Shown here: one piece after another, positions 1 through 64,000 of the stretch
Layout: every line of letters begins with the position of its first letter
How positions within the stretch are numbered: position 1 is the first letter of the stretch
From: Hufsiella arboris
GTDB taxonomy: Bacteria > Bacteroidota > Bacteroidia > Sphingobacteriales > Sphingobacteriaceae
NCBI RefSeq assembly: GCF_009834875.1
Contig: NZ_WVHT01000001.1
Location: 744,001 to 808,000 of the forward strand
Direction of reading: 5' to 3'
DNA: 64,000 nt
Made by a program: the position numbers and the translations under genes
Notes under the pieces: generated by a model
Told to the model about the DNA's origin: nothing
Databases searched by the model: none
What the model saw: the letters and a program-made list of their open reading frames with translations, nothing else

Positions 1-196
1 AAAACGGCTTCCAAATTTTTAAGCTTTCATTCATCAGACGCAGCGTTTTTCACAACGTTGCACCGCCATAAAAATACTTGAAATAACGGATACGGTAAGC
101 AGTGGAACTGCGTAGAGTTGATAGTTTCGTTTGCATATTTCAGGCTATTAGCTACAATGTACCTGTCTTAACTTAATAAATTTTCCAGGTTGTTTT

Positions 197-290
197 GGGC
201 GTTGCCTGCGGCCCGGGCTTTTCGTTGCAATCTTTTCCGCCCTCCGGGACGAAAAAGGATTTTCACTGCAATCCCTAACGCGGGCCGAAC
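197..290. repeat. Palindromic intergenic repeat (REP-like)
   Basis: The ends pair: GCGTT at 199-203 with AACGC at 277-281, and CGGCCCG at 209-215 with CGGGCCG at 281-287. Between them lies an imperfect hairpin (about 230-259) flanked by two near-direct repeats ending in TGCAATC (221-231 and 261-272). The layout resembles a GC-rich palindromic intergenic element that I recall from many Bacteroidota genomes; that resemblance is from memory and was not searched. No coding sequence overlaps it. Confidence 0.6.
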
Positions 291-351
291 CAATTGGCGG
301 CGGTTTCCGTGAGACGTCCGTTCATCGAAAACCGATAAAAACGGCTACCGG

Positions 352-496
352 CCAATGTCATTAAGTAAAGCAAATTACGGTCGGGCTTAGGTGCTCGAAG
401 TCCTGTAATTTGCTTGCTTCGTTTTAAAAAATGTCGCATTTCGAGTGCCTCAATGTGACATTTTTATTGGGTATTCTCTTTACTTAATGACATTGG
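352..496. mobile_element. MITE-like inverted-repeat element with internal hairpins
   Basis: A perfect 19-bp terminal inverted repeat (CCAATGTCATTAAGTAAAG at 352-370, its reverse complement at 478-496) encloses 107 bp without coding capacity. Inside are two further hairpins: 370-378 with 405-413, and about 426-439 with 452-465 (one mismatch). The sequence TACCGGCC occurs at 346-353 and again at 499-506, which would fit an 8-bp target duplication. Together this suggests a non-autonomous transposable element; a transcribed structured RNA is the alternative. Confidence 0.5.
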
Positions 497-689
497 GATA
501 CCGGCCTGGTGCGCAATGCCCGGAGGCGTATAAGTTGATAGCCGGACCGGCGGCAAATAGCAACAGCATCTGTTCGTTTTCAAAAGGTTGACGTTCGTTG
601 GTTAACGGTTCATAGATGATTCATGCTGATAATCATATCTTGCAGGAGTATATGATTCCAGGTCTATTTAAGTAACTATAAAAAATGCA

Positions 690-725
690 GGCTTTTCGTT
701 TTTTCACCCCGCATTTTCACTGCAA
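690..725. repeat. Decayed partial copy of the 197-290 repeat
   Basis: Two blocks of the upstream repeat recur in the same order with the centre shortened: GGCTTTTCGTT (216-226 and 690-700) and ATTTTCACTGCAA (259-271 and 713-725). The palindromic outer arms are missing. It lies about 75 bp before the amidohydrolase start and may be a degraded copy. Confidence 0.35.
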
Positions 726-799
726 AAGTTTATAAAATTCTCGTTACCGGATTTTCCCAACGAAAAATCGCTCTATATTTAATCTTTTATAATTAGCGA

Positions 800-3700
800 A
801 TGAAAAAACTGTTACTCATCTTGTTTTTGTCAGGGTGTTTTCTGGAAAACCATGCCCAGGAAACATTTCCCGTTAACGGATCATACGATATCCGTCCCGG
901 ATTATTTGCATTTACTAATGCAACGATCGTAATTAACGCCGATCAAACTATTCAAAACGGCACTTTATTAATTAAAGACGGCGTTATTGAATCGGTAGGA
1001 ACGCAGGTTACTGTACCGAAAGGTTATGTTTCGGTCGACTTAAAAGGTAAATATATTTACCCCTCGTTGATTGACGCGTTCAGCACCTACGGCATGCCCG
1101 AAGCGCCACGGCAAGCTTTCAACGCCGGAGGCGGCCGCACCGTGCGTCAGCAGGTTTTCACAACTACAAAACCCGGCGCTTACGCATGGAATGAAGCCAT
1201 CAGGCCGGAAATGAACGCTAAAGCCGTTTTCAGCGTGAACCAAAAGTCTGCTGAAGATTTCAAGAAGAACGGTTTTGGTATAGTGCAAACGTTGATCAGG
1301 GACGGGATTGCACGCGGCAGTTCGATGGTAGTTTCACTTGTTGATGATGCAGCACAGAAAGTAGTTTTAAAAGATGAGGCCGGAGCTCAGTACTCATTCA
1401 GCAAAGGCACCGCGGCGACAAATTATCCCTCATCACTTATGGGGTCGATCGCTTTGTTACGCCAAACCTATTATGATGCTCAATGGTATAAATCGCAGAA
1501 CAAGGAATACAATATCTCGCTTGCAGAATTTAATCGTCTCCAAAATCTGCCGCAGTTTTTCGAAACCGGGGACGTACTGAATGTTTTACGCGCAGATAAA
1601 ATTGGCGATGAGTTTGCCAAACAATATGTTTTCAAAACGGATGGAAAAGAATATCAGCGCATTGACGCTGTTAAGGCAACGGGCGGTAGTTTTATCATCC
1701 CTGTAAGCTTTCCAAAGCCTTACGACGTCGAAGATCCTTATGATGCACGGGATATTAGTTATAGCCAGTTAAAAGATTGGGATCTGGCCCCGACCAACCC
1801 GGCGGTATTGGAAAAGGCAGGCGTAAAATTCGCTATCACTTCCTATGGATTGGACAAACCCGCAGATTTTTGGACGAACATACGTACGGCGATCGAAAAC
1901 GGGCTGAGCGAGAAACAAGCGCTGAAATCACTCACAGAAACGCCGGCCGAACTCCTCGGAATATCATCTAAAACCGGTAGCCTGGCAAAAGGAAAAAATG
2001 CCGATTTCATTATAACCTCAGGCAATCTGTTTAAAAAAGAAACGATTATTTATGAGAACTGGATCGATGGTAAGCAGTATGTCGCGAACAAAATGGATGT
2101 CCGCGACTTACGTGGCAACTATGCGCTCAATATTGACGGCACATCTAACCTAACGTTAAAAATTGCAGGATCAGCGTCAAGTTATGAAGTTACGGTTGAA
2201 CGGGCTGCCGATAGCGCGAAGGCCAAAGCAAACTTCTCACGCAGCGGCGATATGGTGAGCATGAACTTCGATCTGAAAAAGACCCCGCCTGTTTCAGTTC
2301 GTTTAAGCGGAGCCATTACATCATTAAATCCGGTTACGATTAAAGGCGATGCTGTTTTCGCTGATGGCAGTTCCGGCAAATGGGCGGCAATATTTAAGCA
2401 GGCTATCAGCGAGTCCGCAAAACCGGAGCTTGCCAAGGCCAGCGTTACTCACGGACCTGTTATTTATCCGTTTACCGCTAACGGTTACAGCGCTGCTCCT
2501 AAGCAAGAGGCCATCCTTTTCAAAAATGCCACGGTGTGGACTAATGAAAAGGATGGAATTCTGCAAAATGCCGACGTATTGATCGAAGGCGGAAAAATCA
2601 AAGCCGTAGGCAAGAACCTTTCTGCCGGAAACGCGAAGGTGATCGACGCAACCGGCAAGCACTTATCACCGGGGATCGTGGATGAACACTCGCACATTGC
2701 GGCAACCGGAGGCATCAACGAAGGAACCCAGGCCGTCTCAGCTGAAGTTCGGATAGCAGATGTTCTGAATTCGGATGACATTAATATTTACCGGCAACTT
2801 GCAGGAGGAGTTACTACTTCACACATTCTGCATGGCTCCGCTAACCCTATTGGAGGCCAAACGCAACTGATCAAACTTAGATGGGGCAAAACACCTGAAC
2901 AGTTAAAATTTGAAGGAAGCGATGGTTTTATCAAATTCGCTTTGGGCGAAAATGTGAAGCAAAGCAATTCCGGTGCTTTCATTACCGGACCAATGCGTTT
3001 CCCGCAAACACGTATGGGCGTGGAGCAAGTTTACATCGATGAATTTACCCGGGCCAAAGAGTATAAAGCCGCGCGTTCTGTAAAAGGAAATACGGTAAGA
3101 AGAGACCTGGAACTTGATGCAATCGCCGAGATTCTGGACAAAAAACGATTCATAACCTGCCATTCTTACGTACAGTCTGAAATCAATATGCTGATGCATG
3201 TTGCCGATTCGATGGGTTTCAAAATCAACACATTTACTCACATTTTGGAAGGCTATAAGCTGGCCGATAAGATGAAAGAACACCATATAGCGGGATCAAC
3301 ATTTTCCGATTGGTGGGCTTACAAAATGGAGGTCGCCGAAGCAATTCCTTATAATGGAAAGCTAATGCATGAAGTTGGCGTATTAACCGGATTTAATTCA
3401 GATGATGCCGAGATGGCGCGGCGTCTTAACCAGGAAGCCGCAAAAGCAGTTACTTACGGAAACCTTTCACAGGAAGACGCGCTGAAGCTGGTAACATTGA
3501 ACCCGGCAAAAATGCTGCACGTAGACAACCGGATTGGAAGTATCAAAGCAGGAAAAGACGCCGACCTTGTTCTCTGGTCAGACAATCCTCTATCCATCTA
3601 TGCAAAAGCCGAAAAAACTTTCGTAGATGGAATCGCATACTGGGACATTGATGAAAATGCAATAAGAGAAAAGGATATGAAGGCCGAAGAAGGCCGGATC

Positions 3701-3823
3701 ATTCAGCGCATGCTCGAAGCCAAAGGCAACGGATCCGCGGCTCAGCGTCCGGCATTTCAACGACCGAGATTATATGAATGTGAAACATTGGAAGAAGATG
3801 CTTTTAAGGATTTCACTAAGTAA
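800..3823 (+). CDS. Exported double amidohydrolase (imidazolonepropionase-like)
   Basis: A 1007-residue amidohydrolase-superfamily protein with an N-terminal export signal; LSGC at residues 10-13 also fits a lipobox. It contains two amidohydrolase modules. The first (about 30-430) keeps the beta-sandwich and the C-terminal GSLAKGKNADFI motif but has no HxH metal site after its YPSLID strand. The second (about 570-980) is canonical, with H630 and H632, H788, H814 and D868 in the expected positions, so catalysis should reside there. Substrate is unknown; a periplasmic hydrolase of cyclic amides or a peptidase-like activity is inferred. The next gene follows after 11 bp and is probably co-transcribed. 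Confidence 0.85.
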   Translation: MKKLLLILFLSGCFLENHAQETFPVNGSYDIRPGLFAFTNATIVINADQTIQNGTLLIKDGVIESVGTQVTVPKGYVSVDLKGKYIYPSLIDAFSTYGMPEAPRQAFNAGGGRTVRQQVFTTTKPGAYAWNEAIRPEMNAKAVFSVNQKSAEDFKKNGFGIVQTLIRDGIARGSSMVVSLVDDAAQKVVLKDEAGAQYSFSKGTAATNYPSSLMGSIALLRQTYYDAQWYKSQNKEYNISLAEFNRLQNLPQFFETGDVLNVLRADKIGDEFAKQYVFKTDGKEYQRIDAVKATGGSFIIPVSFPKPYDVEDPYDARDISYSQLKDWDLAPTNPAVLEKAGVKFAITSYGLDKPADFWTNIRTAIENGLSEKQALKSLTETPAELLGISSKTGSLAKGKNADFIITSGNLFKKETIIYENWIDGKQYVANKMDVRDLRGNYALNIDGTSNLTLKIAGSASSYEVTVERAADSAKAKANFSRSGDMVSMNFDLKKTPPVSVRLSGAITSLNPVTIKGDAVFADGSSGKWAAIFKQAISESAKPELAKASVTHGPVIYPFTANGYSAAPKQEAILFKNATVWTNEKDGILQNADVLIEGGKIKAVGKNLSAGNAKVIDATGKHLSPGIVDEHSHIAATGGINEGTQAVSAEVRIADVLNSDDINIYRQLAGGVTTSHILHGSANPIGGQTQLIKLRWGKTPEQLKFEGSDGFIKFALGENVKQSNSGAFITGPMRFPQTRMGVEQVYIDEFTRAKEYKAARSVKGNTVRRDLELDAIAEILDKKRFITCHSYVQSEINMLMHVADSMGFKINTFTHILEGYKLADKMKEHHIAGSTFSDWWAYKMEVAEAIPYNGKLMHEVGVLTGFNSDDAEMARRLNQEAAKAVTYGNLSQEDALKLVTLNPAKMLHVDNRIGSIKAGKDADLVLWSDNPLSIYAKAEKTFVDGIAYWDIDENAIREKDMKAEEGRIIQRMLEAKGNGSAAQRPAFQRPRLYECETLEEDAFKDFTK

Positions 3824-3834
3824 CCCGAACCAAC

Positions 3835-5136
3835 ATGAAAAAAATTATAGTTAACTTTTTGTCTGCCTTACTTCCGGCATTAGCGTTCGGACAGGCGAAT
3901 ATCGTACCCGCAAAGTCACAAACGGCTCCTGTCATTATCAACGGAGCGACTATACATACCGGTAATAACCAGGTAATCAATAACGGATATTTAATTCTTG
4001 CTCAAGGGAAAATAACAGCTATGGGTGAGGGCAGTGCTCCTGTTACAACCGGCGCTGAAATAATCAACGCACAGGGAAAACACGTTTATCCGGGTTTTAT
4101 TTGCCCCCTGACTGACCTTGGCCTGGTGGAATTTGAAGCTGTAAAAGCCAGTGTCGACAATGAAGAAACAGGAGATTTAAATACACATGTCCGTTCGATC
4201 GTAGCCTACAATACAGATTCGAAAGTTATTCCAACCGTACGATCAAACGGCGTTTTGATGGCGCAAATCACACCTGAAGGCGGTCTGATTTCGGGGCAAT
4301 CATCTGTTGTAGTCTTGGATGCCTGGAACTGGCAGGACGCAGCTTACAAAACAGACATTGCCATGCATGTAAACTGGCCGGTGATAGCACAGCAAAGATT
4401 CGGGCAGACTTCAGGTCCCCAGTTTTTAGAATTGCAAAAAGATCGCATTCAAAAATCGATCGATGTATTGAACGAGTTGTTTTCCCAGGCAAAAGGTTAC
4501 AGCGAGCTGGCCAAACCGGCAGTTATTAACACCCGTTTTGAGGCTATGAAAGGCCTGTTTGATGGAAATAAAAAACTGTTTATTGAAGCAAACAAGGCGA
4601 AAGACATTCTACAGGCAATAAATTTTTCAAAAAAATACAATGTTAAAGCTGTGATCACAGGCGGCGCCGAGTCATACCTGGTTGCCGATGCACTAAAAGA
4701 TAATAACATTCCCGTTATTTTACGTGAGACGCAAACGTTGCCGGATAAAGAGGATGACGACGTCTACCTTCCATACAAACTTCCTGGCTTATTACAAAAA
4801 GCGGGTGTTACTTATGGTTTAACCGGAATTGGTTTCTGGCGGCAACGTAATCTTCCTTTCGAAGCCGGCAACGCCGTTCCTTATGGGTTGACAAAAGAGC
4901 AAGCTCTTTCGATGATCACCTTAAATAACGCGAAAATCCTGGGTATCGATAAAACTACGGGAAGCCTGGAAGTTGGAAAAGATGCAACTCTTTTTATTTC
5001 TAAAGGCGATGCGCTGGATATGCTTACATTAAACGTTGAAGAGGCTTTTATTCAGGGTAGAAAGATCAATCTTGACAATCTTCACAAACAGCTTTATAAA
5101 CGATACGCTGACAAGTACGGAGTTAAAGCAGAATAA
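3835..5136 (+). CDS. Exported amidohydrolase-like protein lacking the HxH site
   Basis: 433 residues with a signal peptide (KKIIVNFLSALLPALAFGQ). The fold signature is amidohydrolase: an N-terminal beta strand with NGYLILAQGKI, a YPGF turn where HxH normally follows, and the C-terminal GSLEVGKDATLFI strand. The HxH pair is replaced by ICPLTD, so it is probably not a standard metallo-hydrolase. It most resembles the first, degenerate half of the preceding protein and lies 11 bp behind it. The two may form a complex, with this one structural or substrate-binding; that is inference. Confidence 0.8.
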   Translation: MKKIIVNFLSALLPALAFGQANIVPAKSQTAPVIINGATIHTGNNQVINNGYLILAQGKITAMGEGSAPVTTGAEIINAQGKHVYPGFICPLTDLGLVEFEAVKASVDNEETGDLNTHVRSIVAYNTDSKVIPTVRSNGVLMAQITPEGGLISGQSSVVVLDAWNWQDAAYKTDIAMHVNWPVIAQQRFGQTSGPQFLELQKDRIQKSIDVLNELFSQAKGYSELAKPAVINTRFEAMKGLFDGNKKLFIEANKAKDILQAINFSKKYNVKAVITGGAESYLVADALKDNNIPVILRETQTLPDKEDDDVYLPYKLPGLLQKAGVTYGLTGIGFWRQRNLPFEAGNAVPYGLTKEQALSMITLNNAKILGIDKTTGSLEVGKDATLFISKGDALDMLTLNVEEAFIQGRKINLDNLHKQLYKRYADKYGVKAE

Positions 5137-5156
5137 ACTTAAATTTCGATAAAAGG

Positions 5157-5189
5157 AAAACGGCATGGTTATTTATCATGCCGTTTTTG
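5157..5189. terminator. Bidirectional intrinsic terminator
   Basis: The stem AAAACGGCATG / CATGCCGTTTTT with a 9-nt loop has A- and T-runs on its two sides. It lies between the convergent amidohydrolase and DUF1634 genes and would serve both. Confidence 0.8.
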
Positions 5190-5198
5190 CTTAGTGTC

Positions 5199-5588
5199 TT
5201 ATCCGGCAAGCCCGCTTAACATACTAAATGCAATAATACCAAGGACGATAAATGTTATAACAACATATAGGTAATCCTTTTCAAGAACAAAGCCGACGAT
5301 AGAAAAAATAATTCTTGCGATTGGAGTTGCAATCAGCACCAGCACTCCCAGCTGAATAATTGCCGTGCTTTGTAATTTAAAAACCTCCGTAAAAATCGAC
5401 TTAATATTTTTGAGGTCTTTTGGCTCTCCGGAGAAAGTATGATAATGAGGTTCGGCCCTGCCATGTTGAAATAGATATAAAATGCCGCCAATGAGCACGA
5501 CAGTTGCAGCTATCAAAACCCCGATCCGAAGGAGTGAACCCATTATCGTTTCCAGGTCGGAATCTTTAACATGCTGACCTTGCTTCAT
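5199..5588 (-). CDS. DUF1634 membrane protein
   Basis: 129 residues with three predicted membrane helices (about 20-40, 70-90, 100-127), the first within SLLRIGVLIAATVVLIGGIL. The pattern matches DUF1634, a family usually encoded next to TauE/SafE permeases. Here its start overlaps the stop of the permease gene by 4 bp (ATGA), so the two are translationally coupled. It is probably an accessory subunit of that permease in the inner membrane. Molecular function is unknown. Confidence 0.8.
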   Translation of the reverse strand: MKQGQHVKDSDLETIMGSLLRIGVLIAATVVLIGGILYLFQHGRAEPHYHTFSGEPKDLKNIKSIFTEVFKLQSTAIIQLGVLVLIATPIARIIFSIVGFVLEKDYLYVVITFIVLGIIAFSMLSGLAG

Positions 5589-6418
5589 ATTTTCCCGTTT
5601 AACCCGTTGTATATCATCTGAATTGCCAAAAAAGTAATCACGATGGCAAATACAACACGAAGCGATTTCGTCTGCGCTTTCACCAAAATTTTAGATCCGG
5701 CAAATGCACCGGCCAAAACGCCCAGCATTACCGGCATCGCCAAACCAGGATCAATATATCCCCGTTCGAAATAAACGCCCGCGCTGGCCGCCGCGGTAAC
5801 GCCTATCATGAAATTGCTGGTTGTGGTTGAAACTTTAAAGGGCAGTTTCATGATGTTGTCCATTGCCAGCACTTTTAGTGCACCGGATCCTATGCCGAGC
5901 AACCCCGAAAGCACGCCTGCAATCATCATCATAAAAAAACCGCCAGGCACGTGCTGAACGGTATAATTTATTTCGCCAGCGGCAGTAGGATAGCTGCTGT
6001 TCAGTTTTAACAACGCCGCCAGCCTGTTAGGCTTGCTGGCGATTATCTCCGCATGTTTTTTAAAGGAAAGGGCAGCGGAAAGCACCAAAACCAATCCAAA
6101 TATTACGGCAATCATGTTAGTTTCGGCGTAGACTGCTATAAATGCCCCGATTACTGCGCCGACAGTGGTTGCGATCTCCAAAAACATACCAACCCGGATG
6201 TTTGAAATTCCTTCTTTCACGTAGGCGGCGGCTGATCCGGACGATGTAGCAATTACCGAAACCAATGATGCTCCGATTGCATAGTGGATATCAACCTTCA
6301 AAACCAATGTAAGTAATGGAATGATTATTACACCGCCGCCGAGGCCAGTTAAAGATCCGATCAAGCCTGCTAAAAAGGCGCCAAGAAGAATAATTAACGT
6401 GAGGACAAGAACACTCAT
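5585..6418 (-). CDS. TauE/SafE family permease
   Basis: 277 residues, almost entirely hydrophobic, with about eight membrane helices in two repeated halves. Each half has a glycine-rich segment typical of TauE/SafE exporters (LTGLGGGVIIIPLLTL near 24-39; LLGIGSGALKVLAM near 170-185). Family members export sulfite, sulfoacetate or other small organosulfur anions; the substrate cannot be read from sequence. It is upstream of, and coupled to, the DUF1634 gene. Confidence 0.85.
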   Translation of the reverse strand: MSVLVLTLIILLGAFLAGLIGSLTGLGGGVIIIPLLTLVLKVDIHYAIGASLVSVIATSSGSAAAYVKEGISNIRVGMFLEIATTVGAVIGAFIAVYAETNMIAVIFGLVLVLSAALSFKKHAEIIASKPNRLAALLKLNSSYPTAAGEINYTVQHVPGGFFMMMIAGVLSGLLGIGSGALKVLAMDNIMKLPFKVSTTTSNFMIGVTAAASAGVYFERGYIDPGLAMPVMLGVLAGAFAGSKILVKAQTKSLRVVFAIVITFLAIQMIYNGLNGKI

Positions 6419-6491
6419 CAGCGAAGGGTTTCCGCCAAATTTACTTTAATTCTTTTAGTCGCAATAACCTAGGTGATTTTTATAGAACTCT

Positions 6492-6956
6492 TTAAAACAG
6501 ATGTATCAAATATGCCATCAGCTTGTATGACAGGTAAGCGATAAAAATCAGAAACGCAATAGCAACAACCAGGACTGTTATGATAATGCCCGTTCCGCTA
6601 CCCTGATGTTTTCCTTCTATGTAATGCTCTTTAAGTAGGCGGATATTTTTGGTGTTTGCCTTGTATACAAAATCAAACAACTGGCCAATAAGCGGAATAG
6701 CTCCGATCGTCGCATCGAGCAAAACATTGAGGGTCATTAAAATGACTATTTTTCTACTGGCCCCATGCCTCGCCATGGTAAGAACCAGCAGGATGGAGAT
6801 CAGGAAACCGGAGATGTCTCCGGCTACAGGAATGAGGTTAAGAATTGGGTCGATGCCAAAACGAAAATTAGTTCCCGGGAGTCGGAATTCTTCATCCATC
6901 AATTTCGATGCGCGTTCTACCCAATAAAGCTTATTTTCGCTGACAGCTTGTTTCAT
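6492..6956 (-). CDS. DUF4112 membrane protein
   Basis: 154 residues. The N-terminal region contains the DUF4112 core (GTNFRFGIDPILNLIPVAGD, about 24-43) and helices near 45-60, 75-95 and 125-150. DUF4112 proteins are small inner-membrane proteins of unknown role. The start overlaps the stop of the upstream DUF2147 gene by 4 bp, indicating coupled translation. Confidence 0.8.
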   Translation of the reverse strand: MKQAVSENKLYWVERASKLMDEEFRLPGTNFRFGIDPILNLIPVAGDISGFLISILLVLTMARHGASRKIVILMTLNVLLDATIGAIPLIGQLFDFVYKANTKNIRLLKEHYIEGKHQGSGTGIIITVLVVAIAFLIFIAYLSYKLMAYLIHLF

Positions 6957-7447
6957 TTATTTGCAAAGTCCGGAAGATCTGGTGAAGTATAGCGGGAAAA
7001 TGCGATCGACTGCCCGATAAATTTGAAATGCCAGTATCCTTTTACTTTTAAAATTCCTTTGTCGGTAAAATATGCATACGAACTCCATTCCCGGCCGCTA
7101 ATAGCATCGTAGATTAATCCGTCATCCCATATATTGCCCTCAGGATCATATTTTAGGTTTCGAAGTACTTGCATTCCTGCAATTCGGCGTTTTCTAAGTT
7201 TAGGATCTGGATTTTGGTCATCTAAGCGCGTATTCATTGGCCGTGACGGATCATCCCTGTCATCGAACCAAACGATCTTTGCCTTGTATTCATCATCCTG
7301 TGGATCTTTATAAACTTGAACGATAAGGTTTTTTTTCTCAGAAATCCACCTGCCGAGTATACGATCCTCTCCCGACGTTTTTTGCGCCAGGCTGAGATTA
7401 ATGCTCAGCAAGCTTAATATAAAGGTAAGTGAGATTGCTGATGTCAT
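6953..7447 (-). CDS. DUF2147 secreted protein
   Basis: 164 residues with a Sec signal peptide (about 1-21, cleaved near SLAQ). The mature part follows the DUF2147 pattern: ILGRWISEKKNLIVQVYK at the start, then IVWFDDRDD and a conserved DGLIYDAISGREWSSYA segment forming a small beta barrel. These proteins are periplasmic or outer-membrane associated and of unknown function. First gene of a two-gene unit with the DUF4112 gene. Confidence 0.85.
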   Translation of the reverse strand: MTSAISLTFILSLLSINLSLAQKTSGEDRILGRWISEKKNLIVQVYKDPQDDEYKAKIVWFDDRDDPSRPMNTRLDDQNPDPKLRKRRIAGMQVLRNLKYDPEGNIWDDGLIYDAISGREWSSYAYFTDKGILKVKGYWHFKFIGQSIAFSRYTSPDLPDFANK

Positions 7448-7458
7448 TTTTGTGGTTA

Positions 7459-7489
7459 ATAAAAAAGGCCGTAGATAATTCTACGGCCT
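7459..7489 (-). terminator. Intrinsic terminator of the glycine-zipper gene
   Basis: The perfect 9-bp stem AGGCCGTAG / CTACGGCCT with loop ATAATT is followed on the minus strand by a run of T residues. It separates the glycine-zipper gene from the DUF2147 gene downstream. Confidence 0.8.
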
Positions 7490-7500
7490 AAGTATACTAA

Positions 7501-7965
7501 TTATTGTGCGCGGCCAGTCTTTTTATCTTTACTTCGTCCGATAAGGTAACCTGTACCTGCGCCTACCAAACCACCAACAATAGCTCCCCGGCCATCTTTT
7601 TTATCTACGGCAATACCAGTTATCGCACCGGCACCAGCACCAATAGCGGCGCCTTTAGCGGCAGAACTCCAGCCTTTTTTCTGTTGAGCAGGTTGATCAT
7701 TTGTGTACGACTGTGAATAACCTGCAACCCGGCTACCACCAGTACGCGATGATGCTCTCGCCCTTGCTGTGGCAATAGCCTGTGCACTATCTATTGAGCG
7801 TTGTCTTGCTTTAGCAGCAGCAACACTTGCTTCCGCTCTCTTAAAGCTATCTAATCTCATGCTGTCTTTTACTGCTTTTACAGCGGCCTGTCTGTCTTGT
7901 TCCCTGTTGTTATTACATGCAGCTAAAATTCCAACCGCTGCAATCACGCATAGTATCTTTTTCAT
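7501..7965 (-). CDS. Glycine-zipper lipoprotein
   Basis: The start at 7965 is preferred over an in-frame one 51 bp upstream because it opens a clean lipoprotein signal (MKKILCVIAAVGILAAC, lipid Cys17). The 155-residue product then has an Ala/Arg-rich helical stretch likely to form a coiled coil (about 20-75), a linker, and a glycine-zipper pair (GAAIGAGAGAITG and GAIVGGLVGAGTGYLIG, about 100-145) able to form a membrane hairpin. Such YMGG/Gly-zipper lipoproteins sit in the outer membrane; the exact role is unknown. Confidence 0.75.
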   Translation of the reverse strand: MKKILCVIAAVGILAACNNNREQDRQAAVKAVKDSMRLDSFKRAEASVAAAKARQRSIDSAQAIATARARASSRTGGSRVAGYSQSYTNDQPAQQKKGWSSAAKGAAIGAGAGAITGIAVDKKDGRGAIVGGLVGAGTGYLIGRSKDKKTGRAQ

Positions 7966-8162
7966 GATGTTTCTTTCTTTGTTATTCTGGTGTATAGAAA
8001 AAACAATGCCAAACACGGAAATGCTATGTCAAATGTGTTTTAACATTAAATAGCACATTTATACAGATTGGATTTTGAATATATTTCCAGACAGTTTTCC
8101 AGACTAAGCGACATCGTTCGCTTGTAATTACGATAAGAGGGTATCGTCACCATCTTATAAAC

Positions 8163-8190
8163 AAAAAAGGATGGAATTTATCCATCCTTT
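8163..8190 (-). terminator. Intrinsic terminator of the GH-A lipoprotein gene
   Basis: The 10-bp stem AAAGGATGGA / TCCATCCTTT with a 5-nt loop has a T-run on the minus strand, 20 bp after the stop of the glycosidase-like gene. The 150 bp between it and the glycine-zipper gene hold no other clear feature. Confidence 0.8.
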
Positions 8191-8209
8191 CAATTTGCCT
8201 CGGCAAAGC

Positions 8210-9292
8210 TTATTTTATCGTTAAAGTTTCGGCCACCAGTTTTTTAGACCAGCTATTTGGATATGCCTGCCATTTTAAAAATCCATAATTTGATTCCAAC
8301 AAGCTATTCTTTTGTGGCTCATCAAGCAACTCATAGCCCATAACTACTTGAACTCTTGGATTTTTTTTGCACTTTTCTAAAAAGCTCGTGATGAACTTTT
8401 GCTGGTTCTCTTCGTCAACACCATTATTTTTAAATCGTTGTCCGAATTCAGTAAACCAGATTGGTTTACTGAACGTACCTGATAATTTTTTTGTAATGTC
8501 ATCAATTTTATAGGTAGTGCCTGCAGCAGCTGATTCCATTTCTGAATACCAGTGATAAGCAATAATATCATACTTTACACCATAATTATCGAGCAGCCAA
8601 AAAAACGCATAATGCAACCAGCTTGCATCAACCATTGTTTTTGCGCCGGGATCCATTTCTTTAATCCCGACGTCCATTCCTTTTAAATATGCTGCAATAA
8701 TTTTAAATTTTGCGGTGTCATAATGTGACTGGCTTTGTCCGCTCTTTCCTGCTAAAAGAATTTTTAAATCCAGTTCATTTCCAAGTTCATAATAATTAAA
8801 GTAAGCACCATATTTTGCCGCAAAATTGCCGCCTATTTTTTTTCCCGCTTCGTATGACGCAGACTCGGTTGCACTCATATTAAGAGTTCTCGTGTACAGA
8901 ACCGGCAAAATATTTACTTTGCCTGCAATTGCAGCTTCCTTTAATGGATTGTACAGATATGGAACAGTAATGGAACCATCCGACATTGTTGTAACATCTA
9001 CCCTATACCAAGTCATCCCCATACTTTTAAGAAGTTCGACCTGTTTTGCGGCCGTTAAGTAACTATAAGCACCTGTTCCATCCAACGGGTGCCCATTTAT
9101 TCCTAGCTGCAAACTTGATCCAGCCAGAATTGGAGATGTGCTTGTGCTTTCTAGTGCTGCTGCGGATAATTTATTTTGATCGGATAAGGTAGGGGTTGAA
9201 ATAATTTCGCCTTTTTTACATGATTGTGTGAAAATTGAAACAGCAACAAGACTAATAATCACTGTTTTTTGCAAGTAAGAATATTTAAACAT
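8210..9292 (-). CDS. Clan GH-A glycosidase-like lipoprotein
   Basis: 360 residues beginning with a lipoprotein signal (lipid Cys25 in FTQSC). The rest fits a single TIM barrel: strand WYRVDV at 95-100, the acid/base motif GNE with E173, and a late strand ending in IWFTEFG with candidate nucleophile E282. The spacing is that of clan GH-A retaining glycosidases (GH5/GH39-like). Substrate cannot be deduced; a plant or microbial polysaccharide is likely. There is no neighbouring SusC/SusD pair, so it is not part of a visible utilisation locus. Confidence 0.7.
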   Translation of the reverse strand: MFKYSYLQKTVIISLVAVSIFTQSCKKGEIISTPTLSDQNKLSAAALESTSTSPILAGSSLQLGINGHPLDGTGAYSYLTAAKQVELLKSMGMTWYRVDVTTMSDGSITVPYLYNPLKEAAIAGKVNILPVLYTRTLNMSATESASYEAGKKIGGNFAAKYGAYFNYYELGNELDLKILLAGKSGQSQSHYDTAKFKIIAAYLKGMDVGIKEMDPGAKTMVDASWLHYAFFWLLDNYGVKYDIIAYHWYSEMESAAAGTTYKIDDITKKLSGTFSKPIWFTEFGQRFKNNGVDEENQQKFITSFLEKCKKNPRVQVVMGYELLDEPQKNSLLESNYGFLKWQAYPNSWSKKLVAETLTIK

Positions 9293-9740
9293 TTATTAAT
9301 ATATTTTAAAATTATCGGCTTATACGGTCAAAAAATTTTAAATGTTTCAATTAAAATCCTTAAAATTACGAATTTATAAAAAATTAAATTTTTAAAACAA
9401 TTTTGACTCGGCACGATGTTTCACGAAATTTCTCACTTTTTTCACACTCTAAAATTTCTCATAAGTTATTGTCCAGATGTTTCAGAACATGGATGGATAT
9501 TGGAGGATTGAAATAATGCCAGAAATTACATCCAGAAGAATGATGATTATCATGAAAACTTCGCAAACAATTCATTGAAAAACTTCCGAAGTTACCCAGT
9601 GACCAGACATAATTGCCGGCTCTACCAGTCGTAAAAAGCTCTGCCAGGTGGCTTGCTTTGCAGAAAAGACTTTTATTTCAAAGTCAGCCTTGAATCGCAT
9701 TGAAACAGAAGGATTTATTACCAGTGATTAGGAATAATAT
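9293..9740. other. Gene-free AT-rich intergenic stretch
   Basis: No full gene is supported. The first 150 bp are very AT-rich and probably hold the promoter of the GH-A lipoprotein. At 9603-9731 (+) there is a 42-codon open frame without a start whose translation looks protein-like (for example EKTFISKSALNRIETEGFI), vaguely like the end of a winged-helix regulator; it may be a gene remnant. Confidence 0.35.
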
Positions 9741-9778
9741 AAAACAAAAAAAAGAAGCTTCTGATGGGCAGAAGCTTC
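9741..9778 (-). terminator. Intrinsic terminator of the tRNA-like RNA
   Basis: A perfect 10-bp stem GAAGCTTCTG / CAGAAGCTTC (9754-9763 and 9769-9778) with a 5-nt loop is followed on the minus strand by a long T-rich run (9741-9753). It lies 40 bp after the 3' end of the tRNA-like sequence and closes that transcription unit. Confidence 0.8.
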
Positions 9779-9817
9779 AAACTAACCAATTATAAACCTA
9801 AATTAAACGAAAGGTTG

Positions 9818-9929
9818 CTGTAGGGGTAGGAGTCGAACCTACAAGGAGTGGTTAGTTCGCCGAAACGAATTTCCCAGAATCTCCGCCACCGAGACAAGGA
9901 GGTGTGTCTGCCAATTTCACCACCCTACA
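9818..9929 (-). tRNA. Unusual class II tRNA-like RNA, about 112 nt
   Basis: On the minus strand a tRNA outer frame is intact: acceptor TGTAGGG/CCCTACA (7 bp perfect), D-arm GTG-AAATTGGCAGA-CAC (Leu-type, with the loop GG), T-arm GTAGG-TTCGACT-CCTAC (5 bp perfect, canonical loop), discriminator G, CCA not encoded. The middle is odd. The best anticodon arm is CCTCC-TTGTCTC-GGTGG with a T-T mismatch and a pyrimidine at position 37, formally giving anticodon GTC. The variable region is about 43 nt (usual class II arms are under 25) and folds as GGAG/CTCC, TGG/CCA and TTCG/CGAA. It has its own promoter and terminator. It may be a non-decoding or specialised tRNA; identity is unassigned. Confidence 0.6.
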
Positions 9930-9964
9930 AAGATCGATCAATCTTATTAGCTGATTGATTAATA

Positions 9965-9997
9965 CAAATGTAAGGCAATTGATTTATTTATTGCAAA
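9965..9997 (-). promoter_or_regulatory. Promoter of the tRNA-like RNA
   Basis: Read on the minus strand: TTTG (9997-9994), 21 bp, then TACATTTG (9972-9965). This matches the Bacteroidota consensus TTTG-N19/21-TAnnTTTG. The predicted transcript starts near 9958, about 30 nt before the mature 5' end. Confidence 0.7.
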
Positions 9998-10073
9998 TTT
10001 TATAAGGAATTATTTTAATTTTTGTAATTTTTTTATTTACTTAGATCATTAATTAGAATCCTTAAAAAATTAC

Positions 10074-10556
10074 ATGGAAAAACGGTCGCCAAATTTAGAA
10101 ATTGATAATCTCGACATGCAGATTTTATCATACTTGCTTGAGGATGCAACAATTGCTTACACCGAAATTGCTAAAAGATTAATCGTCTCAGGAGGTACAA
10201 TTCACGTCAGAATGAAGAAAATGCAGGATATGGGTATTATTAAAGGCTCAAACCTGATTGTCGACGCTCAAAAAATAGGATATGACGTGTGTGCCTTTTT
10301 AGGAATTTTTCTTGAAAAAGGATCGGCTTACAAAGACGCTGTTGAACAACTTAAAAAGGTAAAGGAAATTGTTGAGCTTCATTATTGCACTGGTGCATAC
10401 AGTATGTTTGCAAAGATCATTTGCCGTGATACAGCTCACCTGCGTCATGTGCTTAACGAGTCGATCCAGGCAGTAGAAGGCGTTCAACGTACCGAAACGT
10501 TTATATCACTCGAAGAAAGCATTAAGCGTCAAATCAGTTTAGATAATCTGGATTAG
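10074..10556 (+). CDS. Lrp/AsnC family transcriptional regulator
   Basis: 160 residues: an N-terminal winged helix-turn-helix (about 10-60, beginning LEIDNLDMQILSYLLEDA, recognition helix around VSGGTIHVRMKKM) followed by an effector-binding RAM/AsnC ligand-binding domain (about 75-150). Members bind amino acids and control amino-acid or translation-related genes as octamers. It is divergent from the tRNA-like RNA, 77 bp from that RNA's promoter; regulation of it or of its own gene is possible but unproven. Confidence 0.9.
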   Translation: MEKRSPNLEIDNLDMQILSYLLEDATIAYTEIAKRLIVSGGTIHVRMKKMQDMGIIKGSNLIVDAQKIGYDVCAFLGIFLEKGSAYKDAVEQLKKVKEIVELHYCTGAYSMFAKIICRDTAHLRHVLNESIQAVEGVQRTETFISLEESIKRQISLDNLD

Positions 10557-10637
10557 CGAATAATAATTTTACCAGGCTATATTGCTCTGTTAAACATTTC
10601 CAGGGTTGTGCTGTTGTTTTTGCTGACTGACAGAAAA

Positions 10638-10973
10638 ATGAACGACCAGGATTTTAAAGATGAATTTAAACCAGTGCATGTGCCGGCACATTTTGCCGAC
10701 TGCCATACATGGGATGATAAAATATTCTATGCCCTTGCGCAACTGGGCCAGGCGACGGCCTTGGAAGTAGCTGATAAATTGATCGAAATAGACTCGGAAC
10801 AAACCCGCAGTGAAGTTGAAAATTGCTCTGAGTCAATTCTGAAAGATCATTTCAAAAAGGGATTGATAAAAGGTCATCTCTCAGATAATCACTTTGTCTA
10901 CAATCTCAGTAAAATAGAAAAATCCAATAAGGGAAACGTCAACCCCGGATTGTTGACTGAAGGGCTGGACTAG
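10638..10973 (+). CDS. Conserved hypothetical protein, winged-helix-like
   Basis: I start this at the ATG at 10638; an in-frame start 30 bp upstream adds only a hydrophobic stretch without homology cues. The 111-residue product is cytoplasmic and helical. Its middle (DDKIFYALAQLGQATALEVA, then an ILKDHFKKGLIKGHL segment) has the spacing of a small winged helix. I do not recognise a named family. It follows the Lrp gene by 81 bp on the same strand. Confidence 0.6.
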   Translation: MNDQDFKDEFKPVHVPAHFADCHTWDDKIFYALAQLGQATALEVADKLIEIDSEQTRSEVENCSESILKDHFKKGLIKGHLSDNHFVYNLSKIEKSNKGNVNPGLLTEGLD

Positions 10974-10976
10974 CAT

Positions 10977-11010
10977 AAAAAAAGCATCTACTTATGGCAG
11001 ATGCTTTTTT
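10977..11010. terminator. Bidirectional terminator
   Basis: AAAAGCATCT / AGATGCTTTTTT with a 9-nt loop, A/T-runs on both sides, between the hypothetical gene and the convergent pdhB-like gene. Confidence 0.8.
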
Positions 11011-11029
11011 ATTTTATCTTCTTTAATTT

Positions 11030-12016
11030 TTAGTTCTCTACGTACAAAACGCTTTTAACTGCTTTCACTACACGCTCTGCATTCGGCAATGCAGCCTGGA
11101 TTAATGTCGGAGCATAAGGGAGCGGAACGTCTGCAGACACTACGCGGCGAATCGGAGCATCTAAATAATCAAAAGCTTCACTTTGAACTTTGTAAGTAAT
11201 CTCGGTAGCGATTGAGCCAAGCGGCCATGCCTCTTCAACGATTACTAAACGGTTCGTTTTCTTAATTGAATTAATTATCGTATCATAATCAATCGGGCGG
11301 ACTGAGCGCAAATCGATTACTTCAGCATTAATACCTTCTTTGCTTAACTCTTCAACCGCAGGATTTACAACGCGGGTTAGCATTTTTCCAAATGTTACGA
11401 TGGTAACATCTGTACCTTCTTTAACCACATTTGCTTTACCCAATTCGATGTAATAAGTCTCTTCAGGAACCTCGCCCTTATCACCATACATTACTTCAGA
11501 TTCCATGAAAATCACTGGATCCGGATCGATTATTGACGACTTTAACAGTCCTTTCGCTTCGTATGGAGTAGATGGAACGACAACCTTTAACCCAGGGCAG
11601 TTCGCATACCAGTTTTCAAAATTTTGCGAGTGCTGTGCAGCTAATTGTCCGGCGTTTCCGGTTGGACCGCGAAATACGATAGGACAGGTAAACTGGCCGC
11701 CACTCATCGAATGAATTTTTGCCGCGCCGTTAATAACCTGGTCAATTGCAACAAGAGAAAAATTGAAGGTCATGAATTCAACGATGGGACGTAATCCGTT
11801 CATTGCTGCGCCTGTTGCGATACCGGCAAAGCCAAGTTCCGCGATAGGAGTGTCAATTACACGCTTAGCGCCAAATTCGTCGAGCATTCCCTGGCTAACT
11901 TTGTAAGCACCATTATATTCTGCTACTTCTTCGCCCATCAGGAATATCGTATCGTCTTTGCGCATTTCTTCGTTCATCGCTTCACGAAGGGCTTCTCTGA
12001 ATTGTATTTCTCTCAT
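11030..12016 (-). CDS. pdhB: Pyruvate dehydrogenase E1 component, beta subunit
   Basis: 328 residues from ATG 12016. An in-frame ATG at 12043 is rejected because it lies inside the -7 promoter element. The protein has the transketolase-like pyrimidine-binding domain (MREIQFREALREAMNEEM; MGEEVAEYNGAYKVSQGML; IDTPIAELGFAGIATGAAM) and the C-terminal transketolase domain (VDLRSVRPID). It forms the thiamine-diphosphate E1 alpha2-beta2 tetramer that decarboxylates pyruvate and acetylates E2 lipoate. The alpha subunit is not in the window, so the complex is encoded at dispersed loci. Confidence 0.93.
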   Translation of the reverse strand: MREIQFREALREAMNEEMRKDDTIFLMGEEVAEYNGAYKVSQGMLDEFGAKRVIDTPIAELGFAGIATGAAMNGLRPIVEFMTFNFSLVAIDQVINGAAKIHSMSGGQFTCPIVFRGPTGNAGQLAAQHSQNFENWYANCPGLKVVVPSTPYEAKGLLKSSIIDPDPVIFMESEVMYGDKGEVPEETYYIELGKANVVKEGTDVTIVTFGKMLTRVVNPAVEELSKEGINAEVIDLRSVRPIDYDTIINSIKKTNRLVIVEEAWPLGSIATEITYKVQSEAFDYLDAPIRRVVSADVPLPYAPTLIQAALPNAERVVKAVKSVLYVEN

Positions 12017-12040
12017 TTTATATAATTCAATTTCGGAAGG

Positions 12041-12070
12041 CAAATATAAGGCTTAAAGTGTATAATGCAA
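12041..12070 (-). promoter_or_regulatory. Promoter of pdhB
   Basis: On the minus strand: TTG (12070-12068), 19 bp, TATATTTG (12048-12041), 25 bp before the ATG at 12016. Good match to the Bacteroidota consensus. The 170 bp upstream, to 12240, hold nothing else I can identify. Confidence 0.65.
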
Positions 12071-12240
12071 CCGGATGAGAAACCGATAAAACGTACTGAT
12101 TGTAAAATTTATAGGATGTTAATTTTAGACGTCAATCACCAATGCGTGCGTCTCTAAAAGAAGCATTAAATGAACTATATACTCTACCGGTACACAGATG
12201 AAGTCTTAAAATCTTGTGCTAAAAAATTGACACCTTACGG

Positions 12241-13419
12241 CTATTGGTCGGCTAACGTTTGAGGATGGAACGTCTTCCATGAATGCCAAAACTCCTGGTA
12301 ACCCTGTATTTCTGTCAATTTCTTCCCGGTCATTGGACCAGAGACAAACGAACCATCGACACTCATCACAGAACCGGTAGCCTGGTCCGTTATCTTGCCA
12401 TCGTTTAATTTTAACCGGATAGCCCGGCCGTCCAATTCACGGCTCCATACATGAAACGACGCGTTATCTTTTTCCAGGTAAATAGCCAGGGGTAAATTCT
12501 CCAAAGAATCCGAGATAAATTTATGTTTCACCAACGAATTCCAATCGTATGCCTTTGCGACGTTATTTTGTGCGACACCTAAAATCCATGACTTGTCTTT
12601 CCATGATTTTTTGTCTCTCCTGGTCAGATCACTTTTGCCTGAACCTTTATCGTATTTTGCCATAGCCTTATATTCATCTTTAAAAACGGTGTCAGGCTGC
12701 ATGATCTTAGAATCCGGATGTTGCCTTAGCCAGGAAGCCAGCGTCGTTTGCCGTGACGGGATCTCTTTCAAAGTATACCCTTTGAGCGGGCCGGTTATTG
12801 CTTTTCCGTTTGCCTGCTGCCACCAGCTTCCGGTTGTCGCGTCTTCGAACATCGCATTATAATGATCCATTCCAACCAGCCTGAAGGTTTCTGCCTTGCC
12901 CTTTACAATCGGGCTATAAACCCTTCCGGTGCGGCAAACTGTACAATAGGTCACCATCACTAATTCTCCGCCAACTGTATCCCTAACCTGGTGATGATAT
13001 CCAATAAATTGGATAGGATAGGCTTTGGTTTTGCCGCCAATCATCACACCGATAACAAGTTTATCTTTTCCTATTTTATTATGGCCCGCAGCAGACTCAT
13101 GCATATTCCGGGGCTGATAAAACATTTTATCAGCCTGCATATAGAAGTTAAGCAAGCAGAACACCACAACGAAAATTGCAAATGTCGCAGATGCTATGAT
13201 CTTGTCACGGAGTGTTCCCCGCCTGAATATAACGAACAGCGGATAGGTGATCATAAGCAATCCGACAATCCGAATCCAAACGATATTATTGCTTAGCCAA
13301 TAAGCAAAGTCTATGGTATTAGCCTTCTGGCTTCCGGGAAAAGGCATAATGAAATATACGCGGAGAATTTCTGCAACGAACAGCAGCGCAAAGCCGCAAA
13401 TTAAAAGCAATTTTTTCAT
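12241..13419 (-). CDS. DUF3179 membrane-anchored protein
   Basis: 392 residues. Three membrane helices come first (about 3-22, 42-60, 75-95), then a large extracytoplasmic DUF3179 domain. The family core is visible as VMIGGKTKAYPIQFIGYHHQ, MVTYCTVCRTGRVYSP (a CxxC pair) and GMDHYNAMFEDATTGSWW. DUF3179 proteins are of unknown function; the CxxC and conserved His suggest metal or thiol chemistry. Single gene with no operon partners. Confidence 0.85.
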   Translation of the reverse strand: MKKLLLICGFALLFVAEILRVYFIMPFPGSQKANTIDFAYWLSNNIVWIRIVGLLMITYPLFVIFRRGTLRDKIIASATFAIFVVVFCLLNFYMQADKMFYQPRNMHESAAGHNKIGKDKLVIGVMIGGKTKAYPIQFIGYHHQVRDTVGGELVMVTYCTVCRTGRVYSPIVKGKAETFRLVGMDHYNAMFEDATTGSWWQQANGKAITGPLKGYTLKEIPSRQTTLASWLRQHPDSKIMQPDTVFKDEYKAMAKYDKGSGKSDLTRRDKKSWKDKSWILGVAQNNVAKAYDWNSLVKHKFISDSLENLPLAIYLEKDNASFHVWSRELDGRAIRLKLNDGKITDQATGSVMSVDGSFVSGPMTGKKLTEIQGYQEFWHSWKTFHPQTLADQ

Positions 13420-13566
13420 TTGAAATTATTGTTTAAAAATAACACAATAATTCAGATGGCCGCAAACATGAAATCTTCTTGTCGCAATTTCCCCTGCACT
13501 TTGACGACTTTAGGGATAACGCAAGATTGATATCATTGCTATCTTAGATTCAATAAAAAAACTATC

Positions 13567-13797
13567 ATGTCATTCCAGGGATATCTTAAAACGATCAAAG
13601 AAAAAACAGGCAAAGGACCGGAAGAATTCAGGAGACTGGCCGAGGAAAAAGGCTTAACCGAAAACAGTGAACTGAAAGCATCGACGAAAGCCGGCGATGT
13701 GGTAACATGGCTCAAGGAAGATTATGATCTGGGACATGGGCATGCCATGGCGATCTATGCGCTGTTAAAAGGAATTAAGAACGAGGACAGCGAATAG
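13567..13797 (+). CDS. DUF4287 domain protein
   Basis: 76 residues comprising a complete DUF4287 domain: MSFQGYLKTIKEKTGKGPEE at the N terminus and LGHGHAMAIYALLKG near the C terminus. This small helical domain often occurs alone or fused to DUF5655 and is of unknown biochemical function. It is a single gene, convergent with the NAD(P)-binding gene that follows. Confidence 0.88.
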   Translation: MSFQGYLKTIKEKTGKGPEEFRRLAEEKGLTENSELKASTKAGDVVTWLKEDYDLGHGHAMAIYALLKGIKNEDSE

Positions 13798-13799
13798 TA

Positions 13800-13822
13800 A
13801 GGAAGGGGTTACCCCCTTTCCG
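13800..13822. terminator. Weak terminator-like hairpin
   Basis: GGAAGGGG / CCCCTTTCC with a short loop and one bulge, between the convergent DUF4287 and NmrA-like genes. The T-run is poor on either strand, so efficiency is doubtful. Confidence 0.4.
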
Positions 13823-13827
13823 AAAAA

Positions 13828-14466
13828 CTAAACGGTTGCCACAAAAGGAGCTGCTTTAACAAAGCGCTTATCGCTGAGCTGTTGTACCAGGAAAAGTGCC
13901 AGATCTGTTGACGAGACCTTTTCACCGGGACAGTTTTCGAGGTCGGCTACCAGGCTTCCCTTGAGCTCTGTTTGCTCGATAAGCGGAAGTCTTACCAACG
14001 TCCAATCCACTGCACTGTTAAGTAGCAGCTGGTACTCAGCCTGCTTGTCAAGGCTCGTTTCAGCATAATGTTTCAGCATCCATTCGGTGGCGGCAAGCAC
14101 TTTCTCGCTTTTTTTGTCGTATGTGGTATCGACATTAAGGCCCGTAATCAGGACATAACGTCTGATACCAAAGTGTTTCATCGCATCAAGGACATTTTTC
14201 GTTGCTGTGCTGAAAATTGACGGTTCGTTCGCGGGCTGCCCAAGTGTGCTGATTACAGCGCCGCAACCTTCCACGAGCGATTTAATAGCCTGCGGGTTCC
14301 TGGCATCGCCGGCAAGCAGTTCAATGGATGGATGATGAAAATCGAATTTTCCTGGCTCCCGGAGTAACAGCTTAACCGGGAAATTTTGGGCGAGCAATTG
14401 TTTTACAAGGTATTTTCCGGCTTTACCGGTACCGCCGATGATGGCGATTTTAGAGTGTTTTTTCAT
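13828..14466 (-). CDS. NAD(P)-binding atypical SDR (NmrA-like)
   Basis: 212 residues of a single Rossmann domain. The dinucleotide motif is IAIIGGTGKAGKYL (8-21), followed by LLLREPGKF, which suits NADP binding, and the LLAGDARNP and VISTLG segments typical of atypical short-chain dehydrogenases such as NmrA, HSCARG and YwnB. The catalytic Tyr-Lys pair of classical SDRs is not evident. It is likely a redox sensor or quinone/flavin reductase-like protein; the substrate is unknown. Confidence 0.85.
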   Translation of the reverse strand: MKKHSKIAIIGGTGKAGKYLVKQLLAQNFPVKLLLREPGKFDFHHPSIELLAGDARNPQAIKSLVEGCGAVISTLGQPANEPSIFSTATKNVLDAMKHFGIRRYVLITGLNVDTTYDKKSEKVLAATEWMLKHYAETSLDKQAEYQLLLNSAVDWTLVRLPLIEQTELKGSLVADLENCPGEKVSSTDLALFLVQQLSDKRFVKAAPFVATV

Positions 14467-14633
14467 CTCTTCTTTTAAAAATTAAACAAAAAAATAGCTG
14501 ACCCGGAGAGGTCCGGGAGTAAGCTCAAATGGAGCTGAATGATCTATACTAGAGAGAGTTTTATTAAAGCAAATTAAGCATAAATTTTGTGCGAACGAGG
14601 TTTTCCGTAACTTGTATAAAACAAAAACATTTT

Positions 14634-15005
14634 ATGGAAGAGCAAACGCATCCTACTTTCGGAAATGGCAAAATCTGTTATATCGTTTTACCTGCAAAGG
14701 ATATTAAAGCTTCGGCGGAATTTTACAGGAATGTTTTTGGATGGAATATTCGTACACGGAGCGACGGATCCACAGCTTTTGACGATTCGGTAAACGAGGT
14801 AAGCGGAACGTGGGACACGGGCCTGGAACCGATCGACGGAAAGAGCGTAATGATTTACCTGATGGTGGATTTCATCGAAGTAACAGTAGATCTGATCATC
14901 ATTCACGGCGGGCAAATTGTTGTGCCTGTAGGAATGGAATCTCCCGAAACAACAGCCCGGTTTACCGATCCGGCCGGAAATATTATAGGTATCTATCAGC
15001 AATAA
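14634..15005 (+). CDS. VOC family (glyoxalase-like) protein
   Basis: 123 residues from ATG 14634; an in-frame start 45 bp upstream adds residues without family resemblance. A VOC fold is seen in GKICYIVLPAKDIKASAEFY RNVFGW (two adjacent segments) and the closing PETTARFTDPAGNIIGIYQ. The family covers glyoxalases, dioxygenases and resistance proteins; the metal ligands are incomplete here, so no enzyme activity is assigned. The DUF1801 gene follows after 4 bp, suggesting an operon. Confidence 0.85.
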   Translation: MEEQTHPTFGNGKICYIVLPAKDIKASAEFYRNVFGWNIRTRSDGSTAFDDSVNEVSGTWDTGLEPIDGKSVMIYLMVDFIEVTVDLIIIHGGQIVVPVGMESPETTARFTDPAGNIIGIYQQ

Positions 15006-15009
15006 GTAT

Positions 15010-15375
15010 ATGAACTCAGCAAAGCCAACTACCATGCAGGAATACTTTGCTGAATTTCCGGCGGAAGTTCAGCAGTTGCTGGAGCGAATAAGAGCATCCA
15101 TCAAAGCTGCCGTTCCTGAAGCGACCGAAACAATCGGTTATGGAATCCCGACCTTCAAACTTAATGGCAAAAACCTCGTGCACTTCGGCGCTTTTAAAAA
15201 TCACATCGGGTTTTACCCGACGCCAGATGGAATCAAAGAGTTTGAGCAGGAACTGTCGCAATATCAAAATGCAAAAGGCTCGGTACAATTTCCTTTAAGC
15301 GAACCTTTTCCGATGGATTTAATTTTACGGATGACAGAATTCAGGAAGAAGAAGTTGCTGGAGAAAGTGAAATAA
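15010..15375 (+). CDS. DUF1801 (YdhG-like) protein
   Basis: 121 residues of a complete DUF1801 domain: MQEYFAEFPAEVQQLLERIR at the start, then TIGYGIPTFKLNGKNLVHFG, IGFYPT and VQFPLSEPFPMDLI. The frataxin-like fold is known in Bacillus YdhG and suggested to be an iron chaperone. Cytoplasmic, co-transcribed with the VOC gene. Function here is unknown. Confidence 0.9.
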   Translation: MNSAKPTTMQEYFAEFPAEVQQLLERIRASIKAAVPEATETIGYGIPTFKLNGKNLVHFGAFKNHIGFYPTPDGIKEFEQELSQYQNAKGSVQFPLSEPFPMDLILRMTEFRKKKLLEKVK

Positions 15376-15394
15376 TAAAGGAGTACCTCAATAA

Positions 15395-16036
15395 TCAGTT
15401 TAAATGATACTTCTCCTGGCGGAACAGCCGCTTGTCGGAAGCGCTTAAAATGATCAGCGACAACAGCCCCAGGGCGATAAGCGCGACCAGTTCGATTTTT
15501 GATAAAAATACAGAATCACTAAGAACCGAGTGGCTGTCGCGCATCAGCTCGTTACCTACACCTAACTGGATATTGCTGAGCTTATCGAGCTGTGCCAGGG
15601 TTTGCCGGTAATGCAGGTCAAGCTCTTTCGTATCATCTGCTTGCGCGGGATGACTATAAACATTTTTTTCCAGTGAATTATATTCGTTCAGGTGTTGCTT
15701 GAACAGCTGCCATTCCTTTTTCTCGACCGAGGTTAAAGTCGTAAGCTCATAGGCTTTTGTCAGAGATTTTATCTCATAATCCATCTCCTTCGATTGATCT
15801 AGGGCATCGGTCCTGCGCGGTTCCTGGAGCAGGAATCGCTTATCGTGTAATTTATTGCTGATTTGATACAGGTAATTGGAAGGTTTCAGCCTGTCGTTCA
15901 GGATTGATGTCACATTGTCGCCCAGGGTGGAAAAAGTTTTTTTATACCACAAGTTTCCCAGGATCAGTATTGACATAATGCACGAAAGAATAAGCACAGA
16001 CTTAATCTTGTGACGAAGATAATATACCCACCTCAT
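15395..16036 (-). CDS. Stand-alone 4-helix-bundle sensory-type membrane protein
   Basis: 213 residues. One helix at about 13-30 (SVLILSCIMSILILGNLW) and another at about 178-198 bracket a roughly 145-residue extracytoplasmic helical region resembling the 4HB_MCP sensor module of chemoreceptors. The protein ends about 15 residues after the second helix, with no HAMP, methyl-accepting or kinase domain. It is therefore a sensor-like module without an output domain; similar short proteins occur in Bacteroidota. Partner unknown. Confidence 0.7.
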   Translation of the reverse strand: MRWVYYLRHKIKSVLILSCIMSILILGNLWYKKTFSTLGDNVTSILNDRLKPSNYLYQISNKLHDKRFLLQEPRRTDALDQSKEMDYEIKSLTKAYELTTLTSVEKKEWQLFKQHLNEYNSLEKNVYSHPAQADDTKELDLHYRQTLAQLDKLSNIQLGVGNELMRDSHSVLSDSVFLSKIELVALIALGLLSLIILSASDKRLFRQEKYHLN

Positions 16037-16137
16037 CGCATAAATTTTGGTTAATTGGATAATTAAAGTTAGGGCTTTTAGCTGATTTACGACTATAGCG
16101 GTTAACCGTTAAAAAGAAAAATAATTGACCACAATTT

Positions 16138-17322
16138 TTACCAAACTCTGCATAGCAAGCCCTTTAAATATTCTCCTTCCGGAAATGATGCCCGTACAGG
16201 ATGATCTTCGGGCTGGCAAAGCTGATCGATAAACTGGACTTCTTTACCTGCGTCGAGCGCAGCCCAGGCGAGTATTTGCTTAAACGACGCGATATCTACC
16301 GCCCCCGAACAGGAAAACGTAGCAAGAAGGCCACCCTCATTCAATAATTGCATTCCTAAACGGTTCAGGTCTTTGTAAGCTCTTGAAGCTTTAGTCAGCG
16401 CAGAACGTGAGGGTGCATACTTCGGTGGATCGAGCACGATAACGTCGAACTTTTCACCCTCTTCTTTGAGTTTCCGGAGCTGTTTATTAACGTCCGATTG
16501 TACGGCGATATGTTTGATTGAATCAAGGTCGTTAAGCAAAACGTTTTGCTTTAAAGTCTCGATTGCCAAAGCGGAACTATCGACGCTCATCACTTCGCTG
16601 GCGTTATTTTTCAGGGCGTTCAGTGTAAATCCGCCGGAATAGCAGAAACAGTCAAGCACTCGTTTTCCAACAGCGTGCCCGGCAACGATGCGCCTGTTGT
16701 CTCGCTGATCGCAGTAAAATCCTGATTTCTGCCCTTCTGAAATATTCACGTTATAGGAGACGCCGTTTTCTTTAACCGTTACAAACTCGGGCGGATTAAT
16801 GCCTGATAACTTTCCATGCGATGCTTCAAGACCTTCGTGGCTGCGTGCAGATGCGTCACTCTTGTCGAATATACCTTTCGGTTTAACAAGCTTGTTTAGT
16901 TCATCAAGCAATATATCTTTCACCTTTTCTATCCCGGAGGTTAATATCTGAACAGATAAAAAATCGGCATACTGGTCGACTATCAGGCCGGGCAAATAAT
17001 CGGCCTCACTAAAGATAAGCCGACATGTATCGGTTGAATCATTTAATAGCTCTCTTCGTGAATTAATCGACTTCCTGATCCGGTTTCGCCACCATTCATC
17101 ATTAATTTCCTGTTCGGGGTTCCATTCCAGCAAACGTACCGCCACCCTGGATTGCGAGTTATAAAAGCCATAGGCCAGGAACTCGCCGGAATTATCAGTA
17201 ACGCTAACGAGGTCGCCATTTTCAGGCCGGCCTTTTACGTTTTCAATAGCACCCGAAAATACCCATGGATGTAATTGGCGAACAGCCTTTTCCTTTCCCT
17301 TTCTTAAACGAACAGTAAACAT
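16138..17322 (-). CDS. Class I rRNA large-subunit methyltransferase, RlmI-like
   Basis: 394 residues from ATG 17322 (an upstream in-frame start is inside the promoter element). An N-terminal PUA domain (VRLRKGKEKAVRQLHPWVFS) is followed by a central RlmI-like linker and a Rossmann methyltransferase domain with motif I VLDCFCYSGGFTLNAL and motif IV VLDPPKYAPS. E. coli RlmI makes m5C1962 in 23S rRNA; the same target is inferred. Divergent from csaA. Confidence 0.88.
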   Translation of the reverse strand: MFTVRLRKGKEKAVRQLHPWVFSGAIENVKGRPENGDLVSVTDNSGEFLAYGFYNSQSRVAVRLLEWNPEQEINDEWWRNRIRKSINSRRELLNDSTDTCRLIFSEADYLPGLIVDQYADFLSVQILTSGIEKVKDILLDELNKLVKPKGIFDKSDASARSHEGLEASHGKLSGINPPEFVTVKENGVSYNVNISEGQKSGFYCDQRDNRRIVAGHAVGKRVLDCFCYSGGFTLNALKNNASEVMSVDSSALAIETLKQNVLLNDLDSIKHIAVQSDVNKQLRKLKEEGEKFDVIVLDPPKYAPSRSALTKASRAYKDLNRLGMQLLNEGGLLATFSCSGAVDIASFKQILAWAALDAGKEVQFIDQLCQPEDHPVRASFPEGEYLKGLLCRVW

Positions 17323-17326
17323 CTGG

Positions 17327-17334
17327 CAAAAATA
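17327..17334 (-). promoter_or_regulatory. -7 promoter element of the RlmI-like gene
   Basis: TATTTTTG on the minus strand matches TAnnTTTG and ends 4 bp before the ATG at 17322, so the message would be nearly leaderless. No convincing -33 TTTG is seen. Confidence 0.45.
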
Positions 17335-17392
17335 CACTTTTTAAAAGCGTGACATTTTTGAAATTTGACTTTTAAATTTTGATTTTTGACGC

Positions 17393-17728
17393 ATGGATCA
17401 AATCAGCTGGAGCGATTTTGAAAAAGTCGAATTAAGGGTGGGCACCATTCTTGAAGCGCTCGAATATCCTGAAGCAAGGAAGCCCGCTTTCAAAATTAAA
17501 GCCGACTTCGGCGACTTTGGCATTAAGTGGAGCAGCGCCCAAATCACTAAACATTATACAACGCACGAACTGATCGGACGGCAGATAATTGGAGTTATCA
17601 ACTTTCCTCAAAAACAGATCGGCAAATTTATGTCTGAGTTTCTTGTTACAGGTTTCGCTGATGAAAACGGCGACATTATTCTTTCATCAATTGATAAAGC
17701 TGTTCCTAACGGCTCAAAACTAATTTAG
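17393..17728 (+). CDS. csaA: tRNA-binding protein CsaA
   Basis: 111 residues forming one EMAP-II/Arc1p-type tRNA-binding OB fold: MDQISWSDFEKVELRVGTIL, RKPAFKIKADFG, SSAQIT and GVINFPQKQIGKFMSEFLVTGF are hallmarks of CsaA. The protein dimerises and binds tRNA and has been described as a secretion-related chaperone in Bacillus. tadA starts 4 bp later on the same strand, pairing two tRNA-related genes. Confidence 0.92.
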   Translation: MDQISWSDFEKVELRVGTILEALEYPEARKPAFKIKADFGDFGIKWSSAQITKHYTTHELIGRQIIGVINFPQKQIGKFMSEFLVTGFADENGDIILSSIDKAVPNGSKLI

Positions 17729-17731
17729 AAG

Positions 17732-18208
17732 ATGAGATACGTAACTTTTAGCGACGAGCCAACAATTACACCCGATGAGTTTTTCATGAATGAAGCGCTT
17801 AAGGAGGCCAAGCTCGCTCTGGAGGCTGATGAAGTTCCTATCGGTGCGGTAGTTGTTTGCAGGGGAAAAATAATCGGTCGGGGACATAACTTAACAGAAC
17901 GACTCAATGATGTTACAGCACATGCCGAAATGCAGGCCTTTACTGCAGCGGCTAATTTCCTTGGCGGAAAGTATTTAAAAGATTGCACTTTATATGTATC
18001 GGTAGAGCCTTGTGTAATGTGTGCCGGAGCCTCATACTGGACTCAAATAAGCCGGATCGTTTTCGGTGCTTACGACCCTCACCGGGGTTTTATGAGGGTA
18101 AACCAGCGTATCACGCATCCAAAAACTGAGATTGTGGGAGGCATTAAGGAAAATGAATGCAGTATGATGGTGAAGGAGTTCTTTTTACGTAAGCGCAACA
18201 AAACTTAA
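17732..18208 (+). CDS. tadA: tRNA-specific adenosine deaminase TadA
   Basis: 158 residues of the cytidine-deaminase fold. The zinc site is complete: HAE (about residues 64-66 of the AHAEMQA motif) and PCVMC in VSVEPCVMCAGA. TadA converts A34 to inosine in tRNA-Arg(ACG). Length and the EALKEAKLALEADEVPIGAV N-terminal segment are standard. It sits 4 bp behind csaA. Confidence 0.93.
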   Translation: MRYVTFSDEPTITPDEFFMNEALKEAKLALEADEVPIGAVVVCRGKIIGRGHNLTERLNDVTAHAEMQAFTAAANFLGGKYLKDCTLYVSVEPCVMCAGASYWTQISRIVFGAYDPHRGFMRVNQRITHPKTEIVGGIKENECSMMVKEFFLRKRNKT

Positions 18209-18243
18209 TGCAAACAGTCGAACAATTTTTTAGCCTAAGCCGT

Positions 18244-18251
18244 TATATTTG
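18244..18251 (+). promoter_or_regulatory. -7 promoter element of the superoxide dismutase gene
   Basis: TATATTTG, a perfect TAnnTTTG, 40 bp before the ATG. The -33 region is T-rich but lacks a clear TTTG. Confidence 0.6.
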
Positions 18252-18291
18252 CGTTGAATCAAAACTTAATTTTCACTTAAATTTATAAATC

Positions 18292-18903
18292 ATGGCATTC
18301 GTATTACCTGCGTTACCATACGCAACAGACGCACTTGAACCGCATATCGATAAACAAACTATGGAGATCCACCACGGAAAGCATCACCAGGCTTATGTGG
18401 ATAATCTGAACAAAGCGATTGCGGGAACAGACGCTGAAAAACTATCGATCGAGGAAATTGTCAAAAATATTTCCAAGTATCCGGCGGCGGTTCGCAATAA
18501 CGGTGGCGGCCATTTTAATCACAGCCTTTTCTGGACAATTCTTGGTCCGCACAAAGGTGGTGAACCATCAGGAGAATTGTCTTCGGCAATCAATTCAGCG
18601 TTCGGATCGTTTGACGAGTTAAAGAAAAAAATGTCAGAAGCCGGAGCAACGCGCTTTGGATCAGGCTGGGCGTGGTTGACTGTTGGCGCTGACGGAAAAT
18701 TACAGGTTTCATCAACTCCCAACCAGGATAATCCGTTAATGGATATTGCAGAAGTTAAGGGAACTCCAATCCTGGGAATCGACGTATGGGAGCACGCTTA
18801 TTACTTAAAATATCAAAACAAGCGCCCTGATTATTTAGCAGCGATCTGGAATGTTATCAACTGGGATGAAGTAGCTAACCGTTACTCAAAAGCTAAAAAG
18901 TAA
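18292..18903 (+). CDS. Superoxide dismutase, Fe/Mn family
   Basis: 203 residues with both SOD domains. Metal ligands are visible: H27 ([10 protein letters not shown]), the NHSLFW histidine, and the Asp and His of [19 protein letters not shown]. It dismutates superoxide in the cytoplasm. Iron versus manganese cannot be decided safely from sequence. An OxyR-type regulator gene lies 230 bp downstream on the other strand. Confidence 0.95.
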
Positions 18904-18926
18904 GAGGCATTAAAACCTTTTAATTG

Positions 18927-18957
18927 AAAGTAGTGTATTTACGTACACTACTTTTTT
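18927..18957 (+). terminator. Intrinsic terminator of the sod gene
   Basis: Perfect 11-bp stem AAAGTAGTGTA / TACACTACTTT, 6-nt loop, followed by TTTTTT. It ends 5 bp before the small lipoprotein gene. Confidence 0.85.
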
Positions 18958-18962
18958 ATTTT

Positions 18963-19139
18963 ATGACAAAATTAAAAACCTCCTACCTGATAGCCCTTTT
19001 TGCTGCTATCAGTTTCCTAAGCAGCTGCGAACTTGCCAAAGGCCTTTTCAAAGCCGGATACTACGTTGGTATCATCGTCGTTGTGGTAATTTTGATCGTG
19101 ATCTTTTGGATTGTATCCGCTTTCAGAAAAAAAGGTTAA
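18963..19139 (+). CDS. Small lipoprotein with one membrane helix
   Basis: 58 residues from ATG 18963; an in-frame upstream start would run through the sod terminator hairpin. A lipoprotein signal ends in FLSSC (lipid Cys near residue 22). A short polar stretch and a strong membrane helix (VGIIVVVVILIVIFWIV) with a basic tail follow. Similar short proteins occur in Sphingobacteriaceae; function is unknown. Because the ATG follows the terminator directly, expression may depend on read-through. The last 4 bp overlap the convergent oxyR stop. Confidence 0.65.
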   Translation: MTKLKTSYLIALFAAISFLSSCELAKGLFKAGYYVGIIVVVVILIVIFWIVSAFRKKG

Positions 19140-20077
19140 CGATAGATTTCCATCACTTCTTTTTTCTTTGTGCTGCGCATTTGCTTTGGAATAATCGATA
19201 AGATTTCATCCTGAAATGCTTTTATAGCCGATTGTTTCAAGAAATTGCGATGAGTTATAATACTAATCTCTCTTACCGGTTCAGGATTTTTAAAATACCT
19301 GACCCGGTCCAGTTGCCTGGATGAAAAATCGGCCAGGCTTAGCTCCGGAAGGATTGTTATACCCTGGTTAAGATCGACCATCCGCTTCAGCGTTTCAATG
19401 CTGCCGGTGTTATATTCAAAATTGCGTTCCTCGTTAACAGTTCGTTTTAAATTGCACATGTTCATCACCTGGTTCCGCATGCAGTGTCCTTCGTTAAGCA
19501 ACCACAATTCTGCGGGATCAATATCTTCAGCAACAATGGATTTCTTTTTTAAATGAGGGCTTCCTTTACACAAATAGGCTACAAAATTTTCGTAAAACAA
19601 AGGTGTCTCTGATAGTGAAGATTCTTCGAGCGGAGTTGACAGTACGCCGCAATTAAGTAAGCCGGTTTTGAGCTGCTGAACGATCTGTTCGGTTGTCAGC
19701 TCCCACACCTGTAGCTTAAGTTCCGGATATTTGTTAGTAAATACAGGTATTAGCTTCGGCAACAGATACGGGGCAATTGTGGGTATAATCCCGACTTTTA
19801 ATTCGCCTTTTATTTCACCTTTTTGGATACTGATAAGCTCTTTTAATTTTGCGCTTTCAGCAAGTATGTTTTTTGCCTGTTCGATTATCTGAATGCCTAT
19901 TTCTGTTGGTGTAACGGGTTGCCTGCTTCTGTCGAAAAGTTTTGCCCCTAATGTTTCTTCCAATTTCTGGATCTGCATACTTAAGGTGGGCTGTGTGACA
20001 AAACATTTTTCGGCAGCCAGTACAAAACTTCTGTAAAGGTCAACTGCTACAATGTACTCTAACTGAACAAGTGTCAT
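19136..20077 (-). CDS. oxyR: Hydrogen-peroxide-sensing LysR regulator OxyR
   Basis: 313 residues from ATG 20077. The N-terminal LysR winged helix (LVQLEYIVAVDLYRSFVLAA; TQPTLSMQIQKLEETLGAKL) precedes a LysR substrate domain containing GHCMRNQVMNMC. With this start the two cysteines are residues 199 and 208, the same numbers as the redox pair of E. coli OxyR, which form a disulfide on peroxide exposure. This supports both function and start. It probably controls catalase, peroxidase and related genes elsewhere; the sod gene nearby is convergent. Confidence 0.93.
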   Translation of the reverse strand: MTLVQLEYIVAVDLYRSFVLAAEKCFVTQPTLSMQIQKLEETLGAKLFDRSRQPVTPTEIGIQIIEQAKNILAESAKLKELISIQKGEIKGELKVGIIPTIAPYLLPKLIPVFTNKYPELKLQVWELTTEQIVQQLKTGLLNCGVLSTPLEESSLSETPLFYENFVAYLCKGSPHLKKKSIVAEDIDPAELWLLNEGHCMRNQVMNMCNLKRTVNEERNFEYNTGSIETLKRMVDLNQGITILPELSLADFSSRQLDRVRYFKNPEPVREISIITHRNFLKQSAIKAFQDEILSIIPKQMRSTKKKEVMEIYR

Positions 20078-20095
20078 ATATAAAATATTGATAAG

Positions 20096-20103
20096 CAAAT
20101 ATA
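20096..20103 (-). promoter_or_regulatory. -7 promoter element of oxyR
   Basis: TATATTTG on the minus strand, 18 bp before the ATG at 20077. It overlaps the alternative upstream start, which argues against that start. Confidence 0.6.
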
Positions 20104-20198
20104 ATAAATATTGATTTCTTCTATATCGCTTAAAAGCGATGCTTGCTGTTGACAGTTAGTTTTTGACGCAATGTAATTGCAGTTTGATTTTTGTGTAA

Positions 20199-20241
20199 AA
20201 TGAAACGAGCTTGTCGCGTTATGTGACAAGCTCGTTTCATT
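20199..20241 (-). terminator. Intrinsic terminator of glmS
   Basis: A perfect 17-bp stem (AATGAAACGAGCTTGTC at 20199-20215, complement at 20225-20241) with a 9-nt loop, 15 bp after the glmS stop, followed by TTTTACA on the minus strand. Confidence 0.85.
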
Positions 20242-20255
20242 ATTTTAACTAAAGT

Positions 20256-22094
20256 TTATTCTACTGTTACTGATTTAGCAAGATTGCGGGGCTGATCGAC
20301 ATTACAACCCCTCATAACAGCGATGTGATATGATAATAGCTGTAACGGAATAGTCGCGATTAATGGAAGAAAGGCTTCGTTAGTATCAGGTATTTCGATG
20401 CTGTAATCTACCATGTTTTTAACGGTAATATCGCCTTCGGTAACAATTGCAATAACCACTCCCTTTCTGGCTTTTACTTCCTGGATGTTGCTGATAACTT
20501 TTTCATAAGAAGAGTTTTTAGTAGCGATAAAAATTACCGGCATTTCTTCGTCAATTAAAGCTATTGGCCCGTGTTTCATTTCTGCTGCGGGATATCCTTC
20601 TGCGTGGATGTATGAAATTTCTTTAAGTTTTAACGCGCCTTCTAACGCTACCGGGAAACCACTCCCCCGACCCAGAAACAGGCAGTTACGTGAATCGATA
20701 AAATGCTCAGCGATCTTTTTTATCAGCTCATTTGATTTAAGGGCCGTTTCAACCAGCGATGGAATTGTCTCCAGTTCGGTGAGATAGGTTATTAACTGTG
20801 ACTCGGTAATTTTGCCACGCTGCTGCGCTACATAAAACGCAAATAAAGTGAGAGCTGTTACCTGTGCTGTAAATGCTTTAGTTGACGCAACGCCAATTTC
20901 CGGTCCTGCGTGGGTATAAATACCGGCATGCGAAATTCGTGGAATCGACGAGCCAACGACATTGCAAATCCCAAAAATAGTCGCACCTTTTTCCTTTGCA
21001 AGTTCTATGGCGGCCATTGTATCGGCTGTTTCGCCTGATTGAGAAATGGCTATAACAATATCTTTTTCTGATATGATCGGGTTGCGATATCTGAATTCGG
21101 AAGCATATTCGACTTCAACAGGTATACGGGCGTATTCTTCGATAAGGTATTCGCCTACCAATCCGGCATGCCAGGATGTTCCGCAGGCAACGATGATAAT
21201 CCTGTCTACATTTTTGAGCTTCTCAACATATTCTTTCACGCCGCCCAATTGGACCTTTCCTTCGTTTGGATAGATCCTACCTCTCATGCAATCATAAATT
21301 GACCGCGGTTGCTCGAAGATTTCCTTGAGCATGAAATGATCGAAACCGCCTTTTTCAAGCATCTCGAGCTTTAATTCGAGTTCCTGAATATAAGGCGAAT
21401 GAACTACGTTGTCGATAGTCTTAATAAGCAGTTCGTCACGTTTTAAAAACGCAATTTCTTTGTCTTTAAGATATATTACATTTTTCGTGTATTCAACAAT
21501 AGGAGAAGCATCTGAAGCGATGAAATACTCGCCGTCGCCGACACCAATAACCATCGGACTTCCTTTTCTGGCTGCGATAAGCTGGTCAGGGTGATCTTCG
21601 CTCATGACAACGATGGCATAGGCGCCAATAACTTCATTAAGTGACAAACGAACAGCTTCCAAAAGATCTACTTGCTCTTGTTGTTGAATCTCTTCGATCA
21701 GGTGTATCAAAACTTCCGTGTCAGTGTCGCTGTTAAAATGATGCCCTCTTGAGATGAGTTCCTCCTTGAGCGTGGCATAGTTTTCAATGATGCCGTTATG
21801 GATTATCGCGAGTTTTCCATCGCCTGAAGTGTGAGGGTGAGAATTTCTGTCTGAAGGCGCGCCATGGGTTGCCCAGCGGGTATGCCCCATTCCGATTGCG
21901 CCTTTTATGTTCTTTCCGTCAGAAAAATTTTCAAGGTCACTTACTTTGCCAGCTTTTTTGTAAATATTTAACTGATCCTGATTAATTAAAGCAACGCCGG
22001 CACTGTCATATCCACGATATTCCAGTCGGTGCAGGCCTTTAATGATAACTTCCCAGGCATTACGCTGCCCGATGTAGCCAACAATTCCACACAT
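20256..22094 (-). CDS. glmS: Glucosamine-6-phosphate synthase (isomerizing)
   Basis: 612 residues, standard length. The N-terminal Ntn-hydrolase glutaminase domain starts MCGIVGYIGQR, with Cys2 (residue 1 after Met removal) as nucleophile. Two SIS sugar-isomerase domains follow (ACGTSWHAGLV near 305; GRGSGFPVALEGALKLKEIS near 475), and the end DQPRNLAKSVTVE is typical. It makes glucosamine-6-phosphate from fructose-6-phosphate and glutamine for peptidoglycan and LPS. No glmS ribozyme is apparent upstream. NagA, encoded at 57 kb, opposes this flux. Confidence 0.97.
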   Translation of the reverse strand: MCGIVGYIGQRNAWEVIIKGLHRLEYRGYDSAGVALINQDQLNIYKKAGKVSDLENFSDGKNIKGAIGMGHTRWATHGAPSDRNSHPHTSGDGKLAIIHNGIIENYATLKEELISRGHHFNSDTDTEVLIHLIEEIQQQEQVDLLEAVRLSLNEVIGAYAIVVMSEDHPDQLIAARKGSPMVIGVGDGEYFIASDASPIVEYTKNVIYLKDKEIAFLKRDELLIKTIDNVVHSPYIQELELKLEMLEKGGFDHFMLKEIFEQPRSIYDCMRGRIYPNEGKVQLGGVKEYVEKLKNVDRIIIVACGTSWHAGLVGEYLIEEYARIPVEVEYASEFRYRNPIISEKDIVIAISQSGETADTMAAIELAKEKGATIFGICNVVGSSIPRISHAGIYTHAGPEIGVASTKAFTAQVTALTLFAFYVAQQRGKITESQLITYLTELETIPSLVETALKSNELIKKIAEHFIDSRNCLFLGRGSGFPVALEGALKLKEISYIHAEGYPAAEMKHGPIALIDEEMPVIFIATKNSSYEKVISNIQEVKARKGVVIAIVTEGDITVKNMVDYSIEIPDTNEAFLPLIATIPLQLLSYHIAVMRGCNVDQPRNLAKSVTVE

Positions 22095-22160
22095 AAATTA
22101 TTAAATTGAATTAAATAAGGTAGTGCGAAACTAAGAATATTTGATGAGGAAAAAGTGAAG

Positions 22161-22195
22161 AACTTATACCAGCTTAGTTAAGCTTGGTATAAGTT
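22161..22195 (-). terminator. Hairpin overlapping the DUF4270 stop codon
   Basis: Arms AACTTATACCAGCTTA (22161-22176) and TAAGCTTGGTATAAGTT (22179-22195) pair with one bulged base. The stem covers the last six codons and the stop of the DUF4270 gene. A T-rich stretch follows only after about 5 nt on the minus strand, so it could be a weak terminator or a 3'-end stabiliser. Confidence 0.5.
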
Positions 22196-23607
22196 AATAC
22201 TAGTTTGATTTTATAGTTTCCGGTATTGCCGCCGATCACTGATCTGCCGGCAGTTGTAACTGGTGAGAATAAATCATTTGTGAAACCCTGTGCCCGTTGA
22301 TAATTGTATTTAACAGGCGCCAGGTAAGAATTATACTGCGTTAATTTGCCATCGAGTAAATCCTGGATGTAAGAAGTAATGACAAAAACATATCTCTTTT
22401 TACTTGAATCATAGAAACCGCCGTATGCACCATCAGGGAGAAGTCGACCCGGTGTTGCCGTATTAGTTTGTCCGGCATTGTTATCAGGAATTGGCTGGCG
22501 TTGTTCAGCAATGTCTGATCGGTAAAATCCTAAACGCAATGCAGGCGGAAGATCTGTATTGACATCGCCATCAATAGAAACGACAAGTTCTGCTTTATTA
22601 ATATTAAATGAACCTAATTCCTTTAACTTGTTGAGATAAGGAAAAATTACACGTGTCCGAAGGCCTGCCAGAGGTTGCGTATAAACCGTATTGAATAGTT
22701 GGTTTGGCGCGCTTAGCTGGGCTTGAACCGGTGTTCCAGTATAATCGTGTTTTATATTCGCAGCAGTTCCGGTGCTGCTAAGGTTAAACGAAACAACATT
22801 GGTGTCTATAGTCGACCCGTTTACATTTCTGTAATATAATACCAGGCGGGAACTGTCTGCATTAAACTGCACGATGCCGCCCCTCCCTCCTATCTGTGAC
22901 TTATCAAGGTTCAGATATAAACCTTTAAAATATTTAGAGAAAGCTGTGCCGTCTTTAAAATTCGAGCTGGCGGCGTTAAAAAAATCAGAGGTGATAAAAG
23001 ACGAGCTTACCGGGATGCGGAGTTGCGGCGCAGATTTAATCGTCGTGTCCGCTTTTCCATCTCTGATCTGATTTACAAGAATACTGTCACGTATGGCGAA
23101 CTTTTTAACCTTTTTTCCACCAACGGAACCAGCCTCGTAAGCCCATGTTTTTGTATTATAGTAACCTCCATTAAAAGTTTCCTGCAAGCGGTGGACGTTT
23201 AATGAATAAGTTGAACTGACAGAGTCGCCATAAAATTCATCTCCATAACGCATCACTAAAACCGCAGAATCAAGAAGCGGTTTATTTCCGAATGAAACAG
23301 ACGAGCTGTCGGATGGAAAAAGCAGGCGGAAGGCAAGCGACGACTCAGTTTTCCCCATAATAGGATCATCCTGGTAACCAAAAGGATGTTGAGGGACGGG
23401 ATAAGTTTGCGCACTAGTGTTGATTGCAGTTGTTAAGGTTGAATCATCCCTCACGGTACTTGCTCTGACAGTTATAGTATCAGTACTGCTTGCATCAATT
23501 TGATTTGCCGGATCAACGTCCAGGCCAATTTCATCAGGGCTCTTGCACGCATTTAAAAGAAAAAGACTTATCAACAGAGTTAATAAGTCTATTTTGATGT
23601 ATCTCAT
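22174..23607 (-). CDS. DUF4270 outer-surface lipoprotein
   Basis: 477 residues with a lipoprotein signal (LLISLFLLNAC, Cys about 21). The mature protein is beta-rich and matches the DUF4270 pattern: EIGLDVDP just after the anchor, repeated FPYL and DSAVLVMRYGD strands, and a C-terminal KIKLVLTYTKLN strand. DUF4270 is confined to Bacteroidota and of unknown function, possibly surface display or adhesion. It sits between the GT5 homologue (12 bp upstream) and glmS, an order I recall from related genomes. Confidence 0.85.
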   Translation of the reverse strand: MRYIKIDLLTLLISLFLLNACKSPDEIGLDVDPANQIDASSTDTITVRASTVRDDSTLTTAINTSAQTYPVPQHPFGYQDDPIMGKTESSLAFRLLFPSDSSSVSFGNKPLLDSAVLVMRYGDEFYGDSVSSTYSLNVHRLQETFNGGYYNTKTWAYEAGSVGGKKVKKFAIRDSILVNQIRDGKADTTIKSAPQLRIPVSSSFITSDFFNAASSNFKDGTAFSKYFKGLYLNLDKSQIGGRGGIVQFNADSSRLVLYYRNVNGSTIDTNVVSFNLSSTGTAANIKHDYTGTPVQAQLSAPNQLFNTVYTQPLAGLRTRVIFPYLNKLKELGSFNINKAELVVSIDGDVNTDLPPALRLGFYRSDIAEQRQPIPDNNAGQTNTATPGRLLPDGAYGGFYDSSKKRYVFVITSYIQDLLDGKLTQYNSYLAPVKYNYQRAQGFTNDLFSPVTTAGRSVIGGNTGNYKIKLVLTYTKLN

Positions 23608-23619
23608 GTATATTCCTTA

Positions 23620-24444
23620 TTAAGCTAAAGAAACGATTTCTTCGTTTGCAATTTCTTCGTAAAGGTTGTAATAATTTTCGAAATCTGAAGTAGAATCATA
23701 TTCTAAAACCTGCTTGTTGGCTTTTTTAACATAATTTAACACATCTTTATCGATGGTCGCGCTGCCATAAACAACAGCATCAGCTAAGTTAATTGCGCCA
23801 AAATGCAAGGCATTGCAGGTAGCCGGTTTGAATACCTCCGTGTCACTTTCGTTAACACCATTTAATGTAGCTTTTTCTGCAAACCGATCGTTTAGTTTTT
23901 CTGTAAAACAGTCATCATAAATCGAGTAAACAACTTTAGAATTTTTGAATGTCGGATCGTCTTTGTACGTCGTTTTAAGGTACGTAGGCACCAATGCGGT
24001 CATCCAGCCATGGCAATGTACTACGTCTGGAGCCCAACCTAATTTTTTAACCGTTTCTAATGCTCCTTTGCAAAAGAAAATCATGCGCTCATCATTATCC
24101 TCATAAAACTTCTCACTTCCATCTCTAAACACATGCTTGCGCTGAAAATACTCCTCGTTATCCAGGAAATAAACCTGCATACGAGCCGAAGGGATTGATG
24201 CTACTTTGATAATCAAAGGATTATCATTGTCATCAATAATAATATTCATCCCCGATAAACGGATAACTTCATGAAGGCGGTTCCTTCGTTCGTTTATGTT
24301 TCCGAAGCGTGGCATCAGGATACGGATTTCGTAACCCTTGTCCTGCATAGCCTGCGGAAGCTGACGGGTGATTTCTGAAATTTTGGAAAGTTCGAGGAAA
24401 GGCGACATCTCGTGGGTAATAAACAATAACTTCGTTTTAGCCAT
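23620..24444 (-). CDS. GT5-type glycogen/starch synthase homologue, catalytic half only
   Basis: 274 residues from ATG 24444; upstream in-frame starts lie beyond the promoter. It resembles only the N-terminal (GT5) half of GlgA: LLFITHEMSPF at the start, then VHCHGWMTALVPTYL and KVVYSIYDDCF. The C-terminal GT1 half is absent, and the ADP-glucose-binding KxGGL motif is replaced by LSKIS. True glycogen synthases are about 480 residues. It is therefore probably not an active glycogen synthase despite the usual annotation. Divergent from panC and followed by DUF4270. Confidence 0.8.
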   Translation of the reverse strand: MAKTKLLFITHEMSPFLELSKISEITRQLPQAMQDKGYEIRILMPRFGNINERRNRLHEVIRLSGMNIIIDDNDNPLIIKVASIPSARMQVYFLDNEEYFQRKHVFRDGSEKFYEDNDERMIFFCKGALETVKKLGWAPDVVHCHGWMTALVPTYLKTTYKDDPTFKNSKVVYSIYDDCFTEKLNDRFAEKATLNGVNESDTEVFKPATCNALHFGAINLADAVVYGSATIDKDVLNYVKKANKQVLEYDSTSDFENYYNLYEEIANEEIVSLA

Positions 24445-24485
24445 CTCCAATATTGATTTTTTGTTAAGAATAGAATTTCGGACTG

Positions 24486-24493
24486 CAAATATA
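24486..24493 (-). promoter_or_regulatory. -7 promoter element of the GT5 homologue
   Basis: TATATTTG on the minus strand, 41 bp before ATG 24444. It would drive the GT5-homologue/DUF4270 transcript and lies in the region shared with panC. Confidence 0.6.
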
Positions 24494-24587
24494 CGCATTA
24501 TCTTATGATATATCAACCATTTACGAAATAGCTCTTGTAATTTTTTAAGCAAATACTCACCTTTACCGGCTTTATAAAATTTAAATT

Positions 24588-25427
24588 TTGAAAATTTTTA
24601 AGACAAAGGCGGAAGTTGAAAATTACCTCATGCCTTTGAGCCAGTCAAAAACCGTAGGCTTTGTGCCTACGATGGGTGCTTTGCACAACGGCCACCTTTC
24701 TCTGATCAGACTGGCGCGTCAGCAATCAGATATTTCCGTTTGCAGTATTTTTGTAAATCCTACTCAGTTTAACGATCCGAAGGATCTGGAATTATATCCG
24801 AGGCCGGTTGAAAAAGACATCGCTCTTCTGGAAAGCGAAGGATGCGACGTGCTTTTTATGCCGGATGTAAAGGAAATGTATCCTGATGAAGATGAGGCCT
24901 GGCACATTGAGCTGGGTGACCTGGAAAATATCCTGGAAGGAAAGTTTCGGCCCGGCCACTATCAGGGAGTAACACAAATTGTGAAGAAACTTTTTGATGC
25001 GGTAAAGCCTGATTTCGCTTTTTTTGGGCAAAAGGATTATCAGCAGGTCAAAGTTGTTCAACGGATGGTCGAAATTTTCCAGATGCCGGTTAAAATCATT
25101 ATGTGTCCGATAGAACGGGAAATGACTGGTCTTGCCATGAGTTCGCGCAATGTTCGCTTATCCGCCGATGAACGGGAAAAAGCTTTAGTGCTCTATAAAT
25201 CACTTTCAAATACAAAGGATCACTTCACTGCGGAAACAATTGAGCAGTTGGAGGAAGAAGGGCGTGAATTAATTAACGGAACTGATGATGTAAAGCTTGA
25301 GTATTTTGAAATCTGCGACGGAGGTTCGCTGGAACGGGTAAAAACAAAGGAACCTGCCAGTTTGGTTGCACTTGTGGCAGCCTGGGTTGGTAAAACACGC
25401 CTTATTGACAATCTCATCCTGAAGTAA
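24588..25427 (+). CDS. panC: Pantothenate synthetase
   Basis: 279 residues, starting at a TTG codon. The family signature is complete: VGFVPTMGALHNGHLSLI (ATP-binding HxGH), IFVNPTQFN, FGQKDYQQ and MSSRNVRLS. It condenses pantoate and beta-alanine with ATP to give pantothenate, the CoA precursor. panD, making the beta-alanine, starts 72 bp downstream. No ATG gives a better N terminus, so TTG is accepted. Confidence 0.96.
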   Translation: MKIFKTKAEVENYLMPLSQSKTVGFVPTMGALHNGHLSLIRLARQQSDISVCSIFVNPTQFNDPKDLELYPRPVEKDIALLESEGCDVLFMPDVKEMYPDEDEAWHIELGDLENILEGKFRPGHYQGVTQIVKKLFDAVKPDFAFFGQKDYQQVKVVQRMVEIFQMPVKIIMCPIEREMTGLAMSSRNVRLSADEREKALVLYKSLSNTKDHFTAETIEQLEEEGRELINGTDDVKLEYFEICDGGSLERVKTKEPASLVALVAAWVGKTRLIDNLILK

Positions 25428-25486
25428 ACTTAAGGGCCTGATAATTGCTAATCGGTAGCATACAATTCGTTGAATGAAAGTTTTGT

Positions 25487-25494
25487 TAATTTTG
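25487..25494 (+). promoter_or_regulatory. -7 promoter element of panD
   Basis: TAATTTTG matches TAnnTTTG and ends 5 bp before ATG 25500, so a nearly leaderless panD message is possible in addition to read-through from panC. An in-frame start at 25470 would lie upstream of it and is rejected. Confidence 0.5.
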
Positions 25495-25499
25495 CAGTC

Positions 25500-25850
25500 A
25501 TGATTATTGATATTTTAAAGTCAAAGATCCACCGGGTGAAAGTAACTCAGGCTGAACTGAATTACGTGGGGAGTATAACGATTGATGAGGATCTGCTCGA
25601 CGCGTCCAATATCATACCCAATGAAAAAGTGCAGGTTGTTAACAATAATAACGGCGCCCGATTTGAAACTTATGTAATAAAAGGCGAACGAGGGTCAGGG
25701 ACAATTTGCCTGAATGGCTCTTGTGCAAGGCTTGCGCAGGTCGGCGACATCCTGATCGTCATGTCATATGCCCACATGGAGTTTGAAGAAGCGAAAGTTT
25801 ATTCGCCGATTTTGGTTTTTCCTGATGATAACAATAAACTGATTAAATAG
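25500..25850 (+). CDS. panD: Aspartate 1-decarboxylase
   Basis: 116 residues from ATG 25500. The self-cleavage site is present as G24-S25 in [10 protein letters not shown]; Ser25 becomes the pyruvoyl group. With this start the serine has the standard number 25, which supports the start. The conserved [16 protein letters not shown] and MSYAHM segments follow. It makes beta-alanine from aspartate for PanC. The RfaE2-like gene begins 14 bp later. Confidence 0.96.
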
Positions 25851-25864
25851 AGCCATATAATGCC

Positions 25865-26359
25865 ATGATCAGTAAGTTGAGTATCATTGAAAATAAGATC
25901 CTTACGCCCGCGAAACTCGCTCCATTGTTAAATATGTGGAGATTTCAAGGAAGAGAGATCGTTTTCACTAATGGCTGTTTTGACTTACTGCATTTAGGTC
26001 ACGTGGATTATTTATCAAAAGCAGCCGATCTTGGCGATGAATTAGTTATCGGGCTTAACTCCGACGCATCCACTTCCTCACTTAAAGGGCCAAACAGGCC
26101 AATTACCGATGAAAGATCACGGGCTCATATACTTGCCTCACTCTTCTTTGTGAGCGCGGTCGTATTATTTGACGAAAGCACTCCCTTTGATCTGATTAAC
26201 TTTGTTAAACCCGATGTCCTGGTAAAAGGCGCTGATTACACTATCGACAAGATTGTGGGCGCTGATTTAGTTATTTCAAACGGAGGCAAAGTAGAAACTA
26301 TCGAATTTATAGAAGGCTATTCCACTACGGCCATCGAGAAAAAAATTAAAAATTCATAA
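25865..26359 (+). CDS. Heptose-1-phosphate adenylyltransferase-like (RfaE2) protein
   Basis: 164 residues of the nucleotidyltransferase fold. GCFDLLHLGHVDYLSKA carries the HxGH motif, followed by GLNSDASTSSLKGPNRPI (substrate loop) and EGYSTTAIEKKI at the end. This matches the C-terminal half of HldE, which makes ADP-heptose from heptose-1-phosphate for LPS core. Two GT9 heptosyltransferase-like genes lie at 36-44 kb. It is likely in an operon with panCD; glycerol-phosphate cytidylyltransferase is a less likely alternative. Confidence 0.9.
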   Translation: MISKLSIIENKILTPAKLAPLLNMWRFQGREIVFTNGCFDLLHLGHVDYLSKAADLGDELVIGLNSDASTSSLKGPNRPITDERSRAHILASLFFVSAVVLFDESTPFDLINFVKPDVLVKGADYTIDKIVGADLVISNGGKVETIEFIEGYSTTAIEKKIKNS

Positions 26360-26372
26360 AGAAACAAAGCAA

Positions 26373-26411
26373 TACTATGCTTGCATAGTAAATCTATTTA
26401 TGATAGCTTTG
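26373..26411 (+). promoter_or_regulatory. Palindromic operator candidate over the acyl-CoA dehydrogenase promoter
   Basis: A perfect 8-bp dyad TACTATGC-TT-GCATAGTA at 26373-26390 contains the -33 element CTTG (26380-26383), 20 bp before the -7 element TAGCTTTG (26404-26411). A dimeric repressor bound to it would block the promoter. Size and symmetry suit TetR-type regulators of fatty-acid genes; the regulator is not in the window. Confidence 0.6.
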
Positions 26412-26431
26412 GATAATCCAATTCTAACCCA

Positions 26432-27571
26432 ATGAATTTTGAATTATCCGAAGAGCATAAACTAATCAGACAGGCCGCAAGAGATTTCGCACAAACTGAA
26501 TTAAAACCCGGAGTTATCGAGCGGGACGAGCACCAAAAATTTCCTGCAGAACAGGTTAAGAAACTGGCTGAGCTCGGGTTTCTTGGGATGATGGTTAGCC
26601 CGGATTATAACGGCGCGGGCCTTGATACCGTTTCCTATGTGTTAGCCATGGAAGAACTATCAAAAGTAGATGCTTCCGCATCAGTAGTTGTTTCAGTTAA
26701 TAACTCGCTTGTTTGTTATGGATTGGAGGCTTTTGGAAGCGATTATCAAAAGGAAAAATATTTGAAGCCACTCGCCTCCGGCGAAATGCTCGGTGCTTTC
26801 TGCCTCTCCGAACCTGAGGCTGGCTCCGATGCAACGTCGCAGAAAACTACAGCGATAGACATGGGGGATCACTACCTTCTAAACGGTACAAAAAACTGGA
26901 TAACGAATGGTAGTACATCGTCCGTTTGTTTAGTGATAGCTCAAACACATCCCGAAAAGGGGCATAAGGGAATCAATGTATTTATTGTAGAAAAGGGCTG
27001 GGAAGGATTTACTGTTGGCCCGAAAGAAAATAAACTGGGCATCAGGGGGTCGGACACTCATTCGTTAATGTTTACCGATGTTAAAGTTCCAAAAGAGAAT
27101 CGCATTGGGGAGGATGGATTTGGCTTCACATTCGCCATGAAAACATTGGAAGGTGGCCGTATTGGTATTGCGGCACAGGCTTTAGGTATTGCGTCAGGAG
27201 CTTACGAACTTGCTGTTCAATACTCGAAAGAAAGAACCACTTTTGGAAAGCCGATATCAAATCATCAATCAATACAGTTCAAGCTCGCCGATATGGCTAC
27301 CGAAATTGAAGCCGCCAGAATGCTTTGCCTTAAAGCCGCGTGGCTTAAAGACCAGGGCTTACCGTATTCGCAGGCCAGTTCTATGGCGAAACTCTTCGCG
27401 TCGGAAGTTGCCATGAAAACAACTATTGAGGCCGTACAGATCCACGGAGGATATGGTTTTGTAAAAGAGTTTCATGTTGAGCGGTTAATGCGTGATGCTA
27501 AAATCACGCAGATTTACGAAGGAACCTCCGAAATTCAAAAAATTGTAATTTCACGTGAATTGTTAAGTTAA
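26432..27571 (+). CDS. Short/medium-chain acyl-CoA dehydrogenase
   Basis: 379 residues with the three ACAD domains: helical N-terminal domain, middle beta domain (GAFCLSEPEAGSDATS and WITNG, contacting FAD) and C-terminal helical domain (GGYGFVKEFHVERLMRDAKI). The catalytic base is E363 in IYEGTSE, the position of butyryl-CoA/short-chain dehydrogenases. It oxidises acyl-CoA to enoyl-CoA with FAD and electron-transfer flavoprotein. Single gene with its own promoter and a palindromic operator candidate. Confidence 0.95.
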   Translation: MNFELSEEHKLIRQAARDFAQTELKPGVIERDEHQKFPAEQVKKLAELGFLGMMVSPDYNGAGLDTVSYVLAMEELSKVDASASVVVSVNNSLVCYGLEAFGSDYQKEKYLKPLASGEMLGAFCLSEPEAGSDATSQKTTAIDMGDHYLLNGTKNWITNGSTSSVCLVIAQTHPEKGHKGINVFIVEKGWEGFTVGPKENKLGIRGSDTHSLMFTDVKVPKENRIGEDGFGFTFAMKTLEGGRIGIAAQALGIASGAYELAVQYSKERTTFGKPISNHQSIQFKLADMATEIEAARMLCLKAAWLKDQGLPYSQASSMAKLFASEVAMKTTIEAVQIHGGYGFVKEFHVERLMRDAKITQIYEGTSEIQKIVISRELLS

Positions 27572-27638
27572 TTCACGTTCGTTTAAAGCAGTTTTCAACA
27601 CAAATTCCTATATTTCGGCTTAACTATATACGAGTTGC

Positions 27639-28886
27639 ATGAAGGTTGTTGTTTTGTTACTGGCTGCATTATCATTAGTTACTGTTTCATGTTCGAACAG
27701 TGAAAAGGTTGAATTGAAAGATGGCATATGGCGAGCAGCTTTGACTACCGAATCTGGCGCAGAAATTCCATTTAATTTTGAGCTGGCTGATTCGGCCGGA
27801 AAGAAAATAATACATATAATCAACGGCGCTGAACGCTTCAAAGTAAGCGATATCTCCGTAAAAGACGATTCGGTGTTTATCCGGATGCCTTTATTTGATT
27901 CAGAGATCAGGACAAAATTTACCGACGGAAATTTGAGCGGTCGCTGGATTAAACATCTTGCTGCAAAAGATTCTTACATGGCATTCAATGCCGAGCCCGG
28001 CAATGCATCACGTTTTTTTAAAACAGATGATGCGCCTAAATACAATGTAACAGGCAGATGGTCGACTGTTTTTGTTAGCGCCGATGGCCAGGACACAACC
28101 GTTGCGGTTGGTGAATTCAAGCAAAAAGATGCGAAGGTAACCGGAACTTTTCTGACAACAACCGGGGATTATCGATTTTTGGAAGGTACCGTTACAGAGG
28201 ATAAACTTTCCCTTTCCTGTTTTGATGGCTCGCACGCTTTTCTGTTTACAGGAAAAATAAATCCCGACAATACAATCAGCGAGGGCAAATTTTATGGTGG
28301 TTACTCATCGATAGATAACTGGACAGCGAAGAAGGATGAAAAGGCGATGCTTCCTGATGCTTATTCGCTTACAGCGTTGAAGCCAGGCTATGATAAAATA
28401 AATTTTTCGTTTCCCGACCTTAACGGAAAGAAGGTTTCTCTTAATGATCCTCGCTTTCATGATAAGGTTGTCGTTGTGCAATTTATGGGATCCTGGTGCC
28501 CGAACTGTATGGACGAAACCGCCTATCTTTCGCCGTTTTATAATAAGTTCAAAAGTAAGGGTGTAGAGGTTGTTGGACTGGCGTATGAACGGACGACGGA
28601 TTTTAACAAATCAAAAAGGAATGTGGAATCATTTAAAAAACGATTTGATGTAGCGTACCCGCTTTTGATCACGGGCTTTGTTAACGACAAAAAAGAAGTG
28701 GCCAGGAGTTTGCCAATGCTAAGTAATTTTGTTGCTTTTCCGACGACGATCATTATCGACAAAAAAGGCTTGGTAAGAAAAATACATACGGGCTTCAGCG
28801 GGCCGGGAACCGGCAATCATTATACAGAATTCATGAATGAATTCGAAAGCCTGATAAATCAGTTAATCACTGAGCCGAAATCCTAA
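27639..28886 (+). CDS. TlpA-like thioredoxin-fold lipoprotein
   Basis: 415 residues. A lipoprotein signal ends at Cys18 (LVTVSC). Residues about 25-235 form a beta-rich N-terminal domain as in Bacteroidota TlpA/ResA-like proteins. Then comes an AhpC/TSA-type thioredoxin domain with active site WCPNC (C287 and C290) in MGSWCPNCMDETAYL and the cis-Pro segment AFPTTIIIDKKG. It is a periplasm-facing thiol-disulfide oxidoreductase. A near-consensus TATATTTC lies 25 bp upstream. Convergent with the holin-like gene. Confidence 0.88.
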   Translation: MKVVVLLLAALSLVTVSCSNSEKVELKDGIWRAALTTESGAEIPFNFELADSAGKKIIHIINGAERFKVSDISVKDDSVFIRMPLFDSEIRTKFTDGNLSGRWIKHLAAKDSYMAFNAEPGNASRFFKTDDAPKYNVTGRWSTVFVSADGQDTTVAVGEFKQKDAKVTGTFLTTTGDYRFLEGTVTEDKLSLSCFDGSHAFLFTGKINPDNTISEGKFYGGYSSIDNWTAKKDEKAMLPDAYSLTALKPGYDKINFSFPDLNGKKVSLNDPRFHDKVVVVQFMGSWCPNCMDETAYLSPFYNKFKSKGVEVVGLAYERTTDFNKSKRNVESFKKRFDVAYPLLITGFVNDKKEVARSLPMLSNFVAFPTTIIIDKKGLVRKIHTGFSGPGTGNHYTEFMNEFESLINQLITEPKS

Positions 28887-28899
28887 GCAGGGATCGCGA

Positions 28900-29241
28900 T
28901 TATTTATCTTTATTTAAGCCCGCAAATATCATTTTAATAATGGCTAGTACGATTGCGAAGATTGCTGCCGATAAAAAGCCGCTGGTGTTAAAGCCATCCA
29001 TTAGCCTGTCAACTAACAACACCATCAAAACTGTGATGATAAATGACATTAGCCCTAATGTTAAAATGTTTAATGGGAATGTAAAGATTCGTAAGATTAG
29101 CCCTACCGTGGCATTTGCCAGTGCGATTAAAATGCCGGCAAGTAACGCGCTTCCAAAACCGCTTACTTCAACGCCGGGAACAACAAACGAAGCAAGGATG
29201 ACGGCTACGCCCATCAGTAAAAATTCGATAATTAATTTCAT
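28900..29241 (-). CDS. Phage-holin-like family IV (DUF360) membrane protein
   Basis: 113 residues with four membrane helices (about 3-22, 30-50, 55-78, 88-108) and the PF04020 pattern: ILASFVVPGVEVSGFGSALL, then LRIFTFPLNILTLGLMSFII. Despite the name, chromosomal members are common in Bacteroidota and are not tied to phage; no phage gene is nearby. Inner-membrane protein of unknown function. Confidence 0.88.
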   Translation of the reverse strand: MKLIIEFLLMGVAVILASFVVPGVEVSGFGSALLAGILIALANATVGLILRIFTFPLNILTLGLMSFIITVLMVLLVDRLMDGFNTSGFLSAAIFAIVLAIIKMIFAGLNKDK

Positions 29242-29662
29242 AATCAGTGCAGGTTTACTATTTGTTTTGATGTACGCTTTTCCAGCATGTGTGCAACGCC
29301 AGGCTGAATCAGTTAATTTTTCTTTAAATAAAGATAGTACTCAAATTGTTTTAGCCGGACTTGATTACGATCTGATTCAAACATTTAAAGCTGATTCAAA
29401 TTTAAAACAATTGCTTGAGAAGGTTTTTCCGGTGTATTTACAATCGGCTGATGAATCGTTAATTGGCTTTGAAAAGCTGGAACCAGGGAATTACCAAGTT
29501 ACTAACGGATTGGTGGAATTTATTCCCGCTAAAGGATTTGTCCGCAGGAACACTTACAGGGCAGAATTCCATGCACCGGCGTACTATTCTGCAATGCAGG
29601 TATTCAAAGACCCGGCTCTCCCAGGAAAGATTAAGATCGTCAGCAAAACATTTTCTTTCTAG
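29198..29662 (+). CDS. Putative lipoprotein of unknown function
   Basis: About 155 residues if translated from ATG 29198, which supplies a hydrophobic export segment (IINFIISAGLLFVLMYAF) ending in PAC, a lipobox-like site. The start is uncertain: it lies inside the opposite-strand holin-like gene, while an ATG at 29270 avoids this but loses the signal. The mature part (about 120 residues, SVNFSLNKDSTQIVLAGLDY to VSKTFSF) is beta-rich. I do not recognise a family. Confidence 0.55.
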   Translation: MTATPISKNSIINFIISAGLLFVLMYAFPACVQRQAESVNFSLNKDSTQIVLAGLDYDLIQTFKADSNLKQLLEKVFPVYLQSADESLIGFEKLEPGNYQVTNGLVEFIPAKGFVRRNTYRAEFHAPAYYSAMQVFKDPALPGKIKIVSKTFSF

Positions 29663-29728
29663 CTCATTTAGTAAGCGCTTGTTAATGAAATAAATAAGTG
29701 TCTTGTTTATTGATTTATAAATAATTTG

Positions 29729-29736
29729 TATATTTG
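29729..29736 (+). promoter_or_regulatory. -7 promoter element of the rimP-nusA-infB operon
   Basis: TATATTTG, a perfect TAnnTTTG, just upstream of a terminator-like hairpin. Predicted transcription start is about 29743. Confidence 0.6.
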
Positions 29737-29746
29737 CAGCAATCTG

Positions 29747-29780
29747 AAAAGAGGGGACCTGTTTGTCCCCTCTTTTTTTT
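29747..29780 (+). terminator. Leader terminator/attenuator hairpin before rimP
   Basis: A 12-bp stem (AAAAGAGGGGAC at 29747-29758, GTCCCCTCTTTT at 29765-29776) with a 6-nt loop and eight T residues, 29 bp before the rimP ATG. With the promoter at 29729-29736 it would form at the extreme 5' end of the message. No other plus-strand gene ends close by except the lipoprotein 85 bp upstream. Confidence 0.75.
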
Positions 29781-29808
29781 GACCTGCATTTGCATAAATA
29801 CCAGTGAG

Positions 29809-30273
29809 ATGAATGTTGAAAAACGAGTAACTGAACTTGTTGAAGAAAAAATTGCAGACCGGGACGATCTTTTTCTTGTTGATATTAAGATGGCGCCCGG
29901 CAATAAGCTGCTGATTTTAATTGATGGCGACAACGGCGTGGATATTAAAGATTGCGTAGCAATCAGCCGCCATGTCGGGTTTCATTTAGAAGAAGAAAAT
30001 GCCATTGAAACTGCATATAATTTGGAGGTTTCATCACCTGGCATTGATACTCCGCTAAAGTCGACCAGGCAGTATCAGAAAAATGTGGGCAGATTGTTAA
30101 GCGTAAAAAAAACCGATGGCTCTCAGTTGGAAGGTAATTTATTATCGGTAGAGCCGGAGGGAATTAATATAGAACAGCAAATTAAAGTAAAAGGGAAGAA
30201 GGCTGAATTAAAAGAAGTCTTCGTACCGTTTGGAGAAATAACAGAAACAAAGGTTTTAATTTCATTTAAATAA
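29809..30273 (+). CDS. rimP: Ribosome maturation factor RimP
   Basis: 155 residues from ATG 29809; an earlier in-frame start would span the leader hairpin. N-terminal domain VEKRVTELVEEKIADRDDLF with LLILIDGDNGVDIKDCVAIS, the signature YNLEVSSPGIDTPLK, and a C-terminal SH3-like domain. It assists 30S maturation. nusA starts 2 bp after its stop, the classic rimP-nusA-infB order. Confidence 0.95.
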   Translation: MNVEKRVTELVEEKIADRDDLFLVDIKMAPGNKLLILIDGDNGVDIKDCVAISRHVGFHLEEENAIETAYNLEVSSPGIDTPLKSTRQYQKNVGRLLSVKKTDGSQLEGNLLSVEPEGINIEQQIKVKGKKAELKEVFVPFGEITETKVLISFK

Positions 30274-30275
30274 AA

Positions 30276-31511
30276 ATGAGCAGTATTAACTTAATCGATT
30301 CATTTCAGGAGTTTAAAGACTTCAAAAATATCGACCGACCTACAGTAATCAGTGTTTTGGAAGAAGTGTTCCGCAGCATGATCCGCAAAAAGTATGGTAC
30401 TGATGAGAATTGCGACGTCATCGTGAATCCGGATAACGGAGACTTGGAGATCTGGCGTACGCGTACAGTTATGGAAGATGGCTTCTCGGAAGATGATGAT
30501 TTAGAAATAGAGCTTGCCGATGCGCATAAAATAGATGCCGACCTGGAAGTTGGCGATGATTTTATCGAGCAGATTACGCTCGAAAGTTTCGGCCGTCGCG
30601 CTATTTTGGCGGCTCGCCAAACTTTAGTATCTAAGATTCTGGAACTTGAAAAAGATGAAATTTTCCGTAAGTATAAGGACCGTACAGGCGAAATAGTTAC
30701 AGGCGAAGTTTACCAGGTTTGGAAAAAAGAAACACTCGTTCTGGATGATGAAGGGAATGAGCTGCTCCTGCCAAAAACTGAACAAATCCCCGCAGATTAC
30801 TTCAAAAAAGGAGATTCTGTTCGTGCCGTGATTTTAAAGGTGGATATGATGAACAGCAATCCTAAAATCATCATTTCGCGTACAGCGCCGGAATTTTTAC
30901 AGCGCTTATTTGAGCTGGAAGTTCCTGAAATTTTCGATGGTTTGATCACCATTAAAAAAATTGTCCGTGAACCTGGCGAACGCGCCAAAGTTGCCGTTGA
31001 ATCCTATGATGATCGTATTGATCCGGTTGGCGCGTGCGTTGGTATGAAAGGCTCCCGTATCCATGGTATTGTCCGCGAATTGAAAAATGAAAATATTGAC
31101 GTTATTAATTTTACGAACAATATTTCTTTGTACATACAGCGTGCACTTAGTCCGGCTAAAATATCAAGTATCAAACTGGATGACGAAGAAAAACGTGCAG
31201 CAGTGTATTTAAAACCTGACCAGGTATCCCTGGCTATAGGTCGTGGCGGGCATAACATCAAGTTGGCTGGTAAACTGACTGGTTATGAGATTGATGTGTA
31301 TCGTGAAGCAGATGAAAACGATGAAGATGTGGATATCGAAGAGTTTTCAGATGAAATCGATGGCTGGATTCTCGACGAGTTCAAAAGAATCGGCCTGGAT
31401 ACTGCAAAATCGGTGCTGGAACTTTCAGTAGATGAGCTGGTAAAACGTACAGATCTGGAAGAAAGTACCGTTAAAGAAGTTATTGAAATTTTAAAAGCTG
31501 AGTTTGAATAA
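30276..31511 (+). CDS. nusA: Transcription termination/antitermination factor NusA
   Basis: 411 residues: N-terminal RNA-polymerase-binding domain (about 1-125), S1 domain (about 130-205, GEIVTGEVYQVWKKETLVLD), KH1 and KH2 domains (PVGACVGMKGSRIHGIVREL and QVSLAIGRGGHNIKLAGKL) and an acidic C-terminal helical segment of about 60 residues. It controls pausing, termination and antitermination. The hairpin in its own operon leader makes autoregulation plausible. Confidence 0.96.
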   Translation: MSSINLIDSFQEFKDFKNIDRPTVISVLEEVFRSMIRKKYGTDENCDVIVNPDNGDLEIWRTRTVMEDGFSEDDDLEIELADAHKIDADLEVGDDFIEQITLESFGRRAILAARQTLVSKILELEKDEIFRKYKDRTGEIVTGEVYQVWKKETLVLDDEGNELLLPKTEQIPADYFKKGDSVRAVILKVDMMNSNPKIIISRTAPEFLQRLFELEVPEIFDGLITIKKIVREPGERAKVAVESYDDRIDPVGACVGMKGSRIHGIVRELKNENIDVINFTNNISLYIQRALSPAKISSIKLDDEEKRAAVYLKPDQVSLAIGRGGHNIKLAGKLTGYEIDVYREADENDEDVDIEEFSDEIDGWILDEFKRIGLDTAKSVLELSVDELVKRTDLEESTVKEVIEILKAEFE

Positions 31512-31527
31512 AACCTAAAGCAGGATC

Positions 31528-31562
31528 GTTCATTAGTTAATGAACTAAAATCCGTATTTTTG
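31528..31562 (+). promoter_or_regulatory. Palindrome and internal promoter before infB
   Basis: GTTCATTA-GT-TAATGAAC at 31528-31545 is an 8-bp perfect dyad, 9 bp before TATTTTTG (31555-31562), a TAnnTTTG match. This suggests an internal promoter for infB with a possible operator at its -33 region. The dyad could also act as an RNA hairpin between nusA and infB. Confidence 0.45.
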
Positions 31563-31591
31563 TTCAAATTTTAGTGAGATTATATTTTTAG

Positions 31592-34585
31592 ATGTCAGAA
31601 GGAAAAAGCATTAATTTATTAAAAGCGGCGAAAGAGCTGAATATTGGCCTCTCTACTGCAGTTGAGTTTTTAGGTAAAAAAGGTCATAAAGTTGAACCTA
31701 AACCTAATACCAAACTGACGGAGGACATGTACGATGTTCTTTTAAAGGAATTCCAGGGTGATAAAATTGTGAGGGAAGAAGCTAAACAGATCAGTATTGG
31801 CAAGATCCGTCGTGATGACTCGCCTCCTGTAACAGCAGAACGACCTGAAAATCGCCGTTCTAATGAATTCGATCAGGATGAAATCCTGATTAAAAATGCA
31901 GGAACCTTCGCATCTCAGACCGAAAAACCAAAACCGGTTCCTACACCAGTTGTTGCCGATCAGCCTGAAAATAAAGAGAACGACGAATCTACATTACCTG
32001 GTGTAAAGGTTGTTGGTAAGATAGATCTTAACAATTTGCATCCACGGCGCCCGGAAAAACCTGCGGAAGCTGAAAAGCCTGTTGTGGAAGAAAAGCCCGT
32101 TGAAGCGGTAAAGGAAGATATTCCGGCACCTGTTCAAGAGCCAGAGCCAGTTAAGCCGGTTGAAGTTATCGCGGAAGCTGAAGCCAAACCGGAGGCAGTT
32201 CAACCGCCGGCAGCACCAGCTCCGACACCTGAGCCTGTTAAAGCTCCGGAGCAACCAGTTGCAGAAAAAAATGATGAGGAGGATGTTATCCGTGCGAGAG
32301 CTGAGCGCTTAAGCGGCCCGAACGTTGTTGGGCGAATTACCCTTCCGGTAAATCCGCCGCGTCGTAAAGATCAGCCTGTTGCCTCGTCTTCGTCAAATGC
32401 TGCCGCCAATGATCACAAGCGCAAAAGAAAACGTAAGGATCAACTTGACGGGCCGGCTAATCAGCAGGGACAGCAACAGACACCACAGCCGGGAAATAAC
32501 AGGCCATTCCAGCCTGGAAACAAGCCATTTCAACCGGGTGGAAATCAACAGTCGGGCAACCGTCCTGATTTCCGGAACAGAAGCCAGCAAGGCGGGGGCC
32601 AGCAGGGAAATTCTGCAAGGCCTGATTTCAGAAACAGAAGCGCACGTCCCGACAGTGGTCCGAAAGAGGAACCATCAGAAAAAGAAATACAAGATCAGAT
32701 CAAAGCAACACTTGCCCGTTTAAGCGGCGCAGGTAAATCCGGAAAATTTGCGCAGCGTGCGAAGTTACGCCGCCAGAAACGTGATGACGTTGCACAGTCT
32801 GCGGAAGAAGCTGCATTAGAAAGAGAAATGCAGTCGAAGGTTCTGAAAGTTACCGAGTTTGTTACCGCTAACGAGCTCGCAAGCATGATGGACGTTTCCG
32901 TAACGCAAATCATTTCCACTTGTATGAGTTTGGGAATGTTTGTGTCGATCAACCAACGACTTGATGCTGAAACATTAACTATTGTAGCAGATGAGTTTGG
33001 CTACCAGGTCGACTTCGTTAAACCAACAGAGGAAGAGATAAACCTTGAAGAGGAAGATGAAGACGATGACTTGCTGCCTCGTGCTCCGATCGTTACCGTA
33101 ATGGGTCACGTCGATCACGGTAAAACCTCATTGCTTGACTTTATACGTAAAACGAATGTGATCTCTGGCGAAGCCGGAGGTATCACGCAGCATATTGGTG
33201 CATACGAGGTTAAACTGGAAGATGGACGTAAGATCACCTTCCTGGATACACCTGGTCACGAAGCGTTTACCGCAATGCGTGCCCGTGGTGCCCAGGCAAC
33301 AGATATAGCCATCATCGTAATTGCGGCAGACGACAGTGTCATGCCTCAAACACGTGAAGCTATCAACCACGCGCAGGCGGCCGGTGTTCCGATAGTTTTT
33401 GCATTCAATAAAATTGATAAACCAGGGGCTAATCCGGATAAAGTTCGTGAGCAACTTTCGGCAATGAATATTCTTGTTGAAGAGTGGGGCGGAAAATACC
33501 AGACCCAGGAAATCTCCGCGAAGAGCGGTTTAAACATCGACCTTCTTTTAGAGAAAGTATTGCTGGAAGCGGAAATACTTGACCTGAAAGCGAATCCAAA
33601 TAAACGTGCTGTTGGTACTGTTATCGAAGCGGCACTTGATAAAGGACGTGGTATTGTAACTACAGTATTGATACAGGCTGGTACTTTGCGTGTCGGTGAT
33701 CCGATCCTTGCGGGATGTTACAGCGGGCGGGTAAAAGCGCTAAGTAATGAGCGCGGACAGAAAGTTGACCAGGCCGGACCTTCAACTCCTGTACAGGTGT
33801 TAGGTATGCAGGGAGCGCCAACCGCGGGTGACAAGTTTAACGCAATGGAAAGCGAACCAGAAGCTCGTGAAATCGCTAACAAGCGCCTTCAGTTACAACG
33901 TGAACAAGGTTTACGAACACAAAAACATATTACGCTTGATGAGATCGGCAGACGTTTGGCTATCGGTAACTTCAAGGAATTGAATATCATCGTTAAAGGT
34001 GACGTGGATGGATCGATCGAAGCTCTTTCAGATTCATTGCTTAAACTTTCAACGCAGGAAATACAGGTTAATATCATTCATAAATCGGTTGGCCAGATTT
34101 CAGAATCAGACGTATTGTTAGCGTCGGCATCAGATGCAATCATCATCGGCTTCCAGGTTCGTCCATCATCAGGCGCACGTAAGCTTGCTGAGCAGGAAGA
34201 AATTGATATCCGCTTGTACTCGATCATTTACGATGCGATCAATGAAGTAAAAGCGGCTATGGAAGGCATGCTTGCACCGGAATTCGAAGAGAAGATCGTT
34301 GCCAACGTCGAGATCCGTGAGACATTTAAGATCACAAAAGTTGGAACGATTGCAGGTTGTATGGTTCTTGACGGTAAGATCACCAGGAACAGCAAGATCC
34401 GTATCGTTCGCGACGGCGTGGTAGTTTACACAGGTGAGCTTGCTTCATTGAAACGTTATAAAGATGATGTGAAAGAAGTTTCGGCCGGTTATGAATGCGG
34501 ATTGAACATTAATAACTTTAATAACATCGAAGTTGGCGATATCGTTGAAGCATACGAGCAGGTTGAAGTGAAGAGGAAATTGTAA
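31592..34585 (+). CDS. infB: Translation initiation factor IF-2
   Basis: 997 residues. IF2_N domain ([20 protein letters not shown]), then a long low-complexity region rich in Pro/Glu/Val (about 90-230) and Gln/Gly/Asn/Arg (about 280-350), typical of Bacteroidota IF-2. A second IF2_N-like segment, the G domain ([12 protein letters not shown] near 505, DTPGHEA, NKID) and domains II-IV follow. It delivers fMet-tRNA to the 30S subunit. Last gene of the operon, closed by a terminator. Confidence 0.97.
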
Positions 34586-34604
34586 GAAAATATTACGATA
34601 ATAC

Positions 34605-34636
34605 AAGGCTGTCTTTTATAAGGCAGCCTTTTTTAT
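34605..34636 (+). terminator. Intrinsic terminator of the rimP-nusA-infB operon
   Basis: AAGGCTGTCTT / AAGGCAGCCTT stem with one G-T pair, 4-nt loop and a six-T run, 20 bp after the infB stop. Confidence 0.8.
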
Positions 34637-34684
34637 TGTTGGCAGAGCAGTTTCAAATTATTTTGACAAATTGTGCACGCATTT

Positions 34685-35530
34685 ATGAAAAGCAAAATTA
34701 CAGGAGGAGATACCCGATTACTTTTTGAAACCACGGTTTTAAATAAGTATGTGGTGAGATATTATCAGTGTGTCGAAACAGGATTTATACAAACGGAGGA
34801 ACCATATTGGCTTGGAGAAGCTTACGCATCTGCAATAACTGATCTGGATGTCGGCCTTGTTTGGCGAAATCTGAGCCTGGCAAATAATTTAACTAAATTT
34901 CTTTATAGAAATTTTAATTCCAAAGGTGTTTTCCTCGATTATGCAGGTGGATACGGATTATTCACCAGGTTGATGAGAGATCGTGGGTTTAATTTTTATA
35001 CGACAGATAAATATTGTGACAATTTGTTTGCAAAGCATTTTGACCTTGCTGACGTGAAAGGCACGGAACAGTTTACCGCGTTAACGGCGTTTGAAGTCTT
35101 AGAGCATCTTGTTGATCCGATTGGGTTTATGCGCGAAATTGTCGATTTTTCAAATAACATAATTTTTACAACGGAGTTGATTCCCGAGAAGCCGATTGAC
35201 TCATGTGATGACTGGTGGTATTTTTCACCACAAACCGGTCAGCATGTTGCTTTCTATACACAAGAGTCATTAAGAGTATTAGGAAATATGTTTGGCCTAT
35301 ATTATTATACCGACAGCGAGAGCCTAAAAAATTACGGTCTTAACCTACATTTATTTTCAAAAACGAAGTTTGAGCAGAATCCCTTTTTTGAAAAGAAAGA
35401 GCCTTTCATCATACGGAAAGCCCGAAAACTTGTCAGCCGTTTTGATAAGCGGCTTGTCACATTGGAAAGTTTAACGATGCAAGATCACGATATGATAAAA
35501 GATATGCTGAATAAACCTAACATCACTTAA
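34685..35530 (+). CDS. Class I SAM-dependent methyltransferase
   Basis: 281 residues from ATG 34685 (a GTG 12 bp upstream is the alternative). After an N-terminal segment (VVRYYQCVETGFIQTEEPYW) comes a Rossmann domain with motif I FLDYAGGYGLFTRLM and LTAFEVLEHLVDP, typical of Methyltransf_23-type enzymes of polysaccharide clusters. It may methylate a surface sugar. It is the only plus-strand gene next to the minus-strand LPS cluster and overlaps the GT gene end by 8 bp. Confidence 0.8.
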   Translation: MKSKITGGDTRLLFETTVLNKYVVRYYQCVETGFIQTEEPYWLGEAYASAITDLDVGLVWRNLSLANNLTKFLYRNFNSKGVFLDYAGGYGLFTRLMRDRGFNFYTTDKYCDNLFAKHFDLADVKGTEQFTALTAFEVLEHLVDPIGFMREIVDFSNNIIFTTELIPEKPIDSCDDWWYFSPQTGQHVAFYTQESLRVLGNMFGLYYYTDSESLKNYGLNLHLFSKTKFEQNPFFEKKEPFIIRKARKLVSRFDKRLVTLESLTMQDHDMIKDMLNKPNIT

Positions 35531-36461
35531 AGCCAAGAAGTCTTTTTATTTGCATCTTTCGCTCTTTTTTGCGAAGTTTTTTTAACCTGTTCTCGATATC
35601 AAAGTCGCGATTTAGTAGTAGTGAATCAGCCTTTGTTTCCGCTAAGATATACTCGGGATGAATTACTTCAGCCGGTAGATCTTCGTGCGGAATATTAGCA
35701 TTACGATCAACTTCGTTAAAGGTGTGTGTTGCATTTTGCCCAAAACCTATATTGGAAACGAGGTTGCAATTCGGAATTACACAAAGTCCGTTTTCAAAAA
35801 AATTAATGATTCCTACCTGGTAGTCCCATGTATCTATCTTACCATCTTTTAGCTGCTGGAAGATATCAACCCAGCTTTGTATCAGCAATTGTTCGGAAAA
35901 AACATTAGAGAATTGCCTTTCAGCTTCGGGCCGCTGATATTTTGACAGTTCAACATCATAAGAATTCCATACACGTTTCCAGCTAGCCCAGCCCCAAACG
36001 TGCACATTCCGGGAAAAGTAATAAGTGGCGTCACCCCATTTTTTCCCGTATTGGAGGTTGCAACCGGTTATATGCCTAATCCTGGAATCGTACCTGTATT
36101 TGACAAGCATCTCGTCGCAAAAGCGAAAAAAGTCATTTGAGGGAAGGCAGTCGTCTTCTAAAATAATACCTTCTTCTTCTTTGGAAAAAAACCAGTCGAC
36201 CGCAGATGAAACAGCATACTTACAGCCAAGATTTTTCTCACGGAACAACGTTTCTACACTGCAATCCCAATCAACCTGCTCAATAACTTTGCGCGCTTCG
36301 CTGCAAAGATGTTCTTCGTCTTCCCTACTTGTCCGCGGCCCGTCAGCTGCAATATACAGACGCTTCGGCTTTGCTTCCCTGATCCTTTCAAAAACCGTCA
36401 ACGTCGTATCTGGCCGATTGAAAATGATGAAAAGTAGCGGAGATGACGTTTGGTAAGGCAT
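35523..36461 (-). CDS. GT-A fold glycosyltransferase
   Basis: 312 residues. SPLLFIIFNRPDTTLTVFER begins a GT-A nucleotide-binding domain, and ILEDDCLPSNDFFRF carries the acidic motif for metal and sugar-nucleotide binding. The pattern VWGWASWKRVW is conserved in this family of surface-glycan glycosyltransferases. Cytoplasmic; last gene of the run beginning with the MsbA-type transporter (6 bp after the GT9 gene). Donor and acceptor are unknown. Confidence 0.85.
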   Translation of the reverse strand: MPYQTSSPLLFIIFNRPDTTLTVFERIREAKPKRLYIAADGPRTSREDEEHLCSEARKVIEQVDWDCSVETLFREKNLGCKYAVSSAVDWFFSKEEEGIILEDDCLPSNDFFRFCDEMLVKYRYDSRIRHITGCNLQYGKKWGDATYYFSRNVHVWGWASWKRVWNSYDVELSKYQRPEAERQFSNVFSEQLLIQSWVDIFQQLKDGKIDTWDYQVGIINFFENGLCVIPNCNLVSNIGFGQNATHTFNEVDRNANIPHEDLPAEVIHPEYILAETKADSLLLNRDFDIENRLKKLRKKERKMQIKRLLGFK

Positions 36462-36467
36462 GATTTA

Positions 36468-37625
36468 TTAATTATTTACGACAGGGTTGTGAGACATTAT
36501 TTCAAAAAATGCACTTTGCGCCTGATCGACTGTATTTACCGAGATACATGGATATGGTTCTTCTTTTTTTGTTTCATAAATACAGTACCAGTTACAATTA
36601 TAGCATGGCATCATGGTGTACACAAAACGTAAATTCCGGCTTAGTTCTTCCGGATAAGGAATAAAACGTTTGTAGTGAGCTACGCCGTGAATGCAAACAG
36701 CAGGTGTATTACAAGCCGCCGCTATATGAATTGCACTTGTATCATTCGTTATTACACATTCTGCGGCTGAAATAGTATGGATGACTTCAGGTAAAGTTGT
36801 TTTTCCGGCGATGCTTGTTACCCTGTTATCGCCAGTCATGGCAACAATTACTTGTGCCAAATTTCGTTCGCTTTGGCTTCCTAAAATAATAACATCGTAG
36901 TTTGTCCGGGCTAATATCTGCCTGATCACTACACTGAAGTTCTCTGCACCCCATTCCCTTTTGACCGAACCGGCACCCGGTACAATAGCGACGTAATTGC
37001 CTTTTTGTTTTGCTGTTGCTATTACAGGTTTTATGAGCTCGATTTTTTGGGAGAGCGCCGTTTCGAAAAAGAATTTGTTCCTGTAGAACTCAAAATGTAT
37101 ATCCGGAGGAAGTAATAGCAGGTCGGTGTAAAAGAGATCCATTTTTTTCTTGTATCGGGGTAGTATTCTTTCATTATCGCTTTGAAAGCCTGTAAGATGA
37201 TCGCTGCACGCCAACGCGGCCAGGCCATCGTTGAGCAATGTTCGCGTATATGTTGGCTGCAGCACAACTTCATACCGGCGTTTAAAAAGCTGCCAGCCAA
37301 GTTTCAGGAGATCGATAGGCCTTTCATATATGTCATTTAGTTCGACGAAAAAAGCCTCGCCAATCCATTCTGAATCGTATTCAACGGTAATATCTTTCCA
37401 TGCCGTATTTCCGCACAAATCAATCTCGTAGTTTTTGTACTTATCGGATGTTTTAACGGCTTGTATAAAGTTCCTGAATAGAATATAGTCGCCGACAGCG
37501 TCGATTTTAATAATAAGAATACGCTTTCTCGATTTTCGCAGAACGGAAATTAACTTCAAGAGATACGGGAGTTTCAGTAAAACGAATCTCGTAAAGCGAA
37601 ACTTATTTCTGTTCTTAATCTCCAT
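36468..37625 (-). CDS. Glycosyltransferase family 9 (heptosyltransferase-like)
   Basis: 385 residues of GT-B fold. GT9 features are RILIIKIDAVGDYILFRNFI near the N terminus, YVAIVPGAGSVKREW at the start of the donor domain, and ITNDTSAIHIAAACNTPAV. These are the hallmarks of ADP-heptose:LPS heptosyltransferases. It probably adds a heptose-type sugar to LPS core using ADP-heptose, for which an RfaE2-like gene lies at 25.9 kb. Located 20 bp after the MsbA-type gene. Confidence 0.88.
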   Translation of the reverse strand: MEIKNRNKFRFTRFVLLKLPYLLKLISVLRKSRKRILIIKIDAVGDYILFRNFIQAVKTSDKYKNYEIDLCGNTAWKDITVEYDSEWIGEAFFVELNDIYERPIDLLKLGWQLFKRRYEVVLQPTYTRTLLNDGLAALACSDHLTGFQSDNERILPRYKKKMDLFYTDLLLLPPDIHFEFYRNKFFFETALSQKIELIKPVIATAKQKGNYVAIVPGAGSVKREWGAENFSVVIRQILARTNYDVIILGSQSERNLAQVIVAMTGDNRVTSIAGKTTLPEVIHTISAAECVITNDTSAIHIAAACNTPAVCIHGVAHYKRFIPYPEELSRNLRFVYTMMPCYNCNWYCIYETKKEEPYPCISVNTVDQAQSAFFEIMSHNPVVNN

Positions 37626-37645
37626 TACAAACGCTTCCGGTGCTC

Positions 37646-39463
37646 TTATTCGAATGTCTGCATATTAACAAGCTTGCTGTATAAGCCGTTCTTGCTGATC
37701 AGGTCAGTGTGCGTTCCGTGCTCGACTATCCTTCCACCTTCAAGCACCATTATTTCATCCGCATTTTGAATCGTACTTAAACGGTGGGCGATAACTAAAG
37801 TTGTACGATTTTGCATCAGATTATTCAATGCATCCTGAACTAGTTTTTCCGATTCAGTATCGAGTGCAGATGTTGCTTCGTCAAGCAACATAATGGACGG
37901 ATTGGAAAGAACGGCCCTTGCAATATTTATCCGCTGTTTTTGACCACCTGATAATTTCATTCCCCGGTCGCCGATATTTGTAAAATATCCATTTTCCGTC
38001 TGGGTAATGAAATCATGAGCGTTGGCAATTTTGGCCGCTGCTTCTACCTCTTCCAATGTAGCATCCGGTTTTCCAAACGCTATATTATTAAAAATCGAAT
38101 CGTTAAATAAGATGGATTCCTGGTTCACGAATCCCATCTGCGCGCGGAGTGATTCGGCTTTAATTGTTTTGGTATCGATACCGTCGAATAAAATGCTTCC
38201 CGACTTAGGCTCGGTAAATCGCGGAAGGAGATCCATCAAAGTCGATTTGCCACCGCCCGACGGCCCCACCAGTGCAATTGTTTTGCCTTTAGGAATTACT
38301 GCTGTAATGTCTTTCAAGACAATTTTATCGCCATAAGCGAAGTCGACATTGCGAAATTCAATTTTGTCATTAAAACCGTCAACAACTTTCGCGTCCGGCT
38401 GATCGGTAATGGCAGGCTTTGTATCGATTAATTCCAATACCCGCTCTCCCGCCGCTATACCCTGGTGTATGTTGCTGAAAGAATCGCTGATTGATTTAAC
38501 CGGGCGGGTTAATTGTGAGAAAATGCCTATATAAACTATAAATTGAGCAGATGTTAGCTCCGACTGCTTGTTTAGAATAAGGTAGCCTCCGTAAAGCACA
38601 ATCCCTGAGATCATCAGAACGCTGAGAAACTGCGATGTCGGAGAAGCAAGTTGTTGCCTGCGGGCCATTGCTTTAACAATGTTAGTGTATGTGCGATTCT
38701 CACTGTTAAAGCGATCTTTCATCCGGAAACTTGCGTTAAAAGCCTTTACGATCTTTATGCCGGTAAGCGCTTCATCAAGATAACTGATCATCAATCCAAA
38801 TGACTGCTGCAAATTGATGGCTTGCTGCTTTAAGTTTTTTACAATCCGGGCAACAACAAAGCCGGCAATGGGAACTACTAACAGCGATATCAGCGTAAGC
38901 TTAACTGAAATATTTAATAAGATGACCAGGTAGGCGATTATTTGCAGAGGTTCTTTAAAAATAACCTGTAACGTGCCCGTAACTGAATATTGAACCACCT
39001 GAACATCATTGGTGATTTTTGACATGATGTCTCCCTTACGTTCGTTACTGAAATATCCCAGGTGTAAATCAATCATGTTATTAAACACGGATTTGCGGAG
39101 ATTCAATAAAGTATGTGCCCTGAGATTTTCCATGATTCGCTGCGAAAGGTAAGCGAAAATATTAGCAAGGAATACCGACACAACAATAACAGAGCATACG
39201 ATTTTTAATGTTGTCCACGCGCCATAAACTTTCAGATAATAGTTAACATAATAATTAAAGTTTCCCATGATATCCCATGCGGCCGGAACCTCGGTAGGTG
39301 TTTTTAAAACCTTCGTGCTCGAAAAAAGCGTGTCAAGCAATGGCGCAAGAAGCGCCAGGTTTAGGGTATTGAAAATAATTGCTAAAAGAGTGAATAGGAT
39401 ATATGGTATAGCAAATTTTTCTATGGGTTTGGCAAAAGACAGTAGCCGAAAATAAGTCTTCAT
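37646..39463 (-). CDS. MsbA-type ABC exporter (lipid A/oligosaccharide flippase)
   Basis: 605 residues from ATG 39463. A six-helix type-I exporter membrane domain (about 1-320) is fused to an ATPase domain with Walker A GPSGGGKST, signature LSGGQKQR and Walker B LLDEATSALD. It is most similar in layout to MsbA and probably flips lipid A core or another lipid-linked glycan. Heading a run of two glycosyltransferases supports an LPS role. A TACTTTTG promoter element precedes it. Confidence 0.88.
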   Translation of the reverse strand: MKTYFRLLSFAKPIEKFAIPYILFTLLAIIFNTLNLALLAPLLDTLFSSTKVLKTPTEVPAAWDIMGNFNYYVNYYLKVYGAWTTLKIVCSVIVVSVFLANIFAYLSQRIMENLRAHTLLNLRKSVFNNMIDLHLGYFSNERKGDIMSKITNDVQVVQYSVTGTLQVIFKEPLQIIAYLVILLNISVKLTLISLLVVPIAGFVVARIVKNLKQQAINLQQSFGLMISYLDEALTGIKIVKAFNASFRMKDRFNSENRTYTNIVKAMARRQQLASPTSQFLSVLMISGIVLYGGYLILNKQSELTSAQFIVYIGIFSQLTRPVKSISDSFSNIHQGIAAGERVLELIDTKPAITDQPDAKVVDGFNDKIEFRNVDFAYGDKIVLKDITAVIPKGKTIALVGPSGGGKSTLMDLLPRFTEPKSGSILFDGIDTKTIKAESLRAQMGFVNQESILFNDSIFNNIAFGKPDATLEEVEAAAKIANAHDFITQTENGYFTNIGDRGMKLSGGQKQRINIARAVLSNPSIMLLDEATSALDTESEKLVQDALNNLMQNRTTLVIAHRLSTIQNADEIMVLEGGRIVEHGTHTDLISKNGLYSKLVNMQTFE

Positions 39464-39478
39464 CAATTTATAATTGAA

Positions 39479-39486
39479 CAAAAGTA
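39479..39486 (-). promoter_or_regulatory. -7 promoter element of the MsbA-type gene
   Basis: TACTTTTG on the minus strand, 15 bp before ATG 39463. It overlaps the alternative TTG start at 39481, which is therefore rejected. Confidence 0.55.
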
Positions 39487-39523
39487 CTCATTAAACGAAG
39501 AATGCTTAACAGCAGCATGTCAA

Positions 39524-40273
39524 TTAGTAAAATTTGCTGTTCTTCTCCTTTTGCTTTCGGAATCGTTTAAAGATGAACCTTAGATAAATTGAGAGGCCAA
39601 AATGACGTCTTATAAGTGCGGCTTTATCTTTTTTAAACACAGGATCCTCTGTCATTGAGGAAAATCCATGCATATTATAATGGGCGATTGTAATCGGGTA
39701 AAATTGTTTTTTAAATTGCCGGTCTCCCCAAACTTTAATATTTAACACATGATCGGCAAATACCGGGTATTTTAGCTCATAGTGATATTTTTTAAATACA
39801 GCGGCGGGATAAATAATCGATTGATGATTCATGGAATATTTTGCCAGCCGGTAAGCGCTGAATGCACCGCTTAGCAGGTCTGCCGGCTCGCTGTTGCCGT
39901 AATATACCGTCTGCTCGTCATTTAGCAGGGATGTCAGATCGCTGAATCCAGGCAACAGATAATCATCGGAACCTAAGAAATATACCCACCTGCCAGTTGC
40001 CAAAGCGACGCCTTTGTTTAGGGCGTCATAAATTCCATTGTCCCTTTCAGACGTCCACGCAGAAATAGTAGATTCCCACTTTTTTATAATATCCAGGGTT
40101 TGATCGCTGCTCCCTCCGTCAACGATGATCAGTTGAATATTTTTTTCCTTTTGTTCGCTGATTGATGAGAGGCAATTCTCGAGATGCTCTTCCGCGTTAA
40201 AAGTTGCGATAATTATGCTTACTAGTGGTTGCCCGTTAGCTGTTTCTTTACCAGGTATATGTTTTTGCATCAT
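39524..40273 (-). CDS. Glycosyltransferase family 2
   Basis: 249 residues with a GT2 domain: PLVSIIIATFNAEEHLENCL, LIIVDGGSSDQTLDIIKKW, ERDNGIYDALNKGVALA and YFLGSDDYL (the DxD-like metal site). The GxSSDxT and GIYDAxNKG pattern is that of WcaA/WfgS-like enzymes of O-antigen and exopolysaccharide synthesis. No membrane helix. Divergent from the next GT2 gene. Confidence 0.9.
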   Translation of the reverse strand: MMQKHIPGKETANGQPLVSIIIATFNAEEHLENCLSSISEQKEKNIQLIIVDGGSSDQTLDIIKKWESTISAWTSERDNGIYDALNKGVALATGRWVYFLGSDDYLLPGFSDLTSLLNDEQTVYYGNSEPADLLSGAFSAYRLAKYSMNHQSIIYPAAVFKKYHYELKYPVFADHVLNIKVWGDRQFKKQFYPITIAHYNMHGFSSMTEDPVFKKDKAALIRRHFGLSIYLRFIFKRFRKQKEKNSKFY

Positions 40274-40306
40274 TTTTAGCGAGCGACTAAATTAAAAATA
40301 ATAGCT

Positions 40307-40314
40307 TACTTTTG
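40307..40314 (+). promoter_or_regulatory. -7 promoter element of the plus-strand GT2 gene
   Basis: TACTTTTG, 16 bp before ATG 40331. Confidence 0.5.
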
Positions 40315-40330
40315 ACCACTTCAAGTCATT

Positions 40331-41440
40331 ATGGCGTTCAGTATTGATATAATTATCCCCTCATTCAGGCTTCAGGAACAGTATTTACTTCCAATTTTAG
40401 ATCTGAAAAAACCTGGAGAGGTGCAAATAAAATACTACCTCATATCGGATAATCCAACTATCGTACTTAGCGAAGCTTTAACAAATAGAATTAATAATGA
40501 GGATGTTATCTTAATTGTCAATTCTTCTAATTTGGGTGCAGCGGCTACCCGTAATCGTGGAATCGACGCGGGCGACGGAACCTGGATTCTATTTCTTGAC
40601 GATGATATCGAAGTACAAGATGATCTGTTGTTAAACTATACCGCCGCCATTCAGAATTACCAGGAGGAGATTGGGTTTATTGGCCTGGTCAATATGCCGT
40701 CACCACCAACAACTTTTGCAAAGGCTTTAGAATTGATGGGCGCAACCGGAATCTTTAGCGTGGCAAAAGCGAAAGAAAGCTACGCCTGGGGAGCCACAGC
40801 CAATATGATAATTCGCCGTTCAGCGATAAAAGACCTGCGTTTTTCTGAAAACTATCCTAAGTTTGGCGGCGGTGAAGAGGTCGACTTCTTTCTCAGGGTA
40901 CGTGAGAAGAATGGATTTAAAAATTATAAATCGCTACCAGGCGCGGCAGTTACGCACCCATGGTGGCACAACGGAAAGAGAAACTATAAACAGTTTTATT
41001 ATGGAAGGGGTAACAGTTATTTGCCACAGTTTAATCCACAATATAAGTTTTATGACTTCTTAAACACCAGCGAAACCATGTTTGCCTGGCTGATTATTTC
41101 TGTCGTTTTCTTGATATTAAATCATTTAAAACTCCAGGCAATCGGACTAGTCGTATTGCTGATTATTTTGATAGAATTTATTGCCAACATGTTAAGGGTT
41201 TACTTGAAAACACGAAAAATCAATTTTGAACTTATTTATGAACTTATGACGGTTAGAAATGCCTATGAGTTTGGCATTCTTTACGAAAACCTTTCGCGTT
41301 TGCGGTTTACAGGCATCGGCGAACGTTTTAGAGATGACGGAAGCTTTAAACGTTCTGGCTTTGCTTTAAACAAATACAAAATTATTAAGCTTTCCTTATA
41401 CGGCCTTGTAATAATATATCTGATCTATTCCGCTTCCTGA
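40331..41440 (+). CDS. Membrane-anchored glycosyltransferase family 2
   Basis: 369 residues. The GT2 domain spans about 1-230 (SIDIIIPSFRLQEQYLLPIL, NSSNLGAAATRNRGIDAGDG, ILFLDDDIEV with the DDD metal site, FGGGEEVDFFLR). Three hydrophobic helices follow (about 253-300 and 350-367), anchoring it in the inner membrane. Probably acts on a lipid-linked glycan. It overlaps the convergent GT2 gene by 16 bp. Confidence 0.88.
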   Translation: MAFSIDIIIPSFRLQEQYLLPILDLKKPGEVQIKYYLISDNPTIVLSEALTNRINNEDVILIVNSSNLGAAATRNRGIDAGDGTWILFLDDDIEVQDDLLLNYTAAIQNYQEEIGFIGLVNMPSPPTTFAKALELMGATGIFSVAKAKESYAWGATANMIIRRSAIKDLRFSENYPKFGGGEEVDFFLRVREKNGFKNYKSLPGAAVTHPWWHNGKRNYKQFYYGRGNSYLPQFNPQYKFYDFLNTSETMFAWLIISVVFLILNHLKLQAIGLVVLLIILIEFIANMLRVYLKTRKINFELIYELMTVRNAYEFGILYENLSRLRFTGIGERFRDDGSFKRSGFALNKYKIIKLSLYGLVIIYLIYSAS

Positions 41441-42216
41441 TAACCGTTTATACAGTAAGTCAATTTTTCCTTCAATGTACGCTGGTAAATTACATCGTTG
41501 GACTGTAGATTATGTCTGGAATAATGCTTGTGAAAAATGTGGTAGCCTATAGCAGCCATCTTTAAACGTTTTTTATAAATTCCGCTATTTATCAGGCGCG
41601 CAGCAAATTCATAATCTTCGCAGCCCCAACCTTCAAAATCGTTGTAATAACCATTTATTTGCACATAATCTTTTCTCCAGAAAGCTATGTTACATGCTTT
41701 AGCGTTATAAGAATCTTTTGGATCGGGTTGAAACAGAATCGATAAAAAAGGAATACGAAATGAATTAAACCGGCTGTAAATTCCTTTAGTAAACGGCGAG
41801 AATTTAACTTGTTTTGTTTGAAGTATTTCTTCAGATTTCTTTTGATTAAGCATGGTCCTGCTACCTTGCACGAAAAAGCCCTTTTTTGCGGCTTTCATAT
41901 GATCTTCTACGAATCTTGGATGCAAGATGATATCGCCGTCAACTTCAATAATATAATCTGAATGAGCCATTTTAATGGCCTTATTTAGCGCTAAGCTTTT
42001 TCTAAATCCTATATCTTCAATCCACGCATGTTTTAAGGGAACAGGAAATGCATCCCGGTATTTATTAACCAGGTCGATTGTAGGCCGGCCAGATCCATCA
42101 TCAGCAATTAAAATTTCGTCAGGCATCCTGCTTTGTTGTAACACACTTCGTAGCACGAGTTCCAACGCTTCCGGCCAATTATAAGTAGATATCAATAACG
42201 CACACGTCACACGCAT
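41425..42216 (-). CDS. Glycosyltransferase family 2 with galactosyltransferase C-domain
   Basis: 263 residues. GT2 part: CALLISTYNWPEALELVLRS, EILIADDGSG and YIIEVDGDIILHP (DxD). C-terminal Glyco_transf_7C motif: FEGWGCEDYEFAARL, also found in chondroitin-polymerising and galactosyltransferase-type enzymes. Cytoplasmic; surface glycan synthesis inferred. Its stop lies within the 3' end of the plus-strand GT2 gene. Confidence 0.9.
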   Translation of the reverse strand: MRVTCALLISTYNWPEALELVLRSVLQQSRMPDEILIADDGSGRPTIDLVNKYRDAFPVPLKHAWIEDIGFRKSLALNKAIKMAHSDYIIEVDGDIILHPRFVEDHMKAAKKGFFVQGSRTMLNQKKSEEILQTKQVKFSPFTKGIYSRFNSFRIPFLSILFQPDPKDSYNAKACNIAFWRKDYVQINGYYNDFEGWGCEDYEFAARLINSGIYKKRLKMAAIGYHIFHKHYSRHNLQSNDVIYQRTLKEKLTYCINGYQEAE

Positions 42217-42256
42217 GTTACAAAATTAATTATTCTTATTCGTGTTCCACACTTTC

Positions 42257-43135
42257 TCATTTCACTTTTTCGTAATTCTTATACTCTCCAATTCTTATGC
42301 CCGTCCAAACGAAAATCTTCTCGAGTAACCTTCTCCGAAAAGAATTTTTGTTTTTAGAAGTAGTTGGATCAAAGCTGAATTTCCAATTACTCTTTTCAAT
42401 CCTTGCAGACATTACCTGTGGATAGCTTTCTTCAAACTTTATTAACCTGTCGGCATTTCCATAGTCAAACGTATCAGATACCGGATAATTGTTTTCAATC
42501 CACTGATCCTCCTGATAAAACTTATTAAAATTTCTGACTTTGTGGTTAAGACTAGATGGAGGTTTTACCCATCCATAGTGATAGATATATGCGTCGATCT
42601 CCTTAACACGGATTTTCCGATCATCAATTCTGAAACCCTGGGCGTCCCGATAGGAATGAACACCGGGTAAGTTTTTCACGATACGTATTTCTTTCCGGTA
42701 CCAGCGCCTGGAAAAGGCGAAATAGTCGTAAGAGCCGTAAAAGTGTTTATACCGAAAAAGCAAGCCTTCAATCTTAGGATCATTCAAAGTTTGTTCCATC
42801 TCGCTTTTTATAAGAGGAAGATATTGTTCGTGAACGCATTCATCACCTTGTATATAAAAAGCCCAATTACTATCTTTTGAAATTGCGGCGAAGGCTTTGT
42901 CTGTTTCGAGTGCGAAGGTTTTGCCACCATCTCTCACATCATCATTCCAAACTGTCTCAACGATCTTTATTTTTGGTGAACCAATCGCCTCGATCAATTC
43001 CCTGGTATTATCCTCTGAGTTTCCGTGCGCAACAATGAATTCGTCGCAAAGAGGAAGGATCGATGTAATTGCTTCGACGATGGGGTAGTCATTTTTTACC
43101 GCGTTCCTGATAAACGTAAAGCCGCTTACTTTCAT
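42257..43135 (-). CDS. Glycosyltransferase family 2-like protein
   Basis: 292 residues. The N terminus SGFTFIRNAVKNDYPIVEAI and the metal site region FYIQGDECVHEQYL (DxE rather than DxD) resemble a divergent GT2 group common in bacterial LPS clusters. No membrane helix. It follows the GT9 gene by 3 bp and precedes the GT2/7C gene, forming a three-gene minus-strand unit. Confidence 0.85.
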   Translation of the reverse strand: MKVSGFTFIRNAVKNDYPIVEAITSILPLCDEFIVAHGNSEDNTRELIEAIGSPKIKIVETVWNDDVRDGGKTFALETDKAFAAISKDSNWAFYIQGDECVHEQYLPLIKSEMEQTLNDPKIEGLLFRYKHFYGSYDYFAFSRRWYRKEIRIVKNLPGVHSYRDAQGFRIDDRKIRVKEIDAYIYHYGWVKPPSSLNHKVRNFNKFYQEDQWIENNYPVSDTFDYGNADRLIKFEESYPQVMSARIEKSNWKFSFDPTTSKNKNSFRRRLLEKIFVWTGIRIGEYKNYEKVK

Positions 43136-43138
43136 ACA

Positions 43139-44134
43139 TTATTTTTCCCAGCTTCTAATCTTACTATAAACTAATTGAGGTTCGATATCACTTAAATTGC
43201 TTCCGGAGCTACTTATATGCTCAGCCTTCGCACCAATAGGCGCCCAACGGATTGCGTTTCTGAATGGTTCAGTCGGATACAAGCCCATCGCATGTATTCC
43301 TGTTGCGGCAGCAATATGAACGGGCCCTGTGCTGCAAGCCAGCAACCCATCGCAGTTACTTACAAAAGCGATAAACTGACTCAAGGAGAATATCCCGGTT
43401 ATATCAGTTACCTGGTTTTTGTGTTTTTTTAGCCAGGATGCGAGCTCATCCTTCTCTTTTACTGATCCGCTGATTAAAATGTTGAACTTATTTTTGTCTG
43501 CCAGTTCAATAAATGCCGAATAATGATCCAGGCTCCATTCCGGGGCGTTCTGACCAGACTTCGGATGAAGGACCAGGTTGAACTTCGATTCAGAGAGCAG
43601 TTCTTTATAGCGATCTTCCAACTGCTCAATATTGCTTAATCCGTAATATTGAAAAAGTTCCTCTTTTGATGGTGATTCATTGATCCCGATTCCTTTCAAT
43701 AACTTAAAATGCAGCTGCGCTTCATGCAGCGGCGAATTTTTTCGACTAAGCCACACCAAGCGATTGCAATACAACCAATGGAACCATCTTGTAGCGGTGC
43801 CAACCCGAAATTTAATCCCGGCAAATTTCATGATATATGCCAGACGCTTGTATGCAGGAAGCAAAAGCACGGTATCAATTGAAAGGTCATTAAGTATTTC
43901 CGCGATCTCTGCATCGCTTTTTCCATTCCAGTCATCCATATTCACAAATCCGTCAATATGGATACAGCAAGCGGCAACAGGCTTCGTATAAGTTCTTCCT
44001 AAAAGCGAAACTTTTGCATCAGGATAATATTTCTTAATCATTCCGCACAGAGGCATCACCAAAATAACGTCGCCCACAGCATCTGTTCTGCAAACCAGAA
44101 TATGCTTATAAGGTCTTTCGGAAGAATCTGGCAT
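43139..44134 (-). CDS. Glycosyltransferase family 9 (heptosyltransferase-like)
   Basis: 331 residues of GT-B fold with GT9 motifs: HILVCRTDAVGDVILVMPLC at the N terminus, NLVLHPKSGQNAPEWSL at the donor domain, and LLACSTGPVHIAAATGIHAM. It is the second GT9 gene of the locus and likely a heptosyltransferase of LPS core. First gene of a unit with two GT2-type genes, divergent from meaB. Confidence 0.88.
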   Translation of the reverse strand: MPDSSERPYKHILVCRTDAVGDVILVMPLCGMIKKYYPDAKVSLLGRTYTKPVAACCIHIDGFVNMDDWNGKSDAEIAEILNDLSIDTVLLLPAYKRLAYIMKFAGIKFRVGTATRWFHWLYCNRLVWLSRKNSPLHEAQLHFKLLKGIGINESPSKEELFQYYGLSNIEQLEDRYKELLSESKFNLVLHPKSGQNAPEWSLDHYSAFIELADKNKFNILISGSVKEKDELASWLKKHKNQVTDITGIFSLSQFIAFVSNCDGLLACSTGPVHIAAATGIHAMGLYPTEPFRNAIRWAPIGAKAEHISSSGSNLSDIEPQLVYSKIRSWEK

Positions 44135-44200
44135 GAATGATTTAAAAAATTAAGCAGCTTAAACTAGAAAAAATCATATTATCTTGCAAAGGTAATCTAA

Positions 44201-45079
44201 ATGGCAGATCAATCATTAATCGATCGTTTAACTTCAGGTGATTTTAAAGCGGTAGCCAGATGTTTAACAATGGTGGAAAATGAACTTGGAGATTACATAG
44301 AGATTCTAAAAAAACTTCCCAATAAATATCCGCCTGTTCTGGGGATAACCGGCCCGCCGGGAGCGGGGAAAAGCACCTTAATTAATTCGTTAGTTTCCGA
44401 ATTAGCAAGGGATAACAAACGAGTTGCAATCCTGGCTGTGGATCCGACTTCGGCGTTCAGCAAGGGCAGTTTGCTTGGCGACCGGATAAGAATGAACAAG
44501 CAGTTTAATAATCCCGGCGTTTACATCCGGTCTGTTGCCACACGAGGTTATTTGGGCGGCATATCCGAAAAGACCTTTGAAATGGCCGACGTGCTGAAGG
44601 CTGCAAACTTCGATTATGTCATTATTGAAACCGCCGGTGTGGGGCAGTCAGAAATAGAAATAGCCGCCCTTGCTGATATCACCGTGCTGGTACTGGTTCC
44701 CGAAGCGGGAGACGATATACAAAACATTAAATCGGGAATCATTGAAATTGCTGATCTGTTCGTTGTAAATAAAGCAGACAGGCCAGATGCATCGCTTTTT
44801 GCCAATAATCTGAAAAAGGAAGTTTTAAAACCCGTTTATTTAACAGAAGCTATTAGTGGAAAAGGCGTTGTTGAGCTAATTAATGAAATTACTCATCACA
44901 AACCAGGGGAAAACGATAAAAAGCTTCTGTTACTTGAAAACCGTATTTTTAATATCATAGGAAACCTTGCTGTAAAATCATTGGATAAAAAAAAGCTCCG
45001 GCAGGAACTTGCAGAAGCTTTTTTTTCCAAAGAATTTAACGTTTATAAATTTTCTGAACGCTGGATCAGGAGTTCATAA
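44201..45079 (+). CDS. meaB: Methylmalonyl-CoA mutase-associated GTPase MeaB
   Basis: 292 residues of the G3E/ArgK-MeaB family. Walker A GPPGAGKST at 51-59, DPTSAFSKGSLLGDRIRM, ATRGYLGGIS, ETAGVGQSE and NKAD (base specificity) are all present. It protects and reactivates B12-dependent methylmalonyl-CoA mutase. The mutase genes are not in the window. The last 14 bp overlap the convergent aminopeptidase gene. Confidence 0.93.
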   Translation: MADQSLIDRLTSGDFKAVARCLTMVENELGDYIEILKKLPNKYPPVLGITGPPGAGKSTLINSLVSELARDNKRVAILAVDPTSAFSKGSLLGDRIRMNKQFNNPGVYIRSVATRGYLGGISEKTFEMADVLKAANFDYVIIETAGVGQSEIEIAALADITVLVLVPEAGDDIQNIKSGIIEIADLFVVNKADRPDASLFANNLKKEVLKPVYLTEAISGKGVVELINEITHHKPGENDKKLLLLENRIFNIIGNLAVKSLDKKKLRQELAEAFFSKEFNVYKFSERWIRSS

Positions 45080-46355
45080 TGTCTTCTATTTCTTCAGCAT
45101 CAAGCGGAATATCTGCCATTAAATCAATATTTCCGCCCTCGGTTATAAGAATGTTATTTTCGAGGCGAATTCCCAAGCCTTCTTCCTGGATATAAATGCC
45201 CGGTTCGCAAGTAAGGATATTTCCAACCTGGAATGGATCATATCTGCCCGCGAAGTCGTGGACATCGATGCCGAGATGATGTGAAACGCCATGCATAAAA
45301 TATTTTTTATATAACGGGAAGTTTTTGTCTTGCTTTTCGACGTCATGCTTGTCAATCAATCCAAGTTTAATCAACTCCGATTCTGTGATTTTGCCAACTT
45401 CTTCCTGGTATTCATTCCATATAGTACCCGCCACAATTAGCTTTTTAGCTTCTTTCATCACATGATGCACTGCATTATAAACATCTTTCTGACGTTTTGT
45501 AAATCGGCCGTTTACCGGGATGGAGCGACTTAAGTCGGCATTGTAATTTGCATACTCAGCGCCGAAATCGAAAAGTATTACATCGCCGTCGTTGCAAATT
45601 TGATTGTTATCATTATAGTGCAGAACTATAGCATTTTTTCCGGATGCTATGATCGGGTTATAGGCATGCCCCGTTCCGCCCTGCCTTATGAATTCGTGAA
45701 TGATTTCTGCTTCTATCTCATATTCCTTTACGCCCGGTTTAACAAACTTAAGCACTCTGACAAACGCATCACGTGTAATACTGCATGCTTTTTTGGTCAG
45801 TTCAACTTCAATCGATGATTTAACCGGACGAAGTTTTCTGAATAAAGGCGCCATTCTTTCAAAAGAATGAAGCGGAAATTTATCTTTCAGATCGTTTATG
45901 AAACGGAGATCTCTATAAGGAACGGTATGAGCATAGCGATCGTTCTCATTCGTATTCAGATATATATGGTCAGAATAATAAATGATACTTTGAAGGATAT
46001 TTTGAAAGTCGTCCAGCCAATAAACTGCCTGTATGCCGGATGCCTTTCGAGCCTCTTCTTTTGTGTATTTATGTCCTTCCCAAATAGCAATCAGGTCGCT
46101 GGTCTGTCTTAAAAACAGTACTTCTCTGTATTGCGGATTAGGACACTCCGGGTAAAGAAGCAATATAGTTTGCTCCTGATCAATTCCACTTAAATAAAAA
46201 AGGTCGGGATTCTGTTTAAAAGTGAATGTTTGGTCGCCGCTCCTCGGAAATTCATCATTCGAATTAAGAATAGCTATAGAATTATTTTTCAGGAGGTTAT
46301 AAAACTTTTGGCGGTTGCTTTTAAAAAGGGAATTATCAATAGTGCGATACTTCAT
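45066..46355 (-). CDS. Xaa-Pro aminopeptidase (aminopeptidase P)
   Basis: 429 residues: an N-terminal AMP_N domain (RQKFYNLLKNNSIAILNSND; FYLSGIDQEQTILLL) and a C-terminal pita-bread M24 domain. The dinuclear metal ligands are visible in VILFDFGAEYANYNADLSRS (two Asp), FMHGVSHHLGIDVHD (His), TCEPGIYI (Glu) and LGIRLENNILIT (Glu). It removes N-terminal residues before proline. Single gene with its own promoter. Confidence 0.92.
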   Translation of the reverse strand: MKYRTIDNSLFKSNRQKFYNLLKNNSIAILNSNDEFPRSGDQTFTFKQNPDLFYLSGIDQEQTILLLYPECPNPQYREVLFLRQTSDLIAIWEGHKYTKEEARKASGIQAVYWLDDFQNILQSIIYYSDHIYLNTNENDRYAHTVPYRDLRFINDLKDKFPLHSFERMAPLFRKLRPVKSSIEVELTKKACSITRDAFVRVLKFVKPGVKEYEIEAEIIHEFIRQGGTGHAYNPIIASGKNAIVLHYNDNNQICNDGDVILFDFGAEYANYNADLSRSIPVNGRFTKRQKDVYNAVHHVMKEAKKLIVAGTIWNEYQEEVGKITESELIKLGLIDKHDVEKQDKNFPLYKKYFMHGVSHHLGIDVHDFAGRYDPFQVGNILTCEPGIYIQEEGLGIRLENNILITEGGNIDLMADIPLDAEEIEDIMNS

Positions 46356-46373
46356 AATATAAATCTATTTAAA

Positions 46374-46381
46374 CAAAAGTA
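46374..46381 (-). promoter_or_regulatory. -7 promoter element of the aminopeptidase P gene
   Basis: TACTTTTG on the minus strand, 18 bp before the ATG at 46355. Confidence 0.55.
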
Positions 46382-46438
46382 AAACCCTTTTGTGGCGAAA
46401 ACGTTAATGAGATGTAAAAATGGAACAATAGTTGTTAA

Positions 46439-46469
46439 TTTGGCAAAATAAAAGTTATAATTACTTTTG
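46439..46469 (+). promoter_or_regulatory. Promoter of the OmpA-family gene
   Basis: TTTG (46439-46442), exactly 19 bp, TACTTTTG (46462-46469): a textbook Bacteroidota promoter, fitting a highly expressed porin. ATG follows 44 bp later. Confidence 0.8.
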
Positions 46470-46513
46470 TAAAAATTACACAATTAAAATTGTTTAACCT
46501 TAAAAACAGAAAC

Positions 46514-47854
46514 ATGAATTATTCTACAATTAAAAAGGTTGTTGCATGTTCGATGATTTCTGCCCTGGCTGTAACAGCAGCTAACGCGCAGGACTCAACG
46601 TCGACCGCAATGTCAACAACCAGTTCTTCTGCCAAGGTATTTGGTGGAAGAGGTCAGTACAGAACCTGGAATATCGGAGTAAACGCCGGTGTTTTAGCTC
46701 CGGTTACTGTTCTTGGCGGATCTAATGACTTCTCTAACTGGGACGTTAATTTAGGCTACGGTTTAACTATCCGCAAGCAACTAGGCCATGCATTTGGTTT
46801 AGAACTTGCCGGTTTACGTGGCGATTTGTCAGGTAATAACGATGATGTTGGTACAGCTGGTAAAGCTGGCGCGAAAGAGTTTAAAACGGAACTCGGATGG
46901 CAGGCATCTTTAATGGGTGTTGTAAATGTTGCAACAGTTGACTTTTTACGTCGTGAAAACTCTGTTAATTTCTTAGTTAAAGCTGGTTACGGTATTGCAG
47001 CATACGCTCCAAAAACTACGTTTAATACCGGACAAGTTTATGATTACAAAGATCGCGCTGGTGATGACGGAGATAACAAATACATTCACGAGCAATTCAT
47101 TCCGGTTGGTGTAGGTATCAAATTTAAATTATCTGATCGTGTTAACTTTGACTTGGGATACAATATGTATTTCTTAGACGGAGATAACCTTGACGGTATT
47201 AAAGCTGATCACCCAACAAAAGACAAATATTCTTATGGTTACGGAGGTCTTGAATTCTCATTAGGTTCAAGCGCTAAACCTAACTTGGATTGGGTTAACC
47301 CTGTTGCTTTAATGTATGATGAATTAAAAGATCCTACATTACGTCAGGAAGTTGAAGCTTTAAAAGGACGTGTATCTACTTTAGAAGGTACTGTTAACCA
47401 ATTAGCTGCTGATGCTGATGGTGACGGAGTATCTGATAAATTTGACAAATGCCCAGGAACTCCAGCTGGTACTGTTGTTGATGGTTCTGGTTGCCCAATT
47501 CAGTTCCCTAAAGATACTGTAGCTGCAACTGGCGCTTACGAAAACATCCAGTTCGAATTTGATAGCTCAGTGTTGAAAACATCTTCATACCCAACTTTAG
47601 ACAGAGTTTCTTCTGATTTAAGAGGTGATGCAAGCAAAACTTTGACTTTGTCAGGTTATGCTTCAGCTGAAGGTACTGATTCTTACAACATGAAATTATC
47701 TAAAGACCGTGCTAACTCAGTAAAAACTTACTTAGTAAACTCTGGTGTTGCTGCAAGCAAAATCACAGTTAAAGCTTACGGCGAGAAAAATCCTGTTGCT
47801 GATAACAGCACTGAAGAAGGACGTATCTTAAACCGTCGTGTTGAATTCAAATAA
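46514..47854 (+). CDS. OmpA-family outer-membrane protein with TSP3 linker
   Basis: 446 residues from ATG 46514, opening a Sec signal peptide (KKVVACSMISALAVTAANAQ). An N-terminal beta-barrel (about 40-260) is followed by a short coiled coil (EVEALKGRVSTLEGTVNQL), a calcium-binding TSP3 repeat (DADGDGVSDKFDKCPGTPAG) and a peptidoglycan-binding OmpA domain (about 340-446, QFEFDSSVLKTSSYPTLDR). Codon use differs from the neighbours (mainly T/A-ending codons), as expected for a very abundant protein. Confidence 0.93.
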   Translation: MNYSTIKKVVACSMISALAVTAANAQDSTSTAMSTTSSSAKVFGGRGQYRTWNIGVNAGVLAPVTVLGGSNDFSNWDVNLGYGLTIRKQLGHAFGLELAGLRGDLSGNNDDVGTAGKAGAKEFKTELGWQASLMGVVNVATVDFLRRENSVNFLVKAGYGIAAYAPKTTFNTGQVYDYKDRAGDDGDNKYIHEQFIPVGVGIKFKLSDRVNFDLGYNMYFLDGDNLDGIKADHPTKDKYSYGYGGLEFSLGSSAKPNLDWVNPVALMYDELKDPTLRQEVEALKGRVSTLEGTVNQLAADADGDGVSDKFDKCPGTPAGTVVDGSGCPIQFPKDTVAATGAYENIQFEFDSSVLKTSSYPTLDRVSSDLRGDASKTLTLSGYASAEGTDSYNMKLSKDRANSVKTYLVNSGVAASKITVKAYGEKNPVADNSTEEGRILNRRVEFK

Positions 47855-47877
47855 TAATGTAATTAAGCATATTATTT

Positions 47878-47910
47878 AAAAAAAGGCTCCGGAACCCCGG
47901 AGCCTTTTTT
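47878..47910 (+). terminator. Intrinsic terminator of the OmpA-family gene
   Basis: Perfect GC-rich stem AGGCTCCGG / CCGGAGCCT, 4-nt loop, six T residues, about 25 bp after the stop. Confidence 0.9.
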
Positions 47911-47921
47911 ATTTTTGTTCT

Positions 47922-48065
47922 ATGTACTTTTTCCGTAAAAAAGATCCTAATCGACCGACCAGTTTCAATTTAAAGGTAATGCATATCATTAACGCTACGG
48001 CGATACTGGTTTTTATTGGGGGGCTTCTTTACAAACTTATTGAATGGCTATTTTTTAAGAAATGA
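47922..48065 (+). CDS. 47-residue single-pass membrane protein
   Basis: A short open frame (ATG 47922, TGA 48063-48065). Polar basic N terminus (MYFFRKKDPNRPTSF), then one membrane helix (AILVFIGGLLYKLIEWLFF) and a KK end. Its TGA overlaps the ridA ATG (ATGA), so translation of the two would be coupled. It begins just after the OmpA terminator. The clean helix, the coupling and the lack of any competing gene support it; the function is unknown. Confidence 0.6.
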   Translation: MYFFRKKDPNRPTSFNLKVMHIINATAILVFIGGLLYKLIEWLFFKK

Positions 48066-48442
48066 AATCAATCGTCAAAACAGCAAATGCGCCCGCTCCA
48101 ATTGGCCCCTATAACCAAGCGATAAAGGCAGGAAACTTTTTATATATTTCGGGACAGATAGCAATAGATCCGCAAACAAATGATTTAGTGCTTGATTCGA
48201 TTTCTTCCGAAACTCAATTGGTTCTTAACAATTTAAAAGCGATACTGAACGAAGCTGATTATGATTTCAGTAACGTTGTAAAAACAACGATTTTCTTGAA
48301 AGACATGGCTCTCTTCGCTGAGGTGAATGAGATTTACAGTTCCTATTTTACCACTGATTTTCCGGCGCGGGAAACTGTTGCAGTTGCCGGATTACCTAAA
48401 GGAGTAAATGTTGAAATTTCGGTTATCGCCTATAAATCATAA
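48062..48442 (+). CDS. RidA family enamine/imine deaminase
   Basis: 126 residues, standard RidA/YjgF length: NAPAPIGPYNQAIKAGNFLY, ISGQIAIDPQTN, DFSNVVKTTIFLKDM, and the conserved arginine in FPARETVAVAGLPKGVNVEI. It hydrolyses reactive 2-aminoacrylate released by PLP enzymes, as a cytosolic trimer. Coupled to the small membrane protein upstream; recG starts 4 bp later. Confidence 0.93.
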   Translation: MKSIVKTANAPAPIGPYNQAIKAGNFLYISGQIAIDPQTNDLVLDSISSETQLVLNNLKAILNEADYDFSNVVKTTIFLKDMALFAEVNEIYSSYFTTDFPARETVAVAGLPKGVNVEISVIAYKS

Positions 48443-48446
48443 TTGA

Positions 48447-50552
48447 TTGGTTCAATATTCGTTATCGACACCTATTGAATATTTAAAAGGCGTTGGGCCC
48501 CAGCGGGGTGACGTTATTAAAAAAGAGTTAGGGGTTTTTTGCTACGTTGATCTCCTTAACTATTTTCCTTTCCGGTATGTCGACCGTACGAGATTTTATA
48601 AAATCAGAGATCTTACTGCAGATCTTCAGCAGGTGCAAGTTCTTGGAAGAATCGTTTCGAAGGAAGTTATAGGTGATAAAAGGGCCAAGCGACTTGTAGC
48701 TCAATTTAAAGATGATACAGGTGTTATTGAACTCGTATGGTTTCAAAGCCTGAAATGGATCGATAAGGTTATTCAGGTTGGATCTGTTTACATTGCATTT
48801 AGTAAGCCTAATGAATTTAACGGGCGCATATCCATGTCTCACCCGGAAATTGAACTATATGACCCGAGTTCAAAGAAAGCTGGTAACCTGACACTTCAAC
48901 CGGTTTATAATTCAACAGAAAAACTCAAGCAATTTTCGCTGGATACTAAGGGAATCCAAAAAGTTCAATTTAGCCTGCTTGAGCTTATCTTAAATCAGGT
49001 GGAAGAAATACTGCCTGGATATTTGCTTGAAAAGCATAAGCTTATCAGCAGAAGACAAGCCTACCAGTTTATCCATTTTCCCGCCAATCAGTCTGACCTG
49101 GCTCAGGCTCAATTCCGGCTTAAATTTGAAGAGTTATTCTTCATTCAGTTAAAACTCCTTAGAAACAAGTTACTGCAAACGGCAAAATTTAAAGGAGCTG
49201 TTTTCGCTAATGTTGGCCAGAAATTCAATACGTTTTATAATGAGCTGCTACCATTCGAACTTACGAACGCGCAAAAAAAGGTAATAAAAGAGATTCGTAC
49301 GAACACCCAGAATGGCGTTCAAATGAATCGGCTTATTCAGGGCGATGTGGGATCCGGCAAGACCGCCGTAGCGTTGATGAGCATGCTTCTGGCGATCGAT
49401 AATGATTTTCAGGCATGTATGATGGCTCCAACCGAAATACTGGCTCAGCAGCACTATCAGTCCATTACGTCGCTAGTTCTAGCAGACTTCATCAATGTTG
49501 AGATTCTAACTGGATCCACACCTGCCAAAAAGCGGAGAACGCTGCTCGCGAAATTGCTTTCCGGGGGAATTGATATTTTAATAGGCACGCATGCTCTTAT
49601 TGAAGATGTTGTTCAGTTTAAGAATCTGGGCCTTGTAGTTATTGACGAGCAACACCGCTTTGGTGTTGAACAACGTGCTAAATTATGGAAGAAAAATATC
49701 ATTCCTCCGCATGTGCTGGTGATGACTGCGACGCCGATTCCCCGAACACTTGCTATGACTCTGTATGGCGACTTGGATGTCTCGGTCATTGATGAGCTCC
49801 CGGCAGGACGAAAACCAATTCAAACGCTGCATCTTTATGAAAGTCAGCGTTTACGGATGTTCGGCTTTATGAAACAGGAGATTGACAAAGGGCGACAGAT
49901 TTATGTCGTGTATCCATTGATCAAGGAAAGTGAAAAATTAGATTTACTTCATTTGGAGGCCGGGGCGGAGCATATTGCAAAAGTCTTTCCGCTTCCAAAG
50001 TATCGCATCAGCGTGGTCCATGGAAAAATGCCTGTTAAAGATAAAGAGTACGAGATGCAGCGCTTCGTACGGGGAGAGACTCATATTATGGTTGCAACGA
50101 CAGTTATCGAAGTTGGTGTTAATGTACCAAACGCCAGCGTTATGATTATTGAAAACTCGGAGCGCTTTGGCTTATCACAGCTTCACCAGTTGAGAGGGCG
50201 CGTTGGCCGAGGAGCGGAGCAATCCTTTTGTGTGCTGATGTCGGGCAATAAGCTCAGCCGTGAGGCAAAAATTCGCATCGAAACGATGGTCAGAACGAAT
50301 GATGGCTTTGAGATCTCTGAGATAGATATGCAGCTTCGTGGTCCAGGAAATATTGAAGGGACTCAGCAGAGCGGTACCCTTGATTTAAAACTTGCCGATC
50401 TGGCAAACGACCAGGCTATTTTACAGGAAGCGCGGGAATCGGTTATAAAGATTTTTGAAGACGATCCTCAATTGGCCAATCCTAAAAATCAACTATTAGC
50501 GGCTTATTTCATGACTAAACACGATGGCATTGGGTGGAATAAAATTTCTTAA
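48447..50552 (+). CDS. recG: ATP-dependent DNA helicase RecG
   Basis: 701 residues starting at TTG; the N terminus YSLSTPIEYLKGVGPQRGDV is in the expected place, so no ATG is needed. A wedge/OB domain (about 60-165) precedes helicase domain 1 with Walker A GDVGSGKT (near 299), DEQH box (near 399) and helicase domain 2 with QLRGRVGRG. It remodels stalled forks and Holliday junctions. Likely co-transcribed with ridA. Confidence 0.95.
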   Translation: MVQYSLSTPIEYLKGVGPQRGDVIKKELGVFCYVDLLNYFPFRYVDRTRFYKIRDLTADLQQVQVLGRIVSKEVIGDKRAKRLVAQFKDDTGVIELVWFQSLKWIDKVIQVGSVYIAFSKPNEFNGRISMSHPEIELYDPSSKKAGNLTLQPVYNSTEKLKQFSLDTKGIQKVQFSLLELILNQVEEILPGYLLEKHKLISRRQAYQFIHFPANQSDLAQAQFRLKFEELFFIQLKLLRNKLLQTAKFKGAVFANVGQKFNTFYNELLPFELTNAQKKVIKEIRTNTQNGVQMNRLIQGDVGSGKTAVALMSMLLAIDNDFQACMMAPTEILAQQHYQSITSLVLADFINVEILTGSTPAKKRRTLLAKLLSGGIDILIGTHALIEDVVQFKNLGLVVIDEQHRFGVEQRAKLWKKNIIPPHVLVMTATPIPRTLAMTLYGDLDVSVIDELPAGRKPIQTLHLYESQRLRMFGFMKQEIDKGRQIYVVYPLIKESEKLDLLHLEAGAEHIAKVFPLPKYRISVVHGKMPVKDKEYEMQRFVRGETHIMVATTVIEVGVNVPNASVMIIENSERFGLSQLHQLRGRVGRGAEQSFCVLMSGNKLSREAKIRIETMVRTNDGFEISEIDMQLRGPGNIEGTQQSGTLDLKLADLANDQAILQEARESVIKIFEDDPQLANPKNQLLAAYFMTKHDGIGWNKIS

Positions 50553-50565
50553 TACACGTATTTTA

Positions 50566-50573
50566 TATATTTG
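50566..50573 (+). promoter_or_regulatory. -7 promoter element of the M28 peptidase gene
   Basis: TATATTTG, 19 bp before ATG 50593 and just after the recG stop. Confidence 0.55.
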
Positions 50574-50592
50574 CTTCTTAACCCGATCCTTC

Positions 50593-51981
50593 ATGAAAAA
50601 ACTTACTTCTCTTTTTGCGGCAATAACCCTCTTTACCGCGGTATCAGCTCAGACGACAGATTCCATTCAACTCCGTAAAATTTATGATGAGGCACTGATT
50701 AACGGCAAAAGTTATGAAAACTTACGTTATCTGTGTAAAAACATTGGCCCACGATTAAGTGGATCAGCAAACGCCGAAAAAGCCGTAGACTGGACAAAGC
50801 AGCTAATGCAATCTTATGGTTTCGATAAAGTTTTTTTACAGGAAGTGATGGTTCCGCATTGGGTGCGCGGTGAAAAAGAAGTTGGAAAAATCATTGCAAA
50901 TGGAAAATCTATCAACGTAGCGCTCTGTGCACTTGGCGGTTCTGTAGCAACTTCGGCAACAGGCGTGACAGCCGAGGTGGTAGAAGTAAAAACGTTGGAT
51001 GAAGTTAAGTTGCTTGGCGAAGCGGGAGTTAAAGGAAAGATTGTTTTTTACAACCGTCCATTTGATCCAACGCCAATTGAAACGGGTATTTCCTATGGTA
51101 CTGCCGGCGATCAACGACGCTCTGGTCCGGCTGTCGCGGCAAAATACGGTGCTGTAGCGGTTATTATTCGTTCCTTAACGCATGCAATAGACAATTATCC
51201 TCATACAGGTGGAACACAATATGACTCATTAGGCGTAAAGATTCCAGCGGCTGCATTGTCGACCGTTGCAGCAAATCAGTTAAGTCAGGTACTCAAAACA
51301 TCTAAACCAGGCTCTGTGAAATTTTTCTTGAAGCAAAACTGCCAAATGCTTCCGGATATCAAATCATACAATGTTGTTGGAGAGTTAACCGGAACCGAAA
51401 AACCAAATGAATTTATTACAGTCGGTGGCCATCTTGATTCATGGGATATGGCAGAAGGAGCACATGACGACGGAACTGGCGTGATGCAATCTGTTGAGGT
51501 ATTGAGAATATTTAAATCGCTTAATTATCGGCCCAGACATTCAGTGCGCGCTGTTATGTTTATGAATGAAGAAAATGGTGCCCGCGGAGGCAGGAAGTAT
51601 GCTGAACTCGCCGCAGAAAATAAAGAGAAACATATTGCTGCGATCGAATCAGACGAGGGTGGTTTCACTCCACGCGGTTTTAGCTTCCAGACAAGCGGCG
51701 CCATAGTTGCAAACGCAAACGCGGATTGGAAAAAACTCCTTGAGCCTTACGAAGCCGACAAACTAACTGTTGGTGGCGGCGGTACCGATATTGCTCCGCT
51801 AAAGAGAACAGTTCCGGAAATAACGCTGATCGGTTTCAGGCCCGATTCACAGCGTTACTTTGATATCCATCACACGCCGAATGATGTTTTTGAAAACGTT
51901 AACAGGCGAGAGTTAGAATTAGGCGGCGCCGCAATGGCTTCTTTGGTTTATTTAATAGACCAGCACGGCATTCGTCAATAA
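50593..51981 (+). CDS. Exported M28 family metallopeptidase
   Basis: 462 residues from ATG 50593, opening a signal peptide (KKLTSLFAAITLFTAVSAQ); upstream in-frame starts lie within recG or the promoter. A PA-like domain (about 115-235) is inserted before the M28 catalytic core: GGHLDSWDMAEGAHDDGTGV supplies zinc ligands His and Asp, MNEENGARGGR the catalytic Glu pair, and DIHHTPNDVFENV the last His. Probably a periplasmic aminopeptidase/carboxypeptidase-Q-like enzyme. Confidence 0.92.
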   Translation: MKKLTSLFAAITLFTAVSAQTTDSIQLRKIYDEALINGKSYENLRYLCKNIGPRLSGSANAEKAVDWTKQLMQSYGFDKVFLQEVMVPHWVRGEKEVGKIIANGKSINVALCALGGSVATSATGVTAEVVEVKTLDEVKLLGEAGVKGKIVFYNRPFDPTPIETGISYGTAGDQRRSGPAVAAKYGAVAVIIRSLTHAIDNYPHTGGTQYDSLGVKIPAAALSTVAANQLSQVLKTSKPGSVKFFLKQNCQMLPDIKSYNVVGELTGTEKPNEFITVGGHLDSWDMAEGAHDDGTGVMQSVEVLRIFKSLNYRPRHSVRAVMFMNEENGARGGRKYAELAAENKEKHIAAIESDEGGFTPRGFSFQTSGAIVANANADWKKLLEPYEADKLTVGGGGTDIAPLKRTVPEITLIGFRPDSQRYFDIHHTPNDVFENVNRRELELGGAAMASLVYLIDQHGIRQ

Positions 51982-52028
51982 ATACGCTTAAAATACGATT
52001 CAGTTAGCCAGCGAACACATTCGTTGCT

Positions 52029-52036
52029 TAACTTTG
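52029..52036 (+). promoter_or_regulatory. -7 promoter element of the MFS gene
   Basis: TAACTTTG, 18 bp before the TTG start at 52055. Confidence 0.5.
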
Positions 52037-52054
52037 CCGGCAAAATAACCTCTA

Positions 52055-53338
52055 TTGGAAACACAAGCATCTACACCCAAAGCCGACCCTTACGCGGCGC
52101 TGCGATTCCCGGAATTCAGGGCATTCCTGGCCATGCGTTTTTTTCTGACGTTTGGCTACCAGATACAAGCAGTGGTTATCGGCTGGTATATTTACCATTT
52201 AACTAAAAGCCCGCTTTCGCTTGGAATGATCGGCCTTGCCGAAGCAATACCGTCAATTGGCATTTCGCTTTACGGCGGTTATGTTGCTGATAAATCCGAT
52301 AAAACTAAGCTGCTTCGCCGGATTATACTCGGAATGTTTTTGTGCTCTGTAGTTTTGTTGCTGGTAACAATCCCTTCTATCAAAGACCGAATAAATCACG
52401 GACATATTGTATGGATAATTTATCTGATGATATTTTGTATCGGAATTGGACGAGGATTTTTGTCGCCTACGGTTTTTTCACTGATGGCCCAGATTGTCCC
52501 CCGGGAGCTATATCCGAACTCCTCGACGTGGAATAGCACAAGCTGGCAGATTGCATCTATTGCTGGCCCGGCTTTAGGCGGACTGATTTATGGATTTGCA
52601 GGCGTTACAGTCACTTTCAGTGTAATTATAGGCTTCATTTTTCTTTCGTTTGTAAGTTTGTTTTTCATCAAGAGCCGTCCACCTCAATATGTCCCAAAGG
52701 AAAGTATTGTGAAAAGCCTTACTGAAGGAATCCATTTTGTTTTTAAAAGCAGGATGCTTCTTGGCGCTTTTAGCCTTGATCTTTTTTCGGTGTTTTTCGG
52801 TGGCGCTGTTGCTCTGATTCCGGTTATCGCGACTGAGGTCTTGCATGTTGGAGCTGAACAATTTGGAATGATGCGCGCTGCGCCGGCATTAGGGGCTGTT
52901 TTGACTATGATTTTCATGACGCGCCACTCGCCCATGGATAAGCCATGGAGAAACCTGCTATTCGCTGTTACCGGCTTTGGATTGTCAATAATTTGCTACG
53001 GCCTTTCCCGAAACTTTTATCTCACGCTCTTCTTCCTTTTCTGCGAAGGAGCTTTCGATAGCGTGAGCGTTATAATTCGATCAACGATTTCTCAGTTGCT
53101 TACGCCAGATGAAATGAGAGGCAGGGTTTCTGCCGTAAATTCCATGTTCATTGGCTCTTCTAATGAACTGGGTGCGTTTGAATCGGGGCTTACAGCAAAG
53201 CTGATGGGGACAATCCCAGCTGTTTTGTTCGGAGGATTTATGACTTTAAGTGTGGTAACGATTACTTTTTTAAAAACAAAAAAATTAATCCCGTTAGGCT
53301 TAAATGAAATTCATCCGCCGGAGAAAGAGGCTGCTTAA
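52055..53338 (+). CDS. MFS transporter (EntS-like)
   Basis: 427 residues from a TTG start, with 12 predicted membrane helices. FPEFRAFLAMRFFLTFGYQI begins helix 1, and GGYVADKSDKTKLLRRI is the MFS loop 2-3 motif. The layout is that of the MFS_3/EntS group of drug or siderophore exporters. Substrate unknown. The next downstream gene is convergent and overlaps by 4 bp. Confidence 0.88.
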   Translation: METQASTPKADPYAALRFPEFRAFLAMRFFLTFGYQIQAVVIGWYIYHLTKSPLSLGMIGLAEAIPSIGISLYGGYVADKSDKTKLLRRIILGMFLCSVVLLLVTIPSIKDRINHGHIVWIIYLMIFCIGIGRGFLSPTVFSLMAQIVPRELYPNSSTWNSTSWQIASIAGPALGGLIYGFAGVTVTFSVIIGFIFLSFVSLFFIKSRPPQYVPKESIVKSLTEGIHFVFKSRMLLGAFSLDLFSVFFGGAVALIPVIATEVLHVGAEQFGMMRAAPALGAVLTMIFMTRHSPMDKPWRNLLFAVTGFGLSIICYGLSRNFYLTLFFLFCEGAFDSVSVIIRSTISQLLTPDEMRGRVSAVNSMFIGSSNELGAFESGLTAKLMGTIPAVLFGGFMTLSVVTITFLKTKKLIPLGLNEIHPPEKEAA

Positions 53339-53541
53339 ATATTTATCGTCTGGTTTTTCCCCCAAATCAGGTAAATAATTGATCCTAGTATTGGTGCAAC
53401 CAGAACGATAATAATCCAAAGCAACTTGGTGTTTTGCGGCATGTTGCTTTTTATGATGTCGTACAGAGCATAGATAATTAAGATCAGCCATAACAAACCG
53501 ACTATTCCACTAAAAAGGCCGCTTATAAATAAAAGGTTCAT
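53335..53541 (-). CDS. PLDc_N domain small membrane protein
   Basis: 68 residues from ATG 53541, with two membrane helices (about 3-27 and 40-60) and the PLDc_N pattern: LWLILIIYALYDIIKSN, then LLWIIIVLVAPILGSIIYLI. This domain precedes cardiolipin synthases but is often found alone, as here. Follows the ABC exporter gene by 23 bp on the same strand; function unknown. Confidence 0.8.
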   Translation of the reverse strand: MNLLFISGLFSGIVGLLWLILIIYALYDIIKSNMPQNTKLLWIIIVLVAPILGSIIYLIWGKNQTINI

Positions 53542-53564
53542 AGTGATGTTTAACTTGAGTAACA

Positions 53565-55319
53565 CTAGTTTAGCTCAAATGTTCTCTCGCCTATTTGCTG
53601 GCGCCACATCGCGTAGTAAAGTCCTTTTTCTTCAAGCAGATCATGATGTTTGCCGGATTCAATAATGTTTCCTTTTTCGAGTACAAATATTTTATCTGCA
53701 TGCATGATGGTCGAAAGCCTGTGAGCGATCAGGATTGTGATATGGTCCTCCATGTCGGAAACGTCACGAATTGTTCGTGTAATCTCTTCCTCCGTTATCG
53801 AATCAAGGGATGAAGTAGCTTCATCAAACACCAAGATATTTGGCCGGCGCAGCAAAGCCCGGGCAATCGACAGTCGCTGTTTTTCGCCACCGCTGACCTT
53901 TACTCCACCTTCACCGATGACGGTATCCAATCCGTTTACGGCGCGCGCCATAAGGGTCTGACACGCAGCCTTTCTTAATACCTCCAGGCATTCTTCATCA
54001 CTTGCATTTGGCCGTACGAAAAGCAAATTTTCACGTATGGTTCCTGAAAAGAGCTGAGTGTCCTGGGTGACAAACCCAATTTTTTCACGCAGGTGGTCCA
54101 GATCGATTTCATCAGAGGGTATGCCGTTGTATAGAACTTCACCTTCAATGGGATTATATAGGCCTACAAGCAGCTTAACAAGCGTCGTTTTGCCGGAACC
54201 CGAAGGGCCGACAAAAGCTATTGTCTCGCCTGTTTGTACATCAAAACTGATCCCGTTAAGGGCATTTCTATTAGCGGTAAGATGCTTGAAAGTAACGTTC
54301 TCGAATTCAAGTTCTGAAATCCTTGAAAACGACTTTGGGCTTACAGGCTTTTGCTCTACAGGCATTTTTAGGATCTTATGGAAATTTCCGAGTGATACTT
54401 CCGCTTCGCGCCAGGTAAGGATCACATTTCCTAATTCCTGTAAAGGATTAAACAAAAAGAAGGAATAAAATAAAAAGGAAAAATACTGGCCGGGTGAAAT
54501 GGTCTTTTCAAAAATAAGTAGCAATAAGATTACTATCATACTACTGCGAACCAGGTTTACAGTTGTCCCCTGAACAAAGCTCATGCTTCGAACATATTTA
54601 ACTTTTTTTAGCTCCAGGTCAAGAATCTTAAAAGTTGTTTTATTAAGTCTTTCAATTTCCTGATCAGCCAGGCCAAGGCTTTTAACAAGTTCTATATTTC
54701 GAAGAGATTCGGTCGTTGATCCTGCCAAAGCCGTGGTTTCTTTAACAATCGTTTTTTGTATCACTTTGATTTTCCGACTCAAGAACATACTAAGAAAAGC
54801 AATGATCGGGATGGCTGCGAAATAAACCAACGTAACTTTATAGCTTACCGAAATGGAATAAACAATCACGAAAATGATGCCGATAAGCGAAACAAATAAA
54901 ACACTGATGAAGGATGTAATGAATTTTTCTGAATCCGTTCTTACCTTTTGTAAAATGCCCAACGTTTCCCCGCTACGCTGATCCTCAAAAACTTGATAAG
55001 GCATTTTAAGCGAATGTTTTAGTCCGTCGGCATACATATTAGCGCCGACCTTTTGGATGATGATATTCGTAAAATAATCCTGGAAATTTTTAGCGATTCT
55101 GGAAACCATTGCCGCTCCAATTGCCAGTCCGACAAAGCCAAGAACCCCCCAAACAAATTGGCTGCGTTCTAATACGTCTCTTTTTTCTATAAAGCGATCT
55201 ACTATGCGGCCGGTTATGTATGGGTCAAGAAGCGAAAATCCCATATTGAAGCCGGCTAGCACCAAGGCCAGCAGGACGATCCACTTATATTTCTTTAAAT
55301 AATTGATTAACAGATTCAT
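53565..55319 (-). CDS. ABC exporter, fused membrane and ATPase domains
   Basis: 584 residues from ATG 55319 (earlier in-frame starts lie in the frr terminator). Six membrane helices (about 1-310) start with KYKWIVLLALVLAGFNMGFS. The ATPase domain has Walker A GPSGSGKTT, signature VSGGEKQRLSIARAL and Walker B VFDEATSSLD. Half-transporter of the multidrug/lipid exporter type acting as a dimer; substrate unknown. Distinct from the MsbA-type protein at 37.6 kb. Confidence 0.9.
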   Translation of the reverse strand: MNLLINYLKKYKWIVLLALVLAGFNMGFSLLDPYITGRIVDRFIEKRDVLERSQFVWGVLGFVGLAIGAAMVSRIAKNFQDYFTNIIIQKVGANMYADGLKHSLKMPYQVFEDQRSGETLGILQKVRTDSEKFITSFISVLFVSLIGIIFVIVYSISVSYKVTLVYFAAIPIIAFLSMFLSRKIKVIQKTIVKETTALAGSTTESLRNIELVKSLGLADQEIERLNKTTFKILDLELKKVKYVRSMSFVQGTTVNLVRSSMIVILLLLIFEKTISPGQYFSFLFYSFFLFNPLQELGNVILTWREAEVSLGNFHKILKMPVEQKPVSPKSFSRISELEFENVTFKHLTANRNALNGISFDVQTGETIAFVGPSGSGKTTLVKLLVGLYNPIEGEVLYNGIPSDEIDLDHLREKIGFVTQDTQLFSGTIRENLLFVRPNASDEECLEVLRKAACQTLMARAVNGLDTVIGEGGVKVSGGEKQRLSIARALLRRPNILVFDEATSSLDSITEEEITRTIRDVSDMEDHITILIAHRLSTIMHADKIFVLEKGNIIESGKHHDLLEEKGLYYAMWRQQIGERTFELN

Positions 55320-55325
55320 CTTGAA

Positions 55326-55367
55326 CAAAAATAACAAAGGGAATGAAGCATGCACCTCATTCCCTTT
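55326..55367 (-). terminator. frr terminator overlapping the ABC exporter promoter
   Basis: Perfect 11-bp stem AAAGGGAATGA / TCATTCCCTTT (55336-55346 and 55357-55367), 24 bp after the frr stop. The T-rich tail on the minus strand contains TATTTTTG (55333-55326), which matches the -7 consensus and lies 6 bp before the ABC exporter ATG. One stretch may therefore end one message and start the next. Confidence 0.65.
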
Positions 55368-55390
55368 CAAATGACATAAGACTTACGAAC

Positions 55391-55954
55391 TTAAACTGTC
55401 ATGATATCTTTTTCTTTCACTTCGGCGTGTTTATCAACTTTAACTATATAGCTGTCTGTTAACTTTTGCACCTCGGCTTCACCTGTTTTTATTTCATCTT
55501 CGGATACACCTTCCGATTTTAATTTTTTTATGCGCTCGTTAGCATCTTTGCGAATGTTGCGAATGGTGATCCTTCCGCGTTCAGCTTCTTCTTTTACTTT
55601 TTTCACCAAACCCAAGCGGCGTTCTTCCGTTAAGGGAGGTACGTTTAAACGTATAACCTGACCGTCATTCTGTGGATTAAGACCGATGTTCGCTTCATGG
55701 ATTGCCCGTTCGATACTGGTTAAAAGATTCTTTTCCCATGGGGTTACCACCAGTGTTCTGGGGTCTGGTGTATTAATTGTTCCAACCTGGCTAATCGCGG
55801 TAGGCGTTCCATAATATTCAACCATGATACCATCAAGCATACCAGGACTTGCTTTTCCCGCGCGTATTTTCGTCAATTCATATTCACAATGCTCAACAGC
55901 CTTGTCCATGCTTGATTGTGCTTCAGTTAATTGTTTTTTTATCAGTTCACTCAT
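55391..55954 (-). CDS. frr: Ribosome recycling factor
   Basis: 187 residues, standard length. Three-helix-bundle domain and small beta domain: AVEHCEYELTKIRAGKASPG, YYGTPTAISQVGTINTPDPR, INVPPLTEERR-type segment (LNVPPLTEERRLGLVKKVKE) and IRNIRKDANERIKKL. It splits post-termination ribosomes with EF-G. 48 bp downstream of pyrH in the usual pyrH-frr order. Confidence 0.97.
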   Translation of the reverse strand: MSELIKKQLTEAQSSMDKAVEHCEYELTKIRAGKASPGMLDGIMVEYYGTPTAISQVGTINTPDPRTLVVTPWEKNLLTSIERAIHEANIGLNPQNDGQVIRLNVPPLTEERRLGLVKKVKEEAERGRITIRNIRKDANERIKKLKSEGVSEDEIKTGEAEVQKLTDSYIVKVDKHAEVKEKDIMTV

Positions 55955-56002
55955 ATTAAGCGTTTTTCGAGAGTGTAAAATTACAATTCTTTTTCGATTT
56001 GA

Positions 56003-56710
56003 TTAACCGGTAACCAATGTGCCTAAAGGTTCACCGTCGGCGACGCGCATAAAGTTCCCGGCTTTGTTCATGTCAAAAACGATAATTGGCAGCTTATTTT
56101 CCTGGCAAAGAGTTATGGCGGTTAAGTCCATTACATTTAATCCTTTGTCGTATACTTCCTGGAAAGTTATTTCATTGTAGCGTGTAGCTAATGGATCTTT
56201 TTCCGGATCAGCGGTGTATATACCGTCGACACGTGTGCCCTTAAGAACAGCGTCAGCCTGGATTTCGATAGCACGCAGCGATGCGGCAGTATCGGTTGTG
56301 AAGTATGGATTTCCTGTTCCTGCGCCAAATATGACAATTCTGCCTTTTTCAAGGTGACGGACAGCGCGGCGCCTGATAAAGGGTTCGCAAATCTGTTCCA
56401 TTTTAATAGCTGTCATCAAGCGGGTTTTCATCCCTACTTTTTCCAGAGCATCTTGCAGAGCCATGCTGTTGATAACTGTAGCCAACATACCCATGTAGTC
56501 GGCCTGAACCCGGTCCATCCCTGATTTTTCGGCACTTAATCCGCGGAAAATGTTTCCTCCTCCGATTACTATGGCTATTTGCAAGCCCTTTTTATAGACA
56601 TCACGAATGTCACTTGCATATTGCGCAACACGTTCACTGTCAATGCCATATTGCTTGTCGCCCATGAGTGATTCGCCACTCAGCTTAAGAAGAACTCTTT
56701 TGTATTTCAT
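56003..56710 (-). CDS. pyrH: Uridylate kinase
   Basis: 235 residues of the amino-acid-kinase fold. [50 protein letters not shown] and [13 protein letters not shown] are UMP-kinase signatures. It phosphorylates UMP to UDP as a hexamer. It has its own -7 element upstream and is followed by frr. Confidence 0.97.
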
Positions 56711-56726
56711 TACAGAGAAGGTTTTT

Positions 56727-56734
56727 CAAAAATA
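56727..56734 (-). promoter_or_regulatory. -7 promoter element of pyrH-frr
   Basis: TATTTTTG on the minus strand, 16 bp before the pyrH ATG and just after the nagA stop. Confidence 0.5.
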
Positions 56735-56758
56735 TTTAATAAATGTTACTGTAAAAAA

Positions 56759-57883
56759 TTATCCGGCGTTTTCAATGTAATTTCCCTGAAACACTGTGCC
56801 TTTAATTTTAAAATTCTGATCAAAAATGGCCATATTGGCTTGTTTTCCATGCTCAATAGTTCCCAGAGATTCGTTCAATCCAATAACTGTTGCGGGATAG
56901 AGGCTTGCCATGTTTACGGCTTCCGGTAAGTCAATGTTTACCTCGGTAACACAATTTTGTACTGCCTTCAGCATCGTTAAGCTTGATCCAGACAGCGTTC
57001 CGTCTGGCATTGTGTACCTGTCGCCATTTAAAACATGCTGATAAATGCCTTCATTGGTTTCAGTTACGGCATCAGTTATGAGATAGAGCTTTTCTTGAAG
57101 TTGCCTCTTGGCGATTTCAATCATTGGAAAACTAACGTGGACGCCATCAGCAACTATACTGGTAAACGGCTTCGAATGGAAAATGCCCGCAACCAGCCCT
57201 GGTTCTCTATGATGAAGTTGCGGCATGGCGTTATAAAGATGGGTAGCCGCTGCGACGCCATTTGAAAAAGCAGAACAAGCTTGCCGATAGTCAGCATCCG
57301 AGTGCCCGGCCGAAATAATAATTTGTTGTTCCTTGAGATAGTCGATCAGTTCCTGATCCTGCAATTCCGGGGCGATTGTCATCATTTTAATCTCCCCTTT
57401 AGCAGATTCCACCCAACTTTTTAGTTCTTCAAGTGATCCTTTTTTGATCAGGTCAGCGGGATGTGCGCCTTTTCGTTTGGGATTTAAGTAAGGTCCTTCG
57501 AGATGGAGCCCAATGAAGATGTCTTGCGATCGATTGCGGAAGTCCTTTGCCGCATCGACAGCTTGTTGAACAATTGCTGGAGTATTAGTAGCTACCGCCC
57601 CCAGAAAACCTGTCGTGCCTTGCGAAAGGAGGTCCGCTTCCATTTGTGCTAAGGCGTCTGCTGTTGGAACGCCGCCAAAAAGTTTGCCGCCGCTCCCATA
57701 TATCTGCAGATCGATAAAACCGGGCGAAATAAATGCACCGTCTAAATCATGCTGCCGGCAATCTTGAGGAATGTTGTTTTCAGAAACTATATCCGAAATA
57801 ATATTCCCTTCCGTGATGACGGCTTTGCCATGCAGCTCACTGCCGTTGGTAACAACGATACAATTCGTATACGCAATTTTCAT
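56759..57883 (-). CDS. nagA: N-acetylglucosamine-6-phosphate deacetylase
   Basis: 374 residues from ATG 57883 (a GTG 15 bp upstream is the alternative). Amidohydrolase fold: FISPGFIDLQIYGSGG (Q in place of the second His, usual for this family), GLHLEGPYLNPKRKGAH with metal Glu, SAGHSDADYRQA, ATHLYNAMPQLHHREPGL, and catalytic Asp in YLITDAV. It deacetylates GlcNAc-6-P in amino-sugar recycling. Placed between tsf and pyrH. A TATTTTG element lies at 57900-57906. Confidence 0.94.
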   Translation of the reverse strand: MKIAYTNCIVVTNGSELHGKAVITEGNIISDIVSENNIPQDCRQHDLDGAFISPGFIDLQIYGSGGKLFGGVPTADALAQMEADLLSQGTTGFLGAVATNTPAIVQQAVDAAKDFRNRSQDIFIGLHLEGPYLNPKRKGAHPADLIKKGSLEELKSWVESAKGEIKMMTIAPELQDQELIDYLKEQQIIISAGHSDADYRQACSAFSNGVAAATHLYNAMPQLHHREPGLVAGIFHSKPFTSIVADGVHVSFPMIEIAKRQLQEKLYLITDAVTETNEGIYQHVLNGDRYTMPDGTLSGSSLTMLKAVQNCVTEVNIDLPEAVNMASLYPATVIGLNESLGTIEHGKQANMAIFDQNFKIKGTVFQGNYIENAG

Positions 57884-57925
57884 AGGTTGAATGCTCACGC
57901 AAAATAGCTCAAAAAAGTTAAAGCA

Positions 57926-57955
57926 AAAAAAAGCCTCACTTTTAAAGTGAGGCTT
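57926..57955 (-). terminator. Intrinsic terminator of the ribosomal operon (after tsf)
   Basis: AAGCCTCACTT / AAGTGAGGCTT perfect 11-bp stem (57931-57941, 57945-57955), 3-nt loop, T-run on the minus strand. It separates tsf from nagA. Confidence 0.85.
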
Positions 57956-57961
57956 TGAAAA

Positions 57962-58801
57962 TTAAGCTCCTAACTGAACCCGCTTGAAGGCGGTTACCGT
58001 TAATCGTTTTGACACACTGTCAAGGAATTGTGCGATTGATTTCGACGAATCTTTCACAAACTCCTGGTTTAACAGGGTCGACTCTTTGTAGAATTTATTC
58101 AATTTTCCTGCAGCGATTTTTTCAACCATTTCTTCTGGTTTACCTTCTGCACGGATTTGTTCTTTTGCGATTTCAAGCTCACGCTCGATAGTTTTTGAAT
58201 CTACGTCGCCTTTATCAATAGCAACCGGATTCATCGCAGCAATTTGCATTGAAACGTCTTTGCCTGCTTCGTCAGCTCCAGCTGCATCAGCACTTAACGC
58301 AACTAATACACCTAAACGGTAGTTACCGTGGATGTAAGCAATTACTTTCTCACCTGATACCTTCTCAAATTTAGAAACACCGATTTTTTCACCGATCTTA
58401 CCAGTTTGATCTAATAAAAGATCAGAGATTTTTGACCCGTTTAATTCAAGTGCTAATAATTCTTCTGTTGTTGCAGGATTTTTCTCAATAGCCAAATCAG
58501 CGATGCTGTTAGCAAAAGAGATGAAATCAGCATTTTTCGCAACGAAGTCAGTTTCGCAGTTCACTTCAACAACGATACCTGTTTTAGCATCAGCTGTAGT
58601 TTTTGCAATAACAACACCTTCGTTTGAATCACGATCCTGACGGCTAGCAGCAACCTTTGCACCTTTTTTACGAAGGTAATCGATAGCAGCTTCGAAATCG
58701 CCGTTAGCTTCCGTTAAAGCTTTCTTGCAATCCATCATTCCCGCACCTGTTTGCTGGCGCAGTTTATTTACGTCTGAAGCAGAAATTTGTACTGTAGACA
58801 T
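57962..58801 (-). CDS. tsf: Translation elongation factor Ts
   Basis: 279 residues: N-terminal UBA-like domain (KLRQQTGAGMMDCKKALTEA, the EF-Ts signature), core with VNCETDFVAKN, and a C-terminal domain. It exchanges GDP for GTP on EF-Tu. Follows rpsB after a 103-bp spacer that contains an imperfect inverted repeat. Confidence 0.97.
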   Translation of the reverse strand: MSTVQISASDVNKLRQQTGAGMMDCKKALTEANGDFEAAIDYLRKKGAKVAASRQDRDSNEGVVIAKTTADAKTGIVVEVNCETDFVAKNADFISFANSIADLAIEKNPATTEELLALELNGSKISDLLLDQTGKIGEKIGVSKFEKVSGEKVIAYIHGNYRLGVLVALSADAAGADEAGKDVSMQIAAMNPVAIDKGDVDSKTIERELEIAKEQIRAEGKPEEMVEKIAAGKLNKFYKESTLLNQEFVKDSSKSIAQFLDSVSKRLTVTAFKRVQLGA

Positions 58802-58836
58802 GTTTATTTCTTTTTTAAGATTTTACGTGTAAAAAA

Positions 58837-58898
58837 GTTAAGGGTTAGGAGTTATGAGTTACGTGGACACACACAACTTATAACCCGTAACCCGTAAC
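58837..58898. repeat. Imperfect inverted repeat between rpsB and tsf
   Basis: Two 22-nt arms (58837-58858 and 58877-58898) pair at 18 of 22 positions with an 18-nt loop. Each arm consists of GTTAnGGGTTA-like units. It lies inside the rpsB-tsf transcript and could act as an attenuating or processing stem-loop, or be an inserted repeat. Confidence 0.6.
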
Positions 58899-58904
58899 TG
58901 GATA

Positions 58905-59747
58905 TTATTCTTCTGACTGGCCTTCAGTTTGAGCTTCAGCCGCTACCTTACGTTCGCGTTTTCCTGAAACTTCTTCGGCTGCAGGTGCTTGTTCAGCGCC
59001 GCTGTCGATTTTAGCTTTAGATGCTGCCGCTTCTTTTTCTGCCTCATCTTCCTTATCGCGTTTACGCTCATCTAAACCTTCTTTAATAGCTTCAATAATG
59101 ATATTGGTGATTAAAGAGATTGATTTAGTAGCATCGTCATTCGCCGGGATAGGAAAATCGATATTTGAAGGATCTGAGTTTGTATCAACCATCGCGAAAG
59201 TCGGGATGTTCAATTTCAACGCTTCAGTAACAGCGATATGCTCTTTCTTAACATCGATAAGGAACAAAGCTGCAGGTAAACGGTTCAGATCAGAGATACC
59301 TCCTAAAAGAGTTTCCAATTTGATACGTTCACGCTGAATCATCAGCTTTTCTTTCTTAGACAATACATCGTAAGTTCCGTCTTTCGTCATTTTGTCGATG
59401 TTCGACATTTTTTTGATCGACTTACGTACTGTAGCGAAGTTTGTTAACATACCACCTAACCAACGCTCGGTTACGAAAGGCATGTTTACATTTTTTGCCT
59501 GCTCAGCTACAATATCTTTCGCTTGCTTCTTAGTAGCAACGAATAATACTTTACGGCCTGATTTTACGATCTGTTTAATCGCAGCGGCAGCTTCTTCTAC
59601 TTTGGTTAAAGTTTTATTTAAATCGATAATGTGGATGCCATTACGCTCCATGAAAATGTACTGTGACATTTTCGGGTCCCATTTACGGGTAAGGTGACCA
59701 AAGTGTACACCTGCATCAAGTAAATCCTGATATGTTGTTCTAGCCAT
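58905..59747 (-). CDS. rpsB: 30S ribosomal protein S2
   Basis: 280 residues. TYQDLLDAGVHFGHLTRKWD, YIFMERNGIHIIDLNKT, VTERWLGGMLTNFATVRKSI and NIPTFAMVDTNSDPSNIDFP are S2 signatures. A charged Ala/Glu-rich tail of about 50 residues extends past the bacterial core, common in Bacteroidota. Third gene of rplM-rpsI-rpsB-tsf. Confidence 0.97.
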   Translation of the reverse strand: MARTTYQDLLDAGVHFGHLTRKWDPKMSQYIFMERNGIHIIDLNKTLTKVEEAAAAIKQIVKSGRKVLFVATKKQAKDIVAEQAKNVNMPFVTERWLGGMLTNFATVRKSIKKMSNIDKMTKDGTYDVLSKKEKLMIQRERIKLETLLGGISDLNRLPAALFLIDVKKEHIAVTEALKLNIPTFAMVDTNSDPSNIDFPIPANDDATKSISLITNIIIEAIKEGLDERKRDKEDEAEKEAAASKAKIDSGAEQAPAAEEVSGKRERKVAAEAQTEGQSEE

Positions 59748-59765
59748 TGTTTGATCCTCCTTAAA

Positions 59766-60152
59766 TTAACGTTTACTGAATTGAAATCTTCTACGAGCTT
59801 TGCGGCGTCCTGGTTTTTTACGCTCAACCATTCTGTCGTCGCGGGTCATGATACCTTTTGCACGTAATGCAGATTTTTTCTCCGGATCTAACTCAACAAT
59901 AGCTTTCGCGATAGCTAAACGAACGGCTTCTGCCTGTCCTTTAACGCCACCACCCGCTACGTTCACATTTACATCAAATTTACCGCCGTTTTCAGAAACT
60001 TCTAACGATTGGTTAACAATGTACTGAAGCGGTAACGTTGGGAAATATTCTTTGTAATCTTTACCGTTTACGGTAATGTTGCCGCTGCCATCATTTAAGT
60101 AAATGCGGGCAACTGCAGTTTTTCTTCTTCCTGAAGTGTTTGTTGTTGACAT
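59766..60152 (-). CDS. rpsI: 30S ribosomal protein S9
   Basis: 128 residues, full length. GRRKTAVARIYLNDGSGNIT at the start, GGGVKGQAEAVRLAIAKAI in the middle, and the conserved C terminus KKPGRRKARRRFQFSKR whose tail reaches the P-site tRNA. Starts 12 bp after rplM. Confidence 0.97.
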   Translation of the reverse strand: MSTTNTSGRRKTAVARIYLNDGSGNITVNGKDYKEYFPTLPLQYIVNQSLEVSENGGKFDVNVNVAGGGVKGQAEAVRLAIAKAIVELDPEKKSALRAKGIMTRDDRMVERKKPGRRKARRRFQFSKR

Positions 60153-60164
60153 TTCTTTTCTTCC

Positions 60165-60608
60165 TTAAAGTTTAACGGTTTTTGGAGTCTGAGCTTCGTG
60201 TGGATGCTCTGAACCTGCATAAACAAACAGGTTTTTGTATAACGCACGGCCCAAACGATTTTTAGGTAACATACCACGTACTGCTTTTTCAATGATACGG
60301 GTAGGATGCTTTTCCAATAACTCTTTAGGAGAAATGAAACGCTGACCACCTGGATAACCAGTGTAAGAAACATAAGTCTTTTCAGACAATTTGTTTCCGG
60401 TCAGTTTTACCTTGTCTGCGTTAATAACGATTACGTTATCTCCACAGTCTACGTTTGGGGTAAATGTTGGCTTGTGTTTTCCACGAATGATCATAGCGAT
60501 CTTCGATGACAAGCGCCCCAAGATCTCGCCTTCAGCGTCAACAACGATCCATTCCTTGTTAACGGTCTTCTTGTTGGCAGAGACAGTTTTGTAACTTAAC
60601 GTATTCAC
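60165..60608 (-). CDS. rplM: 50S ribosomal protein L13
   Basis: 147 residues with L13 signatures: WIVVDAEGEILGRLSSKIAM, VIVINADKVKLTGNKL, YTGYPGG and VRGMLPKNRLGRALYKNL. It is the first gene of the ribosomal operon, preceded by a consensus promoter and a leader of about 50 nt. Confidence 0.97.
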   Translation of the reverse strand: MNTLSYKTVSANKKTVNKEWIVVDAEGEILGRLSSKIAMIIRGKHKPTFTPNVDCGDNVIVINADKVKLTGNKLSEKTYVSYTGYPGGQRFISPKELLEKHPTRIIEKAVRGMLPKNRLGRALYKNLFVYAGSEHPHEAQTPKTVKL

Positions 60609-60663
60609 TTGCTTGATATTAAATTAATTAAACAATATACTATACCCCATAAATTCGGGACTG

Positions 60664-60694
60664 CAAAGATAGGGGAAATTGTTTAACTGTCAAA
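60664..60694 (-). promoter_or_regulatory. Promoter of rplM-rpsI-rpsB-tsf
   Basis: On the minus strand: TTTG (60694-60691), exactly 19 bp, TATCTTTG (60671-60664). Consensus Bacteroidota promoter 56 bp before the rplM ATG. Confidence 0.8.
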
Positions 60695-60855
60695 TGGTTG
60701 GGAAGAAAAAGTTTGGGTACGTAGACTTGTTAATGCATTTGGGCAAGAAGGGCGTTTTAAGCAATGTCGCCCAAGTTTAAATGGGATTCAATTTAAATGA
60801 AAGCAAAGGATGACACAAGTTGGTTATATTAAACTTGTTCAACAGGGCCCTTGCT

Positions 60856-61105
60856 TTAAAGAAAGCGTTTTAATAATTCACTTTTGAAAACGAACGGCAT
60901 CATTCTTTGCATTTGCAGTCCTGCTTTGGTTGCAAGTTTTTTGTGAACGCTTCTGCGTATTGAAGGCCTATTCCGCAAAAAAGCTTTCCACGACGAGTGG
61001 GTTTATTTAACACAGGCCGTTATTTAATCGGATAAGGACCGGTGCAATCTTTTGGTAGCGGTCAAAGATCTTAGGTTTGCCGCGCCTTATAACTATTCGT
61101 AGCGT
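60856..61105 (-). pseudogene. Possible decayed gene fragment
   Basis: The minus strand shows protein-like sequence in adjoining frames: an upstream piece reading RGKPKIFDRYQKIAPVLIRL and then a stop, and a shifted 48-codon open frame ending at 60856 (WKAFLRNRPSIRRSVHKKL, then LQMQRMMPFVFKSELLKRFL). Neither has a plausible start. This looks like the C-terminal part of a gene broken by a frameshift; the family is not recognised. Confidence 0.3.
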
Positions 61106-61116
61106 CTTACAACTGC

Positions 61117-61353
61117 ATGAAAATCTGCCATTGCTTCTCAACTAAATTACTATTCAGGTTTTGGAAAGCAGTTGCAGGGTTCCAATTAACGTTAGCCGGG
61201 CTGTACGCTGTATCTTTTTTATTCCCGGACTTTAACCTATCGTTGATAAAAAAGGATGCCGCTTCCATCCCGTTTAAAACATTTTGGCTTTACTTGCTAT
61301 CATCATTTTCTATCACCGCAAAAACAATAGCGAGTTATACCTCAAAAAAATAA
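61117..61353 (+). CDS. Doubtful small hydrophobic ORF
   Basis: 78 residues with two moderately hydrophobic segments (about 10-35 and 54-70). No promoter element or ribosome-binding context is convincing and no family is recognised. It lies in a gene-poor region and may be chance. Other than this and the fragment before it, 60.7-61.46 kb shows nothing I can name. Confidence 0.22.
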   Translation: MKICHCFSTKLLFRFWKAVAGFQLTLAGLYAVSFLFPDFNLSLIKKDAASIPFKTFWLYLLSSFSITAKTIASYTSKK

Positions 61354-61460
61354 CCTAGTCAAACCAGTAACTACGGATCTTATCCCACAGGCAAACCACA
61401 AATCTTAAATTCTCTAAACATTTATCAATCAGTGTAGTTGCTAATAAAAAACTATCCGGC

Positions 61461-62573
61461 ATGAAAAGCAACGACAATACCAGGCGGTCATTTATTAAAA
61501 ATATTTCGGTTGGAGTGGGAGCTGCAGCCCTCGCGCCAAATCTCTCCTTTCTTGAAGCCTGCGCTTCAACTGTAGAGAACAAAAAGCTTGGAATCGCATT
61601 GATTGGGTTGGGCGGTTATGCCGGTGGCCAGCTTGCTCCAGCCCTTCAGAAAACTAAAAATTGCTACTTGGCCGGTATCGTAACAGGAACGCCTTCCAAA
61701 GAAGCGACATGGTCTCAGCAGTATAACATTCCGCAGAAGAACATATATAATTACGGGAACTTCGATGAAATTGCGAAAAACAAAGACATTGACATCGTTT
61801 ACATTGTGCTGCCCGTTTCAATGCACAAGGAGTTTACTATTCGGGGTGCCAAGGCAGGCAAACATGTAATTTGTGAAAAGCCTATGGCACTCAATGCAGC
61901 GGACTGCCAATTAATGATCGATGCCTGCAAAAAAGCAGACCGAATGCTTTCTATCGGATACCGGCTGCATTTTGAGCCTTATAATATGGAGATGATGCGC
62001 CTGGGGCAGAAACAAGTTTTTGGTAAAGTGCAAACTATCGAAGCTGAAAACGGATTTGTATACGGCGGAGATCCGAATGCTTGGCGCCTAAAAAAAGCCC
62101 TATCTGGCGGCGGCGCTTTAATGGATATGGGAGTTTACGCCATCCAGGGAGCACGCTATGTTACCGGGGAGGAACCGCTTTACGTTACAGCCCGCCAGGA
62201 AAAGACAAAACCAGAGCTGTTCAAGGATGTTGACGAAACGATTTTCTGGAAACTTGAGTTTCCGTCTGGTGCCGTTTCAAATGGAAAATCCAGCTACAAC
62301 AATAATTGGGGAAGGTTGGAAGCCAAAGCCCAAAATGGAAAATTCTGGCTGGAGCCGGCCTATGCCTATGGCGGACAGGCGGGCGGAACCAGTAAAGGAG
62401 AGTTTAACTTTCCGCACATCGTTCAGCAAGCCGCACAAATGGATGATTTCGCGCAATGTGTTTTAAATAAGAAACAAACGAGAGTTCCCGGCGAGGAGGG
62501 GATGAAAGATATGAAGGTGGTTGACGCGATTTACCGAAGCCTTCAATCTGGTAAGCGCGAGAAAATCGTTTAG
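61461..62573 (+). CDS. Tat-exported Gfo/Idh/MocA family oxidoreductase
   Basis: 370 residues. The N terminus has a twin-arginine signal (NTRRSFIKNISVGVGAAAL), and LEAC just after it could allow lipidation. The Rossmann domain begins LGIALIGLGGYAGGQLAPAL (GxGxxG-type) and includes CEKPMALNAADCQLMI. The C-terminal GFO_IDH_MocA domain contains GGALMDMGVYAIQGAR. It binds NAD(P) and probably acts on a sugar in the periplasm, with the cofactor bound before export. Substrate unknown. Confidence 0.92.
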   Translation: MKSNDNTRRSFIKNISVGVGAAALAPNLSFLEACASTVENKKLGIALIGLGGYAGGQLAPALQKTKNCYLAGIVTGTPSKEATWSQQYNIPQKNIYNYGNFDEIAKNKDIDIVYIVLPVSMHKEFTIRGAKAGKHVICEKPMALNAADCQLMIDACKKADRMLSIGYRLHFEPYNMEMMRLGQKQVFGKVQTIEAENGFVYGGDPNAWRLKKALSGGGALMDMGVYAIQGARYVTGEEPLYVTARQEKTKPELFKDVDETIFWKLEFPSGAVSNGKSSYNNNWGRLEAKAQNGKFWLEPAYAYGGQAGGTSKGEFNFPHIVQQAAQMDDFAQCVLNKKQTRVPGEEGMKDMKVVDAIYRSLQSGKREKIV

Positions 62574-62626
62574 TAATCCTTCTGCCATAAAACGGCCCAA
62601 CAGATAAATCCCGAAAACGCATACTT

Positions 62627-62634
62627 TAGTTTTG
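62627..62634 (+). promoter_or_regulatory. -7 promoter element of the LLM oxidoreductase gene
   Basis: TAGTTTTG, 12 bp before ATG 62647; the alternative start at 62632 overlaps it and is rejected. Confidence 0.5.
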
Positions 62635-62646
62635 CGTTCAGGAAAT

Positions 62647-63654
62647 ATGGATTTATCACAAGTCAAACTGAGCGTACTCGATCAGTCGCCTGTTAGAAAA
62701 GGCGTAACAGCGAATCAGGCTTTACAGGAAACAGTAGAACTGGCAAAATTTACCGATAAGCTTGGCTATACACGGTTTTGGGTATCTGAGCACCATAATA
62801 CAACGAGTTTGGCCGGATCAACACCGGAGGTTCTAATCGCACATTTGGCCGGCCAAACAAAAAATCTTCGCCTTGGATCAGGGGGTGTTATGCTGCCTAA
62901 TCACAGTTCATTAAAGGTGGCCGAAAATTTTCGCATGCTTGAGGCCCTGTTCCCCGGAAGGATTGATTTAGGTTTGGGCCGGGCTCCCGGCACCGACCGC
63001 ATTACCGCATCATTGCTAAATCCTTCGAACCGCTGGGCTGAACAAGACTTTATCGAACAGTTGGTTGACCTGCAGCATTACCTGAACGATACTGCTGAAC
63101 CTGGTACCATTCAGGAAAAGATTTTCGCTATCCCGAAAGCCGAAACGATTCCGCCTATGTGGCTGTTGACTTCCAGTGGCCAAAGCGGCTTGTTCGCCGC
63201 GCACTTTGGGATGGGAATGGCATTTGCTCATTTCATTAATCCGAATGGTGGTCCGGAAGCAGTAAAGATGTATCGCGATAGGTTTAAGCCTTCGGCAGAT
63301 CTTTCTTCACCACAAGAGCTGCTCGCTATTTTTATTTTCGTTTCGGAAGATGAAGAAAAGATTAAGCGGCAGCAGGCGGTCATGGATTTCAGGTTTATCC
63401 AGTTGGAACGTGGCGGTAGCTTAATGCCCTTGTCCTACGAAGATGTGAAAGATCTTTCATATAGTCCAGCAGAATTGGAACGCATTCAATATAACCGGCG
63501 ACGGACAATTGTAGGAACGCCTGACGAGGTGAAACTAAAGCTAATCGCTTTGCTCCATCACTATGATGTAAGTGAGCTGATGGCTGTTACTATAACGGAA
63601 GATTTCGACGATCGTCTGCAATCGTATAAATTATTGGCAAAGACATTTTTATAA
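62647..63654 (+). CDS. LLM class flavin-dependent oxidoreductase
   Basis: 335 residues from ATG 62647. Bacterial luciferase-like TIM barrel: LSVLDQSPVRKGVTANQALQ, YTRFWVSEHHNTTSLAGSTP, LGSGGVMLPNHSSLKVAENF and GRIDLGLGRAPGTD are signatures of the MsnO8/alkanal-monooxygenase-like group. It uses FMN and an unknown substrate. Its last 6 bp overlap the convergent DUF1905 gene. Confidence 0.92.
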   Translation: MDLSQVKLSVLDQSPVRKGVTANQALQETVELAKFTDKLGYTRFWVSEHHNTTSLAGSTPEVLIAHLAGQTKNLRLGSGGVMLPNHSSLKVAENFRMLEALFPGRIDLGLGRAPGTDRITASLLNPSNRWAEQDFIEQLVDLQHYLNDTAEPGTIQEKIFAIPKAETIPPMWLLTSSGQSGLFAAHFGMGMAFAHFINPNGGPEAVKMYRDRFKPSADLSSPQELLAIFIFVSEDEEKIKRQQAVMDFRFIQLERGGSLMPLSYEDVKDLSYSPAELERIQYNRRRTIVGTPDEVKLKLIALLHHYDVSELMAVTITEDFDDRLQSYKLLAKTFL

Positions 63655-64000
63655 CCGATTATCCCGTTCGGCACGAATCATTTCGCCATAATCCATGCCG
63701 CGGAGCATTGCGTTCAACGTCATGGCTATTCGTTTGGCTTTGGTTGCTTCCGTTTTAGCTGTCAGGATCCATTTGCTGTAATAGTGCTGGTGCGAACGCG
63801 GCATTTTGTTAAACTTTTCAAAAGCTACGGGCTCTTCTTCAAGACAGGCGATCAGATCGGCGTCTATTTCAAGTACAGATTCGTCCAATTCGAATTCCAG
63901 TGAAACGGTTGCTCCCCTTTCCTTTCTGAGAGCTTTGCGTATATCCGCTTTTAATGGAATGATGAAGTTTCCCTCCCCCATCGGCAACAAACTTACTTGT
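63649..64000 (-). CDS. DUF1905/YdeI-like protein (N terminus beyond window)
   Basis: The frame stays open to the right edge, so the gene is partial. Visible part: the end of a DUF1905 small beta-barrel (IIPLKADIRKALRKERGATV) and the YdeI/OmpD-associated C-terminal helical segment (FNKMPRSHQHYYSKWILTA; ATKAKRIAMTLNAMLRG). Proteins of this type are reported as bacteriocin-protection-like; the role here is unknown. Confidence 0.75.
   Translation of the reverse strand, partial: QVSLLPMGEGNFIIPLKADIRKALRKERGATVSLEFELDESVLEIDADLIACLEEEPVAFEKFNKMPRSHQHYYSKWILTAKTEATKAKRIAMTLNAMLRGMDYGEMIRAERDNRL

Follow-up and report, generated by a model that had tools for sequence, protein, structure and literature searches.

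The closest described system to the RNA reported here is tRNA-dependent asparagine synthesis. In organisms such as Bdellovibrio and Deinococcus a non-discriminating AspRS places aspartate on tRNA-Asn, a U1-A72 tRNA, and GatCAB amidates it; this takes place where asparagine synthetase is absent, even if AsnRS and GlnRS are both present (PMC4206432). An earlier survey listed genera, Bacteroidetes among them, that have AsnRS, GlnRS and GatCAB and no asparagine synthetase, and a non-discriminating AspRS acting on tRNA-Asn was proposed for them (PMC4206432). The determinant for amidation by GatCAB is the first pair U1-A72, and the reaction is blocked by G1-C72 and U20a of tRNA-Asp (PMC9976931; PMC4206432). 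Aspartate identity, in turn, resides in G73, G34, U35, C36 and C38, and the pairs G1-C72 and G2-C71 are conserved in bacterial tRNA-Asp (PMC9976931).

The RNA gene described here lies in a window of 64,000 nucleotides (the whole stretch of Hufsiella arboris DNA that was analysed). It would likewise present aspartate on a U1-A72 tRNA for amidation; however, in contrast with the tRNA-Asn route, the putative carrier is a separate RNA with the aspartate anticodon GUC, so that AspRS need not be non-discriminating, and it is seemingly non-decoding and linked to an AsnC-type regulator. The non-proteinogenic tRNA-Gly of Staphylococcus aureus is also a tRNA reserved for a job outside translation (PMC9976931), but it has an ordinary size and feeds cell-wall synthesis, whereas the present RNA has a large variable arm and would feed amino-acid synthesis. 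Allo-tRNAs share with it a long variable arm, GUC among their anticodons and irregular features (PMC7609411); nevertheless, they have a 12-bp acceptor branch arranged as 8/4 or 9/3 and are serylated, while every copy of the RNA described here has a 7/5 branch (7-bp acceptor, 5-bp T stem). Membership of the allo-tRNAs, or of tmRNA, was rejected on this difference in architecture. Finally, in E. coli an asparagine regulator faces an asparagine-making gene across about 150 bp (strain K-12 has asnC and asnA in divergent orientation, 151 bp apart); in Bacteroidota the position of asnA is taken by the RNA gene. Among open-access papers, no description of such an RNA was found.

The tRNA-like RNA and its surroundings

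The features of the locus, from the terminator to the divergent regulator, are the following:

9754..9778, minus strand: intrinsic terminator hairpin GAAGCTTCTGCCCATCAGAAGCTTC, followed by a T run
9782..9799, minus strand: 3' segment AGGTTTATAATTGGTTAG, conserved and still present in relatives that have lost the tRNA-like domain
9818..9929, minus strand: tRNA-like RNA, a 112-nt class II cloverleaf with 7/5 acceptor/T architecture, U1-A72, G2-C71, G73, anticodon GUC and C38
9843..9884, minus strand: variable arm, with a GGAG/CTCC helix, a TGG/CCA helix, a GAAA/TAA internal loop and a variable apical hairpin; its final two bases are positions 47-48
9886..9902, minus strand: anticodon arm CCUCC-UUGUCUC-GGUGG, with a U29-U41 mismatch specific to Sphingobacteriaceae
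9930..9964, minus strand: 5' leader, with an ATCAATC/GATTGAT inverted repeat in the window and the boxA-like GTTCTTTAA in many homologues
9965..9997, minus strand: Bacteroidetes-type promoter, TTTGCAA at 9991-9997 and TACATTTG at 9965-9972, kept in homologues
10074..10556, plus strand: Lrp/AsnC-family transcriptional regulator, AsnC-type, 160 aa, divergent from the tRNA-like gene

Pairing is perfect throughout the 7-bp acceptor, the 3-bp D and the 5-bp T helix of the element, the D loop carries GG and the T loop is TTCGACT. A sequence-only reading of the locus had reported the perfect pairing of these arms and the retention of the elbow bases, and both were confirmed, with the elbow under selection. 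The same reading had pointed to a T-T mismatch in the anticodon stem, a pyrimidine at position 37 and a GTC triplet; the window copy indeed has a single mismatch in this stem, T at position 37 and GTC in the loop. The reading was misled by this arm, since the T-T mismatch is peculiar to Sphingobacteriaceae and distant copies have five perfect covarying pairs; the 43-nt variable region that it measured is correct for this copy (positions 44, 47 and 48 added to an arm of 40 nt), while family members range from about 36 to 98 nt in this region. The D arm is Leu-like, and CCA is not encoded, which is also true of the majority of the tRNA genes in this genome, an assembly of 4.8 Mb in 56 contigs. 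Alongside a single copy of the element, the genome encodes a normal complement of tRNAs, an ordinary tRNA-Asp(GUC) among them, with ordinary tRNA-Leu genes elsewhere.

A tRNA caller and Infernal had been proposed as a check. ARAGORN made no call anywhere in the window, and Rfam returned no tRNA match for the element, even at E values up to 10. At gathering score, the Rfam 15 families matched neither the element nor 16 distant loci, and Rfam membership was discarded. The lone minimum-energy fold was no better than that of shuffled sequence (z -0.36); therefore, the fold of one sequence would by itself be no support for the element, whereas the comparative evidence does support it. Elsewhere in the window, two Flavo-1 RNAs (RF01705) score above the gathering threshold, at 61190-61279 and 207-290 of the minus strand.

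A conserved multi-copy family

The window element belongs to a conserved RNA family, often present in several copies per genome, which neither ARAGORN nor Rfam recognises. The set assembled here comprises 219 distinct copies and extends from Pedobacter and Mucilaginibacter to other families of Bacteroidia. A DNA search gave matches in 289 of the 399 genomes of the same GTDB family, and a pattern scan of named genomes matched at least 119 stretches, nearly all of them in Pedobacter, Mucilaginibacter and their relatives. This pattern fixed most of the anticodon arm (positions 33-36 and 38) and left 37 open, so the invariance of the anticodon arm in Sphingobacteriaceae is partly due to selection by the search; the loci of the GTDB-family search and the distant set are unaffected. 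A covariance model built from 32 copies located the element in 59 of the 395 class-level genomes searched, and a second model gave strong matches in a family (f114) that the kinship column places outside the class, within another class of the phylum. Weaker matches, at approximately 1e-9 to 1e-16, are ordinary tRNA-Leu: among the 13 strongest weak loci in apparently negative Sphingobacteriaceae, ARAGORN called tRNA-Leu(GAG) in 12, and the thirteenth (L236, in genome G012) is the element itself in truncated form. Many genomes have two or more copies, often in tandem, with five in L068. Tandem arrays of three to five copies occur in L068, L135 and L261; such arrays suggest a need for high dosage.

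The helices covary strongly, as the sequence-only reading had asked of homologues. In 32 homologues, 95.8% of the cells are standard pairs and 12 pairs have changed on both sides; the covariation score is 0.210, versus 0.086 in shuffles (reached in 0/500) and at most 0.066 in slid versions. Compensatory changes fall in the acceptor, the T stem and both helices of the variable arm, where GGAG/CTCC is replaced in concert by GAAG/CTTC and GGGG/CCCC. The anticodon stem of 56 distant copies pairs perfectly over 5 bp and covaries, with the versions CCCUC/GGGGG, CCCUC/GAGGG, CCCGC/GCGGG, CCGCC/GGCGG, CCAGC/GCUGG and CCACC/GGUGG; from this it follows that the U29-U41 mismatch and the anti-Shine-Dalgarno appearance of the window copy are derived in Sphingobacteriaceae. 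The motif GGGUUGACCAC was seen in the variable arm of 17/56 distant and 19/164 Sphingobacteriaceae copies, inside the long arms of distant and B-type copies (L268, L278, L279, L293 and second copies of Pedobacter, e.g., L029:1689).

Identity elements and decoding features

U1-A72, G2-C71, G73, U35 and C36 are present in all 219 distinct copies, C38 in 218 and G34 in 216. The major identity set of tRNA-Asp is therefore retained together with the first pair of a GatCAB substrate, whereas tRNA-Asp has two further traits that this RNA lacks, the pair G1-C72 and a variable loop of the short class I type. The antideterminants G1-C72 and U20a are both absent; the D loop reads GGCAGA or GGCAAA in 164/164 Sphingobacteriaceae copies, and distant copies are mostly the same. 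Taken together, the aspartate set and U1-A72 make this RNA resemble a tRNA-Asp rewritten at its first pair into a substrate of GatCAB. In E. coli, G10 is a minor aspartate identity element, and the G1-C72 pair of tRNA-Asp helps to position the 3' end in AspRS. The idea that all the E. coli aspartate elements are kept proved wrong, since G10 occurs in 167/219 copies and is not conserved.

The helices are intact in all copies and the elbow contacts are in place (U8-A14, G18G19, 15-48 and the TTCGA loop), with TG at positions 8-9 in every copy and T at position 48 in 218/219. On the other hand, the combination of U33 and a purine at position 37 that marks an elongator tRNA is not a trait of the family: U33 is found in 203/219 copies and a purine at 37 in just 37/219, with a pyrimidine in 83%. 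Neither A73 nor a leucine anticodon, as expected of tRNA-Leu, is present. The suggestion that the element might be a damaged tRNA-Leu does not apply: every copy keeps G73 and U1-A72, and all but three, which differ at G34, keep GUC, a combination that no tRNA-Leu of this genome has.

Promoter, leader and 3' segment

The promoter and terminator proposed from the sequence alone are both real; the former, of the Bacteroidetes type, occupies 9965-9997, and the terminator hairpin 9754-9778. Leaders upstream of copies in L031-L149 carry the boxA-like GUUCUUUAA, as in rRNA operons (89/216 distinct upstream regions). In the window, UGGUUAGUU of the 3' segment and AACUAACCA of the variable arm are complementary to each other. 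Distant families lack the 3' segment, and the RNA there runs straight into the terminator; the view that this segment is the main functional product was rejected, because it is absent outside Sphingobacteriaceae.

The AsnC-type neighbour

Clustering of the ORFs of 31 loci revealed a single recurrent neighbour, the Lrp/AsnC-family regulator. Among the matches listed, all 97 pattern-found Sphingobacteriaceae loci in which this regulator could be placed have it directly beside the RNA gene and divergent from it, the gap measuring about 124-216 bp; at 20 other pattern-found loci there is no regulator in the fetched stretch, many of these having the element near the stretch end. A divergent AsnC-type regulator is also present in 13/20 distant loci. 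This neighbour, the conservation of the family and the invariant U1-A72 had all been missed by the sequence-only reading. The closest solved relative of the regulator is E. coli AsnC (2cg4, E 2.4e-35), and its best NCBIfam model is AsnC, under the model cut-off (176 of 227 bits). The Bacteroidota regulator presumably senses asparagine.

Tyrosine-recombinase-like proteins of integrative elements are encoded close to the tRNA-like gene in L351 and L353, the copy in L351 being truncated. The tRNA-like gene may serve as an attachment site for integrative elements.

Co-occurrence with GatCAB and AsnB

In a sample of 80 genomes, where the RNA-negative status at the class level comes from a search with a stricter filter, GatB (PF02934) is present in 50/50 RNA-positive and 4/30 RNA-negative genomes (Fisher p 4e-17, relatedness ignored). 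E. coli-type AsnB (NF006949) shows the reverse pattern: it exceeds the cut-off in 0/50 RNA-positive and 21/30 RNA-negative genomes (Fisher p 1e-12, relatedness ignored). GatCAB present with asparagine synthetase absent is thus the pattern in a survey that covered GatB and E. coli-type AsnB. Both states occur within one genus (g21), where G041 and G085 have the RNA and GatB and lack AsnB, while G021 and G076 lack the RNA and GatB and have AsnB; in family f36, two RNA-negative genomes (G499 and G671) are also without GatB. The four RNA-negative genomes with GatB are G010, G023, G074 and G922. Of these, G010 and G023 have small, fragmented assemblies that lack the AsnC orthologue, and in G074 AsnC stands at the very start of its contig, where the absence of the RNA may be an assembly effect. 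AsnB-like paralogues of about 600 aa (at most 238 bits) occur in most RNA-positive genomes, with none at E 1e-20 in six of the 50, and they might make asparagine.

Some RNA-negative genomes retain traces of the locus. The promoter, a AGGUUUAUAAUUGGUUAG segment and the terminator still face AsnC without the tRNA-like domain in G016, G063, G037, G015 and G019, and partly in G021 and G076; G012 has the truncated copy mentioned above. These residual loci are consistent with the tRNA domain having been lost where AsnB is present. A short predicted transcript with AGGUUUAUAAUUGGUUAG and the terminator persists in this way opposite AsnC at L356, L359, L361, L366, L367, L370 and L371; it is a candidate small RNA, and its persistence suggests a second function. 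A decayed remnant of the RNA was seen at L358, in a 1.7-Mb genome (G005) without GatB and AsnB, which is possibly an asparagine auxotroph.

With respect to the synthetases, the genome of the window has AsnRS and one AspRS of the bacterial type. A second AspRS was considered and rejected, given that the class IIb core is found just in AspRS, LysRS and AsnRS. This AspRS has Leu31 and Lys83, as does the discriminating AspRS of E. coli; the two residues may mark discriminating enzymes. In the RNA-positive genome G459 (about 1.24 of 2.85 Mb sampled), AsnRS and GlnRS are both present, the latter 62% identical to that of E. coli over 221 residues; hence GatCAB is unneeded there for Gln-tRNA or Asn-tRNA.

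A putative carrier tRNA for asparagine synthesis

From the identity elements, the genomic linkage and the co-occurrence pattern, we consider that the RNA is probably a carrier tRNA that is dedicated to tRNA-dependent asparagine synthesis and does not decode; AspRS would charge it, GatCAB would amidate the aspartate that it carries, and asparagine would regulate it. The AsnC-type regulator, presumably asparagine-sensing, would control the divergent promoter that it faces. The transcript would be trimmed, receive CCA and fold as the L-shaped class II tRNA that covariation supports. The single AspRS would charge it with aspartate through G73, G34/U35/C36, C38 and G2-C71, and GatCAB, recognising U1-A72, would convert Asp-RNA to Asn-RNA. 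The altered loop (a non-purine at 37, sometimes a non-U at 33) and the large variable arm would bar the decoding of Asp codons, where asparagine would otherwise be inserted. Asparagine would then be released and used by AsnRS, AsnC would close the feedback loop, and the system would take the place of asparagine synthetase B. Of the three options left by the sequence-only reading (a non-decoding tRNA for aminoacyl transfer or regulation, a tRNA with an unusual decoding role, or a tRNA mimic), the first is favoured; amidation of the carried aspartate is new here. Against the carrier model stand the replacement of the G1-C72 of tRNA-Asp by U1-A72, the lack of conservation of G10, the three copies without G34, the AsnB-like paralogues of RNA-positive genomes and the four RNA-negative genomes with GatB. 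Moreover, AspRS would have to tolerate a variable arm of 36-98 nt, and a further enzyme would be needed to release asparagine.

Among the alternatives, it is unlikely that the RNA is charged with aspartate or binds AspRS and is purely regulatory, as a reporter of Asp/Asn status, a titrator of AspRS or an AsnC-controlled small RNA, with no asparagine made. The AsnC linkage, the 3' segment and terminator that outlast the tRNA domain in Sphingobacteriaceae, and, in the window copy, the complementarity between this segment and the variable arm would all agree with such a role; however, it leaves the invariant U1-A72 and the presence/absence pattern of GatCAB and AsnB unexplained, and distant families do without the 3' segment. 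Charging with serine or another amino acid, for donation to a lipid, peptide or cell-wall pathway, has a precedent in the non-proteinogenic tRNA-Gly of Staphylococcus (PMC9976931), and SerRS recognises a long variable arm with G73 (PMC7609411). Nevertheless, SerRS ignores the anticodon, yet U35 and C36 (219/219) and C38 (218/219) are kept, and no transferase gene recurs beside the RNA, the AsnC-type regulator being the sole recurrent neighbour; we regard this possibility as quite improbable.

It is very unlikely that the RNA is an ordinary or auxiliary tRNA that decodes Asp codons in spite of an odd variable arm. The GUC anticodon, the intact elbow and the perfect anticodon stem of distant copies would suit decoding, but the genome of the window already has a normal tRNA-Asp(GUC), purine 37 is rare and U33 is replaced in 16/219 copies, many related genomes lack the RNA, and U1-A72 would invite amidation and miscoding. 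In the window the anticodon arm strikingly contains CACCUCCUU, the 3' end of 16S rRNA, and these nine bases are present in most Sphingobacteriaceae copies, which brought up an anti-Shine-Dalgarno mimic that would pair with mRNA; this is largely refuted, and we give it hardly any credence, since distant copies have CCCUC, CCCGC, CCGCC or CCAGC instead, with pairing kept by compensatory change. It is just as implausible that the RNA is a tRNA-Leu in decay, a pseudogene of a tRNA or the remnant of a mobile element: the D arm is Leu-like and an integrase-like gene lies beside the RNA in two relatives, but the 219 copies have intact covarying helices, invariant identity bases and a conserved promoter and neighbour, and this conservation refutes a decayed tRNA-Leu. 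An origin from phages or plasmids was likewise rejected, as the phages, plasmids and viral contigs searched gave no match to the element.

Implications

The family is phylum-wide and missing from current tRNA and Rfam annotation, and the prediction of a carrier tRNA is directly testable. The broader proposal, which we hold to be likely, is that of a widespread tRNA that would exist solely for making an amino acid, having joined the AspRS and GatCAB recognition codes, abandoned decoding, come under an asparagine-sensing switch and replaced AsnB in many Bacteroidota. With a dedicated RNA that carries an Asp anticodon, a non-discriminating AspRS would be unnecessary. If true, the carrier tRNA would explain how asparagine is supplied without the classical synthetase B or such an AspRS, and why GatCAB is retained in many Bacteroidota that can have both AsnRS and GlnRS, as in G459. 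Amino-acid synthesis on a tRNA would then be separated from decoding, and the tRNA would act as a pure metabolic cofactor.
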